Virus record (IMG/VR): IMGVR_UViG_3300025009_000025
Coordinates: 1-48,107 of that record
From: a virus
DNA length: 48,107 nucleotides
Direction: 5' to 3' (one strand)
The notes beneath the pieces are model-generated. The model was not told the DNA's origin and ran no database searches. It worked only from the letters and a program-made list of their open reading frames with translations. Below are positions 1 through 48,107 of this stretch, piece after piece (within the stretch, counting starts at the first letter, position 1; each line of letters opens with the position of its first letter). Both the position numbers and the translations under genes were made by a program.

Positions 1-127
1 CAGACCAACACAATAAACATAACAATGGCACTAACAGTAATAGTTTTAATCGGAGGCATAATTGCTGGATTTATGCTACTTGATGAATCTCTTGATAACA
101 AAATTGCTGATGTGTCATGTATATCTG
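1..127. repeat. Terminal direct repeat, left copy (circle closure)
   Basis: Identical to 47981-48107 over 127 bases. The reading frame of a membrane-protein gene continues through it from the right end, so the two ends are one place on a circle. The odd length of 127 matches a common maximum k-mer of de Bruijn assemblers, so this is most likely assembly overlap and not a packaged terminal repeat. Confidence 0.95.
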
Positions 128-261
128 GCGGTGTTGTCGTAGCGTTTCAGGATGCCAGGATTATCGAAGCAGATCCGGAGAAGCACACAATTCAGATCGA
201 AACCAAAGAAGGACATGAGTTCTGGTGGTGGGGTGATACGCTGATTGAGGTGAAGCCATGA
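1..261 (+). CDS. Small membrane protein, 3' part of a gene crossing the circle junction
   Basis: The true start is the ATG at 47954 on the right-hand copy. Joined, the protein is 95 aa and begins MKEIDDIKKQTNTINITMAL, which places a short charged N-terminus before one membrane segment (TVIVLIGGIIAGFMLL). A soluble C-terminal half follows, with a WWW stretch and the ending EVKP. The internal ATG at 25 falls inside the membrane segment and lacks a ribosome site, so it is not the start. The stop overlaps the next gene by ATGA, in the recurring GAGGTGAAGCCATGA junction. Function unknown; one segment with the N-terminus inside would expose the C-terminal domain outside the inner membrane. Confidence 0.8.
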   Translation, partial: QTNTINITMALTVIVLIGGIIAGFMLLDESLDNKIADVSCISGGVVVAFQDARIIEADPEKHTIQIETKEGHEFWWWGDTLIEVKP

Positions 262-428
262 GCCATGATATGAACATACAAAATAAATGCCCTTGGTGCA
301 ATCATAAGGTCAAGGATACTCAATATTGGCCCTACTGCTCTTATCATTGTCAAGAAAAAGGAAAGCTCCGACAGGCACAACTTTATGTAGCAAGGATGAG
401 AGCAAGGGAGGAAAACCATGAAGATTAA
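258..428 (+). CDS. 56-aa zinc-ribbon protein
   Basis: Starts in an ATGA overlap with the previous gene and ends at TAA 426-428. The peptide has CPWC (C11, C14) and a second pair in CSYHC, consistent with one treble-clef zinc site. The C-terminal third is basic and helical (KLRQAQLYVARMRAREE). No specific family recognised. It is one of many tiny zinc proteins in this early operon, and it is supported by tight stop/start coupling on both sides. Confidence 0.6.
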   Translation: MSHDMNIQNKCPWCNHKVKDTQYWPYCSYHCQEKGKLRQAQLYVARMRAREENHED

Positions 429-579
429 AACCTGTCGAGACTGTCCATATATTATTTCCTGTCAATTGGGCGTTTTTGGAAGTAACCCAAAGTTGTTTTC
501 AGTCCCCGACAACTGCCCGAAGCGAGGTGAAAAACTTGAGTGGCCGGATAAGGTTGAGCCGAAAAAGGAGAATCAATGA
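418..579 (+). CDS. 53-aa cysteine-pair protein
   Basis: Begins at ATG 418 with GGGAGG nine bases upstream and overlaps the end of the previous gene by 11 bases. Sequence MKIKTCRDCPYIISCQLG, with a later NCPK, gives four cysteines that could bind one zinc ion. It ends KKENQ and its TGA overlaps the next start. Unknown function. Confidence 0.55.
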   Translation: MKIKTCRDCPYIISCQLGVFGSNPKLFSVPDNCPKRGEKLEWPDKVEPKKENQ

Positions 580-644
580 GCTTCGTAACTTGCTTCGTGT
601 TTATTGGTGGCTGGGTGTTTATAATTCCGGTCAGCCTAAACTGA
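576..644 (+). CDS. 22-aa hydrophobic peptide
   Basis: ATG 576 overlaps the previous stop (ATGA) and has AAAGGAG upstream. The product is almost entirely hydrophobic (FVTCFVFIGGWVFIIPVSL), long enough for one membrane helix. It ends 12 bases before the next gene. It may be a real micro-protein or only a translational relay; the ribosome site and overlap are the only support. Confidence 0.35.
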   Translation: MSFVTCFVFIGGWVFIIPVSLN

Positions 645-656
645 AAGGAGAAACCA

Positions 657-1088
657 ATGCAAGTCAAAAAAGTGAATCAATACAAATGTGATTTCTGTGG
701 AAAGAAGGGCTATTCATCAGGACACATGCGATCCCACGAAAGATATTGCACCATGAATCCGAACAGGGTTTGCCGTGTTTGCGCTCTTATGGAGAATGAA
801 ACTATAGAGATAGCTTCTCTTCTGCCTATATTACCAGACCCCAAAGAATATCTTCATGAAGATGAATATGGCGGTCGAGCGTATTGGAACCTTAAACCAG
901 CCGTTGAAGCCGTTATGCCAAAATTAAGGGAACTTACAAATAACTGCCCAGCTTGTATCATGGCCGTTTTAAGACAAAAAGGAATCCCGGTTCTATGCGC
1001 CGAGTCTTTTAATTTCAAAGAAGAATGCAAGTCTATTTTTTATGACAATAACCCAAGCAACTTTTATGAACCGCCACTTTGTGCTTGA
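657..1088 (+). CDS. Zinc-finger protein, 143 aa
   Basis: Start at ATG 657 with AAAGGAG and a 6-nt spacer. The N-terminus reads CDFCGKKGYSSGHMRSHERYC, a C2H2-like or C2HC finger. CRVC follows near residue 40 and CPAC near 98, so two zinc sites are likely. The rest is acidic and helical. The shape fits a small DNA- or protein-binding adaptor, but I recognise no named family. It is the first sizeable gene before the replication pair. Confidence 0.65.
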   Translation: MQVKKVNQYKCDFCGKKGYSSGHMRSHERYCTMNPNRVCRVCALMENETIEIASLLPILPDPKEYLHEDEYGGRAYWNLKPAVEAVMPKLRELTNNCPACIMAVLRQKGIPVLCAESFNFKEECKSIFYDNNPSNFYEPPLCA

Positions 1089-1134
1089 CAATTACGTTCG
1101 GAGGGTGTAAGGAGTCTATGAAAGGTAATATTCT

Positions 1135-1263
1135 ATGAGTTGGATGGAACTCAAATTCAAACTATTTTTAGAAAAAGGTACATCGGAGGGAATACACCCC
1201 GTATTCTTTAGAGGCCATCCCCTCGTTCCGGTGTGCCTTTTTGTGCAAATAGGACTCTCTTAA
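1135..1263 (+). CDS. 42-aa ORF coupled to the replication gene
   Basis: Starts at ATG 1135 (MSWMELKFKLFLEKG) and ends at TAA 1261-1263, which overlaps the following ATG as TAATG. A five-codon ORF (1118-1138, MKGNIL) precedes it with its own GTAAGGAG site and overlaps it by 4 bases. Together they look like a chain of translationally coupled leaders feeding the replication gene. No family recognised, and the coding call rests on coupling only. Confidence 0.35.
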   Translation: MSWMELKFKLFLEKGTSEGIHPVFFRGHPLVPVCLFVQIGLS

Positions 1264-1925
1264 TGGCTAAAAATCCTGCTTTCCTATTCTACCCCGGTGA
1301 CTGGCGCAGAGACACACAAGTTCAAATGGCTTCTATGCAAACAAGGGGGATTTGGGTCGAAATGTTATGCTGTATGTGGGACGCTCCTGATCGTGGAAAG
1401 CTCGAAGGTTCGTATGAACAACTGTCCCGATTAATAGGTTGCACTATCCCTGAATTAAAAGATGCTGTAACGGAATTAAGCGTTACAAAAATCGCTGATG
1501 TAACGAATGGTAACGATTCTGTAACGGTGATTAACCGTAGAATGTACCAAGAAGAAAAGCAAAGAAAATTAACAAGATTGAGAGTTCAGAAATATAGAGA
1601 AACGCATGGTAACGAAAATTGTAACGCTCCTGTAACAATGTATCCTTCAGTTTCATCTTCAGTTACAGTTACAAAGAAACAAAAAAAAGAGTTTATTCCA
1701 CCTTCCTTGGATGATGTAAAAGTGTTCTTCCAAGAAAAGGGATACCGGAAAGATATAGCTCAAAAGGCATTTGATTATTATTCAACTTCAGGGTGGGTTG
1801 ATTCTAAGGGGAATAAAGTCCGAAACTGGAAACAGAAAATGATAGCTGTCTGGATGAGGGATGAACATAAAGATTTATCAAAACCTGAATTTCAGCCAAA
1901 GAGCGTAGAGGAACTTATATCGTGA
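1263..1925 (+). CDS. Phage replisome organiser / helicase-loader-like protein (220 aa)
   Basis: I choose the internal ATG 1263 (MAKNPAFLFYPGDWRRD) over the one at 1233, because the family's proteins begin with this block. The N-terminal about 110 residues (PAFLFYPGDW, then LEGSYEQLSRLIG with a winged-helix look) match the DUF1376-like replication proteins of phages. The C-terminal part (FDYYSTSGWVDSKGNKVRNWKQKMIAVWMRDE, about residues 165-200) resembles the motif in phage replication initiators that load DnaB. It directly precedes the helicase and overlaps it by GTGA, the classic initiator-helicase pair. Expected role: binds origin DNA and recruits the helicase. Confidence 0.75.
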   Translation: MAKNPAFLFYPGDWRRDTQVQMASMQTRGIWVEMLCCMWDAPDRGKLEGSYEQLSRLIGCTIPELKDAVTELSVTKIADVTNGNDSVTVINRRMYQEEKQRKLTRLRVQKYRETHGNENCNAPVTMYPSVSSSVTVTKKQKKEFIPPSLDDVKVFFQEKGYRKDIAQKAFDYYSTSGWVDSKGNKVRNWKQKMIAVWMRDEHKDLSKPEFQPKSVEELIS

Positions 1926-3235
1926 ACGCATTTCAAAAACTTCCGCCACAGAACATAGAAGCCGAAGAAAGCCTGCTTGCTTCTTGCTTGCTCACAGATC
2001 CGGCTGAAATACTGGATATTCTTGCACCTGATGATTTTTATAAACCGGCTCATGGCAAGATATTCGGGGCTATTTCAAGTCTATATAAGAAGAAAGAAAT
2101 AATTGATTTAACAACATTATATACTGAATTAAAAGCAACAGGAGTTGTGGAAGAAGTTGGTGGAGCGGCATATCTTTCAAAGCTTATGGACTGTCCAATA
2201 GCGTCTGATAAGATTCTCTATGCAAAGATGGTTAAAGCATCGGCAGTCGGGCGTAAGATGATTGAAATATCAATGAATACGGCACAAATAGTTTTTGATT
2301 CAACAGTTACACACAATAACATTGTTGATCTTTTAGATACGGCTCAATCAGAAATGATGAAAATCAGGTTTGAGGTTGGAAACGATAAGCATGTTTCTAT
2401 TTCGGATTTATGCTTGAAGCGTATTACAGACTATGAGGAATTATGTAAAGGGCATGAGCCTGGAATTAAAACAGGGTTCAGGACACTTGATTTATTAACA
2501 GGCGGTCTTTGGGGTTCTCTTTTTATTGCAATAGCGGCAAGACCAGCGATAGGGAAAACAGCCTTTATGCTGAATCTGTCTAAAAATATAGCTTCTGCCG
2601 GTCATAAGGTTGGAATATTTGAGATTGAAATGGATAAGGAAAAACTTCTGGACAGAATGATTTCGTCTTTAAGCGGTATAAATTCCATACGGTTAAGAAC
2701 TGGTAGAATCGGTAATGCTGATTGGACTGCTATAAACCAAGCGGCAGAAAAGATTTATTCTTTGCCGATAGTTATTGATGATACTGGCGGTTTAACAATT
2801 CAGGAACTTAAAAGAAGAGCAAGGCAGATGGTCAAACAAGGTGTTGAGATAATATTTATAGACCAGTTAAGCAAAATCAGGGGCGGTAAAGGCAAGGATA
2901 TGTTTGCACAAAATACCAACATTGTGAATGAACTTGCGGAATTTAAGAAAGAACTTCGGATACCTATATGCCTTTTAGTCCAGATAAACCGGAAAGCAGA
3001 GGACTCAAAAAGACCTTACCTAAACCATCTTAAAAACACAGGGGCAATTGAAGAAGATGTGGACTTATGCTTGATTGGTCATAGAGAATATCCGTACACA
3101 AAGAAACCGGAAGATGAAACAAAGGCTAATTGGGAACTGGCAAAGAATAGGGATGGGGCAACAACCGATATTCCTATGCAATGGGATGGAAAAACAAGCA
3201 CATTTTTTGAGATTACAAATACATACGATGTTTAA
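1922..3235 (+). CDS. dnaB: Replicative DNA helicase, DnaB family
   Basis: 437 aa, full length for DnaB. The N-terminal helical domain (PPQNIEAEESLLASCLL, residues 8-24) starts exactly as in bacterial DnaB. The RecA-like motor carries Walker A as ARPAIGKT (206-213), Walker B as IIFIDQLS (310-317), and the VQINRKAEDSKRP and GAIEEDVD motifs. It unwinds the fork 5' to 3' ahead of the host polymerase, since the phage carries none of its own. The start is GTG 1922, overlapping the upstream stop, with AGAGGAAC upstream. R207 and P208 precede the P-loop as in other family members. No truncation seen. Confidence 0.97.
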   Translation: MNAFQKLPPQNIEAEESLLASCLLTDPAEILDILAPDDFYKPAHGKIFGAISSLYKKKEIIDLTTLYTELKATGVVEEVGGAAYLSKLMDCPIASDKILYAKMVKASAVGRKMIEISMNTAQIVFDSTVTHNNIVDLLDTAQSEMMKIRFEVGNDKHVSISDLCLKRITDYEELCKGHEPGIKTGFRTLDLLTGGLWGSLFIAIAARPAIGKTAFMLNLSKNIASAGHKVGIFEIEMDKEKLLDRMISSLSGINSIRLRTGRIGNADWTAINQAAEKIYSLPIVIDDTGGLTIQELKRRARQMVKQGVEIIFIDQLSKIRGGKGKDMFAQNTNIVNELAEFKKELRIPICLLVQINRKAEDSKRPYLNHLKNTGAIEEDVDLCLIGHREYPYTKKPEDETKANWELAKNRDGATTDIPMQWDGKTSTFFEITNTYDV

Positions 3236-3428
3236 CCGAAGCAGAAACGGCATAGGGGGCGGGATGATTTGCAAAGGACAAACAGGAATAGCGGCTAACC
3301 ACATATGGGAGCTGGTGGGGAAAAAGACTGTAGAAGGGCAGTTAATAGATGTTTATCGTTGTAAGCTCTGCGGAGAAATTGAGAGCAGAGTTTATGGTTT
3401 TGTGCCGACACCGGCAAGGAAGGAGTAA
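3228..3428 (+). CDS. Small zinc-ribbon protein
   Basis: The ATG at 3228 overlaps the helicase stop by eight bases. An alternative ATG at 3264 has GGGGGCGGG directly upstream and would drop 12 residues. The C-terminal half, VYRCKLCGEIESRVYGF, contains a CxxC knuckle; with only one pair it may bind zinc as a dimer. Unknown function. Confidence 0.5.
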   Translation: MFNRSRNGIGGGMICKGQTGIAANHIWELVGKKTVEGQLIDVYRCKLCGEIESRVYGFVPTPARKE

Positions 3429-3429
3429 T

Positions 3430-3585
3430 ATGAAGAAATTTTTATGCCGTTTTTTAGGGCACAAATTAGAAGTTTTTGTCAGAGACAAGGTTTATATAAA
3501 ATGCACACGCTGTGGATTGGTATGGGAGTATATCGGCAAGGAAGGAGTGAATGATGAGCAGACAACACCATTACTTAAAATGTGA
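3430..3585 (+). CDS. DUF1660-like phage protein, 51 aa
   Basis: Start ATG 3430 has AAGGAGTAAT upstream. The sequence MKKFLCRFLGHKLEVF followed by KCTRCGLVWEYIGKEG is the C-x-GH-x-CxRCG pattern of the small DUF1660 proteins common in prophages, whose role is unknown. The last 12 codons overlap the next gene in another frame. Confidence 0.65.
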   Translation: MKKFLCRFLGHKLEVFVRDKVYIKCTRCGLVWEYIGKEGVNDEQTTPLLKM

Positions 3586-3796
3586 AACAGAGTATTTTCA
3601 AGCTGTTGAAAGAGGAAAGAAAAAATTTGAAATTCGCTTAAATGATAGGAATTTCAAGACGTATGATATGGTTTATCTTGTAGAAATTGTAAATGGTGTA
3701 GCAACAGGAAGAGTAATCCCCGGTCTTGAAATTCAGTATATTTTTACTGGTGGTGAATATGGGTTAAGTTCTGACTATTGTATATTTAACTGGTAG
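3551..3796 (+). CDS. DUF3850 / ASCH-like PUA-fold protein
   Basis: The family signature is plain: HYLKCETEYFQAVERGKKKFEIRLNDRNFKTYDMVYLVE (about residues 7-45), the H-LK-F-AV-G-K-FEIR-NDR pattern of DUF3850. These are compact PUA/ASCH-fold domains expected to bind RNA or modified nucleotides. The start may be the first or second ATG (3551 or 3554); GGAAGGAGTGA lies upstream. A second ASCH-type gene lies 370 bases downstream. Confidence 0.8.
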   Translation: MMSRQHHYLKCETEYFQAVERGKKKFEIRLNDRNFKTYDMVYLVEIVNGVATGRVIPGLEIQYIFTGGEYGLSSDYCIFNW

Positions 3797-3809
3797 GAAG
3801 GAGTGAATA

Positions 3810-4160
3810 ATGGATAAGAACAAAGAACTTTGCGAATTGCTTGGGATTGAGTGGCATGAGCCTAAATGGTATAGCGATAGAAAAATGTGGAACTGCACTA
3901 TTTGCGGAACTTGGACTCATGAAATTCCTGCTTGTGTGAAAAAAAATCCCGACTTCACCACACCTGCTGGCATAGTCCAGTTGCTTGGGATTATGAGGGG
4001 AAGGGATGATTGGTATAAATTTGCATATGAATATTTAATATTCGATTATTATGACAAACGAGAGTATTTTTATGCTCTTCCTATTGATTATTACTTACTT
4101 GACGCAACCGGCAGGCTAAGAGATGCGGCGATTGAGTTTTTGAAAATTACTAACAAATAG
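3810..4160 (+). CDS. Phage ABA-sandwich-domain-like protein
   Basis: The N-terminus ELCELLGIEWHEP and the block NPDFTTPAGIVQLLGIMRGRDDWYKFAYEYLI are typical of the small phage ABA sandwich domain family (function unknown). A CTIC pair lies between them. GGAAGGAGTGAATAATG gives a good start. The stop codon TAG is part of one of the genome-wide CTA-N5-TAG palindromes. A relative appears at 6764. Confidence 0.6.
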   Translation: MDKNKELCELLGIEWHEPKWYSDRKMWNCTICGTWTHEIPACVKKNPDFTTPAGIVQLLGIMRGRDDWYKFAYEYLIFDYYDKREYFYALPIDYYLLDATGRLRDAAIEFLKITNK

Positions 4161-4164
4161 GAAT
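4146..4164 (+). repeat. Palindrome element 1 (ATTACTA / ACAAA / TAGGAAT)
   Basis: Seven-base arms with one mismatch around a 5-nt centre. The element contains the upstream stop TAG. Its right arm supplies the AGGA ribosome site for the ATG at 4169. Confidence 0.7.
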
Positions 4165-4168
4165 TATT

Positions 4169-4549
4169 ATGCCAGCATTGAACTTTAAAAAAGAATTTGC
4201 AGATAAGGTCGCTTCCGGGGAGAAGAAACAGACGATCCGGGCGCTACGCAAAGACGGCGGAAATCCAAGACCGGGGCAGATGCTTTATCTCTATTCAGGA
4301 ATGAGAACCAAATATTGCAAGAAGCTCGGAGAGGCGGTTTGCACGAGCGTTGAGCACATATGTATTGAAAAGGGTTGTTCGGTTGTAATTGGGATAACAC
4401 CGCTCCCCCGGTTTGCAGACGAAATAAAGTTTGCCAGAGCAGACGGCTTTGAATCCACAGTAGATTTCTACGACTTTTTTTTAAGGACTCACGGCCTACC
4501 GTTCCGGGGTCTGCTGATAAAATGGGAACTTCAAAAGGAATTATTATGA
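4169..4549 (+). CDS. ASCH-domain protein
   Basis: 126 aa. MPALNFKKEFADKVASGEKKQTIRALRKDGGNPRPGQMLYLYSGMRTKYCKKLGEAVC is a standard ASCH domain (PUA-like fold) with the conserved K-TIR pattern around residues 20-26. ASCH proteins bind RNA or act on modified nucleosides such as N4-acetylcytidine; the exact substrate here is open. The ribosome site AGGA comes from the palindrome just upstream. It overlaps the next gene by ATGA, and both genes share the start context AGGAATTATTATG. Confidence 0.85.
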   Translation: MPALNFKKEFADKVASGEKKQTIRALRKDGGNPRPGQMLYLYSGMRTKYCKKLGEAVCTSVEHICIEKGCSVVIGITPLPRFADEIKFARADGFESTVDFYDFFLRTHGLPFRGLLIKWELQKELL

Positions 4550-4728
4550 CCACAGACAAAGAACTCGAAGACCTGAAATACCGGCGTGACCGCCTATGGC
4601 GTGAGCTGATGTATCTGGACGGGCAAATATTCCGGGCGGAACCCAAAGGCAGGGCGTTGAGCCAGGAGGAATGCTCCAGAATCAGCAAACTGATAGGGAG
4701 TAAGGTGGGGGCAAACCATCAGAAATAG
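4546..4728 (+). CDS. 60-aa helical protein
   Basis: The ATG 4546 overlaps the ASCH stop and has AAAGGAATTATT upstream, so I reject the earlier in-frame ATG at 4522 inside the ASCH gene. The chain (TDKELEDLKYRRDRLWRELMYLDGQIF, then LSQEECSRISKLIGSK) is two charged amphipathic helices, probably a coiled-coil hairpin. No family recognised. Confidence 0.6.
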   Translation: MTTDKELEDLKYRRDRLWRELMYLDGQIFRAEPKGRALSQEECSRISKLIGSKVGANHQK

Positions 4729-4817
4729 CCCTGTAGCTTCACCAGACGCACCCACAATAGACTTCTCGGAAAAAAGGTAGTTGGGTAAGGGTAGGGTAAA
4801 AATGAAAGGGGAAATGA

Positions 4818-4997
4818 ATGAAAAAAGAAGCAATAATAAAGGCGATTACAGCGGCTCGGATATTTATTAATAGAGAAAAAGAACTAACAGCAGGGGATTA
4901 TCAGTATCTTGGTATTACCGGAAGCAAGAGAACATCTGCGTTGCGAAGGGCAAGTATGGAGCTTACAAGGGCATTAGCTGAAATGAGGAAAAGATAA
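4818..4997 (+). CDS. 59-aa basic helical protein
   Basis: ATG 4818 follows AAAGGGG and runs to TAA 4995-4997. The protein is basic (KKEAIIKAITAARIF ... GSKRTSALRRASMELTRALAEMRKR) and has an HTH-like middle (LTAGDYQYLGITGSKRTSALRRA). It could bind DNA, but that is only a composition-based guess. Confidence 0.55.
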   Translation: MKKEAIIKAITAARIFINREKELTAGDYQYLGITGSKRTSALRRASMELTRALAEMRKR

Positions 4998-5008
4998 TAG
5001 GAGATTAA

Positions 5009-5230
5009 ATGCTTGAATTAAAGATTGATATTGTCCCTTTCGGTAATGAAAGCAAGCGAAGGACATTGGATAAGCTAATAATTATAAACACAGCCACGCA
5101 CCCGAAGAGGCCGGAATGGGGAAAATACATCTGCCATCATAGCGAAGGCTCTTTTATTATTGAGAATCACAAGAGGGAAGATGGTTTCTGGAGCTTAATC
5201 AGGAAGTGCATAAACGAATACTTGGACTAA
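5009..5230 (+). CDS. Conserved small phage protein, 73 aa
   Basis: Starts at ATG 5009 with TAGGAGA upstream. The N-terminus MLELKIDIVPFGNESKRRTLDKLIIINTATHP looks like a family of small phage proteins that begin I-I-L-P-GDES and have no known function. Mixed alpha/beta, no cysteine motif. Confidence 0.6.
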   Translation: MLELKIDIVPFGNESKRRTLDKLIIINTATHPKRPEWGKYICHHSEGSFIIENHKREDGFWSLIRKCINEYLD

Positions 5231-5239
5231 GGAGATTGA

Positions 5240-5755
5240 ATGGAGATACAGACAAGAGAAGAGCTGGCGGAGCGTGCATTTCAACTTGATTGCAACATAA
5301 AAGAGTGCCGGATGAATATTCGTGATAACTGCTTGAAAATAGGCATGTGGGCAAGTGAACTAAAAGCAGGGAAGTTGTATAAGCTCCTTGAACCTGACGC
5401 AAAAAACTGGGAGCATTTTATCAGTATTAGGGGTTGGGGTTTAAAACGGGCAAGCCTTGACAATTATTCTCTGGTTGCGAAAACGATAGGAAGCGACATA
5501 GCCGACAAGGACATCCCGTTGAATCGAGCCATCGACATAGCCAGGGTTATCAGCCACATACCGAAAGATGAGGTTGAGGACACGAAAGCGGATCTTATAG
5601 AGAGTGCCGCAACATTACCGAAGTTAGGATGGGAAGATACTTTGAGGGTGGCAAAAGGTCAAATGCCATCAGATATTTGCGAGCATGAGGAAACAGAACT
5701 GTGGCGTAAATGCTGTGTTAAGGGCGGTTGCGGTAAATTCTTGGGTAAGGCATGA
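5240..5755 (+). CDS. Unknown helical protein with C-terminal zinc knuckle, 171 aa
   Basis: AAGGAGATTGA gives the ATG at 5240. The first 140 residues are predicted helical (a ParB-like look: IDIARVISHIPKDEVEDTKADLIESA). The tail CEHEETELWRKCCVKGGCGKF supplies C, H and three more cysteines for a metal site. It may be a DNA-binding regulator, but the similarity is too weak for a name. Confidence 0.6.
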   Translation: MEIQTREELAERAFQLDCNIKECRMNIRDNCLKIGMWASELKAGKLYKLLEPDAKNWEHFISIRGWGLKRASLDNYSLVAKTIGSDIADKDIPLNRAIDIARVISHIPKDEVEDTKADLIESAATLPKLGWEDTLRVAKGQMPSDICEHEETELWRKCCVKGGCGKFLGKA

Positions 5756-5766
5756 GAGCGACTAAC

Positions 5767-5788
5767 TTTTACTATTAAGTAGCAATTT
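5767..5788 (+). repeat. Palindrome element 2 (core CTATTAAGTAG)
   Basis: The arms TTTTACTA and TAGCAATTTT flank the 5-nt centre TTAAG. It starts 11 bases after the previous stop and ends 12 bases before the ATG at 5801. Confidence 0.6.
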
Positions 5789-5800
5789 TAGGAAGTGTGT

Positions 5801-6187
5801 ATGACGGGATGCAAGGCTACAATCAAAAAATCTTGGTTAGTCCCTGAACATAATTGCAAAAGAAGCGTATGGAAGGACGGATATTGTAAAATACATTATC
5901 GTATCAAAAACAAGGAGGGACGTATGAGTAAATGCACAATTTGTGGAGAGGAATTGACTACAGATGGGCATGTTTGCAGAACTACAGCGTTTATACTCGG
6001 TGAGGAATTAGGAACAGCTTTTATCAAGGGCGGTGTTTCAGAGCCATATAAACCAAACACTGAATCTCTCGACAGCATAGTTTTAGCACTTCGGGACATC
6101 CTTGAAGAACTCAAGAAGTTCAATGAGAGGGAACAGGAGAAAGAATATGGGAAAAAGGTTGCCCAATACCCCACGCTCGAAAGTTAA
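5801..6187 (+). CDS. Double zinc-ribbon protein, possibly two products
   Basis: 128 aa from ATG 5801 (TTTTAGGAAG upstream). The first 41 residues hold HNCKRSVWKDGYCKIHY, a small zinc motif seen as a stand-alone phage peptide. An internal ATG at 5924 has a very strong site (AACAAGGAGGGACGT) and would start a separate protein, MSKCTICGEELTTDGHVC. The C-terminal half is helical and acidic. I read it as a fusion that still makes the short form from the inner start. Confidence 0.6.
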   Translation: MTGCKATIKKSWLVPEHNCKRSVWKDGYCKIHYRIKNKEGRMSKCTICGEELTTDGHVCRTTAFILGEELGTAFIKGGVSEPYKPNTESLDSIVLALRDILEELKKFNEREQEKEYGKKVAQYPTLES

Positions 6188-6452
6188 GGCCGCTCTCCGC
6201 AGACTTTGGTTAAGAAGTAGGGAGCGAGCGTCAGCCTTAAAGCGTGATAAATATACCTGCAAATGTGGGAAAAAGCAGAGCAAGGCCAAGGGTAAAGAGG
6301 TCTATGTTGAGGTTCACCACAAGGAAGGGATAGACTGGGAAACCTTAATTGATCTTGTATATGAACGACTCTTGGTAAATCCAGAGAAACTTGAAACTAC
6401 TTGTAATGAATGTCATCTTCAGTTGCACGAAAAGGAAAGCCATGAGATGTAG
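6147..6452 (+). CDS. HNH endonuclease-fold protein, 101 aa
   Basis: The start ATG 6147 has ACAGGAGAAAGAAT. The core is YTCKCGKKQ, then VYVEVHHKEG (HH of the first H), a middle helix, then LETTCNECHLQLHEK (C..CH), the usual small phage HNH fold. It could nick DNA during packaging or recombination, or it could be a homing-type gene; it sits in a chain of overlapping small genes and interrupts nothing visible. Confidence 0.75.
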   Translation: MGKRLPNTPRSKVKAALRRLWLRSRERASALKRDKYTCKCGKKQSKAKGKEVYVEVHHKEGIDWETLIDLVYERLLVNPEKLETTCNECHLQLHEKESHEM

Positions 6453-6582
6453 CTTCTGTTGGGAAGATATTAATGATGGAAAGATAGTTGCAAGCGGCAA
6501 GGCGACTATCTGTTACAATTGTATTAAAAAGGCGCTTGAAATCTTAAAAGAGGAAAAGCGTGAAAAGGAGGAGAAGCCATGA
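6442..6582 (+). CDS. ClpX-type C4 zinc-finger mini-protein, 46 aa
   Basis: MRCSFCWEDINDGKIVASGKATICYNCIKKALEIL has cysteines 3, 6, 24 and 27, with the CSFC...ICYNCI pattern of the N-terminal zinc domain of ClpX. In ClpX that domain dimerises and binds adaptors and substrates such as SspB or lambda O. A free copy could compete for them (inference). The ribosome site and overlap AAGGAAAGCCATGA are at the start, and the recurring ending EEKP closes it. Confidence 0.65.
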   Translation: MRCSFCWEDINDGKIVASGKATICYNCIKKALEILKEEKREKEEKP

Positions 6583-6767
6583 AGGATGAAGACCGTTCGA
6601 TAAAAAGCCTGAAGCGTTTTCAAGAGCTTGCGTCTTTGTACTCGGAATTGCTCTATGCTGTCGAAAAGAAATTCCCAAACGAAACACGGCATCAAACAGC
6701 ATTGAGGTATATTCGGGAAAGGGAATTAAGCGGTAACAATGAATCTGCTAAAGAGGAGAAGCCATGA
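6579..6767 (+). CDS. 62-aa helical protein
   Basis: Begins in the recurring GAGGAGAAGCCATGA junction and ends EEKP at the next copy. The chain is helical (SIKSLKRFQELASLYSELLYAVEKKFPNETRHQTALRYIRERE) and fits a helical hairpin. Family not recognised. Confidence 0.55.
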   Translation: MKDEDRSIKSLKRFQELASLYSELLYAVEKKFPNETRHQTALRYIRERELSGNNESAKEEKP

Positions 6768-7120
6768 CCGATAAAGATAAAAAATTACTGACCGAGTTTT
6801 TAGGTGAGGGCTGGCATGAGATCATTAACAGAGTGAAATCCATTGAATATGGGGAGTTGTGTAAGTGTACATGTGGAGCCGTCAACTGTGAAAAGGATTC
6901 TATGCACCGCACATTCGACACTTGGCAAGATTTGGGGGATTTGAAGACGGAGTTAGAGAAGAAAAATAAGTGGAGCTATTTTTGGTATTTTGCGGTGCAA
7001 GTACATGATTTAGATGCAAAAACAAAACACAAATATCATGAAGACCTGTTTATAGCATGGCTGTTTCAACCAGAACACTTCTGCCAACTTGTTGCTAATT
7101 CTCTGAAGGGGAAGCCATGA
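6764..7120 (+). CDS. Phage ABA-sandwich-domain-like protein, 118 aa
   Basis: LLTEFLGEGWHE at the N-terminus and TFDTWQDLGDLKTELEKKNKW in the middle match the same small phage family as the 3810 gene. CKCTCGAVNC between them supplies cysteines for a metal site. Start and stop lie in the AAGCCATGA junctions. Function unknown. Confidence 0.6.
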   Translation: MTDKDKKLLTEFLGEGWHEIINRVKSIEYGELCKCTCGAVNCEKDSMHRTFDTWQDLGDLKTELEKKNKWSYFWYFAVQVHDLDAKTKHKYHEDLFIAWLFQPEHFCQLVANSLKGKP

Positions 7121-7308
7121 AAATCGAATATAATGACAATGGTGAAATCAGTTCTCTTTTTTATTCCCACTTTGAAGTCGAAATGGCAGGGCTTCTTTTT
7201 AAGCTCTATGGCGGTACAACTGAACCATTACATGAACAAAAGAAAACATGGGAATATATTCAGGACATGAAGAAGTTGGCGCAAGCTGAATTGGAGGAGA
7301 AGCCATGA
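7117..7308 (+). CDS. 63-aa unknown protein
   Basis: Lies between two AAGCCATGA junctions, overlapping both neighbours by 4 bases. The N-terminal half looks like a beta hairpin (MKIEYNDNGEISSLFYSHFEVEM) and the C-terminal half is helical, ending ELEEKP. No family recognised. Confidence 0.5.
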   Translation: MKIEYNDNGEISSLFYSHFEVEMAGLLFKLYGGTTEPLHEQKKTWEYIQDMKKLAQAELEEKP

Positions 7309-7496
7309 ATTGCCCCGTATGCGAGCGTGAAAACACAATTGACAAAGTGACGAGAACCGGAATCTTTCATGTAAAGGGTAAGGACATTGAGGTTACGTTC
7401 CCGATGTTCGTGTGCCGTGTATGCGGTATTGAGTATATAGGGGAGGAAGACCCGTTTCTGACGGCGCATAAGAAATATAAGGAGCTTTATAAATGA
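7305..7496 (+). CDS. MqsA/YgiT-type zinc-finger protein, 63 aa
   Basis: CPVC (C3, C6) and CRVC (C37, C40) flank a beta strand pair (GIFHVKGKDIEVTFPMF), the layout of the zinc domain of MqsA/YgiT antitoxins. There is no HTH domain after it, so it is the zinc part only. No toxin gene is adjacent. It may bind a host MqsR-like toxin, but that is a guess. Confidence 0.65.
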   Translation: MNCPVCERENTIDKVTRTGIFHVKGKDIEVTFPMFVCRVCGIEYIGEEDPFLTAHKKYKELYK

Positions 7497-7888
7497 AAAA
7501 ACTAACAGACTTACGACCAAGAGAAATTACAAAGAGGGATTTTGAGACTCACATTAGGACGGTAATTGATAAATATATTCCTGTCCTATTCCTACAAAAA
7601 CATACTTTTGAGGTTAAGTTCGGGACGGAAAGCGACAAATCTTATTTTGAGTTTAAATTTAATTATCCATATCTGAATCAGACAGTCGCTTACTCAGAGC
7701 TTGCTTTTAAAGACTGGGCAAAAGGGAAAGACATAGTTCCGTATATTGTCCATGAGATTTCCCATTGTCTTACAGACCCGCTATATGCAAAAGCATGTGA
7801 GCGATACGCTTCTAAAAACGAGATCGAAGATGAACGGGAAAGACTGACTGATTTAATTTGTAATATTGTACTGCCATTGACTAAATAA
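7493..7888 (+). CDS. HEXXH zinc-metalloprotein, 131 aa
   Basis: VHEISHCL (H87, E88, H91) is a zincin-type metal-binding helix, and D/E residues in the following helix (EIEDERERLTD) could give the third ligand. Size and layout resemble small SprT-like or ImmA-like phage metalloproteins. ImmA-type proteases cut phage repressors. The ATG overlaps the previous stop. The substrate is unknown. Confidence 0.6.
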   Translation: MKKLTDLRPREITKRDFETHIRTVIDKYIPVLFLQKHTFEVKFGTESDKSYFEFKFNYPYLNQTVAYSELAFKDWAKGKDIVPYIVHEISHCLTDPLYAKACERYASKNEIEDERERLTDLICNIVLPLTK

Positions 7889-7943
7889 AAAGAAATACAA
7901 GGAGATGTACGGGAAATAAAATTGCTACAAAAGGGAGGAAAGC

Positions 7944-8399
7944 ATGAGACATTTAAATTATTTTAAATATTTGTTAAGGCATAAGTGGTTTGTATTTGTG
8001 GCTTGTACCAAAATAGGCGCTTCTTGGTGGCTTGGAATAATTCATGATTTAAGCAAGTTCAGGCCGTCGGAATGGTTCCCTTATGCCCATACTTTTTATG
8101 CAAAAGATGGCTCAAAACAATACCATGAGACCTATGATTTCTCTATTGCGTGGAATCATCATCAGAAACGAAACAAACACCACTATCAGTACTGGATGAT
8201 TACTTGGGATAGAGGCACAACCGAACCGCTTGAAATGCCATATAAATATATCCTTGAAATGGTTGCAGATTGGATGGGCGCTGGTCGGGCTATAACCGGA
8301 AAATGGGAAGTCAAGGAGTGGTACGAGAAGAACAAGGATAATATAAAATTAGAGATTGTTACGAGAAGGTTTGTTGAATCAATTCTGTCAAATCTATAA
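7944..8399 (+). CDS. DUF5662 family protein, 151 aa
   Basis: The family pattern is clear: IIHDLSKFRPSEWFPYAHTFY (about 32-52), AWNHHQKRNKHHYQYW (about 70-85), then MPYKYILEMVADWMGAGRA (about 98-116). The HD and HH..N.HH residues look like a metal-bound hydrolase site of the HD type. DUF5662 is frequent in phages, and its reaction is not established. GGGAGGAAAGC lies upstream of ATG 7944. Its stop touches palindrome element 3. Confidence 0.75.
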   Translation: MRHLNYFKYLLRHKWFVFVACTKIGASWWLGIIHDLSKFRPSEWFPYAHTFYAKDGSKQYHETYDFSIAWNHHQKRNKHHYQYWMITWDRGTTEPLEMPYKYILEMVADWMGAGRAITGKWEVKEWYEKNKDNIKLEIVTRRFVESILSNL

Positions 8400-8421
8400 A
8401 ATTCCTACTAAATAGGAATTT
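8399..8421 (+). repeat. Palindrome element 3 (perfect 9-bp arms)
   Basis: AAATTCCTA and TAGGAATTT around CTAAA, the best copy in the genome. It begins at the last base of the previous stop codon. TAGGA of the right arm can act as ribosome site for ATG 8428. Confidence 0.85.
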
Positions 8422-8463
8422 AATAGCATGACCAAAAGCCAGAAACCGATAAAGGAGGGAATT

Positions 8464-8649
8464 ATGAAAACACATTATTGTAATGGTATAAAAACATCAG
8501 GGTATTGGAAGGGTTATAACTGTGCGGCGATAGGTAAATATAAAGTTAAGGGCAAATGGTACTGTGCGAATCACCTGCCGCAAGCATTGGTAAAACACAA
8601 GATTGTGCATCAAATAGGGGGAATAAATGACCAAACGCCAGAAGCTTGA
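8464..8649 (+). CDS. 61-aa zinc-motif protein
   Basis: I choose ATG 8464, which has AAAGGAGGGAATT, over the in-frame ATG 8428. YCNGIKTSGYWKGYNCAAIGKYKVKGKWYCANHLP has C, C, C and H in the spacing of small phage zinc proteins. The first 12 codons before it (8428-8463) resemble the start of the next gene and may be a leftover. The end overlaps the next gene by 23 bases. Confidence 0.55.
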   Translation: MKTHYCNGIKTSGYWKGYNCAAIGKYKVKGKWYCANHLPQALVKHKIVHQIGGINDQTPEA

Positions 8650-8989
8650 AGCTGATTGCAGAAGTCTGTGCCGAAAGATAGTTATGAAAAGAGATGGGCA
8701 TATGTGCCGTGTTCAGGGCTGTAATCGGGCGGCTACAGACACCATCCACATCATAGACAGAGACGTGAATATCACAACATTTGACCTAACTAATTTGTAT
8801 GCCGGATGCAGAATACACCACGATCACGACAAGCCCCTTGATTTAATCAAACAGCACATAGCGGTTGTCGGGCAAGAAGAGGTGTTCAGGTTAAGTGTGT
8901 TGGCGCAACAATATAAAGTATGGCACGAATGGGAACTTGAAGAACTCAAAGTGAGCTTAAAACAGGAGCTTGAAAGGATAAAGACATGA
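8627..8989 (+). CDS. HNH-like / NinG-like protein, 120 aa
   Basis: KRDGHMCRVQGCNRAATDTIHIIDRD, then NLYAGCRIHHDHDKP, form a CxxxxC and CxxHH metal core like NinG and related HNH folds, though the catalytic HH is written IHIID. In lambda, NinG (Rap) acts on recombination junctions; the same job here is an inference. The C-terminal 40 residues form a charged helix. GGGGGAATAA precedes the start. Confidence 0.55.
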   Translation: MTKRQKLEADCRSLCRKIVMKRDGHMCRVQGCNRAATDTIHIIDRDVNITTFDLTNLYAGCRIHHDHDKPLDLIKQHIAVVGQEEVFRLSVLAQQYKVWHEWELEELKVSLKQELERIKT

Positions 8990-9156
8990 AGTTAACAAAA
9001 GGAAATATAACTAAAGCAATTAATACCTTTAATAAAACATACTCTAAAAGACATCCAGACCATGTGTTTTCTTGGAGAGGGAAGCCTGTTTCTGCAAGGA
9101 AATTCTTTGCTTTGTGTATAATGAAAGAGAAAAAATTTAAATTGGATTGGTTTTAA
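8986..9156 (+). CDS. 56-aa basic protein
   Basis: ATG 8986 overlaps the previous stop and runs to TAA 9154-9156. Strongly basic and aromatic (MKLTKGNITKAINTFNKTYSKRHPDHVF ... KKFKLDWF). Possible DNA-binding protein. No family recognised. Confidence 0.5.
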   Translation: MKLTKGNITKAINTFNKTYSKRHPDHVFSWRGKPVSARKFFALCIMKEKKFKLDWF

Positions 9157-9186
9157 CCGGTACAAAGGCAGCGATAGTGCCGGAAC

Positions 9187-9208
9187 TTTTCCTATTAAAT
9201 AGTGAAAA
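9187..9208 (+). repeat. Palindrome element 4 (core CTATTAAATAG)
   Basis: TTTTCCTA and TAGTGAAAA around TTAAA. It ends nine bases before ATG 9218, and AAAAGGGG just after it is the ribosome site. Confidence 0.65.
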
Positions 9209-9217
9209 GGGGTGAAC

Positions 9218-9538
9218 ATGAAACTAATAGAAGATTATAAAATTGCACTACAAGCATTATATGACCATGTTGGATTTCAGGAAGATTGGGTTGTTTTCCC
9301 AATAGATGATTGCACAAATTCTGTGTGGGCAATAGACGGTAATCATGTGAAATATGCAGATACAGTTGAAGCCTTTGAAAGTGATGGAGATTATTATGAA
9401 GATGATATTTACACTCAACGATTCTATAATAAATGGGTATATGAGGGTGCAGAATTAACAATGATTTTTTGTGATCCCCATGTTGATGGAATGAAATGGT
9501 TCAGAATTTTTAGTAATAAATTAAGGATGGGAAAATGA
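9218..9538 (+). CDS. Acidic protein, 107 aa
   Basis: Start at ATG 9218 with AAAAGGGGTGAAC, in preference to the GTG two codons earlier. Highly acidic (many D/E, for example ESDGDYYEDDIY) and rich in aromatics; such small acidic phage proteins often mimic DNA or block host nucleases, but there is no direct evidence. It overlaps the next gene by ATGA. Confidence 0.55.
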   Translation: MKLIEDYKIALQALYDHVGFQEDWVVFPIDDCTNSVWAIDGNHVKYADTVEAFESDGDYYEDDIYTQRFYNKWVYEGAELTMIFCDPHVDGMKWFRIFSNKLRMGK

Positions 9539-9978
9539 ATCGCTGGCTACTTAGTGCAATTATATGTTGGACTTTTTCATTAACCTTATGGGTTAGCTAT
9601 TCTTGGGGAGGTAGTATGCCGGAAAACACAATATGGGATATATTTAAAGACGAAAAGAAGGCTGAAGATACATTTGAACATTTCTGTGTAACGTCTGCCA
9701 TGAGGGACGCTTGGACATGGGAAATTCGTACTGGCAGACCAGCCAGGATCGCAACAAGCAAGATCAAGAACGACAGCACAGGCGATATAGACCATGTGCA
9801 GGCAGAAGGGCTGGATGAAGATGGTCAATGGGTTCCGCTAACAACACATAACACAGACGGTAAGCTACGGAAATGGAAGCCTCATTTTGATGCAAAGCCA
9901 TATAAGTACTGGACTTTGGATGAGTTTGTTGATTCGCAGAAAGGTGTTAGAGCCGCTCACTTAAAATCCAAGAAGTAA
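9535..9978 (+). CDS. Protein with N-terminal membrane anchor and possible inner start
   Basis: The long form (147 aa) has a membrane segment (LLSAIICWTFSLTLWVSYSWGG, about 4-25). An inner ATG at 9616 with GGGGAGGTAGT would make a 120-aa soluble form beginning MPENTIWDIF. The soluble part (TSAMRDAWTWEIRTGRPARIATSKIKN) is of unknown family. The two forms could be an anchored and a free version. This is the last gene of the rightward operon; its TAA abuts the stop of the opposing operon. Confidence 0.55.
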   Translation: MNRWLLSAIICWTFSLTLWVSYSWGGSMPENTIWDIFKDEKKAEDTFEHFCVTSAMRDAWTWEIRTGRPARIATSKIKNDSTGDIDHVQAEGLDEDGQWVPLTTHNTDGKLRKWKPHFDAKPYKYWTLDEFVDSQKGVRAAHLKSKK

Positions 9979-10167
9979 TTACTTATGCACAGATTCCCTA
10001 TTTAGGCATTCGTTAAGCTCATTTTTTGTTCTTGCGCATGACTCCATGAGATTAGTCAAAGCTTCTCTGCTTATTGTAACTGTATCTGTAGTTTCAATAG
10101 GTTGTGTTGGAGTGCAGCAACTACTCATCCATAAGACGAGTAAAAGCAAAGAGTATTTTTTCCACAT
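9979..10167 (-). CDS. Small lipoprotein, candidate outer-membrane spanin
   Basis: From ATG 10167: MWKKYSLLLLVLWMSSCC, a lipoprotein signal with a weak lipobox MSSC, then a 43-residue mature part. It overlaps the next gene upstream by 47 bases in another frame, as Rz1 does with Rz. A role as o-spanin is inferred from size, signal and overlap. It closes the late operon. Confidence 0.5.
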   Translation of the reverse strand: MWKKYSLLLLVLWMSSCCTPTQPIETTDTVTISREALTNLMESCARTKNELNECLNRESVHK

Positions 10168-10372
10168 CTTCAGGACTTGCATTTTCTACCTCTTTTACTA
10201 ATTTCAGCATGGATAAGTAATATTCTCTCCGGGCTTTTGCCCTCTTCGCCGGGTCTGGTTCTACCAGAGCATTAGCAAGTTTCAGCCCTTCGGCAATGGC
10301 GAGACTGATACTGCCCACAGTCCCGCCACTTATCAAAGCTGATAACAGTTTGCCTACTTCCTCTGCGTTCAT
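10121..10372 (-). CDS. Helical lysis-region protein, 83 aa
   Basis: An N-terminal semi-hydrophobic stretch (LLSALISGGTVGSISLAIAEGLKLA) is followed by a charged helix (PAKRAKARREYYLSMLKLVKEVE). It lies between a holin-like gene and the small lipoprotein and overlaps both. It could be the inner partner of a spanin pair or an anti-holin-like peptide. The membrane segment is weak. Confidence 0.5.
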   Translation of the reverse strand: MNAEEVGKLLSALISGGTVGSISLAIAEGLKLANALVEPDPAKRAKARREYYLSMLKLVKEVENASPEDVEKILFAFTRLMDE

Positions 10373-10557
10373 TATTTATCCTTTGAGAGAGCTGACTTAC
10401 CCGTAAAATAGTTTACAAGTGCTAATACAATACATAGACCAAAGTTTGTCCACGAAAATGGCGTGTCAGGCTGAAGCAGAAACGCACGCACTGGTTCAAT
10501 AACAGCAGCTATGGCTCCAAGAATGTTCGTAATAATGTTGATTACTTGTGGTGTCAT
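10372..10557 (-). CDS. Holin-like membrane protein, 61 aa
   Basis: Two hydrophobic segments (VINIITNILGAIAAVIEPV and FGLCIVLALVNYF) are separated by a short polar turn, and the C-terminus GKSALSKDK is basic, typical of a class II holin. It neighbours a lipoprotein and an M23 endopeptidase. The AAAGGAGAAATCAA ribosome site supports the start. Confidence 0.6.
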   Translation of the reverse strand: MTPQVINIITNILGAIAAVIEPVRAFLLQPDTPFSWTNFGLCIVLALVNYFTGKSALSKDK

Positions 10558-10572
10558 TTGATTTCTCCTTTT

Positions 10573-11142
10573 TTATGGTACGATTACAGGGTCAACTACA
10601 ACAGGGTTTACAATTATCGGTGCTGGCTGTTCCACTACCAGCGGATTTACGACAGTCGGTGTTGATGTATTATCAATGATATTTGGTGCTGTCAGGGTGC
10701 TTGTGTTCAATGTTCCGCTCATGTTCGTATCGCCTATGGTTCTGATTGAGTTATTAGCTCCACCTACAGCATACGAAGTTGTATTCGTTCCTGACCCCAT
10801 GATACTAGATACATCATGCACAATAGCCGAAACACCAATCCAAGGAGCCGCCACACTTGCAACAGTACCGAGCAAATGTATCCAAGGCTGAGCATAGTCA
10901 GTCTGTTTATACTGCTGGAAATTAGCATTGTCAGGTGGTGCATACACGGTTATCTTGCCGACATTCCCGAACTCCATAGCCTTAGACTGATCTACTGGCT
11001 GAAACTCAACAAGCGGTTGCGGAGTTCCCTTGGTTGCCATTATCGCATTGTAATACGCTTTTTCTGCTTCCAGTTGAAGCGGGGTCATAGCACAGCCAGC
11101 GAGCAGAAAACTACTAATTAATAGTAATATTAATCTTTTCAT
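10573..11142 (-). CDS. Lipoprotein, 189 aa
   Basis: Start ATG 11142 (AAAGGAGAAAGCC upstream) gives MKRLILLLISSFLLAGC, a textbook lipobox LAGC; the earlier ATG at 11160 would spoil the signal. A central region rich in N, T and S follows and the end is a V-N-P-V-V repeat (PLVVEQPAPIIVNPVVVDPVIVP). Phage lipoproteins in late operons can block superinfection or act in lysis; neither can be proven here. Confidence 0.75.
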   Translation of the reverse strand: MKRLILLLISSFLLAGCAMTPLQLEAEKAYYNAIMATKGTPQPLVEFQPVDQSKAMEFGNVGKITVYAPPDNANFQQYKQTDYAQPWIHLLGTVASVAAPWIGVSAIVHDVSSIMGSGTNTTSYAVGGANNSIRTIGDTNMSGTLNTSTLTAPNIIDNTSTPTVVNPLVVEQPAPIIVNPVVVDPVIVP

Positions 11143-11153
11143 GGCTTTCTCCT

Positions 11154-11372
11154 TTAGCATGTTGTTGTGTAATGGTCAGGAGCCGTTGTGATCGTATCTG
11201 TTGTCCAAGTAACTTGAGGGTAAGGAACCGTCCAAGGATATGTAACCGGATAAGTCCAGTATCCGCTTCCAAAGACACGATTCAGTTCTGACTGCAATTC
11301 ACGAGCTTCCAATTCAGTCAGTTCTATTTCCCTGTCTCCCAAGTTGATTTTTATCTTTACTTCTGTTTTCAT
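11154..11372 (-). CDS. 72-aa protein with W/Y/T-rich tail
   Basis: ATG 11372 with AAGGAGAAAGCC upstream, the same 15-base start context as the lipoprotein gene that follows. The N-terminal half is a charged strand-helix (KTEVKIKINLGDREIELTELEARELQSELNRVFG) and the tail is rich in Y, W, P and T. Unknown. Confidence 0.6.
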   Translation of the reverse strand: MKTEVKIKINLGDREIELTELEARELQSELNRVFGSGYWTYPVTYPWTVPYPQVTWTTDTITTAPDHYTTTC

Positions 11373-11452
11373 GGCTTTCTCCTTATTGTTATCCATATAA
11401 TCCCTGTCAGTATGAGCAGGGCTATAAGTCCGTAAATGTCAGTATCCACCAT
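11369..11452 (-). CDS. 27-aa single-span membrane peptide
   Basis: ATG 11452 to TGA 11371-11369: a 4-base ATGA overlap with the next gene and a 14-base overlap with the M23 gene. MVDTDIYGLIALLILTGIIWITIRRKP is one membrane helix with a basic end, ending KP like the early junction genes. It could be a mini-holin or pinholin partner. Overlaps on both sides make it more than chance. Confidence 0.5.
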   Translation of the reverse strand: MVDTDIYGLIALLILTGIIWITIRRKP

Positions 11453-11882
11453 TTCTCAACTCGCTTATGCCTTTGGCGTCAATATACAGTTCAGGGTTTA
11501 GTAATATTGTAGGATTCAGCTTCCATAATTCCAGATGAATATGCGCTCTCATGCCGCCACCATATTTCTGAGATATATCCTGAGCTATACCAATTTCTTG
11601 CCCTGCTTGCACATCATCCATAATCAGGTCTTCATAAGGCACAAAATAAAAGAGTTTTGACATATACTGGTCATTAAAAATTCTGCATCCAACATATTTG
11701 GTATCATCAGCATATGGGAATGCTCTTACAATCCTGCCGAATGTCGGAGCTAAAACAACTTGTCCCGGTTCACATAAAAGGTCTATTCCTTTATGTTTCC
11801 TCTGTCCTCTTGGCGATCCAAACCTGCCTGACCCGCCAGAGTCTTCCCTCAAGCCAAGTCCTGTTGGATTTATGATCTTCAT
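11439..11882 (-). CDS. M23 family peptidoglycan endopeptidase (endolysin)
   Basis: 147 aa. The LytM/M23 zinc site is readable: RKHKGIDL gives H30 and D34, and HIHLELW gives H113 and H115. FGSPRGQRKHKGIDL is the usual first block. It would cut peptide cross-links of the cell wall at lysis. No signal peptide, so it needs a holin. It is bare, without a cell-wall-binding domain. Overlaps its upstream neighbour by ATGA. Confidence 0.88.
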   Translation of the reverse strand: MKIINPTGLGLREDSGGSGRFGSPRGQRKHKGIDLLCEPGQVVLAPTFGRIVRAFPYADDTKYVGCRIFNDQYMSKLFYFVPYEDLIMDDVQAGQEIGIAQDISQKYGGGMRAHIHLELWKLNPTILLNPELYIDAKGISELRNGGY

Positions 11883-12268
11883 CCTTTTTTTAATTCCTGA
11901 ATATCACTTGCCATATTATTAGTATTTGCAAGTATGGTCGCTATCTGTATATTGAGTGAGTGCAATATCTCCTGAATGTTCTCTCTTGATTTATGGGCTT
12001 CTTTTGTAGTTTCCTCAAAGTTATTCATACGTTGTATATTCCCTTTTTGAATTAATCCAACCTCTTTCAGCATATCCATAGACGCTTGATGAACAGGACA
12101 AGTTTCGTGCCTTACATTCTCAAGCTGTTTCGGAGTTACGAAATTCAACTCCCCTTTCTCGTCAAATAAAACTTTATGATGAACACGAACCCGGTACAGT
12201 GCAATCGCCAAACTACCTATAAATGTGCAGATAGTTACAAGTGAGATGATAAATTGAAGTTCGCTCAT
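11879..12268 (-). CDS. N-terminally anchored coiled-coil protein (inner spanin or holin-like)
   Basis: One membrane segment (LQFIISLVTICTFIGSLAIALY, about 4-25) precedes a basic stretch and a long helical region (ENIQEILHSLNIQIATILANTNNMASDIQELKKG). Directly upstream of, and coupled to, the endopeptidase. The topology matches i-spanins such as Rz, with the small lipoprotein downstream as possible partner. Confidence 0.55.
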   Translation of the reverse strand: MSELQFIISLVTICTFIGSLAIALYRVRVHHKVLFDEKGELNFVTPKQLENVRHETCPVHQASMDMLKEVGLIQKGNIQRMNNFEETTKEAHKSRENIQEILHSLNIQIATILANTNNMASDIQELKKG

Positions 12269-12280
12269 TTTGAGTTTCCT

Positions 12281-13054
12281 TTATGGAAGCCTGTAGATTT
12301 TATAGGTTATAGCCAAGTTGCCAGTCAGCCCGTTGTTTGAAGTCCAAGCCCGTGTCGCCCCGCCTCTTGTTGATACGATTAAGCCTCCGGTTGCTGCGCA
12401 GTCGGTCATGCGCTTTAAACTTACATTGTCGAGATAAATTTCTACTGTTCCAGATGTGGAATAAAACAGTACTGTAGTTGTAGTAGATAAAGCTGTACCA
12501 TACATGCTTCTGCTGGTATATGCGTGAGACAGATCGCTAATTACTAAATTATATAAGTTAGTCCCAACTGGGTTCCCATTCCACAGCCCTAATCTATAAT
12601 TACCAGCAACACTCTTTGTATCGCCAGTTAATTTATATATAGCTCCTGATATGCTCGTTATCACATATGTGTTATAAGCTCCATTAGCACACTTCAGGTG
12701 GTATGTCCCAACATTGGGAGATATACTATTAGACGTCAATGCCGTACCAAAACTTGCTGTCCATCCTGTTATTGCGTTAGCCTCGTTTGCATTCGGGTCT
12801 GACGCTGCATTTGCGCTTGTATGTAACTCAGCATCAAGCGTTTCTCCACCCGGAGCCGTTGCGCTTATGTAGCCACTGGCTTTGTAGCCATTTGAGTCAG
12901 TCAGCTCTATGAAATGGTTGCCGTCCTGGTACGCACTTACGTCAAGCCCGCCGATGAAGGCGTTTGTCGCTGTCATATCTAAGAGGGCGGCGTTGGCGGC
13001 TATAGAGTTAGAAGCTACCAGTCTTCTACCTTGAGTTTTACCGAGTAGTCCCAT
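12281..13054 (-). CDS. Tail fibre / receptor-binding protein with CBM-like domain
   Basis: 257 aa from ATG 13054 (MGLLGKTQGRRLVASNS), which overlaps the previous stop as TGATG. The middle and end (AITGWTASFGTALTSNSIS, then YRLGLWNGNPVGTN, then STSGTVEIYLDNVSLKRM) have the shape of a carbohydrate-binding jelly roll. It likely contacts surface glycans. Close in style to a segment inside the 22998 tail protein. Confidence 0.65.
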   Translation of the reverse strand: MGLLGKTQGRRLVASNSIAANAALLDMTATNAFIGGLDVSAYQDGNHFIELTDSNGYKASGYISATAPGGETLDAELHTSANAASDPNANEANAITGWTASFGTALTSNSISPNVGTYHLKCANGAYNTYVITSISGAIYKLTGDTKSVAGNYRLGLWNGNPVGTNLYNLVISDLSHAYTSRSMYGTALSTTTTVLFYSTSGTVEIYLDNVSLKRMTDCAATGGLIVSTRGGATRAWTSNNGLTGNLAITYKIYRLP

Positions 13055-13485
13055 CACACGCCTCCGTCCGTAAATGCCCCGTTCTGGCCTATGACAATCC
13101 AAGTATTAGCCGATTCACAATACACAGTTACAAACTCGTTCTTCGTACCACCAGATGTGATTTTATCGGCAGCGTCCAAAACCGTACCGTCAAACATCTC
13201 AAAGTGATCTGCCGCACCTGCCTTAACCGAGAATGCTGCTGCTGTAGAAGCTCTGAAAGTCCCACTCATACCAATAACTGCCGTTGGAAGCGTAACGGTA
13301 TAAGCTCCGGTGATTTTATGCACATCACCGTACATTGTAGCTGCTGTTACAGCTTCGGTTGCAGAATGAGAGTTGATTGAAAACTTCACCCCGCCTGTAG
13401 CTGTGATTATGCCAGATACAGTAAGTGTTGAAAATGTTATGTTCTTCGGTATTCCATGAAGCCCTTCACCTGATATATTTGCCAT
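13054..13485 (-). CDS. Tail fibre-associated protein, 143 aa
   Basis: Rich in A, T, S and G. The block VTAATMYGDVHKITGAYTVTLPTAVIGMSGTFRASTAAAFSVKAGAADHFEMFDGT recalls small beta-rich tail-tip or head-decoration domains in metagenomic phages. Sits in the fibre cluster, coupled to the next gene. The exact role is unknown. Confidence 0.55.
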   Translation of the reverse strand: MANISGEGLHGIPKNITFSTLTVSGIITATGGVKFSINSHSATEAVTAATMYGDVHKITGAYTVTLPTAVIGMSGTFRASTAAAFSVKAGAADHFEMFDGTVLDAADKITSGGTKNEFVTVYCESANTWIVIGQNGAFTDGGV

Positions 13486-13496
13486 GATAAACCTCC

Positions 13497-14078
13497 TTAA
13501 TAGTAAAGCTCATAGTGAAGAATAGCCCCATTAGAAGCTACTGCGTTTATACACTTGAAATTACGGATATTGTTTACACCTCTTACAACCCTGCTAACAC
13601 CAGCATCTACAAGAATACCATAATTATTCAGGGCTGTTGTTGACGGTGTTGTACCATCAACTGTGCAAAGAATAGCCGCTGTTTCTATGGCTATCAGAAG
13701 TGCTTTCGGATGAGGATTTGTCTTGTTCAAGGCAATTAAATCCTGTCCTATAGCCACAGTTCCCGTTGATGTACCGCCTGTCAATGTTTCTGCCTGAAAT
13801 GTTCCAGATACCGTATTTACGAAAAGGATACCTTTATCACTTGAACCGGCAGTTCCTACTTCTACCGCCTGTGCTACGAGCTTGCATGTAGCACCTGAAG
13901 TGCCGCCTTCAAGAGCCTCTCCTACAGATAAAGCAGCTGTAGCCCCTGTAGTGTACCTCACCCAATGTGTTGCATCTTTCGGAATTGAAAGTAATGTAGA
14001 ATCAAAACTCTTAGATGCTGTAATAGCCGTCCATATACCTGAAAATACACAGTTCCCGTCATGTTGAAATATTAACAT
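13497..14078 (-). CDS. Tail/baseplate structural protein, 193 aa
   Basis: A beta-rich sequence with a repetitive G-T-S middle (LEGGTSGATCKLVAQAVEVGTAGSSDKGILFVNTVSGTFQAETLTGGTSTG), a pattern that recurs in virion proteins. No catalytic motif. Assigned by position and composition. Confidence 0.5.
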   Translation of the reverse strand: MLIFQHDGNCVFSGIWTAITASKSFDSTLLSIPKDATHWVRYTTGATAALSVGEALEGGTSGATCKLVAQAVEVGTAGSSDKGILFVNTVSGTFQAETLTGGTSTGTVAIGQDLIALNKTNPHPKALLIAIETAAILCTVDGTTPSTTALNNYGILVDAGVSRVVRGVNNIRNFKCINAVASNGAILHYELYY

Positions 14079-14106
14079 TTAGTTCTCCTTTCGGCATATC
14101 GCCTTA

Positions 14107-14445
14107 TTAATCCACACTGTTCTTTAAGAAAAGATATATTACTCTTGTAAGTTTCGCCATAAATGTATTCTGCTTTTGGTCTGGAAATGCTGCATCAATA
14201 GCAGCTTTTACCTTAACCCAGTCTGGTAAATTACTCGTAAGTACCTGTTGTTTTTCTTGAGCAAGAATCTCTTGAGCTGATTTCTCAATTGCTATATGTG
14301 CTTCATATTTAGCAATCCATGTTAGAACTTGCTCTTCAGTTGGTTTTTCACCAAGATTTTCAGGCCACTCTTTAATCTCTCCACCAACAATTGTTACTCC
14401 GGGAGCGTTGTTCGTTTTCCAATGTATCGCTTTATGCCTTAACAT
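14107..14445 (-). CDS. Tail fibre-region protein, 112 aa
   Basis: MLRHKAIHWKTNNAPGVTIVGGEIKEWP, then a helical part ending DWVKVKAAIDAAFPDQKQNTFMAKLTRVIYLFLKNSVD. This ending is common in small proteins next to phage tail fibre genes, possibly fibre chaperones. Function unproven. Confidence 0.5.
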   Translation of the reverse strand: MLRHKAIHWKTNNAPGVTIVGGEIKEWPENLGEKPTEEQVLTWIAKYEAHIAIEKSAQEILAQEKQQVLTSNLPDWVKVKAAIDAAFPDQKQNTFMAKLTRVIYLFLKNSVD

Positions 14446-14454
14446 ATACTCCTC

Positions 14455-15222
14455 CTATGGATTATTATATTCAATTATAAAGATCCCGATGCTTGTTTGC
14501 ACTCCATTAAATACCGCCGTACCATTAGTATTAAACTGACCGCCAAAATAAGTTGATCCAGCAGCAGAAGCACCACCCCTTAATCTGAATGTGGTTTCTG
14601 ATGTTGTGCCCGCTGTCATTTGATAAAAAATAGAAGATTGCCCTGTTGAATTACTCAGAGCAGCTAATGCGCTTGCTGTAGCATCTTGGAATAAAGCGAT
14701 TGAAACATAACCGGCATCTCGTGCTGCACACATTGCATGTGCTATTATTAGTAATTCGTTTGTCGCACTTGTTGGAGTTATTGCGCAAGTATCAAGCTCA
14801 AAACCTTCTGTTATTTGAGGTACTGTGTTATCTAATGGAAGTACTGTTGAACCGGAAACAACAGTATTAACAACCGAATATTGTATCTGAACCAAGCGTC
14901 CATCAGTCCATGAACCAATTCCGGTAGCATCAGACGTAAGCAGCTTACTTGCGCCTGCACCTGTCGTGAGTTTTATAATAGGGGCTGTAACTGTGCCTGT
15001 GAATGTCGGAGAACCAGCTCTTACCGGCGCACCCGTACCTGTTGCCGTAGTCCATACAGGCGTTGTAGCGGCTCCACCACCTACAAGTATCTGTGTTGTA
15101 AGACCTGCTTTCAGGTTCGTTATCTGAGTTTCAGCTAAAGCCCAGTTTGCAGCATCCTTTACCATGCCTTCATAAAAGGTGTCACCGGAAGCACCAGTAT
15201 CTATTACGGAAAATATAGCCAT
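14455..15222 (-). CDS. Tail fibre protein, 255 aa
   Basis: An N-terminal attachment-like segment, then ATGTGAPVRAGSPTFTGTVTAPIIKLTTGAGASKLLTSDATGIGSW, a fibre repeat seen widely in phage tail fibres. The C-terminal half is a beta-rich head. Probably a receptor-binding fibre tip. AAGGAGAGATAA lies upstream. Confidence 0.7.
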   Translation of the reverse strand: MAIFSVIDTGASGDTFYEGMVKDAANWALAETQITNLKAGLTTQILVGGGAATTPVWTTATGTGAPVRAGSPTFTGTVTAPIIKLTTGAGASKLLTSDATGIGSWTDGRLVQIQYSVVNTVVSGSTVLPLDNTVPQITEGFELDTCAITPTSATNELLIIAHAMCAARDAGYVSIALFQDATASALAALSNSTGQSSIFYQMTAGTTSETTFRLRGGASAAGSTYFGGQFNTNGTAVFNGVQTSIGIFIIEYNNP

Positions 15223-15232
15223 TTATCTCTCC

Positions 15233-18200
15233 TTATTGTATTCCTCTTAAACTGCCGTACTTGCTCTTTGGTTTCTCTTTATCTTTATATTCTTTTCTCA
15301 CTACAGAACCCCTACCAGCTATGTCATAATAGGGTCTTCCAACTAAAGGAATGTATTTTGTTGAACGTAGTCCTTTGTCTTTTTTGTCTTCAAGAAGCAG
15401 GTCTTTTGATATGTCGTTTGCTATAGAGATTGTGCCTGGAGCCACACTATTCCATAAGAAGCTACCTACCCCTTCCCTAAAGCCTTTATCAACAAGGTAT
15501 CTGTTCACAAGTGTTATCTGCCATGCAGAATCAGTCAGATATTCATCAAGAGCCTTGGTATCTCCTTTGAATATAAAATCCCTTGCGGCATTAACTGTTA
15601 CACCACATGCAAGCAACCATGCCGTAAGATTTGCCATGTTGTAAGCCCCTTTTGCTATATTCCCTGCTTTAATCTGGTTAACTACATCATTTCTGAATAT
15701 GTCTAACTGCTTAATCTGGTATGTATGAAGCATGTAAAGAAGCCGTGTTTTGTCACCGTTTAAGTATCCTGTCGGTACTTCTGCCTTTGAAATCGGATGA
15801 TGTTTTGCAAGGTTATAATGAACAAAGGTGTTCGTTGCTAAAGTCTTTTTGTTATTAAGCAAGTCCTGTTTTACCTGTGCCGCATCTTCACCGAACAATC
15901 TGTCTATCTCAGCTTCTATTTCCGGCTTATATTTCGGATTCTTTAAAGCTCTTTGCGTTTTAACCATATTAGCATTCATGTTCAAGCCCTTGCCGAACAT
16001 ATCCGTTAAAGTCAAAAAAGCCATATTTAGCTTGGTTGCCTTACCCATCTTTGTATTGCGTTCAAGGTCAGCCTTAAAATTATCAATACCTATATCAGAA
16101 AGTTTCTCTGCATTTTTAGTCATCATTCTACCAAGACCCTGAATCGTGTTTCTCACTCCATGTCTTGATAATGTTATTCCAACATCCTGAAACTGCGTTA
16201 ATGCTGTCATTGGATTTCCCAGAAGAGCATTATACGTGAAGTTTTTCAGTCCTGTTACATACTTCCCTTGAGATTTTGGCATCATGTAAGAAGTCAACAC
16301 ATGCTTTAATTCAGCCTCTTGCTCCATAGCTCTGTTAGGGTCTTTAGAGAACTTACCCTTATCCTTTAAATCAAGTATTATATCTCCTATAGAATCAGAC
16401 AATTCAGACTTGCCAACAGGAAGGTCAATCCCTTCCATTTGGATAGCCTTGCCTATCTTCCTTGATTTCTTAAATAGGTTGTTGTTTGCTATGGCTGTGT
16501 TCATACTCCCTATATATTTAACCAACGATTCATGGAATGGATAATAATGTTGCATTAGTTCAGGAGTAAGTGTCGTGAGTGTTCTTGACTTCCCAATGCC
16601 TGTTTTAACTTCATACGGGTCAAAGAGGTATATCTTATTTTTTGACCATCCTCTCATCATTGAGTCTATAATTGCACCTTTTGACTCATCGCCTAATTCA
16701 TCAACAGTTATGCCTTTCTTATTCGCTTCTTTTGTAAACGCCTCGTCTATCTTGCCGATATTGTCTTTACCAAGAACAGTTCTGATTCCTGCATAATTCT
16801 TCACATGGCTTGGAAAGAAGTTTTTAATCTCCTTGATGGTCATGCCTGAGTCAAGACCTCTTTTAAGCGTATCGGCAATAACATTCTCAACAGCGGCATA
16901 GTCTTTAAGCATATCTTTTTCTTTCAGAAAAGCTAACATCTGTGTTCTTGCGTCTTTGTCATATTGCCCATTTCTTAAAAGTGCAGTAAGTTTAAATTGA
17001 TCTTCAGGAGATAACTTTGTTCCTTTTTCTATGAAGCTCTTTGCTTTATTAAGGTCTGTCCATGTATGAATATCAACTTCAGCAGCATGTTTTTTAACAG
17101 TATCTTTTAATTCAGGCGCAATATTACCAAGCCGCGTTGACACAACACCTAACGCATCATCAAGTCCTTTCATGCTGTCTCTGATTATACTGCTTTTCGG
17201 CTCTGAGAACTTGTTTATTATCTGCTTTGGTTCTGTTATTATAGGACTCTGATTTATAACAGGAGCTTCCTTCTGCTTATAATAAAGTTCCCTGTTAGCA
17301 AGGACTTTGGCAATGGCTTCCGGTTTAGCTCCATGCTCTCGCATATAGGTTTCAATGTCTTTTTTCGCTCGTCTTGCGTCTTCTGTGATTCTTTCAATAG
17401 CCGCTATCTGGTTTTCGTTCATAGGTTTATTTGAAACACTGCCTCTTTCAAGGTCTCCCATAACCGTTTTTACGTCCTGCCATATTTCAGACACTTTTCT
17501 CGGAGACTCAGCCTTATCCGTACCCGTCTTTTCGGAGATGTCTATTGTGGGGGCTTCTGAGAGAGTCGGCTTGGAAACGCTTGTGGCTGTAGGCTCTGCA
17601 ACAATATTCGTGCTTTCGGCTTCCGGTTTCGCAACTTTTCCTACTTGAGTAGGAATTTTAGCTTTCTGTACTTCCGCAAAGGCAATTACATCTTCTGGAG
17701 TGCGCACTTGCTTTGATGTTTTACTCCCTGTGATTCCGGTATCTGTTACGCTCCATGTGTCACCATAACCCTCATCGAGCCTTAATCCTACCTTGTCAGC
17801 CGCTTCTTGTAACTGCTTTCTAGTTTCAAGGTCTTCTCCGGCTACAGGAGCTTTCTCAAGATTCTCAATTGTTATGTCTTCATCAGGCAACAGCTTTCTC
17901 TTAACGCCATCCTCAATAACTATTCTCCCATCTTCCACGCCCTTGACTTTGAACTCTTCACCCTTAATTTTAAACTTATCACCAGCTTCAAGCTCTGCGG
18001 CCATGACAGTCATTGGCCCATATCCCGGAGGATATTGCCCCGGAGTTTCAAGAGTGCCTGCGGAGGATACAGGGGAGGGTTTCTCAAGGGGGGACTCCGG
18101 GGCAAGGGGTTTATTCTTATCTAAATCAGATAACAGCTTTTGCCTACTCTGCATAAATGATTTAGCTTCTTGATTTATTCTTTCTCTGTTTCTTTCAATC

Positions 18201-19459
18201 ACCTCTTCAGGAGTTAGCTCTTTTGTAGGAAAGTTTGTGTCAACAGGTGCAAAATCTTTTTGTACTATTGCAGCTCTCTGATCTGGCCTTAAAGAAACTT
18301 CTCTTTCAGGGACAACATCTTCGGATTGAAAACTTTCGTCTGCCTTTATTTTTCCTAAAAGTTCCCTCTCTCTCCAAGCTGTGTTGAATCTTTCTTCTGT
18401 TTTTGCAAGATATTCTTTTGCCTGAACATTACCCTTATCGGCAAGTTTTTGAATAACTTTGCGTTTTTCTATTTCAGCATCTAACCATTTTTCTCTTGCG
18501 ATTGCTTCAGATTCTTGTTTAACTTCCCATACAGGCCGCACATCTTCAGCGCCTTCTTTTACACCTGTATCTAAAGGTTTCGGTATAGGTTCACCGCCAG
18601 AACGATCTCTTGGCATTATCAATGGTTCGCCTATCTTGCTTTCAACTTCCGGTTCTTCAAGTGCCCTCAAGTAATGATTTGTGGCTCTCTCGCTTGCAAC
18701 AGACTCCATAGTTTTGGCTGTGTTCTGTGCCTCTCTCATTACATTCTTAAAAGCTATGGATTTCTTTATTCCTGCCGCTTTTGAATATCTGTTTATTGCA
18801 TTTGCAGTTTTAGCTAATTGATTAGTCTTTTTTACACTCGCTGGCATTAACGATAGAGCTGCCATTTCACCGGCTATCTTAGCAACAACTGGTGCATATT
18901 CCACACTTATAGCATCATCAGCATTAAGTCCTTGCGGTGAACCTGCTGGAGATAAAGTATCACCAGGAATGTATTTCAAATCAAGAAACTTGGCCACCTT
19001 CTCTGCCGCTTGTCCTACCCATTCTATCGGCTTAAATACATATCCGGCTATCTCTGCACCTTTCTGTTCTTCAGGTGTCTTTAATAGAAAATTAGGAATT
19101 GTGTCAGCAACTAAAGACCTTGCTCTTTCGGCGTCACTTAACTTTTCATCAAATGTCTTGCCTTTTGACTGAATGAATCCAGAAGCACCAGCAAGACCAC
19201 TTGGTATAAATGTCTTTAATCCTGCAATAGAAGCTCCTGCAACTCTACCCGGTGTTCCGGCATATTGAGATTCCATAGCCATACCAGAACCTATATCAGA
19301 GAGTATATTTCTGCGTGGCTCTGGCTCATCATCAAACTTTATAGACTCCAAAGGGACAACCTCGCCACTCATCTCATCGTCAAATTTAATTGAGCTTAAT
19401 GGGACTACGCCAGACTCATTATCATCGAACTTTATGTCTTCAAGCGCAATTATCGGCAT
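15233..19459 (-). CDS. Giant DNA-ejection / internal virion protein, 1408 aa
   Basis: By far the largest gene. It opens with three copies of PL-x-S/D-IKFDD (residues 4-46), followed by hydrophobic stretches (VAGASIAGLKTFIPSGLAGASGF), long charged helical regions (about 300-700) and a C-terminal helical domain (LLGNPMTALTQFQDVGITLSRHGVRNTIQGL). Large proteins of this kind form the ejected core in podoviruses or are carried into the host as polyvalent proteins. No transglycosylase, polymerase or protease motif stands out to me. It follows three more ejection-type genes. Confidence 0.65.
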   Translation of the reverse strand: MPIIALEDIKFDDNESGVVPLSSIKFDDEMSGEVVPLESIKFDDEPEPRRNILSDIGSGMAMESQYAGTPGRVAGASIAGLKTFIPSGLAGASGFIQSKGKTFDEKLSDAERARSLVADTIPNFLLKTPEEQKGAEIAGYVFKPIEWVGQAAEKVAKFLDLKYIPGDTLSPAGSPQGLNADDAISVEYAPVVAKIAGEMAALSLMPASVKKTNQLAKTANAINRYSKAAGIKKSIAFKNVMREAQNTAKTMESVASERATNHYLRALEEPEVESKIGEPLIMPRDRSGGEPIPKPLDTGVKEGAEDVRPVWEVKQESEAIAREKWLDAEIEKRKVIQKLADKGNVQAKEYLAKTEERFNTAWRERELLGKIKADESFQSEDVVPEREVSLRPDQRAAIVQKDFAPVDTNFPTKELTPEEVIERNRERINQEAKSFMQSRQKLLSDLDKNKPLAPESPLEKPSPVSSAGTLETPGQYPPGYGPMTVMAAELEAGDKFKIKGEEFKVKGVEDGRIVIEDGVKRKLLPDEDITIENLEKAPVAGEDLETRKQLQEAADKVGLRLDEGYGDTWSVTDTGITGSKTSKQVRTPEDVIAFAEVQKAKIPTQVGKVAKPEAESTNIVAEPTATSVSKPTLSEAPTIDISEKTGTDKAESPRKVSEIWQDVKTVMGDLERGSVSNKPMNENQIAAIERITEDARRAKKDIETYMREHGAKPEAIAKVLANRELYYKQKEAPVINQSPIITEPKQIINKFSEPKSSIIRDSMKGLDDALGVVSTRLGNIAPELKDTVKKHAAEVDIHTWTDLNKAKSFIEKGTKLSPEDQFKLTALLRNGQYDKDARTQMLAFLKEKDMLKDYAAVENVIADTLKRGLDSGMTIKEIKNFFPSHVKNYAGIRTVLGKDNIGKIDEAFTKEANKKGITVDELGDESKGAIIDSMMRGWSKNKIYLFDPYEVKTGIGKSRTLTTLTPELMQHYYPFHESLVKYIGSMNTAIANNNLFKKSRKIGKAIQMEGIDLPVGKSELSDSIGDIILDLKDKGKFSKDPNRAMEQEAELKHVLTSYMMPKSQGKYVTGLKNFTYNALLGNPMTALTQFQDVGITLSRHGVRNTIQGLGRMMTKNAEKLSDIGIDNFKADLERNTKMGKATKLNMAFLTLTDMFGKGLNMNANMVKTQRALKNPKYKPEIEAEIDRLFGEDAAQVKQDLLNNKKTLATNTFVHYNLAKHHPISKAEVPTGYLNGDKTRLLYMLHTYQIKQLDIFRNDVVNQIKAGNIAKGAYNMANLTAWLLACGVTVNAARDFIFKGDTKALDEYLTDSAWQITLVNRYLVDKGFREGVGSFLWNSVAPGTISIANDISKDLLLEDKKDKGLRSTKYIPLVGRPYYDIAGRGSVVRKEYKDKEKPKSKYGSLRGIQ

Positions 19460-20554
19460 TTATTCCACCCATGCGTTTTTACCATCAGAATACACCTTTT
19501 TACCACCCATCGTCCTTCCAGTATCTTTATATCCGGCAGGTGGTTTCTTGCCTGTTGTCGGTGCTGTAGCCTTGTTTTTAAACTTAACTTTTTTTGTATT
19601 TTTACCAAACCAAGGCTTTTCTTCTTCAATACTTTCAATCTCTTTGCCTAAAGCGGCTAATTTGCCTTTAAGTATTTCCTGCTCATCTGGGTCATCTGTT
19701 TGTTTTAGTGCTTCGATAGTCTTTAATATCTCATTCTGAACCTTGATATAGTCATCTCTTACCTGTTCAGGAGTCTTTGGCTTTTCTGGTTTTTCTGTTT
19801 CAGGCTTATATTGAAGGTGTTCATCCATCCATCCGGCATTGCGTAAAGATTCTTCTTTAGCCGAACCCTCAATAATATTATCCATAACCTTCCCATTTTT
19901 ATATAATTTTATCTTAGTCCCTTTTGCCTCTTTTATCGGTAAGCCTTCCTTGTATCCTTCTGCTATTTTTGCCGCAACTTGACTTTCTCTTATCTTAACG
20001 TGCATATTGTCTGGCGTTGTCATATCAACCAGATTGTCTTGGGGCAATCCGGTGGCAATAGGCTTACCGCTAACATTTACAAGCGTATCACCTTGCCCTA
20101 ATATCTTGGTTTCTTCCTGTGTTGTTTTTATCAGTCCGGCAATACCTTTAAGCAGTTCAGGATTCTGCATTACCTGTTCACCAAGTTCAGGATTTTCACC
20201 AAAGGCTTGTTTCAGCACTTCCTGAAGGTTCAGCTCCCCCTGACTGTTCTTTACAATGCTTGATATAGTCTTACCTATATCCTTCATTGTTTGAGCTTTC
20301 TTTTGAGTGTCAATTGCGCTTGCGGTTCCGAGTATTTCTTTGGGATTTACATTCGGATACATACTCCGGGCTTTCTGTAATGTTTCAGGAGATACTCCTT
20401 CTGTTGTGAATAAATTGGCAATGTCATTATGAAAACCACGTACTTTAGTATCTCCATACATACCGCCAAGATTTTCGATCAGACTTGAAATACCGGCTAC
20501 TTCTCTTGCTCTTGTATTTTGATTTATCATATCTGCATAAGACCTGCTTGACAT
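19460..20554 (-). CDS. Internal virion / ejection protein, 364 aa
   Basis: Mostly helical and charged, with a P-E-K-rich linker (PETEKPEKPKTPEQVRDD) and a C-terminal module PPAGYKDTGRTMGGKKVYSDGKNAWVE that resembles tails of other phage virion proteins. Its TAA directly abuts the ATG of the giant gene. Assigned by position between the tail stabiliser and the ejection protein. Confidence 0.55.
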   Translation of the reverse strand: MSSRSYADMINQNTRAREVAGISSLIENLGGMYGDTKVRGFHNDIANLFTTEGVSPETLQKARSMYPNVNPKEILGTASAIDTQKKAQTMKDIGKTISSIVKNSQGELNLQEVLKQAFGENPELGEQVMQNPELLKGIAGLIKTTQEETKILGQGDTLVNVSGKPIATGLPQDNLVDMTTPDNMHVKIRESQVAAKIAEGYKEGLPIKEAKGTKIKLYKNGKVMDNIIEGSAKEESLRNAGWMDEHLQYKPETEKPEKPKTPEQVRDDYIKVQNEILKTIEALKQTDDPDEQEILKGKLAALGKEIESIEEEKPWFGKNTKKVKFKNKATAPTTGKKPPAGYKDTGRTMGGKKVYSDGKNAWVE

Positions 20555-20563
20555 AAAACCTCC

Positions 20564-22027
20564 TTAATATAAATCCCAATCTTTCCATGAATCGTCTGTT
20601 TCAAATATAGCATCTGAGGTTCCAGCGTCCATGTGATTATCACTATAGCTACTTGAAGCATCACCGCTTAAAGAGGAATCTATACCTTCTGTGTCTGTCG
20701 TTTGCCCTGAATTGCTCTTTAAGTAAGGATATATATTCCTTAATAGTCCACTACCCGCACCCAAAATTGAAAGGGTATCAGCTAATTTCTGGCTGTCAGG
20801 TTTTACATACGGGTCATTGGTGTTCGCTAATTTATATAAATTCTGCAAGGCACTTTGATACGAAAGACCGCTTCTGTTCGGTGATGTAAATTCCGCTTCT
20901 GCATATGCCTGTTTCGGTATGAAATTAAAAAATGGCTTACCGCCAGCACTTATGTTCATACGGCTGCCTTGAACAGCTTTGTTCTGATATGCGGCATCTT
21001 CGTCTAACATGGTTTTGTAGCTTTTACCGCCTACACCATAAAAGTTGTCAACCATGTCATTAAATATATCCTGTGCTGTTTTTGGCGTTGTTGTTGCCAT
21101 ATTACCTCCTGTTGCACCTGGTACTACAGGTAAGCCTGTTCCTGTTATATTAGAGCCACCTACTATGTCGGGGCTTACTGGTCGAACACCTTGTAACTTA
21201 GCAAGCTCGTCTGGATTCTCCCAATAATAAGATGATTTTGCTTCTGTACCTGATAATGGTTTGTTGACACTATTGTCATAAACACCTTGTAATGGAGATT
21301 GAGAAAGCATTTCAGTATAAGGATTAGCCATACCTTTTTCTTTGGCGTTCCTCATTTCTGCAATTAATTCATCTTTATTCTGAAGAGCATCGTACCTGCT
21401 CATACCTTTTGTTCTGCCATAATCTACAATCGCTCTTTCATAATCATATCCGGGGCCTAAAGCAGCATCAGGAGCCTGTGTATCTTGCAACATCGGTTCT
21501 ATTTTAGACAGCACTTCTGGATTAACACCTTCGACTCCAGCTTGCACTGGCCCACTGCTAAGAACCTGTTTTGTAATATTTTCAGCCTGTTCTTTTGGCA
21601 TTGTTCCGATAGAAGTTATTTCTGTTTGACCTGTTACAACATTTGGTCGTAATGTTAAACCTTTTCCTGTTAATGCGTTTGTTACGAGATTGACAGCATC
21701 AAGCCCTAATCCGGCTATACGTATTGCTCCATTAGCCATGCCAAAGACCGATCTTAACGGACTTGGAAGTAAACTAATAACTTCTAATACTTTTGAAAGA
21801 TTTTCTTTTGCCTCTGGAGGCACTTCACTAAGAGAACCTTTTAACTCATTTCTGAATAAATCTCTCCATGATGGTTCTCTCACATAACGAGAAGGGATAT
21901 AATCATCATAGCCAACACCTGTTTCGCTACGACTAAACCCACCGCCATAGTTACCCTGTCCGGCTATACTTGCGCCATACCCACCATCACCACCACCATA
22001 ACCAGCAAAACTTCCTTCAAAGGCCAT
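20564..22027 (-). CDS. Internal virion protein, 487 aa
   Basis: The N-terminus is very glycine/tyrosine rich (EGSFAGYGGGDGGYGASIAGQGNYGGGFS). A hydrophobic segment (LRSVFGMANGAIRIAGLGLDAVNLVTNALTG) could insert into membranes, and the end is acidic and serine-rich. This layout suits an ejected pore-forming component. Shares a TAATG overlap with the gene before it. Confidence 0.5.
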   Translation of the reverse strand: MAFEGSFAGYGGGDGGYGASIAGQGNYGGGFSRSETGVGYDDYIPSRYVREPSWRDLFRNELKGSLSEVPPEAKENLSKVLEVISLLPSPLRSVFGMANGAIRIAGLGLDAVNLVTNALTGKGLTLRPNVVTGQTEITSIGTMPKEQAENITKQVLSSGPVQAGVEGVNPEVLSKIEPMLQDTQAPDAALGPGYDYERAIVDYGRTKGMSRYDALQNKDELIAEMRNAKEKGMANPYTEMLSQSPLQGVYDNSVNKPLSGTEAKSSYYWENPDELAKLQGVRPVSPDIVGGSNITGTGLPVVPGATGGNMATTTPKTAQDIFNDMVDNFYGVGGKSYKTMLDEDAAYQNKAVQGSRMNISAGGKPFFNFIPKQAYAEAEFTSPNRSGLSYQSALQNLYKLANTNDPYVKPDSQKLADTLSILGAGSGLLRNIYPYLKSNSGQTTDTEGIDSSLSGDASSSYSDNHMDAGTSDAIFETDDSWKDWDLY

Positions 22028-22986
22028 TACATCATTCCCCCTATCATATCTGCCATAATCTTATACATTGCAGTCGGATCTTTAGATTCGGAACTTGATG
22101 CTGTTTTAGCAGTTGAATACTTACCAAGTTCCGCGAGTTGACCCAGAATAGTAGGCATATTAGCTTTTAACAATGCTTGCTGCATAGCAGTCTGATACCC
22201 CTTGTTTGAAGCGTCTATTGCAGCATCAGACATTGTTTGACTTAATGCGTTCTGTCCTTCTGTGCTGCTTATTATTCCTCTATTCGCAAGATTGGTTATT
22301 GTTTTTGGTAGATTACTTCTTAATGCATTTTGCATCATCTGTTGATAGCTACCTAATGCCTGATTCGTATAAGCGTCTATGTTCTGCGGCATGTTCGCTA
22401 TTGCAGATTGAAGTTGCGGTGTAATCGCAGACATCAAAGTATCTCTGTCAGATTGAGGTAAACCAGTATAATTGCTTGAAGACGATGTTGATTTTGATGT
22501 TGGCATAATATCTAATGGAAAGTTAAATTCAGTACCACCACCATGACCGCCCTCACCACCACCGCCCAAGTCCCATATTCGGCCTTCTTTCTGTCCATAC
22601 TGTTGCCAATGTTCATAAGGATTACTACCAAAATACTGATCTGTAGCAACATCATGGTATCTTTCAAGATAGTCCTTTGCGGCAAATTCCCTTAACCCGG
22701 TTTTTGGATTGATAGTACCTGACCCACCAAGCATTTTTAACAGCATCTTCTCATACGGATTTACATGGGCAAGCTCTGTATCTCCAGCTCTCCCCATTTG
22801 TGCAATCTTTGGAGCATTTCTCATCCCTTGCGGATTCTGCTTCATGCCACCAAGCTTTTGTCTTAGCAGATTCATGTTAGACCCTTGAGATTTCTGCTCA
22901 CCCATAACCTTCCTCATCTGCGGAGCGTTGTCATCTCTTGTGTAAACCTTCGTTCCATCAGATTTAATTATATATGTTTCTTTCAT
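22027..22986 (-). CDS. Internal virion protein, 319 aa
   Basis: Low-complexity glycine patches (LGGGGEGGHGGG) split a basic N-terminal part from an alanine- and glutamine-rich helical C-terminal half (LPKTITNLANRGIISSTEGQNALSQTMSDAAIDASNKG). The LANRGI-SST-G motif recurs in phage ejection-core proteins. NPYEHWQQYGQKEGR resembles an HYxxxGxxEGR module found in surface and virion proteins. Confidence 0.55.
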   Translation of the reverse strand: MKETYIIKSDGTKVYTRDDNAPQMRKVMGEQKSQGSNMNLLRQKLGGMKQNPQGMRNAPKIAQMGRAGDTELAHVNPYEKMLLKMLGGSGTINPKTGLREFAAKDYLERYHDVATDQYFGSNPYEHWQQYGQKEGRIWDLGGGGEGGHGGGTEFNFPLDIMPTSKSTSSSSNYTGLPQSDRDTLMSAITPQLQSAIANMPQNIDAYTNQALGSYQQMMQNALRSNLPKTITNLANRGIISSTEGQNALSQTMSDAAIDASNKGYQTAMQQALLKANMPTILGQLAELGKYSTAKTASSSESKDPTAMYKIMADMIGGMM

Positions 22987-22997
22987 ACCTTAATCTC

Positions 22998-25172
22998 CTA
23001 ATCCCCGATGATACTTCCCGTGAAGTCAATCCCATAAAAATCAAATCCTATTGCACCATCTATATCTGTAAGCTCAAACATAACCTCTTTATAGTTAAAC
23101 TTCCTATCTATAGATACGCCTCTTTCTGATGTATAGTCTTCAGCACCGATTAAAGTGTCCATATCATATATCAAAACTTCCTGTCCATCTTCAAAGATAA
23201 AGGAAGTATTGCTTTCTGTGGTTAATGATTCCGTTAAAATAGGTGTATTATAATTATTATTCGTATATAAATTCAATGTGCATGAAGTACCGGATTTACC
23301 ATATATATTAGGGAATATCTTTTTATTATGCTTTCTGTTAAACCCGGCTCCCCAGTTTGTCATACAACTTCTTACATAAGTGTCTGAAGCATAAGATGTT
23401 CCATTATCTTTATACCTTGTGTAAGCTCCACTATAGAGCTTGTATAAATGGCCGTCAGATCCGCCTATAAGCATTTCTCCATTCACATACTTATAGCATG
23501 TATGACCAAAGTCAAATTCATATAAGCTTATCTGTCCACCTGTAGCAAGATTGATACAATATAAATAATCCAACTGAGAACCTGAATTAGATAATGTCAG
23601 CCAGATTTGTCTATCTATCTGGTTGTATTCTGCATAACAATATTCGTTTGCGAACTTATTAACATTACTTCTGAATTTTGCAGAAAGCTCAACCTGTTTT
23701 GATACATCACCATATTCGTCTGTCGCCGTCAGTGTCAGTAAACCTTCCTTTGACAAGAAGGCCATTAACCCGCCATCACTTAAACAGGTTTTATACGCTA
23801 CGCTGCCTGTGTTGCTAAGCAGAGGTTCTACTCTGAAATATGTATCACCGGGGAGTCCTTTTATAACATTTACAGAATTATCCTTTATACAAAGGATATT
23901 ATCAAAAAAATTAAGGCATCCGACAAGAGATTGTCCGTCAAGAGGATTGACATCGAGATAACCACCGCTACTTGAAGAGTCCCAACCGTCTTCATCATTA
24001 GCACCTGAATACCATATCCTTGATGGATAATCAGAATCACCCCACATATATAATCTGGAAGCTCTTACAAAACCAGCTTTAGATTTAGGAGCAGCACCGG
24101 AATCCTCATAAGTCGCATATACTGAAGTTGTATTATCAGGCGCACCAGAAGCACGAAACGAATAAACTCCTGTTGTAAAGTCCACAACATTGGTTGATAA
24201 TGTAAAATCATCAAAATCACCGCTTGAATTATCAGCAACAGCTACAATCCTATAACCGCCTGTTGTAGTAGCTGTCCAATCAAAAGATTGCGCTCCATCT
24301 GCTGTTACTGTGCCTATAGTCTTTGTACCGTCAAAGCTCTTAATCGTCCATGTTGATACAAGGTTAGCTACTGTAAAAGTCATTCTATACCGTTTTCCGG
24401 CAGTAGTTGGGGCACTTAATACAGGGCATGTGCAATATTGATTAGCGGCACTTGCAGTTATTGTTAAATCACCAGTTTCGTCATATGCGTTTAAATCCAC
24501 ATTCGCCCATGCAGAAGGGCCTGAGAAATCTCTATCAACCTGATTAGGCATTAATTCGTGTGATGCAACATCACCAGATAAAGTCCCGTCTGCTGCTGAT
24601 GTTATGGTTTTTTCAGTTGCGTCTGTATAGGTAATTGTCAAAGACGCTGATGCTACTGGGATATGAGATAATGTACCTGAAAAATCAACTTCTGCGCCAT
24701 CACCTGTTTCAATAACTTCATCATTATACAGTACGTTTAATGTTTCAAAAGTTGTGCCGTCCCATGCTTTGGTAGCTCCTGAATCATGGATTATGAGCTT
24801 ACCCTTAAATTCAGTAAAAGTCGGTGTTCCAGAAATAGAACCTATTTCTACAGGGTCGGAACTTGAATCAAGATAATATATCTTTGATGCTGTTGCTACG
24901 ATATACTGCGCTCCTGCTATATAATAGGTACATGCAAGCACAGAAGAAGCCAGAGCCGTATTGCTGATTATCTGTGTCCCTTGTCTTTTTGACAGGATTA
25001 CAATCGTTTCACCGTCTATGGACTTGTCTGATACATACTTCATATTCTTGCATTTTGATAAGGCAGATATAGGCAGGAAATTAGTACCTACTTCCTCATT
25101 CAGTCCTTCATTAAAAGACTTGATGAAGAACGTCTTTTCCCTGTCTTTATGGCGACTCGAAAAGCGACTCAT
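22998..25172 (-). CDS. Tail stabilisation / tubular protein, P22 gp10-like, with inserted CBM-like domain
   Basis: 724 aa, mostly beta. The opening (FFIKSFNEGLNEEVGTNFLPISALSKCKNMKYV) and the propeller-like blocks (ASRLYMWGDSDYPSRIWYSGANDEDGW) are typical of gp10-like tail tube proteins of podoviruses. An inserted stretch at about 205-330 (SAWANVDLNAYDETGDLTITASAANQYCTCPVL ... DFDDFTL) reads as a carbohydrate-binding jelly roll. It would close the portal channel and hold the fibres. The HNH gene lies directly upstream. Confidence 0.75.
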   Translation of the reverse strand: MSRFSSRHKDREKTFFIKSFNEGLNEEVGTNFLPISALSKCKNMKYVSDKSIDGETIVILSKRQGTQIISNTALASSVLACTYYIAGAQYIVATASKIYYLDSSSDPVEIGSISGTPTFTEFKGKLIIHDSGATKAWDGTTFETLNVLYNDEVIETGDGAEVDFSGTLSHIPVASASLTITYTDATEKTITSAADGTLSGDVASHELMPNQVDRDFSGPSAWANVDLNAYDETGDLTITASAANQYCTCPVLSAPTTAGKRYRMTFTVANLVSTWTIKSFDGTKTIGTVTADGAQSFDWTATTTGGYRIVAVADNSSGDFDDFTLSTNVVDFTTGVYSFRASGAPDNTTSVYATYEDSGAAPKSKAGFVRASRLYMWGDSDYPSRIWYSGANDEDGWDSSSSGGYLDVNPLDGQSLVGCLNFFDNILCIKDNSVNVIKGLPGDTYFRVEPLLSNTGSVAYKTCLSDGGLMAFLSKEGLLTLTATDEYGDVSKQVELSAKFRSNVNKFANEYCYAEYNQIDRQIWLTLSNSGSQLDYLYCINLATGGQISLYEFDFGHTCYKYVNGEMLIGGSDGHLYKLYSGAYTRYKDNGTSYASDTYVRSCMTNWGAGFNRKHNKKIFPNIYGKSGTSCTLNLYTNNNYNTPILTESLTTESNTSFIFEDGQEVLIYDMDTLIGAEDYTSERGVSIDRKFNYKEVMFELTDIDGAIGFDFYGIDFTGSIIGD

Positions 25173-25847
25173 TTAAGTACACCTCAATAAGCTTGGTTGA
25201 AAAGGCTTGAGAAGCTTATCCTTTTTTTTAATATTATCGCTTGCCCATAAAGGTTGTAAGTTATCTAACGCCCAACAACGCTTAAAATCATAATCTTCGG
25301 CTTTTTCATAATTAAAAGCTGAGATTGGGATAATATGGTCTATATGCCATAAATGTCTATTATCCCATGACATCCCATCCTTGAATTGCCTTTCTATATG
25401 ATTCTTTAAATCATCAACTGTATAATTAACTAATGATTCCCAATGGCTACCATGCTTATTGCCACGCAAAGATTTTCTCATTGAAGTAGCAATATGGATA
25501 TTCAGACATCCACGTAATGTTTTATATTTCTTGTTTCCTGAACGCCTATTAATATTTTTTCTCTTTTCAGGGAATTTTTCATTCCATAATTTAGAAAACG
25601 ACAACATCTTCTCTTTGTTTTTCTCTCTCCAGTTTTTTGTTAATTCCTTTGCTCGTTTTGGATGTGTTCTTCTCCATTTTCTTGAATATTCAACAAGTCG
25701 CTCCCTGTTCTTCTTTTCCCATATTCTTTTAGATTTATATAAACAACTTTTACATGCACTTGTTTTACCGTCAACAGCACGCTTTTCAATACCAAACAGA
25801 GACACTTCTTTTTCTTCACCACATCTTGTACAAATCTTGTAATCCAT
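25173..25847 (-). CDS. HNH homing endonuclease, free-standing, 224 aa
   Basis: The N-terminal zinc ribbon CTRCGEEKEVSLFG ... CKSC (residues 6-35), then a basic helical linker with W-R repeats, then the HNH core HLWHIDHIIPISAF (H168, D170, H171) with LDNLQPLWASDN (N196, N205). It sits between adaptor and tail genes, starting in the adaptor's stop (TAATG) and ending right before the next ATG. Same family and domain order as the gene at 34093. It is expected to cut intein- or HNH-free relatives and spread itself. Confidence 0.88.
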   Translation of the reverse strand: MDYKICTRCGEEKEVSLFGIEKRAVDGKTSACKSCLYKSKRIWEKKNRERLVEYSRKWRRTHPKRAKELTKNWREKNKEKMLSFSKLWNEKFPEKRKNINRRSGNKKYKTLRGCLNIHIATSMRKSLRGNKHGSHWESLVNYTVDDLKNHIERQFKDGMSWDNRHLWHIDHIIPISAFNYEKAEDYDFKRCWALDNLQPLWASDNIKKKDKLLKPFQPSLLRCT

Positions 25848-26701
25848 TATAGTCCAACTCCAATTACAGTCTTTTTACGCATGTAAATTATGTTCCTAAC
25901 TCTTTCCATGAGGAAACTCTGCCACTTGTATTCTCCCGAAACGTCATATTCATCCCTGTTCTGCGCTCTTATGGTTACAGCTTCAATCACAACATTATCC
26001 ATAAGCCCAAGAAAAGGCATGGTGTCAGAAGTCGCAGTTAAGGTAGTAGGTATCTGCCAATAAGGTATTTTAATCGTATAGGCATCGTCAGGATAAGACG
26101 GGAAACAGACATTATTAGACCCATCTACATAGAAGTACGCAGGTTCAGTAGCTTCTGTAGGGTCATAATCAATAATCTGGTCTTCTGTGATTAAATTAAT
26201 AGGTGAGCGATAACCCTCTTTTACAATCCAGCCTTCCTGTGCAGGAACAAGTAAGTATGTAGCCAAGTCATCGAATATACGCTTAGAAATATATCCGCCT
26301 GATGTATAGGTTGTATAATCAGTAGAATCTATTCCTATAGTTACAGCATTGGCAGATACATATGTTGCGGTATATTCAGTATCGTTTAGTTCGGTCATAC
26401 CAACAACATCTTTAATCACAACTCCGGCAGTACCAGAAGTCATTAGCCCATGAGATGTCGCCGTAATTGAACAAGGCGATGCCGCTGTTGCCGCAGTTAT
26501 ATCTGCCGCAATAGTTGTGATTGTACCTATCGTTCTGTTTAAATCCGAGTTGTATTCTGCACAAAGACCTGCAATCCATAGATTAGTTTCATTAATCCAT
26601 TGAAAGCAGGCCGCTTGAGAAGGGTCTGAGCTTGCTGAGATTGTTATTCCGCCACCTAACCTATAGCCAACGCTCGTTAGTAAAGTAGCAACTGTTGACA
26701 T
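25847..26701 (-). CDS. Head-tail adaptor with FCCH-like insert
   Basis: 284 aa. The flanks (STVATLLTSVGYRLGG, then FQWINETNLWIAGLCAEYNSD; and C-terminal MPFLGLMDNVVIEAVTIRAQNRDEYDVSGEYKWQSFLMERVRNIIYMRKK) fit the helical gatekeeper/adaptor of podoviruses. Residues about 68-140 (ASPCSITATSHGLMTSGTAGVVIKDVVGMTELNDTEYT) are the small beta domain often called E1 FCCH-like in phage virion proteins. It joins portal to tail. Confidence 0.7.
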   Translation of the reverse strand: MSTVATLLTSVGYRLGGGITISASSDPSQAACFQWINETNLWIAGLCAEYNSDLNRTIGTITTIAADITAATAASPCSITATSHGLMTSGTAGVVIKDVVGMTELNDTEYTATYVSANAVTIGIDSTDYTTYTSGGYISKRIFDDLATYLLVPAQEGWIVKEGYRSPINLITEDQIIDYDPTEATEPAYFYVDGSNNVCFPSYPDDAYTIKIPYWQIPTTLTATSDTMPFLGLMDNVVIEAVTIRAQNRDEYDVSGEYKWQSFLMERVRNIIYMRKKTVIGVGL

Positions 26702-26714
26702 TTATATTCTCATT

Positions 26715-27218
26715 TCAGTCTCGCTGGAGAAAAGATACGTTCGATTCCTCTCCTGCTAACTTGCTTATAACCATAAATTCACGTTTCTTATCCTCAAGCC
26801 CTTCTTTCTTTTCTTTCCTTAATACGGCATGAGGTGAAACACGCCTTTTTTTAACATCAGTTAAAGTAGGCATCCCATTGGCAATTTCCTCTTTTAACGC
26901 TTCTCTGCGAGCCATCCAAGCATCCTTATTGCTATTGAACAGCTTTTTAGCAGATTCTTCCTGCTCGCTTATCTTATTAAGTCGCTCTCTTTTTTCCTTG
27001 AGCTTAATCTTCATTGCCATTTCACGATCTTTGGCAATATACCCAGAATCAATAGCTTTCTGAGTTTTTTCAATTTCCTCTCTCAATAGCTCTTTCTTCT
27101 TGGGATAACAGAAAGATGGCTTAGCCGAGCCTTTATCAAGGGGGCCGTAGAAATCCCTGTAAGTTGCCTTGCGTGATTTGTCTCCATCTTTAATTATAAT
27201 GTGACCTGCATTTGCCAT
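26715..27218 (-). CDS. Basic coiled-coil protein, 167 aa
   Basis: Almost entirely charged helix (KKELLREEIEKTQKAIDSGYIAKDREMAMKIKLKEKRERLNKI). Lies between the capsid region and adaptor, so it may be a minor virion or assembly factor. No family recognised. Confidence 0.55.
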   Translation of the reverse strand: MANAGHIIIKDGDKSRKATYRDFYGPLDKGSAKPSFCYPKKKELLREEIEKTQKAIDSGYIAKDREMAMKIKLKEKRERLNKISEQEESAKKLFNSNKDAWMARREALKEEIANGMPTLTDVKKRRVSPHAVLRKEKKEGLEDKKREFMVISKLAGEESNVSFLQRD

Positions 27219-27271
27219 TTAACACTCTCCTTTTGTTGTGGGCGGCTTAATTGCCGTATCCATAAGTTAAT

Positions 27272-27290
27272 GAGGGGAATTTCACCCCTC
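27272..27290 (-). terminator. Hairpin GAGGGG / CCCCTC between late genes
   Basis: Six-base GC-rich stem with a 7-nt loop, seven bases after the stop of the 27297 gene. There is no clear T-run on the minus strand, so it may be a pause or mRNA end-protecting hairpin and not a full terminator. Confidence 0.45.
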
Positions 27291-27296
27291 GTATTC

Positions 27297-27482
27297 TTAT
27301 TCAGTTACTTGTTCTAAAATATCATTGCATTTAGCCATTATATCAGAAAGTTCATCACTTTCTATTTCTGTTCTTATATATCCATCAGAACAGTTTGGAC
27401 AGTCCTTAGACCAATCTTCAGGCAATGTACCGCTTAAAGTTGCGTTGCCCTTGCATGTTGGACAAACAATTTTAATATACAT
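27297..27482 (-). CDS. Zinc-ribbon protein, 61 aa
   Basis: CPTC (9-12) and CPNC (29-32) in a rubredoxin-like arrangement, then an acidic helical tail (SDELSDIMAKCNDILEQV). Inserted among head genes. Could be an assembly factor or a transcription regulator; unknown. Confidence 0.6.
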   Translation of the reverse strand: MYIKIVCPTCKGNATLSGTLPEDWSKDCPNCSDGYIRTEIESDELSDIMAKCNDILEQVTE

Positions 27483-27495
27483 AAATCACCTATCA

Positions 27496-28491
27496 TCAAG
27501 TATAATCTGCCGTAGCACCCAACAGATTGCTTGTAGCCGCAGCTGTGTAGGTATTGCCGCCAACCAGAATCTTGGCCTCGCTTGCCTCCGCAATAATATC
27601 GGTTACTCCGGTAAACGAACAACGGTTATCAAAATATAGAGAGTTGTTCGCGTGGGAGGTGTCAACGATAGCTACCGTCATAGCCGATGAAGCTGCTGCA
27701 TGGACGTTGATGAATTGGCAATTCAGGAAGATCGCCTGCGAAGTCAAACACTCAGTGCCAGCCCAGTTTATAAAATACGGCGTTGTTGATGTTAGAGTAT
27801 TACTCCTGAAAATGCAGTCTTCAAAAACATTCAAGCCGCCAGCGCCAGCAATTTTCAACATGCAATTTGCTCCACTTCTCTCAATGGCGTTTTGCGTTCC
27901 AAAGAGACAGTTCTTAAAGTAATTTGAACTGCCGCCGTTGATATAAACGCCAACATAATTTGCCGAAGCGGATTGTGTGGCATCCATAGGCCCCGCAAAG
28001 TTCACACAATCAAAGATATTACCGGCCCCAGTAATCGTCATACACACAACATCTGATGCCCCGCCAGTCGAAGAACCATGCATCCAACGGATGTTTTTGA
28101 ATTTGTTAGATGCACCACTAACCGTCATAAAGTTTGCCATCGTATAACCCGAATGACCGAATCTGCACCGCTGATAACCGGATTTCTCACCAGGCCCAAG
28201 ACCAAGCATATGCGTATTGGTTTTATCCCAAGTTAAAGCTGCTGCCGTTGCGTCTGCATCGCCACGCCACGCATGATTTTCGGGAGTAACCAGAACCACA
28301 TCGTTCCTTTGAGTTACAGTTGAATTTTCAGCAGAATATACAGATGTGAACATTGATCCCGTTGTCATACCCTTACTCGTTAGTAGTGTTGAGATTGCAC
28401 TTGATCGGCTGGCAACGGTAACAAAAATCTCTCCGGGTATAGTTCCTAATTCACTTGCTACCCATGCCCTATATTCTCTTGGTACACTCAT
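27496..28491 (-). CDS. Beta-helix virion protein (head fibre or decoration), 331 aa
   Basis: Repeated coil rungs are visible (NKFKNIRWMHGSSTG, NIFDCVNFAGPM, NYFKNCLFGTQNAIE, NVFEDCIFRSNTL, AIFLNCQFINVHA), each with an N/D-C-x-F turn, the pattern of a right-handed parallel beta helix. It follows the capsid gene, so I read it as a capsid decoration or head fibre and not a tail spike. Secretion signal absent. Confidence 0.65.
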   Translation of the reverse strand: MSVPREYRAWVASELGTIPGEIFVTVASRSSAISTLLTSKGMTTGSMFTSVYSAENSTVTQRNDVVLVTPENHAWRGDADATAAALTWDKTNTHMLGLGPGEKSGYQRCRFGHSGYTMANFMTVSGASNKFKNIRWMHGSSTGGASDVVCMTITGAGNIFDCVNFAGPMDATQSASANYVGVYINGGSSNYFKNCLFGTQNAIERSGANCMLKIAGAGGLNVFEDCIFRSNTLTSTTPYFINWAGTECLTSQAIFLNCQFINVHAAASSAMTVAIVDTSHANNSLYFDNRCSFTGVTDIIAEASEAKILVGGNTYTAAATSNLLGATADYT

Positions 28492-28545
28492 ATTATTTAC
28501 TCCTTTCCTATGAACGTCTGAATCGGTCAGACCATATAGGTTTTG

Positions 28546-28584
28546 TTCCCTTCCTTCTCATCCCGATAACGAAAAGGAAGGGAA
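28546..28584 (-). terminator. Long hairpin after the capsid gene
   Basis: Perfect 11-bp arms TTCCCTTCCTT and AAGGAAGGGAA with a 17-nt loop, 8 bases after the capsid stop. There is no T-run after it on the minus strand. Such hairpins often protect or trim capsid mRNA so that more capsid than later product is made. Confidence 0.6.
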
Positions 28585-28592
28585 TTGTTAAT

Positions 28593-29516
28593 TTAACTTA
28601 CGCTTGAACCAATGATCCATCTCCAGTCGGTAAATCCCCAACCGATTACAAAATAATCAGCGTATTTTCTCATCATTGTGTCGAAGTCAGTTGTAGAATT
28701 GAACTCAATAGGAACTGCATCGAGCCAGATCAGAGAGTCTTTCATAGCTGAAGAATCGGCTATAAACCAGTCGTTGGTATCATAATCATCAAGCAAAGGA
28801 AGCTCGATTGATTTCCAGCGACCTTTCTGGAAGTTCTCGTTGTTCAAGTTATCGCCGGTTTTGCCGGTTGAATTAATAACTTCCCACACGGCTTCAGATA
28901 GACTGGACGGATGTATAATCGTATCGAAGTTCGTCTGAATCCTCTCGCCTATATCGTCTTTAAATCCAAGAGACTGAAGTCTTAAGGCCTCAAGATTCAC
29001 AGCATCAAAAGCGAGTGTTGAAAGGTTATCAAATCCGGTAGAAGTTGATACATCCGGGGCTTTTGTCGTATGAGAATTTGAACACAGCGCAACACCTTCC
29101 TCTGAGGTCATAAACGAGAACGCCGTAGAATCGAAATAAATAAACGGCTCATGAGCTATCTTGTTCATCTTCCTGTTAGCTGCGGTTGCAAGCTGTTTCG
29201 GGAGCTTCTCAATCATGTCGTATCTGTCTGTATCAATAAGCCGTCTTTGGATTGTAATACCACCTGCATATTCCACAGGTTCAATCTTTGTGTGATAGCC
29301 CGGAGATACATTCTGATATTGAATTACGCCCTGGAACAGTTCGGGGTCAGGGATGTTCCCTACCGAGAAATATTCCTCCCATGCCTTTTTGGTCTTATTG
29401 ACCGTGAAAAACTTATCCTTGATAGACTCCAACCCTTTGTATTGGTCAAAGTAAACTTTCGTCAGCCGGTCATCAAGGAGTCTTACGAATTGTTTGTCTG
29501 TTAATGGACTTGCCAT
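28593..29516 (-). CDS. Major capsid protein
   Basis: 307 aa, size and order (scaffold, small head protein, capsid) as expected. The block IQRRLIDTDRYDMIEKLPKQLATAANRKMNKIAHEPF, followed by GVALCSNSHTT and RIQTNFDTIIHPSSL, matches Mu F-/HK97-fold major head proteins. The end FVIGWGFTDWRWIIGSSVS is typical. A hairpin follows the stop. Confidence 0.85.
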   Translation of the reverse strand: MASPLTDKQFVRLLDDRLTKVYFDQYKGLESIKDKFFTVNKTKKAWEEYFSVGNIPDPELFQGVIQYQNVSPGYHTKIEPVEYAGGITIQRRLIDTDRYDMIEKLPKQLATAANRKMNKIAHEPFIYFDSTAFSFMTSEEGVALCSNSHTTKAPDVSTSTGFDNLSTLAFDAVNLEALRLQSLGFKDDIGERIQTNFDTIIHPSSLSEAVWEVINSTGKTGDNLNNENFQKGRWKSIELPLLDDYDTNDWFIADSSAMKDSLIWLDAVPIEFNSTTDFDTMMRKYADYFVIGWGFTDWRWIIGSSVS

Positions 29517-29528
29517 AATTCTACCTCC

Positions 29529-30296
29529 TTAATATAAATGACGCGGTGAGAAAGAGAATACTGCATATTCTTTTCCCGCTTCTTCAAGGTTAAGTTCGTG
29601 AACATATACATAATAAGCATACGTCCCTACTGCCGCACCACCATCAATGCCATTCAAGTAGGTTCCTACCCAATCAATATGAGCATAACCCTGAACAACA
29701 TTGCAAACGACAAATTTGTCGCCAACAGAAGTTGCTTGGAACGGGATTGTAACGGTTTGAGTAGTTGTTCCACCATCTCCCGTAACCTTGCGATATTGCC
29801 CTCTGTTTGCGCCTGAACGACAATAAATAGTGGAGTAACTGTCTTCCGTAGCCGTAAAGCCACTTGTTACAACAGTTGTGCCAGCACTTACCGCAGTTGT
29901 TGATGCCAATTCAGTCAACGCCGTTCCAGGGGTTGTTTGCCAAATAGGGGCTTTAATAAGCGTAGTTGGTGTTATTAAAGTAACTTCCACCATCTGCGGT
30001 TTGGGAGGGTCAAGTGCAGCTATAGTTGCCTGTGTGGTTGTATATGTTGCCTTGTCTCCGTTATAATAAGAAGCTGTGTAAACCGGGCTTTGAATAACAC
30101 CCGTAATTATTCCGACAATATGAGATGTTGCATCTGGAAGAGCTGAAGCAGCTACCGGACATGCAGTCACATCTCCACCTGTTGATAGGCTAACATCAGC
30201 CGCAGCTAACTGACCCTGATAACAAGTTGCGCCGATTGTCAGTCTCCTTACGACCGGCAGAGCGCCACTTAAATCTCCTGCCCATGTAAAAGCCAT
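29529..30296 (-). CDS. Head decoration or capsid-associated protein, 255 aa
   Basis: Beta-rich, G/T/A rich (VRRLTIGATCYQGQLAAADVSLSTGGDVTACPVAASALPDA). Placed right before the capsid gene, where phages keep head decoration proteins. No motif allows more. Confidence 0.6.
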   Translation of the reverse strand: MAFTWAGDLSGALPVVRRLTIGATCYQGQLAAADVSLSTGGDVTACPVAASALPDATSHIVGIITGVIQSPVYTASYYNGDKATYTTTQATIAALDPPKPQMVEVTLITPTTLIKAPIWQTTPGTALTELASTTAVSAGTTVVTSGFTATEDSYSTIYCRSGANRGQYRKVTGDGGTTTQTVTIPFQATSVGDKFVVCNVVQGYAHIDWVGTYLNGIDGGAAVGTYAYYVYVHELNLEEAGKEYAVFSFSPRHLY

Positions 30297-30312
30297 AGTT
30301 ATTCTCCTTTAT

Positions 30313-30804
30313 TCATCTACTGGCTAAACTTCCGCAAAACGGACAGCCTGTAGAAATATTTGGTTGATTTATCACTCTTGACAGAGTTACAGTGCCTGCC
30401 GTTGCTGCTGCTTCGGTTGTGAGGCTGTCGGTACTGCTTAACAGAATCTCATCTCTTGAAACACCTCTATCAGCTATTGTGTAATCTCCGTCATTTGTTC
30501 CGCTTGTCGTTTCAACCCTGAGTGTCATGCCCTCGTGAAAATGCTTTTCAGCGAATAACTTCGCACTATCCGACAGATATGCCGGGGTGTCGCCTGATGC
30601 CGCTGTGAAGGATATTGTTACTGCTTCATACATTTCATCTGCATAAGATTCAGCAGTTGGTACTGCATTGCTGCCGTAATTACCTGTTTTAGTAACCGGC
30701 ACGCTTGAACCCAATATTGGATTCTTCCTGTTCTCAAAGCCACATACTTTACATCTGTAAGTATAGTATGACCTTTCTTTAGGTAATAGGCTTTCAGAAA
30801 TCAT
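30313..30804 (-). CDS. Head-region protein with split zinc ribbon, 163 aa
   Basis: YTYRCKVCGFENRKNP at the start and STGCPFCGSLASR at the end together make a four-cysteine zinc ribbon, with a beta-rich domain inserted between (AVTISFTAASGDTPAYLSDSAKLF). The two halves must meet in the fold. It overlaps the scaffold stop by 4 bases. Unknown role in the head. Confidence 0.6.
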   Translation of the reverse strand: MISESLLPKERSYYTYRCKVCGFENRKNPILGSSVPVTKTGNYGSNAVPTAESYADEMYEAVTISFTAASGDTPAYLSDSAKLFAEKHFHEGMTLRVETTSGTNDGDYTIADRGVSRDEILLSSTDSLTTEAAATAGTVTLSRVINQPNISTGCPFCGSLASR

Positions 30805-31559
30805 TCTTTAAACACCTTGGCTAATTCCTCTTGAGAATATCCCCATCTTTTAGCAAGAGCCGCAGCTTCTTTCGATAGGTTTACAGAAGCCGGTTTCGTT
30901 GCTGTTTTTGCAGGAGGAGAAACAGTACCTATCGGGGCATTTGCAGGCTTATTATCTGATAATGCGTTCTGCTTCTGCATTTTCCTGCGCTGAACCGCCT
31001 GATAAGACCTTAAAACAAGCCTTTCAGCTTCAACTTCCGGGCGATTTCTCTTGTCAAGTGAACTAAAGTTCTTCTGAATTTCCTCAACAACTTCCTTACC
31101 TAATGCCGCATCTGCATACAATGGGTCTGAGTCCATTGCTTTGCCTGCTATCCTGATTACCTCTGACGTAAAGTTTTGATCTGCTTTTGTGCGTCTATTG
31201 ACTTCTTCGTCAATAATACGAGGCACTACAGTCTTTGCCCATCGGTCAGGGTCATCAAAGATATTAACATCAGTTGCAGGAGGTGGAGGTTCAGGAGGTC
31301 TTATGTTCGATAGTCTGGTATCTATCAGATTACCAAGATTATCAAACAGGTCTTTGTCCCGTCTTCCCTGCCATGACGCAACCTTCTGAAATGCCTTTTC
31401 TGCCGCCATATCCGCTATTTGTTCCGGTGTAAGCGGGGGCGGTGTTTCAGGTGGTGCTTCCGGGGGTGTTTCTACTGGAGGCGTAACTTCTGCTTCGGCT
31501 TCCGCTACACTACCCGTATCTTCCGGGGGTGCTGCTGAAGTGTCGAGTTCATCTGCCAT
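30801..31559 (-). CDS. Capsid scaffolding protein
   Basis: 252 aa. Acidic, proline-rich N-terminus (PPVETPPEAPPETPPPLTPEQIA), charged helical middle, and a short C-terminal helix (KEAAALAKRWGYSQEELAKVFKE), the usual layout of scaffolds and their capsid-binding tail. Two genes before the capsid. It would guide shell assembly and then leave. A terminator and palindrome element lie upstream. Confidence 0.75.
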   Translation of the reverse strand: MADELDTSAAPPEDTGSVAEAEAEVTPPVETPPEAPPETPPPLTPEQIADMAAEKAFQKVASWQGRRDKDLFDNLGNLIDTRLSNIRPPEPPPPATDVNIFDDPDRWAKTVVPRIIDEEVNRRTKADQNFTSEVIRIAGKAMDSDPLYADAALGKEVVEEIQKNFSSLDKRNRPEVEAERLVLRSYQAVQRRKMQKQNALSDNKPANAPIGTVSPPAKTATKPASVNLSKEAAALAKRWGYSQEELAKVFKE

Positions 31560-31580
31560 TTTTATTCTCCTTTAAATGAA

Positions 31581-31625
31581 AAAGCCCAAATACCACGAAG
31601 CCAATCTCCGTGACACTTGGGCTTT
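31581..31625 (-). terminator. Rho-independent terminator between portal and scaffold blocks
   Basis: AAAGCCCAA and TTGGGCTTT pair (9 bp), with CACG/CGTG extending the stem inside. On the minus strand it is followed by TTTTTC. Partial read-through would set the ratio of packaging proteins to head proteins. Confidence 0.75.
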
Positions 31626-31629
31626 ATAA

Positions 31630-31652
31630 AAATTCCTATTAAATAGGAGTTT
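31630..31652 (-). repeat. Palindrome element 5 (AAATTCCTA / TTAAA / TAGGAGTTT)
   Basis: Nine-base arms with one G-T wobble. It lies 12 bases after the stop of the 41-aa gene and just before the terminator, the only copy in the late operon. Confidence 0.75.
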
Positions 31653-31664
31653 ACAAAGAATCCG

Positions 31665-31790
31665 TTATTTTACGTCCTGCTCTATCCTAACCTTTCTTAT
31701 ACCGCCTTCATGCAGTATAATTGTTACAACACCTGAACATTTTCCTTTTATCCAATTTGTAAATATCTCTACAAATCTGTCTAATGTCAT
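31665..31790 (-). CDS. 41-aa small protein
   Basis: ATG 31790 overlaps the previous stop (ATGA) and the frame ends at TAA 31667-31665. MTLDRFVEIFTNWIKGKCSGVVTIILHEGGIRKVRIEQDVK is a helix followed by a beta hairpin. Tight coupling supports it. Confidence 0.5.
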   Translation of the reverse strand: MTLDRFVEIFTNWIKGKCSGVVTIILHEGGIRKVRIEQDVK

Positions 31791-32131
31791 TTCGCCATCG
31801 CCTGTTCATGTTCTTCTGCTTTTTCAGCTATAACCGCCATCCTTCTTATAAAGTCATAAGTGACATTTATAATCAATGCGTTTCGCATTATCTCTTCTCG
31901 TACCTTTTCCGGTGGTTGCAAACATAGGTTCAAAATATTTGTTACATGCGTATTTATGCTGTCAACACAACTGTTAACAATAAGCCTGCCGCCTGTCGTA
32001 TTCATAAAACTACGAAGCAAGTCAGCTTCTAAAATTGTGTTTAACACATATTCCCTTTGTTCGCTACTATATTTTGAAATATAGTTTTTAAGGTCTTGAT
32101 TTGTCCATACTTTATCATTGCCCAAGCTCAT
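31787..32131 (-). CDS. Helical protein after portal, 114 aa
   Basis: Starts inside the end of the portal gene (17-base overlap, GGGGGATGACTG upstream). All helical (LKNYISKYSSEQREYVLNTILEADLLRSFMN). Perhaps a portal-binding or head-assembly factor; unknown. Confidence 0.55.
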   Translation of the reverse strand: MSLGNDKVWTNQDLKNYISKYSSEQREYVLNTILEADLLRSFMNTTGGRLIVNSCVDSINTHVTNILNLCLQPPEKVREEIMRNALIINVTYDFIRRMAVIAEKAEEHEQAMAK

Positions 32132-34100
32132 CAGTCATCCCCCTCATCTGCTGTTCTGCCGGTTGCTGTGGTAGCCCCTGCTGATTCTGTTGCGGAGCCA
32201 TTGGATTCATCGCCGGTGGTGTCCCATGCCCTTTCCCCCCTGTTGCAAGCTGATATAAAAGCACAGTTTCTGGGTCTTCTTCAAACATATATCTCTTGAA
32301 ATGAGAGAAGTTTTTACCCATGATTTCAATCATCTGGCCGAGAATGTAGTTTACTGCCATTGGCGTTTTGGGATTTTGTATAGGAGCTATCATTCCAAGA
32401 ATACCCTGCCATGTTTTCAGCTTGTACTGTTTTGATTCTTCTGTTTCTAATGCCTGACTTACAGGCTTGAATTTATCCCTTCTTTTCGGATTATACGCTT
32501 TTGCCCCTTCTTCACCTATCAGTTGAGTTAATGTTTCTGGTAGCATGAAATCATTACATAAAGTTAATAGCATATCGTAAAATTCAGTAAAGCCGATAAA
32601 CTCCAAATTCATAGACTTCATGCCGATTCTGACATTCGCTCTTTGATTTACGATAGAAGCCATTGTTGCCGTTTCAGCTCTGTCAGGTGTCATACCCATA
32701 GTCTGAGGCGAAGTTGCCATCGCATAATCCATTCTTGACGACAACAAGTTCTGGTGAATTATACCGCCTTGTATATTATCCTGAATGGTTATTTCCTGTA
32801 AATCGTCAAGATTATCAAGCATAATGACTTTTTCAGGTGTGATTTTTATATCCTCGCTTACTGAGAATTTCTTACCTTTAAATGCGGGTGTGATTGAAAG
32901 TTTCGTGCGGTAATTCATTAAATTATAGTTATCGTTTATAGCCTTCTGAATCTCCCGATTTATCTCCCCATCTCCAAAGCCGGTGTCTTTCAGCATATCC
33001 ACATAACACAGGAATCTCACCATTGGTCTTCGTGTATGCTGTGACTTCCTGAAGCCTATTATATGCCTTATATCGTCTGATTCCCTGTTTTTCACATAGT
33101 GAATTATACATTCCATATTCACAGCATCAGGATCGAACTTACCATCAGGGAGAAGTCCAGGGACATATGTACCGTCTTTTTCTATTACCGGATATTTGCC
33201 CCATCTTTCATAAACTATAAAAGTCTTTTGAGGTGGTTGCGGCTGTTCTTCGGTCATACCATCTTTATTATATGTGGTTGTACCTCTTTCTCCTTCCGGT
33301 TCTTCCTCTTCTAACAGATCAAGATTGAAATAACCCATTGATGGTGCATCTGCTTTTAACTGGTCAAGTGTGTTTTCCGTTTCAAACAGCACATATTCCT
33401 TATCGTTAAGTGAATAGGTATATTCAGGAGACATATAGACATTCTGGACAGGATATACGTCAAAATCGGGTTTATCAGTTTCGATTCTGCTGGTAAATTT
33501 AGGTTCTTCTGTAGTCTGGAATTTGGGTTTTTGTGCTAATGGGTCTGTATAAGGTGTGTCATCTTCTGCGAGAATACTGCCTTCTTCATCATAGGTATAA
33601 TCCGATTTTTGAACATAATGGGAAAATTCCTGCACAACACTTTGTTTATACTTACCTTTTACAATACCGTATCCGCAGTTAAACACGAACATGATAAGTC
33701 TTACTATTTTATAGTAATAATACATATCCTTATCATTAAGTAGCGTATTTAACAGGTTTTTTGCCGCTTTTGATTCTGCAATATCAATAGCGTCCGTAGA
33801 GTCTAAATCCACTTCTACAAAATCAGTAGATGCAAAATATTGAGATACGAAATTACCAACCTGAGTTAATAACCTTGAGCTGTATTCCGGCAGGAATATA
33901 TCAGATTCCCAGTCGTTTGTTTTCTGTTCCCTGACTCCGTGCATCATGTCGTAATAGGCGTTAAACTCATCTACGAGTTTCTCATTATTCCTTGCGGCTA
34001 CGGTCAGTTCTTCAGATACATGAGATAATAGACTTTTTTGTATATCTTCCGACACATTCCAATCTGATTTAGGTATTTTCTTTTTTTTCTTTTTAGCCAT
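32115..34100 (-). CDS. Portal protein
   Basis: 661 aa, the usual size for P22/T7-like portals. LTVAARNNEKLVDEFNAYYDMMHGVREQKTNDWESDIFLPEYSSRLLTQVGN and the later LVNQRANVRIG-type helical region (TATMASIVNQRANVRIGMKSMNLEFIGFTEFYDMLLTLCNDFM) fit the clip/wing and crown of portals. The P/Q-rich tail (MNPMAPQQNQQGLPQQPAEQQ) is flexible. It forms the 12-fold ring that TerL docks on. Its ATG lies 8 bases inside the HNH stop. Confidence 0.85.
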   Translation of the reverse strand: MAKKKKKKIPKSDWNVSEDIQKSLLSHVSEELTVAARNNEKLVDEFNAYYDMMHGVREQKTNDWESDIFLPEYSSRLLTQVGNFVSQYFASTDFVEVDLDSTDAIDIAESKAAKNLLNTLLNDKDMYYYYKIVRLIMFVFNCGYGIVKGKYKQSVVQEFSHYVQKSDYTYDEEGSILAEDDTPYTDPLAQKPKFQTTEEPKFTSRIETDKPDFDVYPVQNVYMSPEYTYSLNDKEYVLFETENTLDQLKADAPSMGYFNLDLLEEEEPEGERGTTTYNKDGMTEEQPQPPQKTFIVYERWGKYPVIEKDGTYVPGLLPDGKFDPDAVNMECIIHYVKNRESDDIRHIIGFRKSQHTRRPMVRFLCYVDMLKDTGFGDGEINREIQKAINDNYNLMNYRTKLSITPAFKGKKFSVSEDIKITPEKVIMLDNLDDLQEITIQDNIQGGIIHQNLLSSRMDYAMATSPQTMGMTPDRAETATMASIVNQRANVRIGMKSMNLEFIGFTEFYDMLLTLCNDFMLPETLTQLIGEEGAKAYNPKRRDKFKPVSQALETEESKQYKLKTWQGILGMIAPIQNPKTPMAVNYILGQMIEIMGKNFSHFKRYMFEEDPETVLLYQLATGGKGHGTPPAMNPMAPQQNQQGLPQQPAEQQMRGMTDELGQ

Positions 34101-34773
34101 GAATACTCCTTACTCGGAATATGTTGGAAGGCTCCCAGTGTTCTTTCTTTCTTTCGTTAAACAATTTTGACTCAATTTCTGCCAATTTTTTAGGAGTATA
34201 AAATAAATCAGGCATCTTGAATCCTTTTTTTGAGTTGCATGTTTTGCATAATATAACTGCGTTTTGTGGGGATAGAGCATTACCCAAGACTAACGGGTAA
34301 TGATGATCTATATGTAGGTTGTCAATAGAACCGCAATTCGCACATGCGAAATCAAATAATTCAAAAACTCTTTTTATATCTCTTGCCAAAAAACGCTCAT
34401 TAATATTTCGTTTTATAGCTCTCCGCCGAAAAGAATAAACACGGAATTTTTCTTTGTTTTGCTCATACCATCTTAAAAAACGTTCTTTTTCTTGCTCAAT
34501 ATGCGTTGCTCTATATTTTGATCTACGCGTGTTTTCTTTTTCTTTTTCTCGTTTATATTTTTTATGTTTATATTCTTTATATTCTTCTATGTGTTTAAGA
34601 CGATAGTCTTTTGAATAACTCCTATGTTTTTCTGTATTATCAATTCTCCATTTATATGCACGTTTTCTATTGCACGCTTTGCACTCCGTATTTATACCAT
34701 CTTTCATTAATTTATGAGAACCAAATTCACCAATAGGAAGGATGTTATGACATGTTTTACATTCTCTACTCAT
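34093..34773 (-). CDS. HNH homing endonuclease carrying an ousted terL 3' end, 226 aa
   Basis: Zinc ribbon CKTCHN ... CKAC (5-34), basic helical linker, and HNH core CANCGSIDNLHIDHHYPLVLG (C144, C147, H154, D156, H157), N171 and CKTC (176-179). The last 15 residues HWEPSNIFRVRSIHG are not part of the fold: they copy the end of TerL, YWEPSRLFRGRRNE. Both stop codons lie 8 bases inside the following gene. I infer insertion at the terL 3' end with a regenerated end supplied by the donor. Confidence 0.88.
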   Translation of the reverse strand: MSRECKTCHNILPIGEFGSHKLMKDGINTECKACNRKRAYKWRIDNTEKHRSYSKDYRLKHIEEYKEYKHKKYKREKEKENTRRSKYRATHIEQEKERFLRWYEQNKEKFRVYSFRRRAIKRNINERFLARDIKRVFELFDFACANCGSIDNLHIDHHYPLVLGNALSPQNAVILCKTCNSKKGFKMPDLFYTPKKLAEIESKLFNERKKEHWEPSNIFRVRSIHG

Positions 34774-37555
34774 TTCGTCTACCCCGAAACAGTCGAGATG
34801 GTTCCCAATATACTTGCTGTTTAATATAATAGGCGGGATTTAAACAGCCCAGAAACTCCAGATTACGGCAATAATCAGAGAATTTCTGCGACTCTCTTTT
34901 AACTGTTTTCACGGCTTTTACATGCTCCTGTTTGTAATCCACATAACGCCATGATTTTAAGTGTTCTATGTGGCCTCGACAGTTGTCGAGTATCCACATG
35001 GTTGGCATATATACACCAAATCTTGTGTCTGTCAAGCTATTTTTATTAATATTATTTCCAGGTGTTCCACAAATCAGGGCATTTTTCAGCCTTGTTCTTA
35101 CAACCATGCGGCCTTCTGAGTTTTTTGTGTCTGCCGGAGTTAGCCTTCGTAAACCGTCTTCACCCATAGATAAATCCTGAAAAGTTGTGAATCCGGTGTT
35201 CCCCTGCTGTGTGTTTGCGAGAGGGTCAATTAAGGTGCATCTGTTAAATTCCTCGTCTTCTGATAACAAAGACTGAGCCTTTATTTCGTCTCTTATTTCC
35301 AATGTTACCTTATTATCATGCTTTGCCTTGATTTCGTTCCATACAAACCACTCATTCTGAGGACTTATTGCAATATAACTGATGTACCACGGCTTGGCAG
35401 GATGAAAGTCTATGATTCTATAATGCCAGTATTCCCTGAATAAAGCCGCATTAAACACATTATCAAAAGGCACAACATGAAGCTTATCATCAAAAACCTT
35501 GTATATCCTACCTGATACCTGCTTGAACACTCCATATCGCCTCATAGCGAGTTCATCAGGATCGTCTATACCTTCAAAGATACGCTCTATCGTTTCCTTG
35601 TCCATGACAGGATTATCGTCTGTAGCCCAACAAAAACACTCAATATCAGCCTTTGTATCATGCACTTCTTCCCTCTGATACCCAAACTTATCAGCAACTA
35701 TCTTAGACCGAAAGATCTTCTTAGCCCGTCTCCATATACTGTCATAAGTCCAGTCCAACCCCTTTGCCGGAGTTAAAGATATGGAAACATCGCCACCTTC
35801 TTTCAATAACCTTATGCAACATTCATCATACTTTATTCGCTCAATTTCCTCATCCTGATAATACGCTGACCTCTGCACACTCATAAAAGCGTCTAATTCC
35901 TGCGTAGAAGCCATAAACTCTATCTGATTATCAGCACCACCATATACGTTCTTCACACCCATTATCTTACTTCGAGCTGTGATTTTCTTAGATATTAATC
36001 CGGTAGGTGCTAAAATACGCCTTAATTCAATATATTGCTGATTCTGTTCATCATTCTCATCCTGAGGCACTACCTTGCTTACCATCCGTATTGGCTTATT
36101 TAACCTATTACGCTCTTTAACAGGATGTATTCCAAGCAATCTCAAAGCTACATCATAAGCACAGGTACTCGTATTATGAGCAAAAAAATTGTTTGCAACA
36201 AAATTATGGGTGTTCTTTATTGATAAATCAAAACATTGCTTTTCACCGTTTGAAGTTATTTCGGTTATCTTATCCCATAAAATATCCGAATTGGATAATT
36301 CAATTAGTTTGTTATCTTTAAAAACATCTCCAAGTTCTTTTGCTTTTTCTCTGGTAATTGTTTTGCCCCTTGCCTCTCTATAAAGTTTATATTTTGTATT
36401 ATCCTCATATACCCATTTAGTGCCTTGAATATTATTATATTTTTCTTTTCGTGGCAATTTATCTAATAAATATTCTATATTTATAGGAATTGTATCTCGA
36501 TTTTCCTTTTGGTTTTTGTCTTTCATAGAAACGACAAGATTATCGAGCTTTTCTTGTTTTGAGAATATCCCTATTGTTTTTGAGAATCTTACTAAATCAG
36601 AATATTTTCGTATAACCAATTCATAATCAATACGGTCTTCTGTCCGTGTGCTGTTTGTTCCCCAATTATTATTCTTCTTTGCTCTTATTCGTGATGGTAT
36701 GCCGAATGTTAAAAGAAGTGTTTGAACATTTGTAATTAATTCGTGAGAAACAGAAGCATATCCAACACCTTTATCATCAACCCACCCATCACAAGAAAAT
36801 AATCGAGATAAAAACATAGCTGATTTGTGCTTGCTTGAAGAAAAAACAATGGTAGGAATATATTTTTTATATGAATTACATCCAAACAACTTAGTGTATC
36901 TTAATAGATTTATAATAGGATTGCTTTTATAACCACCATTCCCAGAGATTCTATAATCACCCTTGCTTATATGCTTTATAGATACGCTGGCAGGAAGAAA
37001 ACTTCTAATTTCATCTATTATCCTTAAATCTAAATTACTAAAACTAACGCTCTTTCTGGTTATACAACCATCACCTATCAAATACCCCAATATTTTATAA
37101 ACCCAATCCTTATAATCTTTGTGCGGAATAACAGGCAATATTCTTGGCACAGCAATATAATCGCCAACTCTTAACTGTGCTACTTCTTTCCACCCATCTA
37201 TAGTATAAAAGGGATGGCATGTCGTTGTGGTTACATCCCTTCCCGTCCTTGTTTTTATAGTAACAGTTGGTTTAATTCCACTGTCTATTTTTTTAAGAAC
37301 TAAAGATGCAACTATTTTATAATCTTCATCAAGACTTAATACATAATCAAAAGGATTAATATCTTTTATTTTCTTAATAATACCAGAATATAATTGTATA
37401 TTGGTGTTTTCTTCAAGACACCCGCCACCTTGATTTCCTTTAATTATAGCCCTTGTGTTGGACTTGCTTGTCAGATACTTCAAAGCAGTATCGTGCATCT
37501 TATACGACAGCAAACTCTCGTACTTTAAATAAGGATCACTTATCTCTATCGGCAT
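34766..37555 (-). CDS. terL: Terminase large subunit interrupted by an intein
   Basis: 929 aa as translated, 513 aa after removal of the 416-residue intein, the normal TerL size. The ATPase P-loop is IIKGNQGGG (37-45) rejoined to TSTCAYD (462 on). K39 and the lack of GKT make it a deviant Walker A. QDEEIERIKYDE supplies the acidic Walker B region. The C-terminal nuclease part includes YRIIDFHPAKPW and the acid IDPLAN. TerL cuts the concatemer and pumps DNA through the portal. It overlaps terS by 20 bases. Confidence 0.93.
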   Translation of the reverse strand: MPIEISDPYLKYESLLSYKMHDTALKYLTSKSNTRAIIKGNQGGGCLEENTNIQLYSGIIKKIKDINPFDYVLSLDEDYKIVASLVLKKIDSGIKPTVTIKTRTGRDVTTTTCHPFYTIDGWKEVAQLRVGDYIAVPRILPVIPHKDYKDWVYKILGYLIGDGCITRKSVSFSNLDLRIIDEIRSFLPASVSIKHISKGDYRISGNGGYKSNPIINLLRYTKLFGCNSYKKYIPTIVFSSSKHKSAMFLSRLFSCDGWVDDKGVGYASVSHELITNVQTLLLTFGIPSRIRAKKNNNWGTNSTRTEDRIDYELVIRKYSDLVRFSKTIGIFSKQEKLDNLVVSMKDKNQKENRDTIPINIEYLLDKLPRKEKYNNIQGTKWVYEDNTKYKLYREARGKTITREKAKELGDVFKDNKLIELSNSDILWDKITEITSNGEKQCFDLSIKNTHNFVANNFFAHNTSTCAYDVALRLLGIHPVKERNRLNKPIRMVSKVVPQDENDEQNQQYIELRRILAPTGLISKKITARSKIMGVKNVYGGADNQIEFMASTQELDAFMSVQRSAYYQDEEIERIKYDECCIRLLKEGGDVSISLTPAKGLDWTYDSIWRRAKKIFRSKIVADKFGYQREEVHDTKADIECFCWATDDNPVMDKETIERIFEGIDDPDELAMRRYGVFKQVSGRIYKVFDDKLHVVPFDNVFNAALFREYWHYRIIDFHPAKPWYISYIAISPQNEWFVWNEIKAKHDNKVTLEIRDEIKAQSLLSEDEEFNRCTLIDPLANTQQGNTGFTTFQDLSMGEDGLRRLTPADTKNSEGRMVVRTRLKNALICGTPGNNINKNSLTDTRFGVYMPTMWILDNCRGHIEHLKSWRYVDYKQEHVKAVKTVKRESQKFSDYCRNLEFLGCLNPAYYIKQQVYWEPSRLFRGRRNE
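36173..37420 (-). mobile_element. LAGLIDADG-type intein in the TerL P-loop
   Basis: Residues C46 to N461 of the precursor. N-terminal splice block CLEENTNIQLYSG, block B with the TxxH pattern (TTTTCHPFYT), and C-terminal VANNFFAHN followed by extein T462: standard Cys...His-Asn class. Two LAGLIDADG helices are present, ILGYLIGDGCI (155-165) and FLSRLFSCDGWV (248-259), so the homing endonuclease looks intact. The insertion point between G45 and T462 in the ATP loop leaves TerL inactive until spliced. Confidence 0.95.
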
Positions 37556-38057
37556 CAGTCTCCTCTACCTCAGCATCCTGAACTTCCTCATCTTTTATGC
37601 CCCATTGATGTGCTAAAAACTTCTGTACGTTACTCAGCTCGTTCACCCTATCTGTGTTCTGATTCACCTGAATCATCGTGTTCACCACCGTACTCGGTGC
37701 GCTACCGCTTATACCCGCTATATTCGTTATATGCTTGCTTGCGTCTAATCCTAATTTTCTTAAATCCTTGTCCTTCTTACCATCCTTCGTCATGGACTCC
37801 TTAACTAATCCCATTATGTTCTCACATGCAGGTCGTAATCCACGCTCTATTAACCGCCCGGCCTCAGCCTTTATCATCTCTGCCAACTCTTCAGACTTTA
37901 ATAGCTTGCCTACCTTCAAATGATGCCTCCCCATCTTTGCCGCTATCTCACGATTCGAGTTCCCCTCTAACTTCAACCGCGCTATCTGCACCTTCTCCCT
38001 CACACTTATATGCTTGTGCATATACCCCTTCTTTACCTGCTCCTCGGCTAAGGTCAT
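37536..38057 (-). CDS. terS: Terminase small subunit
   Basis: 173 aa with an N-terminal HTH (NREIAAKMGRHHLKVGKLLKS, about 34-55), a helical middle and an acidic tail (DEEVQDAEVEETDADRDK). It recognises the packaging site and feeds DNA to TerL, which follows with a 20-base overlap. Start ATG 38057 has AAAGGTGGTG; an alternative ATG at 38021 has AAGAAGGGG. The first 110 bases are shared with the RHH gene in another frame. Confidence 0.8.
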   Translation of the reverse strand: MTLAEEQVKKGYMHKHISVREKVQIARLKLEGNSNREIAAKMGRHHLKVGKLLKSEELAEMIKAEAGRLIERGLRPACENIMGLVKESMTKDGKKDKDLRKLGLDASKHITNIAGISGSAPSTVVNTMIQVNQNTDRVNELSNVQKFLAHQWGIKDEEVQDAEVEETDADRDK

Positions 38058-38175
38058 CTCGCACCACCTTTAATAAATAATCAGTCATGCTTACTCGCTC
38101 CCTACGACTCCTATCTACCAACACTCCCCACTCTTCATTACTCAACCGTATCCCTATCCTCTTATCCCTCGCCAT
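37948..38175 (-). CDS. Ribbon-helix-helix regulator, 75 aa
   Basis: DKRIGIRLSNEEWGVLVDRSRRERVSMTDYLLKVVRDDL (4-42) has the strand-helix-helix layout of RHH (CopG/Arc type) DNA-binding proteins. The remaining 33 residues (GAGKEGVYAQAYKCEGEGADSAVEV) are the overlap with terS and have odd composition. Its own promoter (38206-38232) carries a GGATA-N5-TATCC dyad at the start site, so I infer self-control and control of the late block. The first gene of the late operon. Confidence 0.65.
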   Translation of the reverse strand: MARDKRIGIRLSNEEWGVLVDRSRRERVSMTDYLLKVVRDDLSRGAGKEGVYAQAYKCEGEGADSAVEVRGELES

Positions 38176-38187
38176 ATACCCCCCTAT

Positions 38188-38202
38188 GGATATTTTGTAT
38201 CC
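38188..38202. promoter_or_regulatory. Operator dyad O1 (GGATATTTTGTATCC)
   Basis: Perfect 5-base arms GGATA/TATCC with a 5-base centre, lying over the expected start of transcription of the RHH-terS-terL promoter. Two more copies lie at 38947 and 39219. The likely ligand is the RHH protein (inference). Confidence 0.7.
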
Positions 38203-38205
38203 ACC

Positions 38206-38232
38206 CTTATACTAACCCCACTCACTTGTCAA
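38206..38232 (-). promoter_or_regulatory. Leftward late promoter before the RHH-terminase genes
   Basis: On the minus strand TTATCTTGACA then a 15-base spacer then TATAAG. The same TTATCTTGACAA ... GTATAAG set with the same spacer length occurs at 38911-38937. The spacer is short for a classic sigma-70 site, so an activator may be needed. Confidence 0.65.
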
Positions 38233-38420
38233 GATAATTTGTATGTACAAGGCACTTTCTACCACCCCCGTGTTGAACGGAGATGTACTAACAAGCCGTT
38301 TTTATCCCCATCCGTGTGCCGGGAACATAGATATAGCTGAACAAATCCAAGCTCCGGCTCCTCCCTCCCCCTGCCTACCCTCATGCACATAAATATAACA
38401 CATATAAATAATAAAAAAAT
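38233..38420. other. Intergenic stretch between the regulators
   Basis: This is the upper-strand region upstream of the late promoter and after the end of the Phd-like gene. It is pyrimidine-rich (CTCCTCCCTCCCCCTGCC near 38360), and the end is A/T rich. I see no ORF, tRNA or clear hairpin in it. Confidence 0.5.
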
Positions 38421-38807
38421 CTATGGCTTAGATGGCTTACACATAGCACACGTACACTGTATATGATGCGACACTGTAGCGCGCTTGACAATACCGGATA
38501 GTATGGAATTAACGATAGGCTGAGCAGTCTTAGCCGGGGATACCTTTGGCTGTTTGGCTGGTTTAACCGGATCTGGCTCGTAAACGGTATCGCCAGGTGA
38601 CTCCATAGAGGACTTTGACGAGTCCGGCATGGTAATAGATGGCTGTTTTTCGGGTGTTTCAGACTTCCCGGTACTGGCTGTATCTTGCAAGTTGCTCACT
38701 ATATACCCGACAACTCGACCGCGCTTTACAATCTCAATAGGCTCATCCAGTTCATCGAAGGTTAATGTTAGGTTGATTCTTAATTGCTCGAAGGTTAATG
38801 TTCGCAT
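38421..38807 (-). CDS. Phd/YefM-like DNA-binding protein with proline-rich arm and cysteine tail
   Basis: 128 aa. MRTLTFEQLRINLTLTFDELDEPIEIVKRGRVVGYIVSN (1-39) follows the Phd/YefM antitoxin fold (a short strand, helix, strand, E-P-I-x-I, then RG-x-VGYIV). After it comes a proline- and serine-rich linker and then SHHIQCTCAMCKPSKP, a probable metal site. No toxin gene is adjacent. Two iterons lie inside its first codons and encode the repeated TLTF. Five more cover its promoter and leader. It probably represses itself. AGGAG gives the start. Confidence 0.65.
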   Translation of the reverse strand: MRTLTFEQLRINLTLTFDELDEPIEIVKRGRVVGYIVSNLQDTASTGKSETPEKQPSITMPDSSKSSMESPGDTVYEPDPVKPAKQPKVSPAKTAQPIVNSILSGIVKRATVSHHIQCTCAMCKPSKP

Positions 38808-38931
38808 GTTTCAGACTCCTGAAGGTTAATGTTCAACATTAATGTTAGTATCAAAGGTTAATGTTAAAGGTTAATGTTCATCCTTCATATACGGTGAAGG
38901 TTAATGTTCTCTTATACCGAAGGTTAACCTT
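38757..38931. repeat. Iteron array, seven 13-bp GAAGGTTAATGTT repeats plus a palindrome
   Basis: Copies start at 38757, 38790, 38821, 38853, 38866, 38896 and 38919. Most are exact from position 2 on. The last is GAAGGTTAACCTT, a perfect palindrome. Another perfect palindrome AACATTAATGTT lies at 38835-38846. Spacings of 33, 31, 32, 13, 30 and 23 are close to whole helical turns in most cases. The first two lie inside the coding start of the Phd-like gene. This is either an operator cluster or a replication/partition site. Confidence 0.85.
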
Positions 38932-38937
38932 TGTCAA
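38911..38937 (-). promoter_or_regulatory. Leftward promoter of the Phd-like gene, iteron in its spacer
   Basis: TTATCTTGACAA, 15-base spacer, TATAAG on the minus strand. Iteron 7 (38919-38931) fills the spacer, so a bound protein would block the polymerase. Twin of the 38206 promoter. Confidence 0.7.
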
Positions 38938-38946
38938 GATAAAAGT

Positions 38947-38961
38947 GGATAAAAAGTATCC
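38947..38961. promoter_or_regulatory. Operator dyad O2 (GGATAAAAAGTATCC)
   Basis: Perfect GGATA/TATCC arms, 10 bases upstream of the -35 box of the Phd-like gene promoter, and flanked by GT and A like O1. Confidence 0.65.
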
Positions 38962-39218
38962 AGTTGTTGTGAGTGGGGGCCGGATATATGCTGGAATAAG
39001 GCCAATTCTATCCTGAAATAATGCCGGATACAGGTGGGAATAGGCATAAAAAGAGAAAATAACAGCATGATAACAGATAATGATACGGGATAATAGGATG
39101 GTATGTAATATTAATGATAATGGCTCCTGATAAGTGACAATTTACGGCTATTGGAGACAAAAAAGGGTTAAGGAATATCAAGGGCTTACAGGTGGAGCGG
39201 ACAAATTTTGTTTGTGGT

Positions 39219-39233
39219 GGATACGAAGTATAC
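39219..39233. promoter_or_regulatory. Operator dyad O3 (GGATACGAAGTATAC)
   Basis: One mismatch in the right arm, and the same GTGGATA...TAT(C/A)CA surround. About 80 bases upstream of the rightward -35 region. Confidence 0.55.
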
Positions 39234-39296
39234 AGTGAGTAATAAGTATGCAGGAATAATATGTTGATAATGCTGGATAATATTTATTTTTAATTG

Positions 39297-39331
39297 TTGG
39301 CATGTTTGGCATGGTATTGGCATACTATAAT
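39297..39331 (+). promoter_or_regulatory. Rightward promoter with three TTGGCAT repeats
   Basis: TATAAT at 39326-39331 is a perfect -10 box. TTGGCAT occurs at 39297, 39306 and 39317, covering the -35 zone. No good -35 hexamer at 17 bases (TGTTTG), so the repeats may bind an activator or repressor. The start codon lies about 32 bases downstream. Confidence 0.7.
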
Positions 39332-39362
39332 AGTAACCAATAACCACAAAGGAGTTAAAACC

Positions 39363-39578
39363 ATGCCAAGTATCGGGGAACCGGGGAAGGGGTTAAAAAT
39401 GACAGGCAGATTAAAAACTTATATATTCACAAGTGAAGAAGTCATAACATTAAGAAACGCAGTTATTGAGTATTATCAAATGATAAAACATTTAAAGCCG
39501 AATAGTCCGGTTGCAATCAGGAATTTAAACAATGCTAGGGCTTTAAAAGATCAGTTTATTACAGACTCAGGCATTTAA
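39363..39578 (+). CDS. First gene of the second rightward operon, 71 aa
   Basis: ATG 39363 has AAAGGAGTTAAAACC, and the earlier in-frame ATG at 39294 lies upstream of the promoter. MPSIGEPGKGLKMTGRLKTYIFTSEEVITLRNAVIEYYQMIKHLKPNSP is basic then helical. As the first product of the operon it could be a regulator; no motif proves it. Confidence 0.6.
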   Translation: MPSIGEPGKGLKMTGRLKTYIFTSEEVITLRNAVIEYYQMIKHLKPNSPVAIRNLNNARALKDQFITDSGI

Positions 39579-39653
39579 TCTTTTACCCTGCTCTTGAGGG
39601 ATCAAGGGCAGATATAAGGGATTAACTAACAACTAAACAGGAGGGATTGAAAC

Positions 39654-40028
39654 ATGAACTTTAAAGAACTGGAAAACTGGAACTATGAGGGAATTGACGC
39701 CAATCTAAAAACATCACTTTATGAGTATGGGCTGGTATGGAAACTACAGGCGAATGGCGGGTATATGTTTTATTATGGCGTGAGAACTGATGGCGCTGGC
39801 AATTATACCTTGTTTGACTGGGGAACTGTTGAACCGGATGAAGATGGATTCCATCCTGAAGAAGAGTGGAACTTTGCCGACTTTGACGCTGTTGCAAGGT
39901 TTTCAGGAGTATCAAAAGAAGAGTTTTTGAATACGCCCTTACCCATGATCGTTTTTGACCTTATCGCTTATTATGGTCATGATAACATCTTCGGGTCAAG
40001 CTATTATCCTTTTACGATTGATAAATAA
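39654..40028 (+). CDS. Acidic protein, 124 aa
   Basis: Start ATG 39654 with AGGAGGGATTGAAAC. Strongly acidic and aromatic (FDWGTVEPDEDGFHPEEEWNFADFDAVARF). Acidic proteins in early phage operons are often DNA mimics; composition is the only hint here. The stop is the left edge of palindrome element 6. Confidence 0.6.
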   Translation: MNFKELENWNYEGIDANLKTSLYEYGLVWKLQANGGYMFYYGVRTDGAGNYTLFDWGTVEPDEDGFHPEEEWNFADFDAVARFSGVSKEEFLNTPLPMIVFDLIAYYGHDNIFGSSYYPFTIDK

Positions 40029-40047
40029 TTCCTAACAAATAGTAATT
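40027..40047 (+). repeat. Palindrome element 6 (AATTCCTA / ACAAA / TAGTAATT)
   Basis: Eight-base arms with one mismatch, same centre ACAAA as element 1. It begins inside the preceding stop codon, and the next start is 17 bases on. Confidence 0.75.
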
Positions 40048-40063
40048 TTGAAGGGAGGGCAAC

Positions 40064-40186
40064 ATGGCAAAAAACAACATGAAGGCACTCTTCAACAAAC
40101 TTGGAAAGATCCGGCGGATCGAGTCTAAAGTTATTGATATTAACAAGGTTAAAAGCAATATAACAATAATTAAGAGGAGGGTTTAA
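40064..40186 (+). CDS. 40-aa basic peptide
   Basis: GAAGGGAGGGCAAC before ATG 40064. MAKNNMKALFNKLGKIRRIESKVIDINKVKSNITIIKRRV is very basic and helix/strand. It may bind nucleic acid. The last codons contain the ribosome site of the next gene. Confidence 0.5.
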   Translation: MAKNNMKALFNKLGKIRRIESKVIDINKVKSNITIIKRRV

Positions 40187-40189
40187 ACG

Positions 40190-40480
40190 ATGCAAATTAA
40201 TCTGGCAATTCAGGAACATAACGAAAATAAAACAGTGGCAGTTAAGGCATATTTACCCTTTGAAATGTTTGGATATAGATTCGCGGCACATAAGGCATAT
40301 TCAAGTGATACTTGGAATGTTTCAGAGTTTTCAACTGGCTTTAGTGTCGAAAGGAACTGTTTTACACGGGCAAAGGCTCTTGAAAAGGCAAAAACAAGAC
40401 TCGAAACAATCGGCAAAGTTAAGGTTGTTGAAGCTATTGAGTACGCTAAAACTCTTTTACAGGAGGATATAAATACATGA
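40190..40480 (+). CDS. 96-aa unknown protein
   Basis: ATG 40190 after GAGGAGGGTTTAAACG. Beta-rich N-terminal half and helical C-terminal half (FTRAKALEKAKTRLETIGKVKVVEAIEYAKTLLQ). Overlaps the next gene by ATGA. Confidence 0.6.
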   Translation: MQINLAIQEHNENKTVAVKAYLPFEMFGYRFAAHKAYSSDTWNVSEFSTGFSVERNCFTRAKALEKAKTRLETIGKVKVVEAIEYAKTLLQEDINT

Positions 40481-40728
40481 AAATAAAACAAGCGGATTAT
40501 GACAAATTAAAGGCGGCTCTTGATACTTTTATCGAAACAATAGGCATTGAAACGATCAAGGCGCATAAAGCGAAAAAACTTGGTAAAGACGTTGATATGA
40601 GATTCAGATGGGATCTACTTAATGGAAGCGGTTTTAATGTATGCCAATTTTACGGCTATTTGAATGATACTCATATTGACACGGCCTTAAAACATTATGT
40701 TGACGGGCGAAAGGACTTAAACACATGA
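40477..40728 (+). CDS. 83-aa unknown protein
   Basis: Helical (KLKAALDTFIETIGIETIKAHKAKKLGKDVDMRFRWDLLNGSGFNVCQFYGYLNDTHIDTALKHY). The D-MRFRWDLL-N-G pattern is seen in small phage proteins of unknown role. Coupled by 4-base overlaps on both sides. Confidence 0.6.
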   Translation: MKIKQADYDKLKAALDTFIETIGIETIKAHKAKKLGKDVDMRFRWDLLNGSGFNVCQFYGYLNDTHIDTALKHYVDGRKDLNT

Positions 40729-40823
40729 AACGAATATCATTTATTGTGATTAATAGTTTAGGGCTGTTTGTTATTATGTTCAGCATTTATATTTCGGCTG
40801 TTATGATGTTCACGGGCAAATAA
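40725..40823 (+). CDS. 32-aa membrane peptide
   Basis: ATG 40725 overlaps the previous stop. MKRISFIVINSLGLFVIMFSIYISAVMMFTGK is a single membrane helix. Membrane micro-proteins in early operons can alter host signalling; no evidence here beyond topology. Confidence 0.5.
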   Translation: MKRISFIVINSLGLFVIMFSIYISAVMMFTGK

Positions 40824-40839
40824 AACGGAGGGCAGGAAA

Positions 40840-41019
40840 ATGAAACGGAAAAATAAATATTTATACGGATGGAAGCTATACGTTAATTACGGGCAGGGCT
40901 GGGAATATGAAACCTTTGAAGAGACTTTTAAGGCATACAAGGAAAACCGGAGACTATACCGTGAAAATTGCCATTATCCGCAGAAGTGGACGCAGGGCAG
41001 AGAATTGAATGTAACTTAA
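40840..41019 (+). CDS. 59-aa basic aromatic protein
   Basis: GGAGGGCAGGAAA before ATG 40840. Rich in K, R, Y and W (YLYGWKLYVNYGQGWEYETFEETFKAYKENRRLYRENCHYPQKW). No family recognised. Confidence 0.55.
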   Translation: MKRKNKYLYGWKLYVNYGQGWEYETFEETFKAYKENRRLYRENCHYPQKWTQGRELNVT

Positions 41020-41021
41020 TT

Positions 41022-41040
41022 ATTCCTATTTAATAGGAAA
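41022..41040 (+). repeat. Palindrome element 7 (ATTCCTA / TTTAA / TAGGAAA)
   Basis: Seven-base arms with one mismatch, starting 2 bases after the previous stop. The start codon of the next gene is 22 bases downstream. Confidence 0.75.
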
Positions 41041-41061
41041 AACTTACAAGAGGGTATAACC

Positions 41062-41253
41062 ATGAACGGAAAACTAATTGAAATTGGAATAAAAACATAC
41101 GGCCTGCAAAAGTATAATTTTTTTGAATGTGAGGACTGTAAAACAATATATCCAGAAATGTGCGGAAAGATAATCTGCAACGGGCATATTATAGATCAAT
41201 GCCCCTGGTGCAGACCAGACAGCCGACCATGGACAAACGGAAGAGGGCAATAA
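41062..41253 (+). CDS. Zinc-ribbon protein, 63 aa
   Basis: FFECEDCKTIYPEMCGKIICNGHIIDQCPWCRPDSRPW: CEDC and CPWC frame a small treble clef. ACAAGAGGGTATAACC lies upstream. Function unknown. Confidence 0.6.
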   Translation: MNGKLIEIGIKTYGLQKYNFFECEDCKTIYPEMCGKIICNGHIIDQCPWCRPDSRPWTNGRGQ

Positions 41254-41313
41254 ACAGATAAACCTATTCAGAGCCTTCCGGGATACCGGAGGGCAAAAAG
41301 GAGGGTAAAAACA

Positions 41314-41505
41314 ATGCAATATTCAAGAGTAGGTGAAAGCGGCAAAGATTATGTTGTTAAAATAAAAAGAGGTGCTTTATATGCTGTTATGAAAATAACT
41401 TGTGATGGAAACGAGTTGTACACAAACGATTATTTACCAGTACTTGAAACTCAAATTGAGTGCGAAGACAATTGCAATAGAATTGCTAGCCAATATATAA
41501 AATAA
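41314..41505 (+). CDS. 63-aa beta-rich protein
   Basis: AAAAAGGAGGGTAAAAACA before ATG 41314. MQYSRVGESGKDYVVKIKRGALYAVMKITCDGNELYTND is a beta hairpin series, and CEDNC is near the end. Unknown. Confidence 0.55.
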   Translation: MQYSRVGESGKDYVVKIKRGALYAVMKITCDGNELYTNDYLPVLETQIECEDNCNRIASQYIK

Positions 41506-41541
41506 CCGAATGAAACGGACTGCAAAAAGGAGACGGGAAAA

Positions 41542-41742
41542 ATGGAAAATTACTCAATAGAAGAACAGGCATTGATAGGAAAAAGACTTGCTACATTGTT
41601 TTTAATGAAAAGAGACCCTGAACACCATGAGAGATTTAAAACTCTGTGGGGAACTAAAACACCTCTTGGTATCTATCACACATTTAAAAGACTTGGGGAA
41701 GATATAGAAAATGGCAATATCCTTGAAACATTAAAATTTTAA
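41542..41742 (+). CDS. 66-aa helical protein
   Basis: AAAAAGGAGACGGGAAAA before ATG 41542. Helical (MENYSIEEQALIGKRLATLFLMKRDPEHHERFKTLWGTKTPLGIYHTFKRL). Sits after a TGAAACGGACTGCAAAA junction. Unknown. Confidence 0.55.
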   Translation: MENYSIEEQALIGKRLATLFLMKRDPEHHERFKTLWGTKTPLGIYHTFKRLGEDIENGNILETLKF

Positions 41743-41756
41743 ACGGAGGTGAACCC

Positions 41757-41978
41757 ATGCCATGTAAACAATGCGGAGAAAATCCGGCTATGACGCAACA
41801 AGATAGGAGCATCACGCTGATTATACTCAAAAACGGACGGGTACGGAACTGTTTTTATAAATCATATCCGGCGGATCACGGACTCTGCTTTGCCTGTTTC
41901 AGACGGCAAAACGAGCGGATGTTTATGGCCGGACGGCAGGAAAAACTTGTTGAAATGCTTGGAAGGAGGTACGAATGA
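41757..41978 (+). CDS. Zinc-finger protein, 73 aa
   Basis: MPCKQCGENPAMTQQDRS, then GLCFACFRRQNERM: two CxxC pairs in a zinc ribbon with a helical tail (ERMFMAGRQEKLVEMLGRRYE). Overlaps the next gene by ATGA. Unknown. Confidence 0.6.
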   Translation: MPCKQCGENPAMTQQDRSITLIILKNGRVRNCFYKSYPADHGLCFACFRRQNERMFMAGRQEKLVEMLGRRYE

Positions 41979-42178
41979 AACGAATTGAGAGCATAATATG
42001 GAAACGGGCGCAACCACCACCGGAATTAATATGTATGCAATGCCCTAAACCGGCGGTTAATTTCGTGACGCTGGCAGATGAAGGCGGGGCAGAATTTGTG
42101 CTTTGCCTATGTGCTGAATGCTCGGAACTGCCGGAAGAGGAGCTGTTTAAACTGATAAGAGGAGGGCAAAATGCCTGA
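41975..42178 (+). CDS. Zinc-ribbon protein, 67 aa
   Basis: CMQCPKPAVNFVTLADEGGAEFVLCLCAECSELPEEELFKL: two CxxC knuckles with a beta hairpin between. Starts in the previous stop and overlaps the next gene by 8 bases. Confidence 0.6.
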   Translation: MKRIESIIWKRAQPPPELICMQCPKPAVNFVTLADEGGAEFVLCLCAECSELPEEELFKLIRGGQNA

Positions 42179-42392
42179 ATTTACGGTTGATTTCCAAGTC
42201 TGGTGCGCAACATGCGGGAAAGGGCTTTGCGGATATTCCAGCACTAAAAATTGGGACTTAAACGTAGAAGCCTGTCCTTATTGTATAGACCAAAAAGATG
42301 ACGAAATCAGGAGCCTTGAAAGAGAAATAACCAACCTCAATAACCAGATTGAAAGCCTGAAAGACGAAATAAACGAAATGGCAAAGGAATGA
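42171..42392 (+). CDS. Zinc-ribbon plus coiled-coil protein, 73 aa
   Basis: CATCGKGLCGYS and CPYC frame a zinc ribbon (residues 12-38), then a leucine-zipper-like helix (IRSLEREITNLNNQIESLKDEINEMAKE) for dimer formation. The stop is the start of a TGAAACGGACGGCAAAA junction. Confidence 0.65.
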   Translation: MPEFTVDFQVWCATCGKGLCGYSSTKNWDLNVEACPYCIDQKDDEIRSLEREITNLNNQIESLKDEINEMAKE

Positions 42393-42406
42393 AACGGACG
42401 GCAAAA
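42390..42406 (+). repeat. Recurring junction TGAAACGGACGGCAAAA
   Basis: The stop of one gene begins it. Other copies: 41511-41527 (one change) and 42823-42839 (one change, also on a stop). Shorter relatives follow stops at 40821 and 41740, and one lies near 42963. Confidence 0.7.
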
Positions 42407-42474
42407 CTTGTTATAAAAACTATGCAGTTTTATTAACAACTCTACAATGGAAGGCTAAAAACGAAAGGAGAATT

Positions 42475-42825
42475 ATGAGCTATTACGACAGGCACAACGA
42501 CAGGAATAAAGAGGCTCTTCGGCAAGGTGAAAAGGACGCTTTTTATGGATACCGATCTCACCGCTACGACTATGAATCACACACGGAAAGTGGCGAGGCT
42601 TACGACGATGGATATAGGACAGAGCGCAATCGCATAGAACGCCGGGAAGAAGAACGCCAAGAAGAAGAACGGCAGGAGCGGAATAGGCTGGAACGTATGC
42701 GCGAAAGACGGCAGGAAGATGAAGAAGAATATTATCAGCGGATGGAGGAAGATGCACAAACGGAAGAGGTTTTTGGTGACGCCCTTGAAACAATAAATGA
42801 GGATATGGGCGACAAAACAGAATGA
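42475..42825 (+). CDS. Charged coiled-coil protein, 116 aa
   Basis: Last gene of the operon. Very rich in E, R, D and Q (NRIERREEERQEEERQERNRLERMRERRQEDEEEYYQ), one long charged helix, with a D/Y-rich start. AAAGGAGAATT before ATG 42475. A strong terminator follows 16 bases later. Unknown function. Confidence 0.65.
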   Translation: MSYYDRHNDRNKEALRQGEKDAFYGYRSHRYDYESHTESGEAYDDGYRTERNRIERREEERQEEERQERNRLERMRERRQEDEEEYYQRMEEDAQTEEVFGDALETINEDMGDKTE

Positions 42826-42841
42826 AGCGGACGGCAAAAAG

Positions 42842-42873
42842 AAAGCCCCCTGGAATCTCCACCGGGGGGCTTT
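42842..42873. terminator. Bidirectional terminator between converging operons
   Basis: AAAGCCCCC and GGGGGCTTT (9 bp, 14-nt loop). On the minus strand the stem is followed by CTTTTTG, a good T-run for the leftward side. On the plus strand the T-run is short. It separates the 42825 gene from the leftward 42995 gene. Confidence 0.85.
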
Positions 42874-42994
42874 GACATATTATAATCCTCAGTTATGTGC
42901 CATCCGGTTTTCTATAGGCAAGCTCCTTTCCCACCCTATGTGGATTCAGGTTTAAAAATAGTATAAAACGGACGCAGAACAAAGTCAAGAATTA

Positions 42995-43141
42995 TCACAA
43001 CAGAATTGTTAAACACGCCAACAACATTAAAAGTGCCCCTGCCAACACGCTGTATATAATTATACCTACTCCGTTCGTTTCAGGTTCGTCTGGTTTTTCG
43101 AGCTGAATAAACTGATCTCCAACTTTGCCGATGTATTTCAT
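42995..43141 (-). CDS. 48-aa membrane protein
   Basis: Minus-strand ATG 43141 to TGA 42997-42995. MKYIGKVGDQFIQLEKPDEPETNGVG, then a membrane helix IIIYSVLAGALLMLLACLTILL at the very end (tail-anchored). TAGGAGAAGTC before the ATG comes from palindrome element 8, so that repeat directly supplies the ribosome site. Confidence 0.6.
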   Translation of the reverse strand: MKYIGKVGDQFIQLEKPDEPETNGVGIIIYSVLAGALLMLLACLTILL

Positions 43142-43142
43142 G

Positions 43143-43167
43143 ACTTCTCCTATTTAATAGTAAAAGT
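43143..43167 (-). repeat. Palindrome element 8 (core CTATTAAATAG on the minus strand)
   Basis: Ten-base imperfect arms ACTTCTCCTA and TAGTAAAAGT around a 5-nt centre, ending one base before the start codon of the tail-anchored protein. Confidence 0.7.
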
Positions 43168-43418
43168 GCGGGGCAAGATTCGATACTTGCAGACCTGTTT
43201 TAAGATTATTGCTTCATCGCTTCTACGGCTTCCGCCTCCACTCTGCTTTAATCTCCATGCTTCGGTCTTCCATCATGGTCTCTGTTGCGTCTATTTTTCG
43301 TAGTAACATTCATGGAATGTGCTTTACGCTTCCGCCACCCGCACACTTGATTTCAAAGGGGCTGGCTTTCGCCTTCGCATAAGCGGGCTTGCCCCGTATC
43401 AGCCGTTTTAAGGAGGGA
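43168..43418 (-). other. Gene-poor stretch with nested inverted repeats and mini-ORFs
   Basis: GTGCGGG (43166-43172) and CCCGCAC (43338-43344) enclose 165 bases, and GCAAG/CTTGC forms a hairpin just inside the left arm. Leftward mini-ORFs occur (21 codons MNVTTKNRRNRDHDGRPKHGD, and 11 codons MEIKAEWRRKP), plus an open frame without a start ending PFEIKCAGGGSVKHIP. GGCGGAAGC is repeated. It may be a structured RNA, a decayed gene, or both. No tRNA fold was found. Confidence 0.4.
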
Positions 43419-44069
43419 CTACCTATCAAGTGTTTTTCGTATATTATAAATATCCAGACAATGTAAAAATAGGCTAAAATGCTTATCTAAATTACCTATG
43501 GACGCATACTCAAAACCCTCGTCCTCTGATCTGCCTACTCTTAATATCACAACATCAACAACAGGAAAGCCGTTCTCGGTTAATAGCTCCTTATATGCCG
43601 CAACCTGGTGCTTCATTTCAGGCCATATACCAGAGCCGGAAGTCTTGATGTCAATTAGTGTTGGCTTATCGTTTAACATGGCATAAATATCAATAGTTCC
43701 ACCATATTGATGAACCTCGGATACAAGCGGGACTTCTGAAAGAATCAGCTTCAAGTCTTTACCTTTTTTCCATTCCAGGAACTTTAAAAAGCCGTTCTCC
43801 GCTTCAGATACTACCGATGGGGCATAGTCTTTCAGGTCTGGCTTCTCCCCTTTAAGCTCACACTCGATTAAATAATGGCAACAAGTCCCGATTTCCGCTT
43901 TATCATCTACATATTTTGTAGAATCAATGCCTTGAAGTCCCAAGCGATTAGCCCATGCGATTAATGCCGGTTTTGCAAGCACATTCAGAGCGGTTGTAAC
44001 TCCGACAACAATCTTGTCTTCCTTGTTGCGATACCGGATATGAGCTTTGGTCTTTTCTTTTGCTTTCAT
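43419..44069 (-). CDS. PD-(D/E)XK exonuclease (RecB/Cas4-like)
   Basis: 216 aa. The active site reads GGTIDIYAMLNDKPTLIDIKTSGSGIWPEMKHQVAAY: D127, then D140-I-K142, then Q155 and Y159. The early CCHYLIECE (H65) fits the RecB-family motif I. It would trim DNA ends for recombination or replication. Last gene of the leftward recombination operon. Confidence 0.85.
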   Translation of the reverse strand: MKAKEKTKAHIRYRNKEDKIVVGVTTALNVLAKPALIAWANRLGLQGIDSTKYVDDKAEIGTCCHYLIECELKGEKPDLKDYAPSVVSEAENGFLKFLEWKKGKDLKLILSEVPLVSEVHQYGGTIDIYAMLNDKPTLIDIKTSGSGIWPEMKHQVAAYKELLTENGFPVVDVVILRVGRSEDEGFEYASIGNLDKHFSLFLHCLDIYNIRKTLDR

Positions 44070-44077
44070 GTTTCACA

Positions 44078-44338
44078 TCAAAAAGGGGGGCTGTCATCAT
44101 CAAAAATAGTATTAGCTATCGCTTTTCGCTCTTCCTCTTCAATCATCTTTTCCAGTTTGCCGATTGCACTTCCTGCCCATTTCTCAGATAGCTTCTCCAG
44201 ATTGTCAACATAGACCTCTTTACCATCCTTCCCTACAAAGCTCGTAAGCTCAATAAGCAAAGCCCTGAAATTATCGTCTGAATCTGAGTGTAAGTTAGTA
44301 AGATACTTCCACATTTTCTGTTCCAGCTTCTCTTTCAC
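44078..44338 (-). CDS. Helical protein with SSB-like acidic tip, 86 aa
   Basis: Charged helices followed by a terminal NTIFDDDSPPF. The end matches the acidic tip of bacterial SSB (DDDIPF) that docks RecQ, RecO, PriA, Exo I and others. No OB fold is present. I infer that it either brings host repair proteins to the phage DNA or blocks their SSB pocket. It overlaps the ssDNA-binding candidate by ATGA. Confidence 0.65.
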   Translation of the reverse strand: MKEKLEQKMWKYLTNLHSDSDDNFRALLIELTSFVGKDGKEVYVDNLEKLSEKWAGSAIGKLEKMIEEEERKAIANTIFDDDSPPF

Positions 44339-44838
44339 CGTTTTTGGCTCCTTTGTACTCCAGTACTGGTGGCAGAAGTCTCTTGTGGGGGCTTCTCAGG
44401 GGCTTTATTTGCCAAATTAGGAGCTTCGGTCTGAACCGGAACCGCAGGAACGATCTTGGCAAGGTCGGCAAGGATGGCTTTTGACATAATGCCATATGAT
44501 TTAATGATTCTTGCATCACCATCCGGCTCTGTGTTAAAAATAGGAAGTTCCGCAACATACTTATCCTTTGCATAGCTCATGCAAGTCCCAAGCACCTGTG
44601 CATATATTTCAAGAGGGGACTTGCCGAATGACCTTCCACCACCTTTCTGGAATCCACCTGCTTTCGGAAAGCCACAGTAATGTTTGCCGTTCTTTTCCCA
44701 TGTGTAAAGCTCAACTTCTTTCCCTTCATGTTCCTTCAGCTTGGCATCAAAGGCAACATATTCTTGATCTCCGAATACAACTATCTTGTAATTGCCCTTA
44801 TCCACATAGCTTTTAAGTACCGCTTTTTTACTTGCCAT
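44335..44838 (-). CDS. Candidate ssDNA-binding (OB-fold) protein, 167 aa
   Basis: From ATG 44838 (AAAAGGAGATGCAGCTC): MASKKAVLKSYVDKGNYKIVVFGDQEYVAFDAKLKEHEGKEVELYTWEKNGKHYCGFP is a beta-barrel-like start, then a G/F/K-rich patch and a low-complexity P/T/S tail. The layout (barrel, then flexible tail) is SSB-like, but the acidic tip is missing and is found in the next gene. Next to an exonuclease, it may be the pair partner for strand annealing. Confidence 0.55.
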   Translation of the reverse strand: MASKKAVLKSYVDKGNYKIVVFGDQEYVAFDAKLKEHEGKEVELYTWEKNGKHYCGFPKAGGFQKGGGRSFGKSPLEIYAQVLGTCMSYAKDKYVAELPIFNTEPDGDARIIKSYGIMSKAILADLAKIVPAVPVQTEAPNLANKAPEKPPQETSATSTGVQRSQKR

Positions 44839-45079
44839 GAGCTGCATCTCCTTTTTTAACCTCTGCAATTTTAATGGACTTCAATACCTGTTTGGCTATC
44901 GCCTTCGGGTCTATTTCGCCTTCGTTAATGTCATTCGGGCTGACAAACGGTATCAATGTTCCGTTCAGGAATACACCGCCATCCCGTTTCGTGATCGCCG
45001 CCTTTGGTTCCAGGCTCAGGCTCATACCGCCATTGCCCACACTCAGGGTCAAGCCCTTTAAAACTTCCTGGTGTATCAT
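44828..45079 (-). CDS. 83-aa unknown protein
   Basis: Start ATG 45079 in an ATGA overlap with AGGAGGGCGC upstream; the longer form from 45148 is not supported. Beta-rich then helical (DPKAIAKQVLKSIKIAEVKKGD). Coupled to the ssDNA-binding candidate, so probably in the same pathway. Confidence 0.6.
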   Translation of the reverse strand: MIHQEVLKGLTLSVGNGGMSLSLEPKAAITKRDGGVFLNGTLIPFVSPNDINEGEIDPKAIAKQVLKSIKIAEVKKGDAAHGK

Positions 45080-45243
45080 GCGCCCTCCTGTTCTTTCTCT
45101 TTGGCGTTTTCGACTCGATATGCACCATATTGTTCGCTGCAAACCCACTTCTCTCCGTCTGAAGCAAACCCGAACTTCTTTACATGATGTTCCAAAATTA
45201 TTTCGTCAACTTCTTCTCGGCTGTATTTAATACTAATGTCCAT
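45076..45243 (-). CDS. 55-aa unknown protein
   Basis: ATG 45243 with AACAGGAGGGAGT. MDISIKYSREEVDEIILEHHVKKFGFASDGEKWVCSEQYGAYRVEN resembles small phage proteins that follow regulators. Unknown. Confidence 0.6.
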   Translation of the reverse strand: MDISIKYSREEVDEIILEHHVKKFGFASDGEKWVCSEQYGAYRVENAKEKEQEGA

Positions 45244-45256
45244 ACTCCCTCCTGTT

Positions 45257-45275
45257 ATTCCTATTTAGTAGGACT
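45257..45275 (-). repeat. Palindrome element 9 (core CTACTAAATAG on the minus strand)
   Basis: Arms ATTCCTA and TAGGACT around a 5-nt centre. It contains the TAA stop of the 45265 gene and ends 13 bases before the start of the next. Confidence 0.7.
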
Positions 45276-45495
45276 TTTCGCCCCTCATAGCCTGTTTGAT
45301 TTTATCAAGCTCAGACTGTTCGCCATTGATGGTTTCGTGAAGTTGTTCAGCAATATAAGCTATGAAATAACGGGGCATAAGCACAACTATTCTTTTGTTT
45401 TTGTCAGTAATAGTTATTGTGAAATTACTTTTGCTTCCTATTTTAGACACTACAACATCAAAAGGCTCTATATTGATTGTCTTTCTCCTCTTCAT
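45265..45495 (-). CDS. 76-aa unknown protein
   Basis: MKRRKTINIEPFDVVVSKIGSKSNFTITITDKNKRIVVLMPRYFIAYIAEQLHETI has beta strands then helix. AAGGAGGAACT before the ATG, which overlaps the end of a gene fossil by ATGA. Unknown. Confidence 0.6.
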   Translation of the reverse strand: MKRRKTINIEPFDVVVSKIGSKSNFTITITDKNKRIVVLMPRYFIAYIAEQLHETINGEQSELDKIKQAMRGEKSY

Positions 45496-45557
45496 AGTTC
45501 CTCCTTAAATTCATCCCAAAGTGATTGCCAGATTTCATTGTTTGATTCCCTTATTTC
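45492..45557 (-). pseudogene. Left-behind 3' end of the 46032 gene
   Basis: Open frame without a start reading EIRESNNEIWQSLWDEFKEEL then TGA, which overlaps the next ATG. It aligns with the end of the 46032 gene (ESMEAAEIWQELWNQFKGGRE): EIWQ-x-LW-x-x-FK. I read it as the original end, cut off when the 45556 nuclease gene moved in with its own replacement end. Confidence 0.75.
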
Positions 45558-46035
45558 ATAGCATTATTTTCATCTGAATATTCTTTTTAACTTCTTTAAC
45601 CGTAAGTTTTTTTGGAACAAATGTCCAATCCATTCGACTGTTTTCTTCATTAAGAAGCTCCCCACTTATTTTTCTTATCTCCAATTTAATTTTGGGGTAT
45701 AGCTCACGAAACTGAGCATAAGCTATTTTATTCTGGTGGTATGCCTGCCTTGACCCAACGACCTCTATAAAAACATTCGCTTCACCATCATAAAAATCGG
45801 GACTATATCTGAAGGTGTTTAATCGAAAATTAGCCGGAGAATATACCCAATTTGTATGTTTAAAATAATTGTCTATAAACTCAAGTTCCCTATCATGCAA
45901 AAACAACTCCTTTTCTTGTGTTAATGTCATTCTGTCTTTAACACGATACGCACGATAATAATTTCCATAACATTTTCTACATAGTTGTCTTTTTGCGTTA
46001 TAAACATTTGAATCACCACAAATCCCACAGCTCAT
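45556..46035 (-). CDS. Putative PD-(D/E)XK homing endonuclease with zinc ribbon, 159 aa
   Basis: C3, C6, C19 and C22 form an N-terminal zinc ribbon (CGICG ... CRKC) like those of homing nucleases. A nuclease-like core follows: RYSPDFYDGEANVFIEVVGSRQAYHQNK, with P79-D80 and E91-V-V, similar to VSR-/PD-(D/E)XK homing enzymes. It overlaps the 46032 gene by ATGA and is followed by a fossil of that gene's end. Confidence 0.65.
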   Translation of the reverse strand: MSCGICGDSNVYNAKRQLCRKCYGNYYRAYRVKDRMTLTQEKELFLHDRELEFIDNYFKHTNWVYSPANFRLNTFRYSPDFYDGEANVFIEVVGSRQAYHQNKIAYAQFRELYPKIKLEIRKISGELLNEENSRMDWTFVPKKLTVKEVKKNIQMKIML

Positions 46036-46238
46036 TCCCTACCTCCTTTGAATTGGTTCCAAAGCTCCTGCCATATTTCAGCCGCTTCCATGCTTTCGGT
46101 CACGTCTTCACCATCAACAAAGCATCTGTCAGACCTTCCGGCGTCTATTTCATATCCCTGATTGATAAGCCACTTTTCAAAGGCTTTTCCATCCCTTATG
46201 CTCTGGCCAACTTCGATAACGTGATTATTCTTTTTCAT
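46032..46238 (-). CDS. 68-aa protein, host gene of an endonuclease insertion
   Basis: MKKNNHVIEVGQSIRDGKAFEKWLINQGYEIDAGRSDRCFVDGEDVTESMEAAEIWQELWNQFKGGRE, first gene of the leftward operon, with AGGAG before its ATG. The last 15 residues have a diverged second copy at 45492-45557. The fold and job are unknown. Confidence 0.65.
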   Translation of the reverse strand: MKKNNHVIEVGQSIRDGKAFEKWLINQGYEIDAGRSDRCFVDGEDVTESMEAAEIWQELWNQFKGGRE

Positions 46239-46245
46239 GGCTCCT

Positions 46246-46274
46246 TTTATAAATAACTCTCAAAAATAATGCAA
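46246..46274 (-). promoter_or_regulatory. Weak leftward promoter candidate
   Basis: TTGCAT, 17 bases, TATAAA on the minus strand. The start of transcription would lie only a few bases before the ATG 46238, so the mRNA would be leaderless and its ribosome site lost. The real promoter may be farther upstream. Confidence 0.3.
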
Positions 46275-46348
46275 GTTCGGCTTAATACCATTTTCGACTG
46301 TTTTAATCCAATAAAGGCTATTATGCCCTCAAAAATACTTTGTTCATA

Positions 46349-46382
46349 GATTTGCTTCGATTTGCTTCGATTTGCTGATTTG
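46349..46382. repeat. Tandem GATTTGCTTC repeats next to a promoter
   Basis: GATTTGCTTC at 46349 and 46359, then GATTTGCT at 46369 and GATTTG at 46377, a 10-base period equal to one helical turn. The last unit runs into the -35 box TTGACA. Confidence 0.85.
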
Positions 46383-46408
46383 ACAAAAGGAAATGAATCG
46401 GTTTATAT
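46380..46408 (+). promoter_or_regulatory. Strong rightward sigma-70-type promoter
   Basis: TTGACA at 46380-46385, a 17-base spacer and TTATAT at 46403-46408. It lies about 30 bases before the first gene of the long early operon that crosses the circle junction. Confidence 0.85.
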
Positions 46409-46436
46409 ATCAGCTAAAAACAAAGGAGTTACTTTA

Positions 46437-46622
46437 ATGCCACGACCCCGCAAGGACTTCAACCAGCTCATGCTGGATTACAATCGTAGATTCGGTAAGA
46501 CATATTTTAATGTTGATTGGTGGCTCCTTGACTTGCAATTAAGGCTTTCTGTCAGGGCAATCGCTCGCTTAATCAAAGTTGACAGGACTGTTTTAACACG
46601 GAAGCTAAAGGAGCTGATATGA
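46437..46622 (+). CDS. HTH DNA-binding protein, 61 aa
   Basis: ATG 46437 (AAAGGAGTTACTTTA). MPRPRKDFNQLMLDYNRRFGKTYFNVDWWLLDLQLRLSVRAIARLIKVDRTVLTRKLKELI: the last 25 residues form a clear helix-turn-helix of the Fis/resolvase type (SVRAIARLIKVDRTVLTRKLK). First gene of the early operon, so probably its regulator. Confidence 0.75.
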   Translation: MPRPRKDFNQLMLDYNRRFGKTYFNVDWWLLDLQLRLSVRAIARLIKVDRTVLTRKLKELI

Positions 46623-46828
46623 AACATAATATTGGAAGACGACAAATAGGCATGGGTGGGAAAAAACAGAAATATGATGAATCCAATACCTTACATGAAT
46701 GTCCGCTTTGTCGGGGGACGGGCGAATCACAATCCGGCATAGGCTCATGCTCCATGTGCAGGGGTAAGGGGAAAATTGATAATAGACCAGAGCCGGATGA
46801 TTATGAGGATGAAAGGAGCCGAAGATGA
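46619..46828 (+). CDS. DnaJ-type zinc-finger protein, 69 aa
   Basis: HECPLCRGTGESQSGIGSCSMCRGKGKI contains two CxxCxGxG repeats as in the DnaJ cysteine-rich domain. Starts in the previous stop (ATGA). May act as a protein-folding or redox mini-domain; unknown. Confidence 0.7.
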   Translation: MKHNIGRRQIGMGGKKQKYDESNTLHECPLCRGTGESQSGIGSCSMCRGKGKIDNRPEPDDYEDERSRR

Positions 46829-47340
46829 TTAAGAAATATTTTACAAACAGCCTTGCAACCGGATTATCCGATATGATGCGTGTCGGAGCAGAGGTTGTCT
46901 TCTACAAAGACCATCTTGCTGAGATTGCTAAGAAAGATGTTTATATTCAACAGTTGCGCGGGGCGCTTGGTTATTCGGTTTCTGGCAATATATCTGAAAA
47001 ACCAGAAATCCTAAATGGGCTTGCGGATGCTTTACATAGGCAACTTGCCGAGAAGGACAAGGAAATCGCCGAGTTGAAGAAAGACCTTGCCCTAAACGCC
47101 TCCATGCTTGCACGTCAATGCGATTTAGCAAGAGAGGCGGAAACAGCGTGTGCCGAGAAAAGCAAACTAATTGCCTTCCTTCAAGAAGATAATGCCAGAT
47201 TATATTTTGAAATTAAAAGTCTGACAAATATTAAGGACAAGGAAATTGAAAGACTGAAATCAGCCCTTAGAACTATTACCTTTTCCACTTCACAAGTTGC
47301 GGCAAAAATAGCCGAAGAAGCACTAAAGGAGCAACCATGA
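46825..47340 (+). CDS. Coiled-coil protein, 171 aa
   Basis: Long heptad-like helices (KKDVYIQQLRGAL, then LHRQLAEKDKEIAELKKDLALNASM, then LIAFLQEDNARLYFEIKSLTNIKDKEIERLKSAL). Coupled on both sides by ATGA. Unknown function. Confidence 0.65.
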   Translation: MIKKYFTNSLATGLSDMMRVGAEVVFYKDHLAEIAKKDVYIQQLRGALGYSVSGNISEKPEILNGLADALHRQLAEKDKEIAELKKDLALNASMLARQCDLAREAETACAEKSKLIAFLQEDNARLYFEIKSLTNIKDKEIERLKSALRTITFSTSQVAAKIAEEALKEQP

Positions 47341-47474
47341 AACTCTGTGAGTGCTGTGGCAAACGACCTGTCAAAGAAGGCAACCGGAAGCTCTGTAAAA
47401 TATGCGAGAAAAAGCCTGACGAAGGCGATGCTTACAATAAGAGATACGGTCATTCAATTACGGGGAAGTCCTGA
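47337..47474 (+). CDS. 45-aa zinc-ribbon protein
   Basis: MKLCECCGKRPVKEGNRKLCKICEKKPDEGD has CECC and CKIC pairs, a minimal zinc ribbon. ATG 47337 lies in the AGGAGCAACCATGA overlap; TGA at 47472-47474. Palindrome element 10 follows 1 base later. Confidence 0.6.
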   Translation: MKLCECCGKRPVKEGNRKLCKICEKKPDEGDAYNKRYGHSITGKS

Positions 47475-47475
47475 A

Positions 47476-47494
47476 ATTACTAATTAATAGTAAA
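47476..47494 (+). repeat. Palindrome element 10 (ATTACTA / ATTAA / TAGTAAA)
   Basis: Starts one base after the previous stop and ends ten bases before the next ATG, with AAAAGGAGG between. Confidence 0.75.
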
Positions 47495-47504
47495 AGGAGG
47501 TTCA

Positions 47505-47696
47505 ATGAAATATTGGTCAAGAATGGTTCTGTTAATTATGTGGGGTATGATCGTTGGCATAGCAAGCGAAATGATTGGCGATAGCCCCGAAACGGACGTC
47601 TATACTATATGGACAATGATTCATGCCGTACTAAATCTGTCGGTAATTATGATTGTGGCTTTTTTAGCTGGAATCGAACACGAAAAGAACAAATAA
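47505..47696 (+). CDS. Two-span membrane protein, 63 aa
   Basis: MKYWSRMVLLIMWGMIVGIASEMIGDSPETDVYTIWTMIHAVLNLSVIMIVAFLAGIEHEKNK has two membrane helices with a short acidic loop. AAAAGGAGGTTCA before ATG 47505. It lies in the early operon and not with lysis genes, so it is less likely a holin. Unknown. Confidence 0.65.
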   Translation: MKYWSRMVLLIMWGMIVGIASEMIGDSPETDVYTIWTMIHAVLNLSVIMIVAFLAGIEHEKNK

Positions 47697-47706
47697 AGGA
47701 GGCACA

Positions 47707-47949
47707 ATGAGCTTATTATTTTGGAGAACAAAACCAGTTCCGATAATACCTATCAGCCCTTACGCTGTTATATTTCAGGCGTTTGCAGACTACGGTGGGG
47801 ATAAGAAAGCTCTGCTGGAACTGCTTTTGAAAGCGTACTTACCAGCATATCACTTACAGCAATACCCGAAACACAAGAAAATTGATCCTTCCATGCAACT
47901 GACAGATGAAGAAATAAAAAAGACTTACAAAGCCATTTGTGAAAGGTAA
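47707..47949 (+). CDS. 80-aa unknown protein
   Basis: AAAGGAGGCACA before ATG 47707. MSLLFWRTKPVPIIPISPYAVIFQAFADYGGDKKALLELLLKAYLPAYHL looks helical after a short hydrophobic start. No family recognised. Confidence 0.55.
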   Translation: MSLLFWRTKPVPIIPISPYAVIFQAFADYGGDKKALLELLLKAYLPAYHLQQYPKHKKIDPSMQLTDEEIKKTYKAICER

Positions 47950-47953
47950 AAAC

Positions 47954-48107
47954 ATGAAAGAAATAGATGATATTAAAAAACAGACCAACACAATAAACAT
48001 AACAATGGCACTAACAGTAATAGTTTTAATCGGAGGCATAATTGCTGGATTTATGCTACTTGATGAATCTCTTGATAACAAAATTGCTGATGTGTCATGT
48101 ATATCTG
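47954..48107 (+). CDS. 5' part of the junction-crossing membrane protein
   Basis: ATG 47954 with AAAGGTAAAAAC starts the 95-aa protein that continues at base 1. Its first 9 codons lie before the repeat, and the rest duplicates 1-127. See the entry at base 1. Confidence 0.85.
   Translation, partial: MKEIDDIKKQTNTINITMALTVIVLIGGIIAGFMLLDESLDNKIADVSCIS
47981..48107. repeat. Terminal direct repeat, right copy
   Basis: Identical to bases 1-127. Counting it once gives a circle of 47,980 bp. Confidence 0.95.

Follow-up and report, generated by a model that had tools for sequence, protein, structure and literature searches.

In fungal mitochondria, mobile endonuclease ORFs with a carboxy-terminal duplication have been described in atp6 of Allomyces and in atp6, atp9, cox2 and nad3 of Glomus (PMC3630166). 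In these cases a foreign C-terminal end completes the host gene and the native end is left downstream of the ORF; the two atp6 ends of Glomus show 63.5% nucleotide identity (PMC3630166). In phages, homing endonuclease genes are described either as intron-borne or as free-standing genes located between others, in many cases close to terminase (PMC6083498, PMC10448857), and PD-(D/E)XK is one of the nuclease families used for homing (PMC6083498). Here we describe a locus in a 48,107-nt viral contig (IMG/VR record IMGVR_UViG_3300025009_000025, whose full length is referred to as the window) where the C-terminal end of a host gene is duplicated on both sides of an inserted ORF, which is the trait of the fungal gene-end-carrying ORFs.

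We consider the fungal mitochondrial mobile ORFs to be the closest known kind, since in both settings an endonuclease-type ORF lies near the 3′ end of a gene, with a carried end upstream and a native end (here a presumed one) downstream. They differ in that the fungal ORFs encode LAGLIDADG or GIY-YIG enzymes whereas the present case is a bacteriophage with a PD-(D/E)XK-like protein, and in that the ends described here hold the ribosome-binding sites of translationally coupled genes. The seg and mob genes of T4 and the T5orf172 genes of ICP1 are optional nuclease genes between two conserved genes, often near terminase or other essential genes (PMC6083498, PMC10448857), an arrangement that the focal locus may share, but they are described as lying between genes and no duplicated end was seen in the stretches scanned. 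No report of a carried gene end in phages was found in the literature searched, which covered few subscription journals and is therefore weak evidence of novelty.

The focal locus reads, along the minus strand, as a 68-aa gene, a nuclease-like gene, a startless frame and a 76-aa gene (Table 1). The final residues of the 68-aa gene are AEIWQELWNQFKGGRE, and its stop shares an ATGA with the start of the nuclease-like gene; those of the startless frame are NNEIWQSLWDEFKEEL, with the stop sharing an ATGA with the start of the 76-aa gene. Both gene ends and both overlaps had been reported in a first-pass annotation and are present in the sequence as it stated. The two ends can also be aligned as DNA. 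No ATG, GTG or TTG follows the last stop preceding the stranded frame, which lies in a different reading frame from the nuclease-like gene (whose protein ends MKIML) and retains the Shine-Dalgarno sequence AAGGAGG of the 76-aa gene. Lacking a start and being out of the nuclease frame, the stranded copy cannot now be kept as protein. In Pfam, PHROGs and NCBIfam, nothing above noise level was found for the 68-aa host protein.

Table 1 Features of the focal locus and of the parallel case at terL (window coordinates)
Feature	Coordinates	Strand	Remark
Host gene, 68 aa, function not assigned; ends in the presumed replacement end	46032..46238	-	
Upstream 3′-end copy, EIWQELWNQFKGGRE then stop; presumed replacement end; holds the nuclease Shine-Dalgarno sequence AAAGGAGG	46032..46079	-	
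Inserted gene, zinc-ribbon and PD-(D/E)XK-like candidate nuclease, 159 aa, G+C 0.333	45556..46035	-	
Stranded startless 3′-end copy, CYEIRESNNEIWQSLWDEFKEEL then stop; presumed original end	45492..45563	-	
Next gene, 76 aa, function not assigned; start overlaps the stranded end by ATGA	45265..45495	-	
terL replacement end, ..IKQQVYWEPSRLFRGRRNE then stop	34766..34826	-	Parallel case
Inserted gene at the end of terL, HNH/endonuclease VII-like	34093..34773	-	Parallel case
Original end of terL, joined in frame to the HNH gene; corresponds to the intact end in L003	34093..34159	-	

The duplicated-gene-end layout at this locus is real, and it stands out from the remainder of the genome. All pairs of 20-residue tails preceding stops on the same strand and 250–1600 nt apart were scored with BLOSUM62 across the window (n = 27,794). 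The focal pair ranked first with a score of 54 and the terL/HNH pair second with 46; these are exactly the two pairs that had been picked out by eye in the first-pass annotation. With shuffled tails, approximately 0.005 pairs were expected at scores of at least 52 and 0.06 at scores of at least 44, the highest score in 200 shuffles being 52. None of the more distant tail pairs (n = 453,228) exceeded 46 apart from the terminal repeat, and comparison of the stranded tail with every other stop of the genome gave no score above 29. The Shine-Dalgarno sequence falls in the FK(G/E)(G/E) part of the alignment; a shared Shine-Dalgarno sequence is not the explanation of the likeness, because most of the focal score comes from EIWQ.LW.

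The second-ranked pair could be compared with a relative that lacks the inserted gene. Among the 18 related loci recovered by a portal search, L003 (portal 91% identical) has no HNH gene behind terL, which ends YYEQKKEFWEPSNIFRVRSIHA and leads into the start of the portal gene. The window terL has YYIKQQVYWEPSRLFRGRRNE as its end and is followed by the HNH gene, with last residues KKEHWEPSNIFRVRSIHG, and then by the portal gene. At the DNA level the two sequences share 89 identical bases up to window position 34827, diverge abruptly and match again behind the HNH gene, so that the insertion was precise with little or nothing lost. Because the HNH-less terL of L003 ends in the sequence that is fused behind the HNH gene, this comparison shows that terL originally ended in what is now the downstream copy, and that the upstream copy has replaced it. 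In sequence this replacement end is similar to the ends of terL in more distant relatives (EPSxLFQGR), and thus it was probably derived from another phage. The L003 terL end around GCCTATTA/CGAA is a candidate target of the HNH protein. At both the terL and the focal site the next gene has its ribosome-binding site within the gene end, and the stranded copy preserves it. Both inserts also rank near the bottom of the genome's genes in G+C (HNH 0.32 and nuclease 0.333, against 0.403 for the genome).

Two further observations were made at terL. The 89 identical bases (window 34827–34915, L003 8473–8561) adjoin the HNH insertion point in a gene that is otherwise about 86% identical nearby (86.5% over the 400 nt preceding the run), and are possibly a trace of recent exchange at this site. 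The window terL (34766–37555, minus strand) also carries an intein with a LAGLIDADG_3 domain (36173–37375), which is missing from the L003 match; intein and HNH gene thus occupy the same gene in the window.

A corresponding empty site was sought for the focal insertion. No relative without the insert was found using viral-contig peptide patterns for the host gene, nuclease and next gene, a tail pattern, or sensitive searches of the recovered loci. Peptide patterns of the 68-aa, 76-aa, 169-aa and nuclease proteins identified no relatives in viral contigs, blastn of the focal region against phages was empty, and the portal-recovered relatives, most of them fragments, contained no homologue of the host gene. 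The candidates set aside were the single viral-contig match to the tail pattern (unrelated, and attributed to chance), a Klebsiella phage match of the 68-aa protein (H23; weak, and to a different protein) and a locus containing an exonuclease relative (L031), which has other neighbours. As no empty focal site was found, it is by analogy with terL that we infer the downstream end to be the original and the upstream end the replacement. The first-pass description of a replaced and a left-behind 3′ end as at terL was therefore sound as an analogy, given the empty site in L003, while its assignment of the two focal ends takes on the strength of that analogy.

The protein encoded at 45556 belongs to no Pfam or NCBIfam family; tblastn searches returned nothing from phages and one weak match from plasmids, rejected as chance. 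Relatives were then sought in viral contigs with a pattern built on EVxG[ST]RQx[YF]xxNK and were found in seven. Three of these (L033, L034 and L039) are 42–46% identical to the 45556 protein and have the same CxxC...CxxC zinc ribbon. YxPDF, which lies beyond the residues that the pattern prescribes, does not vary among the complete family members, and the E-V-x-G motif lacks the lysine customary for PD-(D/E)XK enzymes. All seven alignment members were matched by PHROG 9019 (Holliday junction resolvase; best E 1.9e-6) and four of the seven by PHROG 945 (endonuclease). A profile search of solved structures gave weak PD-(D/E)XK matches (influenza PA endonuclease domain and T7 endonuclease I), and a fold search with the structure model (mean pLDDT 80) led to nuclease folds with modest scores. 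The invariant YxPDF...IEV, the nuclease-type fold and the PHROG resolvase and endonuclease matches agree with the earlier designation as nuclease-like and make the protein, with its zinc ribbon, a credible candidate nuclease of the PD-(D/E)XK type.

The core motif YxPDF...IEV and the fold-search neighbours are shared with T7 endonuclease I type resolvases, Vsr, DUF559 and PHROG 9019/945. The 45556 protein differs from these PD-(D/E)XK nucleases in its N-terminal zinc ribbon and in an E-V-x-G-[ST]-R-Q motif in which the customary lysine is missing, and the matches are weak. Since the nearest family, PHROG 9019, is named for a Holliday junction resolvase, the protein may be a recombination enzyme. 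One prophage-like relative was identified in a scan of genome contigs (Syntrophaceae locus L040), and no further relative was found in 155 genomes of its class. Across L033, L034, L035, L036, L037, L039 and L040 the core YxPDF...IEVxG[ST]RQxY is joined to the zinc ribbon or to other N- or C-terminal parts, a pattern that suggests exchange of DNA-binding modules. The Rfam search, which gave no hit at gathering score across the window and none with E ≤ 1 within 45200–46600, spoke against a self-splicing intron around the ORF, and a reading of it as an intron-encoded endonuclease was rejected.

We propose that homing by a nuclease is the likeliest driver of the layout at terL and at the focal site, with a probability of about 0.58. 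The mobile unit would be a cassette made of a diverged copy of the host-gene 3′ end, including its stop codon and ribosome-binding site, together with the nuclease gene, and would have been inserted within the last codons of gene 46032. The carried end would restore the C-terminus of the host protein and start translation of the nuclease, and the original end would be left downstream, untranslated, where it still provides the next gene with its ribosome-binding site. Cutting of the gene end in its uninterrupted form by the PD-(D/E)XK-like protein would be followed by repair, in which the cassette is copied from a phage that carries it. The many nucleotide differences in the carried end should make the occupied site resistant to cutting. 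Cutting, specificity and homing are putative properties of the 45556 protein.

In favour of cassette homing we count the top-ranked duplicated end in the window, the synonymous codon differences through which the two copies keep the same residues, the terL parallel with its empty counterpart, the A+T-rich inserts, the lack of an intron in the Rfam search, and the occurrence of the nuclease family in other phage contigs and in a prophage-like locus with different DNA-binding parts. Against it we count that searches yielded no insert-less relative of the focal site, that the nuclease relatives are free-standing with no duplicated end, the resolvase name of PHROG 9019, the missing lysine, and a non-nuclease cargo in a related genome, G017.

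This last case came from applying the same tail scan to the relatives, which revealed a third duplicated gene end (G017 20664–21420, equivalent to L028 664–1420; portal approximately half identical). There, the end of an 86-aa gene, GKRCKLFTKAFKAEWEAR, overlaps by ATGA a 142-aa gene that is nucleoside-deoxyribosyltransferase-like (Pfam E 0.025, which is below the cut-off) and not a nuclease, and a startless GKRCRLFMKAFKRRG.. follows this cargo just before the next start. The part to compare is GKRCKLFTKAFK.. in the 86-aa gene end and GKRCRLFMKAFK.. in the startless copy; the tail pair scores 50, and none of 20 shuffles of that stretch gave a pair of at least 46. Either a nuclease was lost or replaced at this locus or the layout can arise with no cutting of DNA by the cargo, and nuclease-driven homing may not be its only cause. 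Other high-scoring tail pairs in the relatives look like paralogue repeats.

The main rival to homing, strengthened by this third case, is general recombination: the insertion would be real and the nuclease a passenger, with phage recombination at gene ends that hold ribosome-binding sites duplicating the end around any cargo. The genome does have its own exonuclease gene (43419–44069; PHROG 298), which fits such a process together with G017. G017 is however just one such case, and at terL the inserted gene is a nuclease and its insertion is of the precision expected from a nuclease cut. We regard general recombination as an unlikely but serious alternative.

If gene 46032 had been duplicated in tandem and the nuclease had taken the place of the second copy except for its end, the same stranded end would result. 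Four of the six shared residues that have synonymous codons (I, Q, F and K, of E, I, Q, L, F and K) are nevertheless coded differently in the two copies. In view of the startless downstream copy, such divergence would be better explained by the joining of two gene ends with separate histories than by copying in place. It implies long separate evolution under selection, yet the rest of a second copy is absent; at terL, L003 shows an insertion and no tandem gene. Tandem duplication is accordingly improbable. Chance likeness, or a C-terminal docking motif and ribosome-binding sequence shared by unrelated proteins, is more improbable still: the Shine-Dalgarno sequence does contribute to FK(G/E)(G/E), but only some 0.005 such pairs are expected, no other tail of the genome passes 29, the tail-pattern scan of viral contigs gave one unrelated match and the short frame has no start.

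The duplicated-gene-end layout is uncommon. Free-standing genes with no gene-end duplication were found at every placed nuclease relative (L033, L034, L036, L039 and L040), and at four of these loci (L033, L034, L039 and L040) the nuclease gene follows a non-coding stretch at the head of an apparent early operon. No gene-end duplication was seen either at the nuclease genes of ten published loci, whose HNH genes are related to the one at terL, or around those in 200 kb of T4, ICP1 and S-PM2. A few high-scoring tail pairs in the T4, ICP1 and S-PM2 stretches look like other repeats. The suggestion in the first-pass annotation of a general way of entering genes at their 3′ ends is weakened at this breadth: 3′-end entry does occur, but not as a general habit of nucleases, nor is it confined to them, the G017 cargo being a non-nuclease.

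How new genes enter the packed, overlapping genes of phages without breaking translation is a real question, to which a cassette that supplies both a ribosome-binding site and the end of the target gene would be an answer. What we describe looks like a damage-free entry route for a mobile gene into other genes, and would place a mechanism known from fungal mitochondria into bacteriophages. Its trace, a startless gene end stranded downstream of a gene, offers a signature for scanning any genome and marks the likely cut site of an unassigned nuclease. More tentatively, and with considerable doubt, HNH, PD-(D/E)XK-like and even non-nuclease genes might enter coupled operons in this phage group as ‘capped cassettes’, each consisting of a spare end of the target gene, a ribosome-binding site and a cargo gene, such that host and next gene are unharmed. 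If true, capped cassettes would serve phage genes in general as a route of insertion, and not selfish nucleases alone.

Other features of the genome were also recorded. Positions 1–127 and 47981–48107 of the window form an exact 127-nt direct repeat, and the contig is therefore probably complete, representing a circular or terminally redundant genome. A 224-aa gene of low G+C (25173–25847, minus strand; 0.33) has no Pfam match; its homologues seem to lie at non-matching positions in the relatives L021 and L025, and on these sequence features the gene is possibly mobile.
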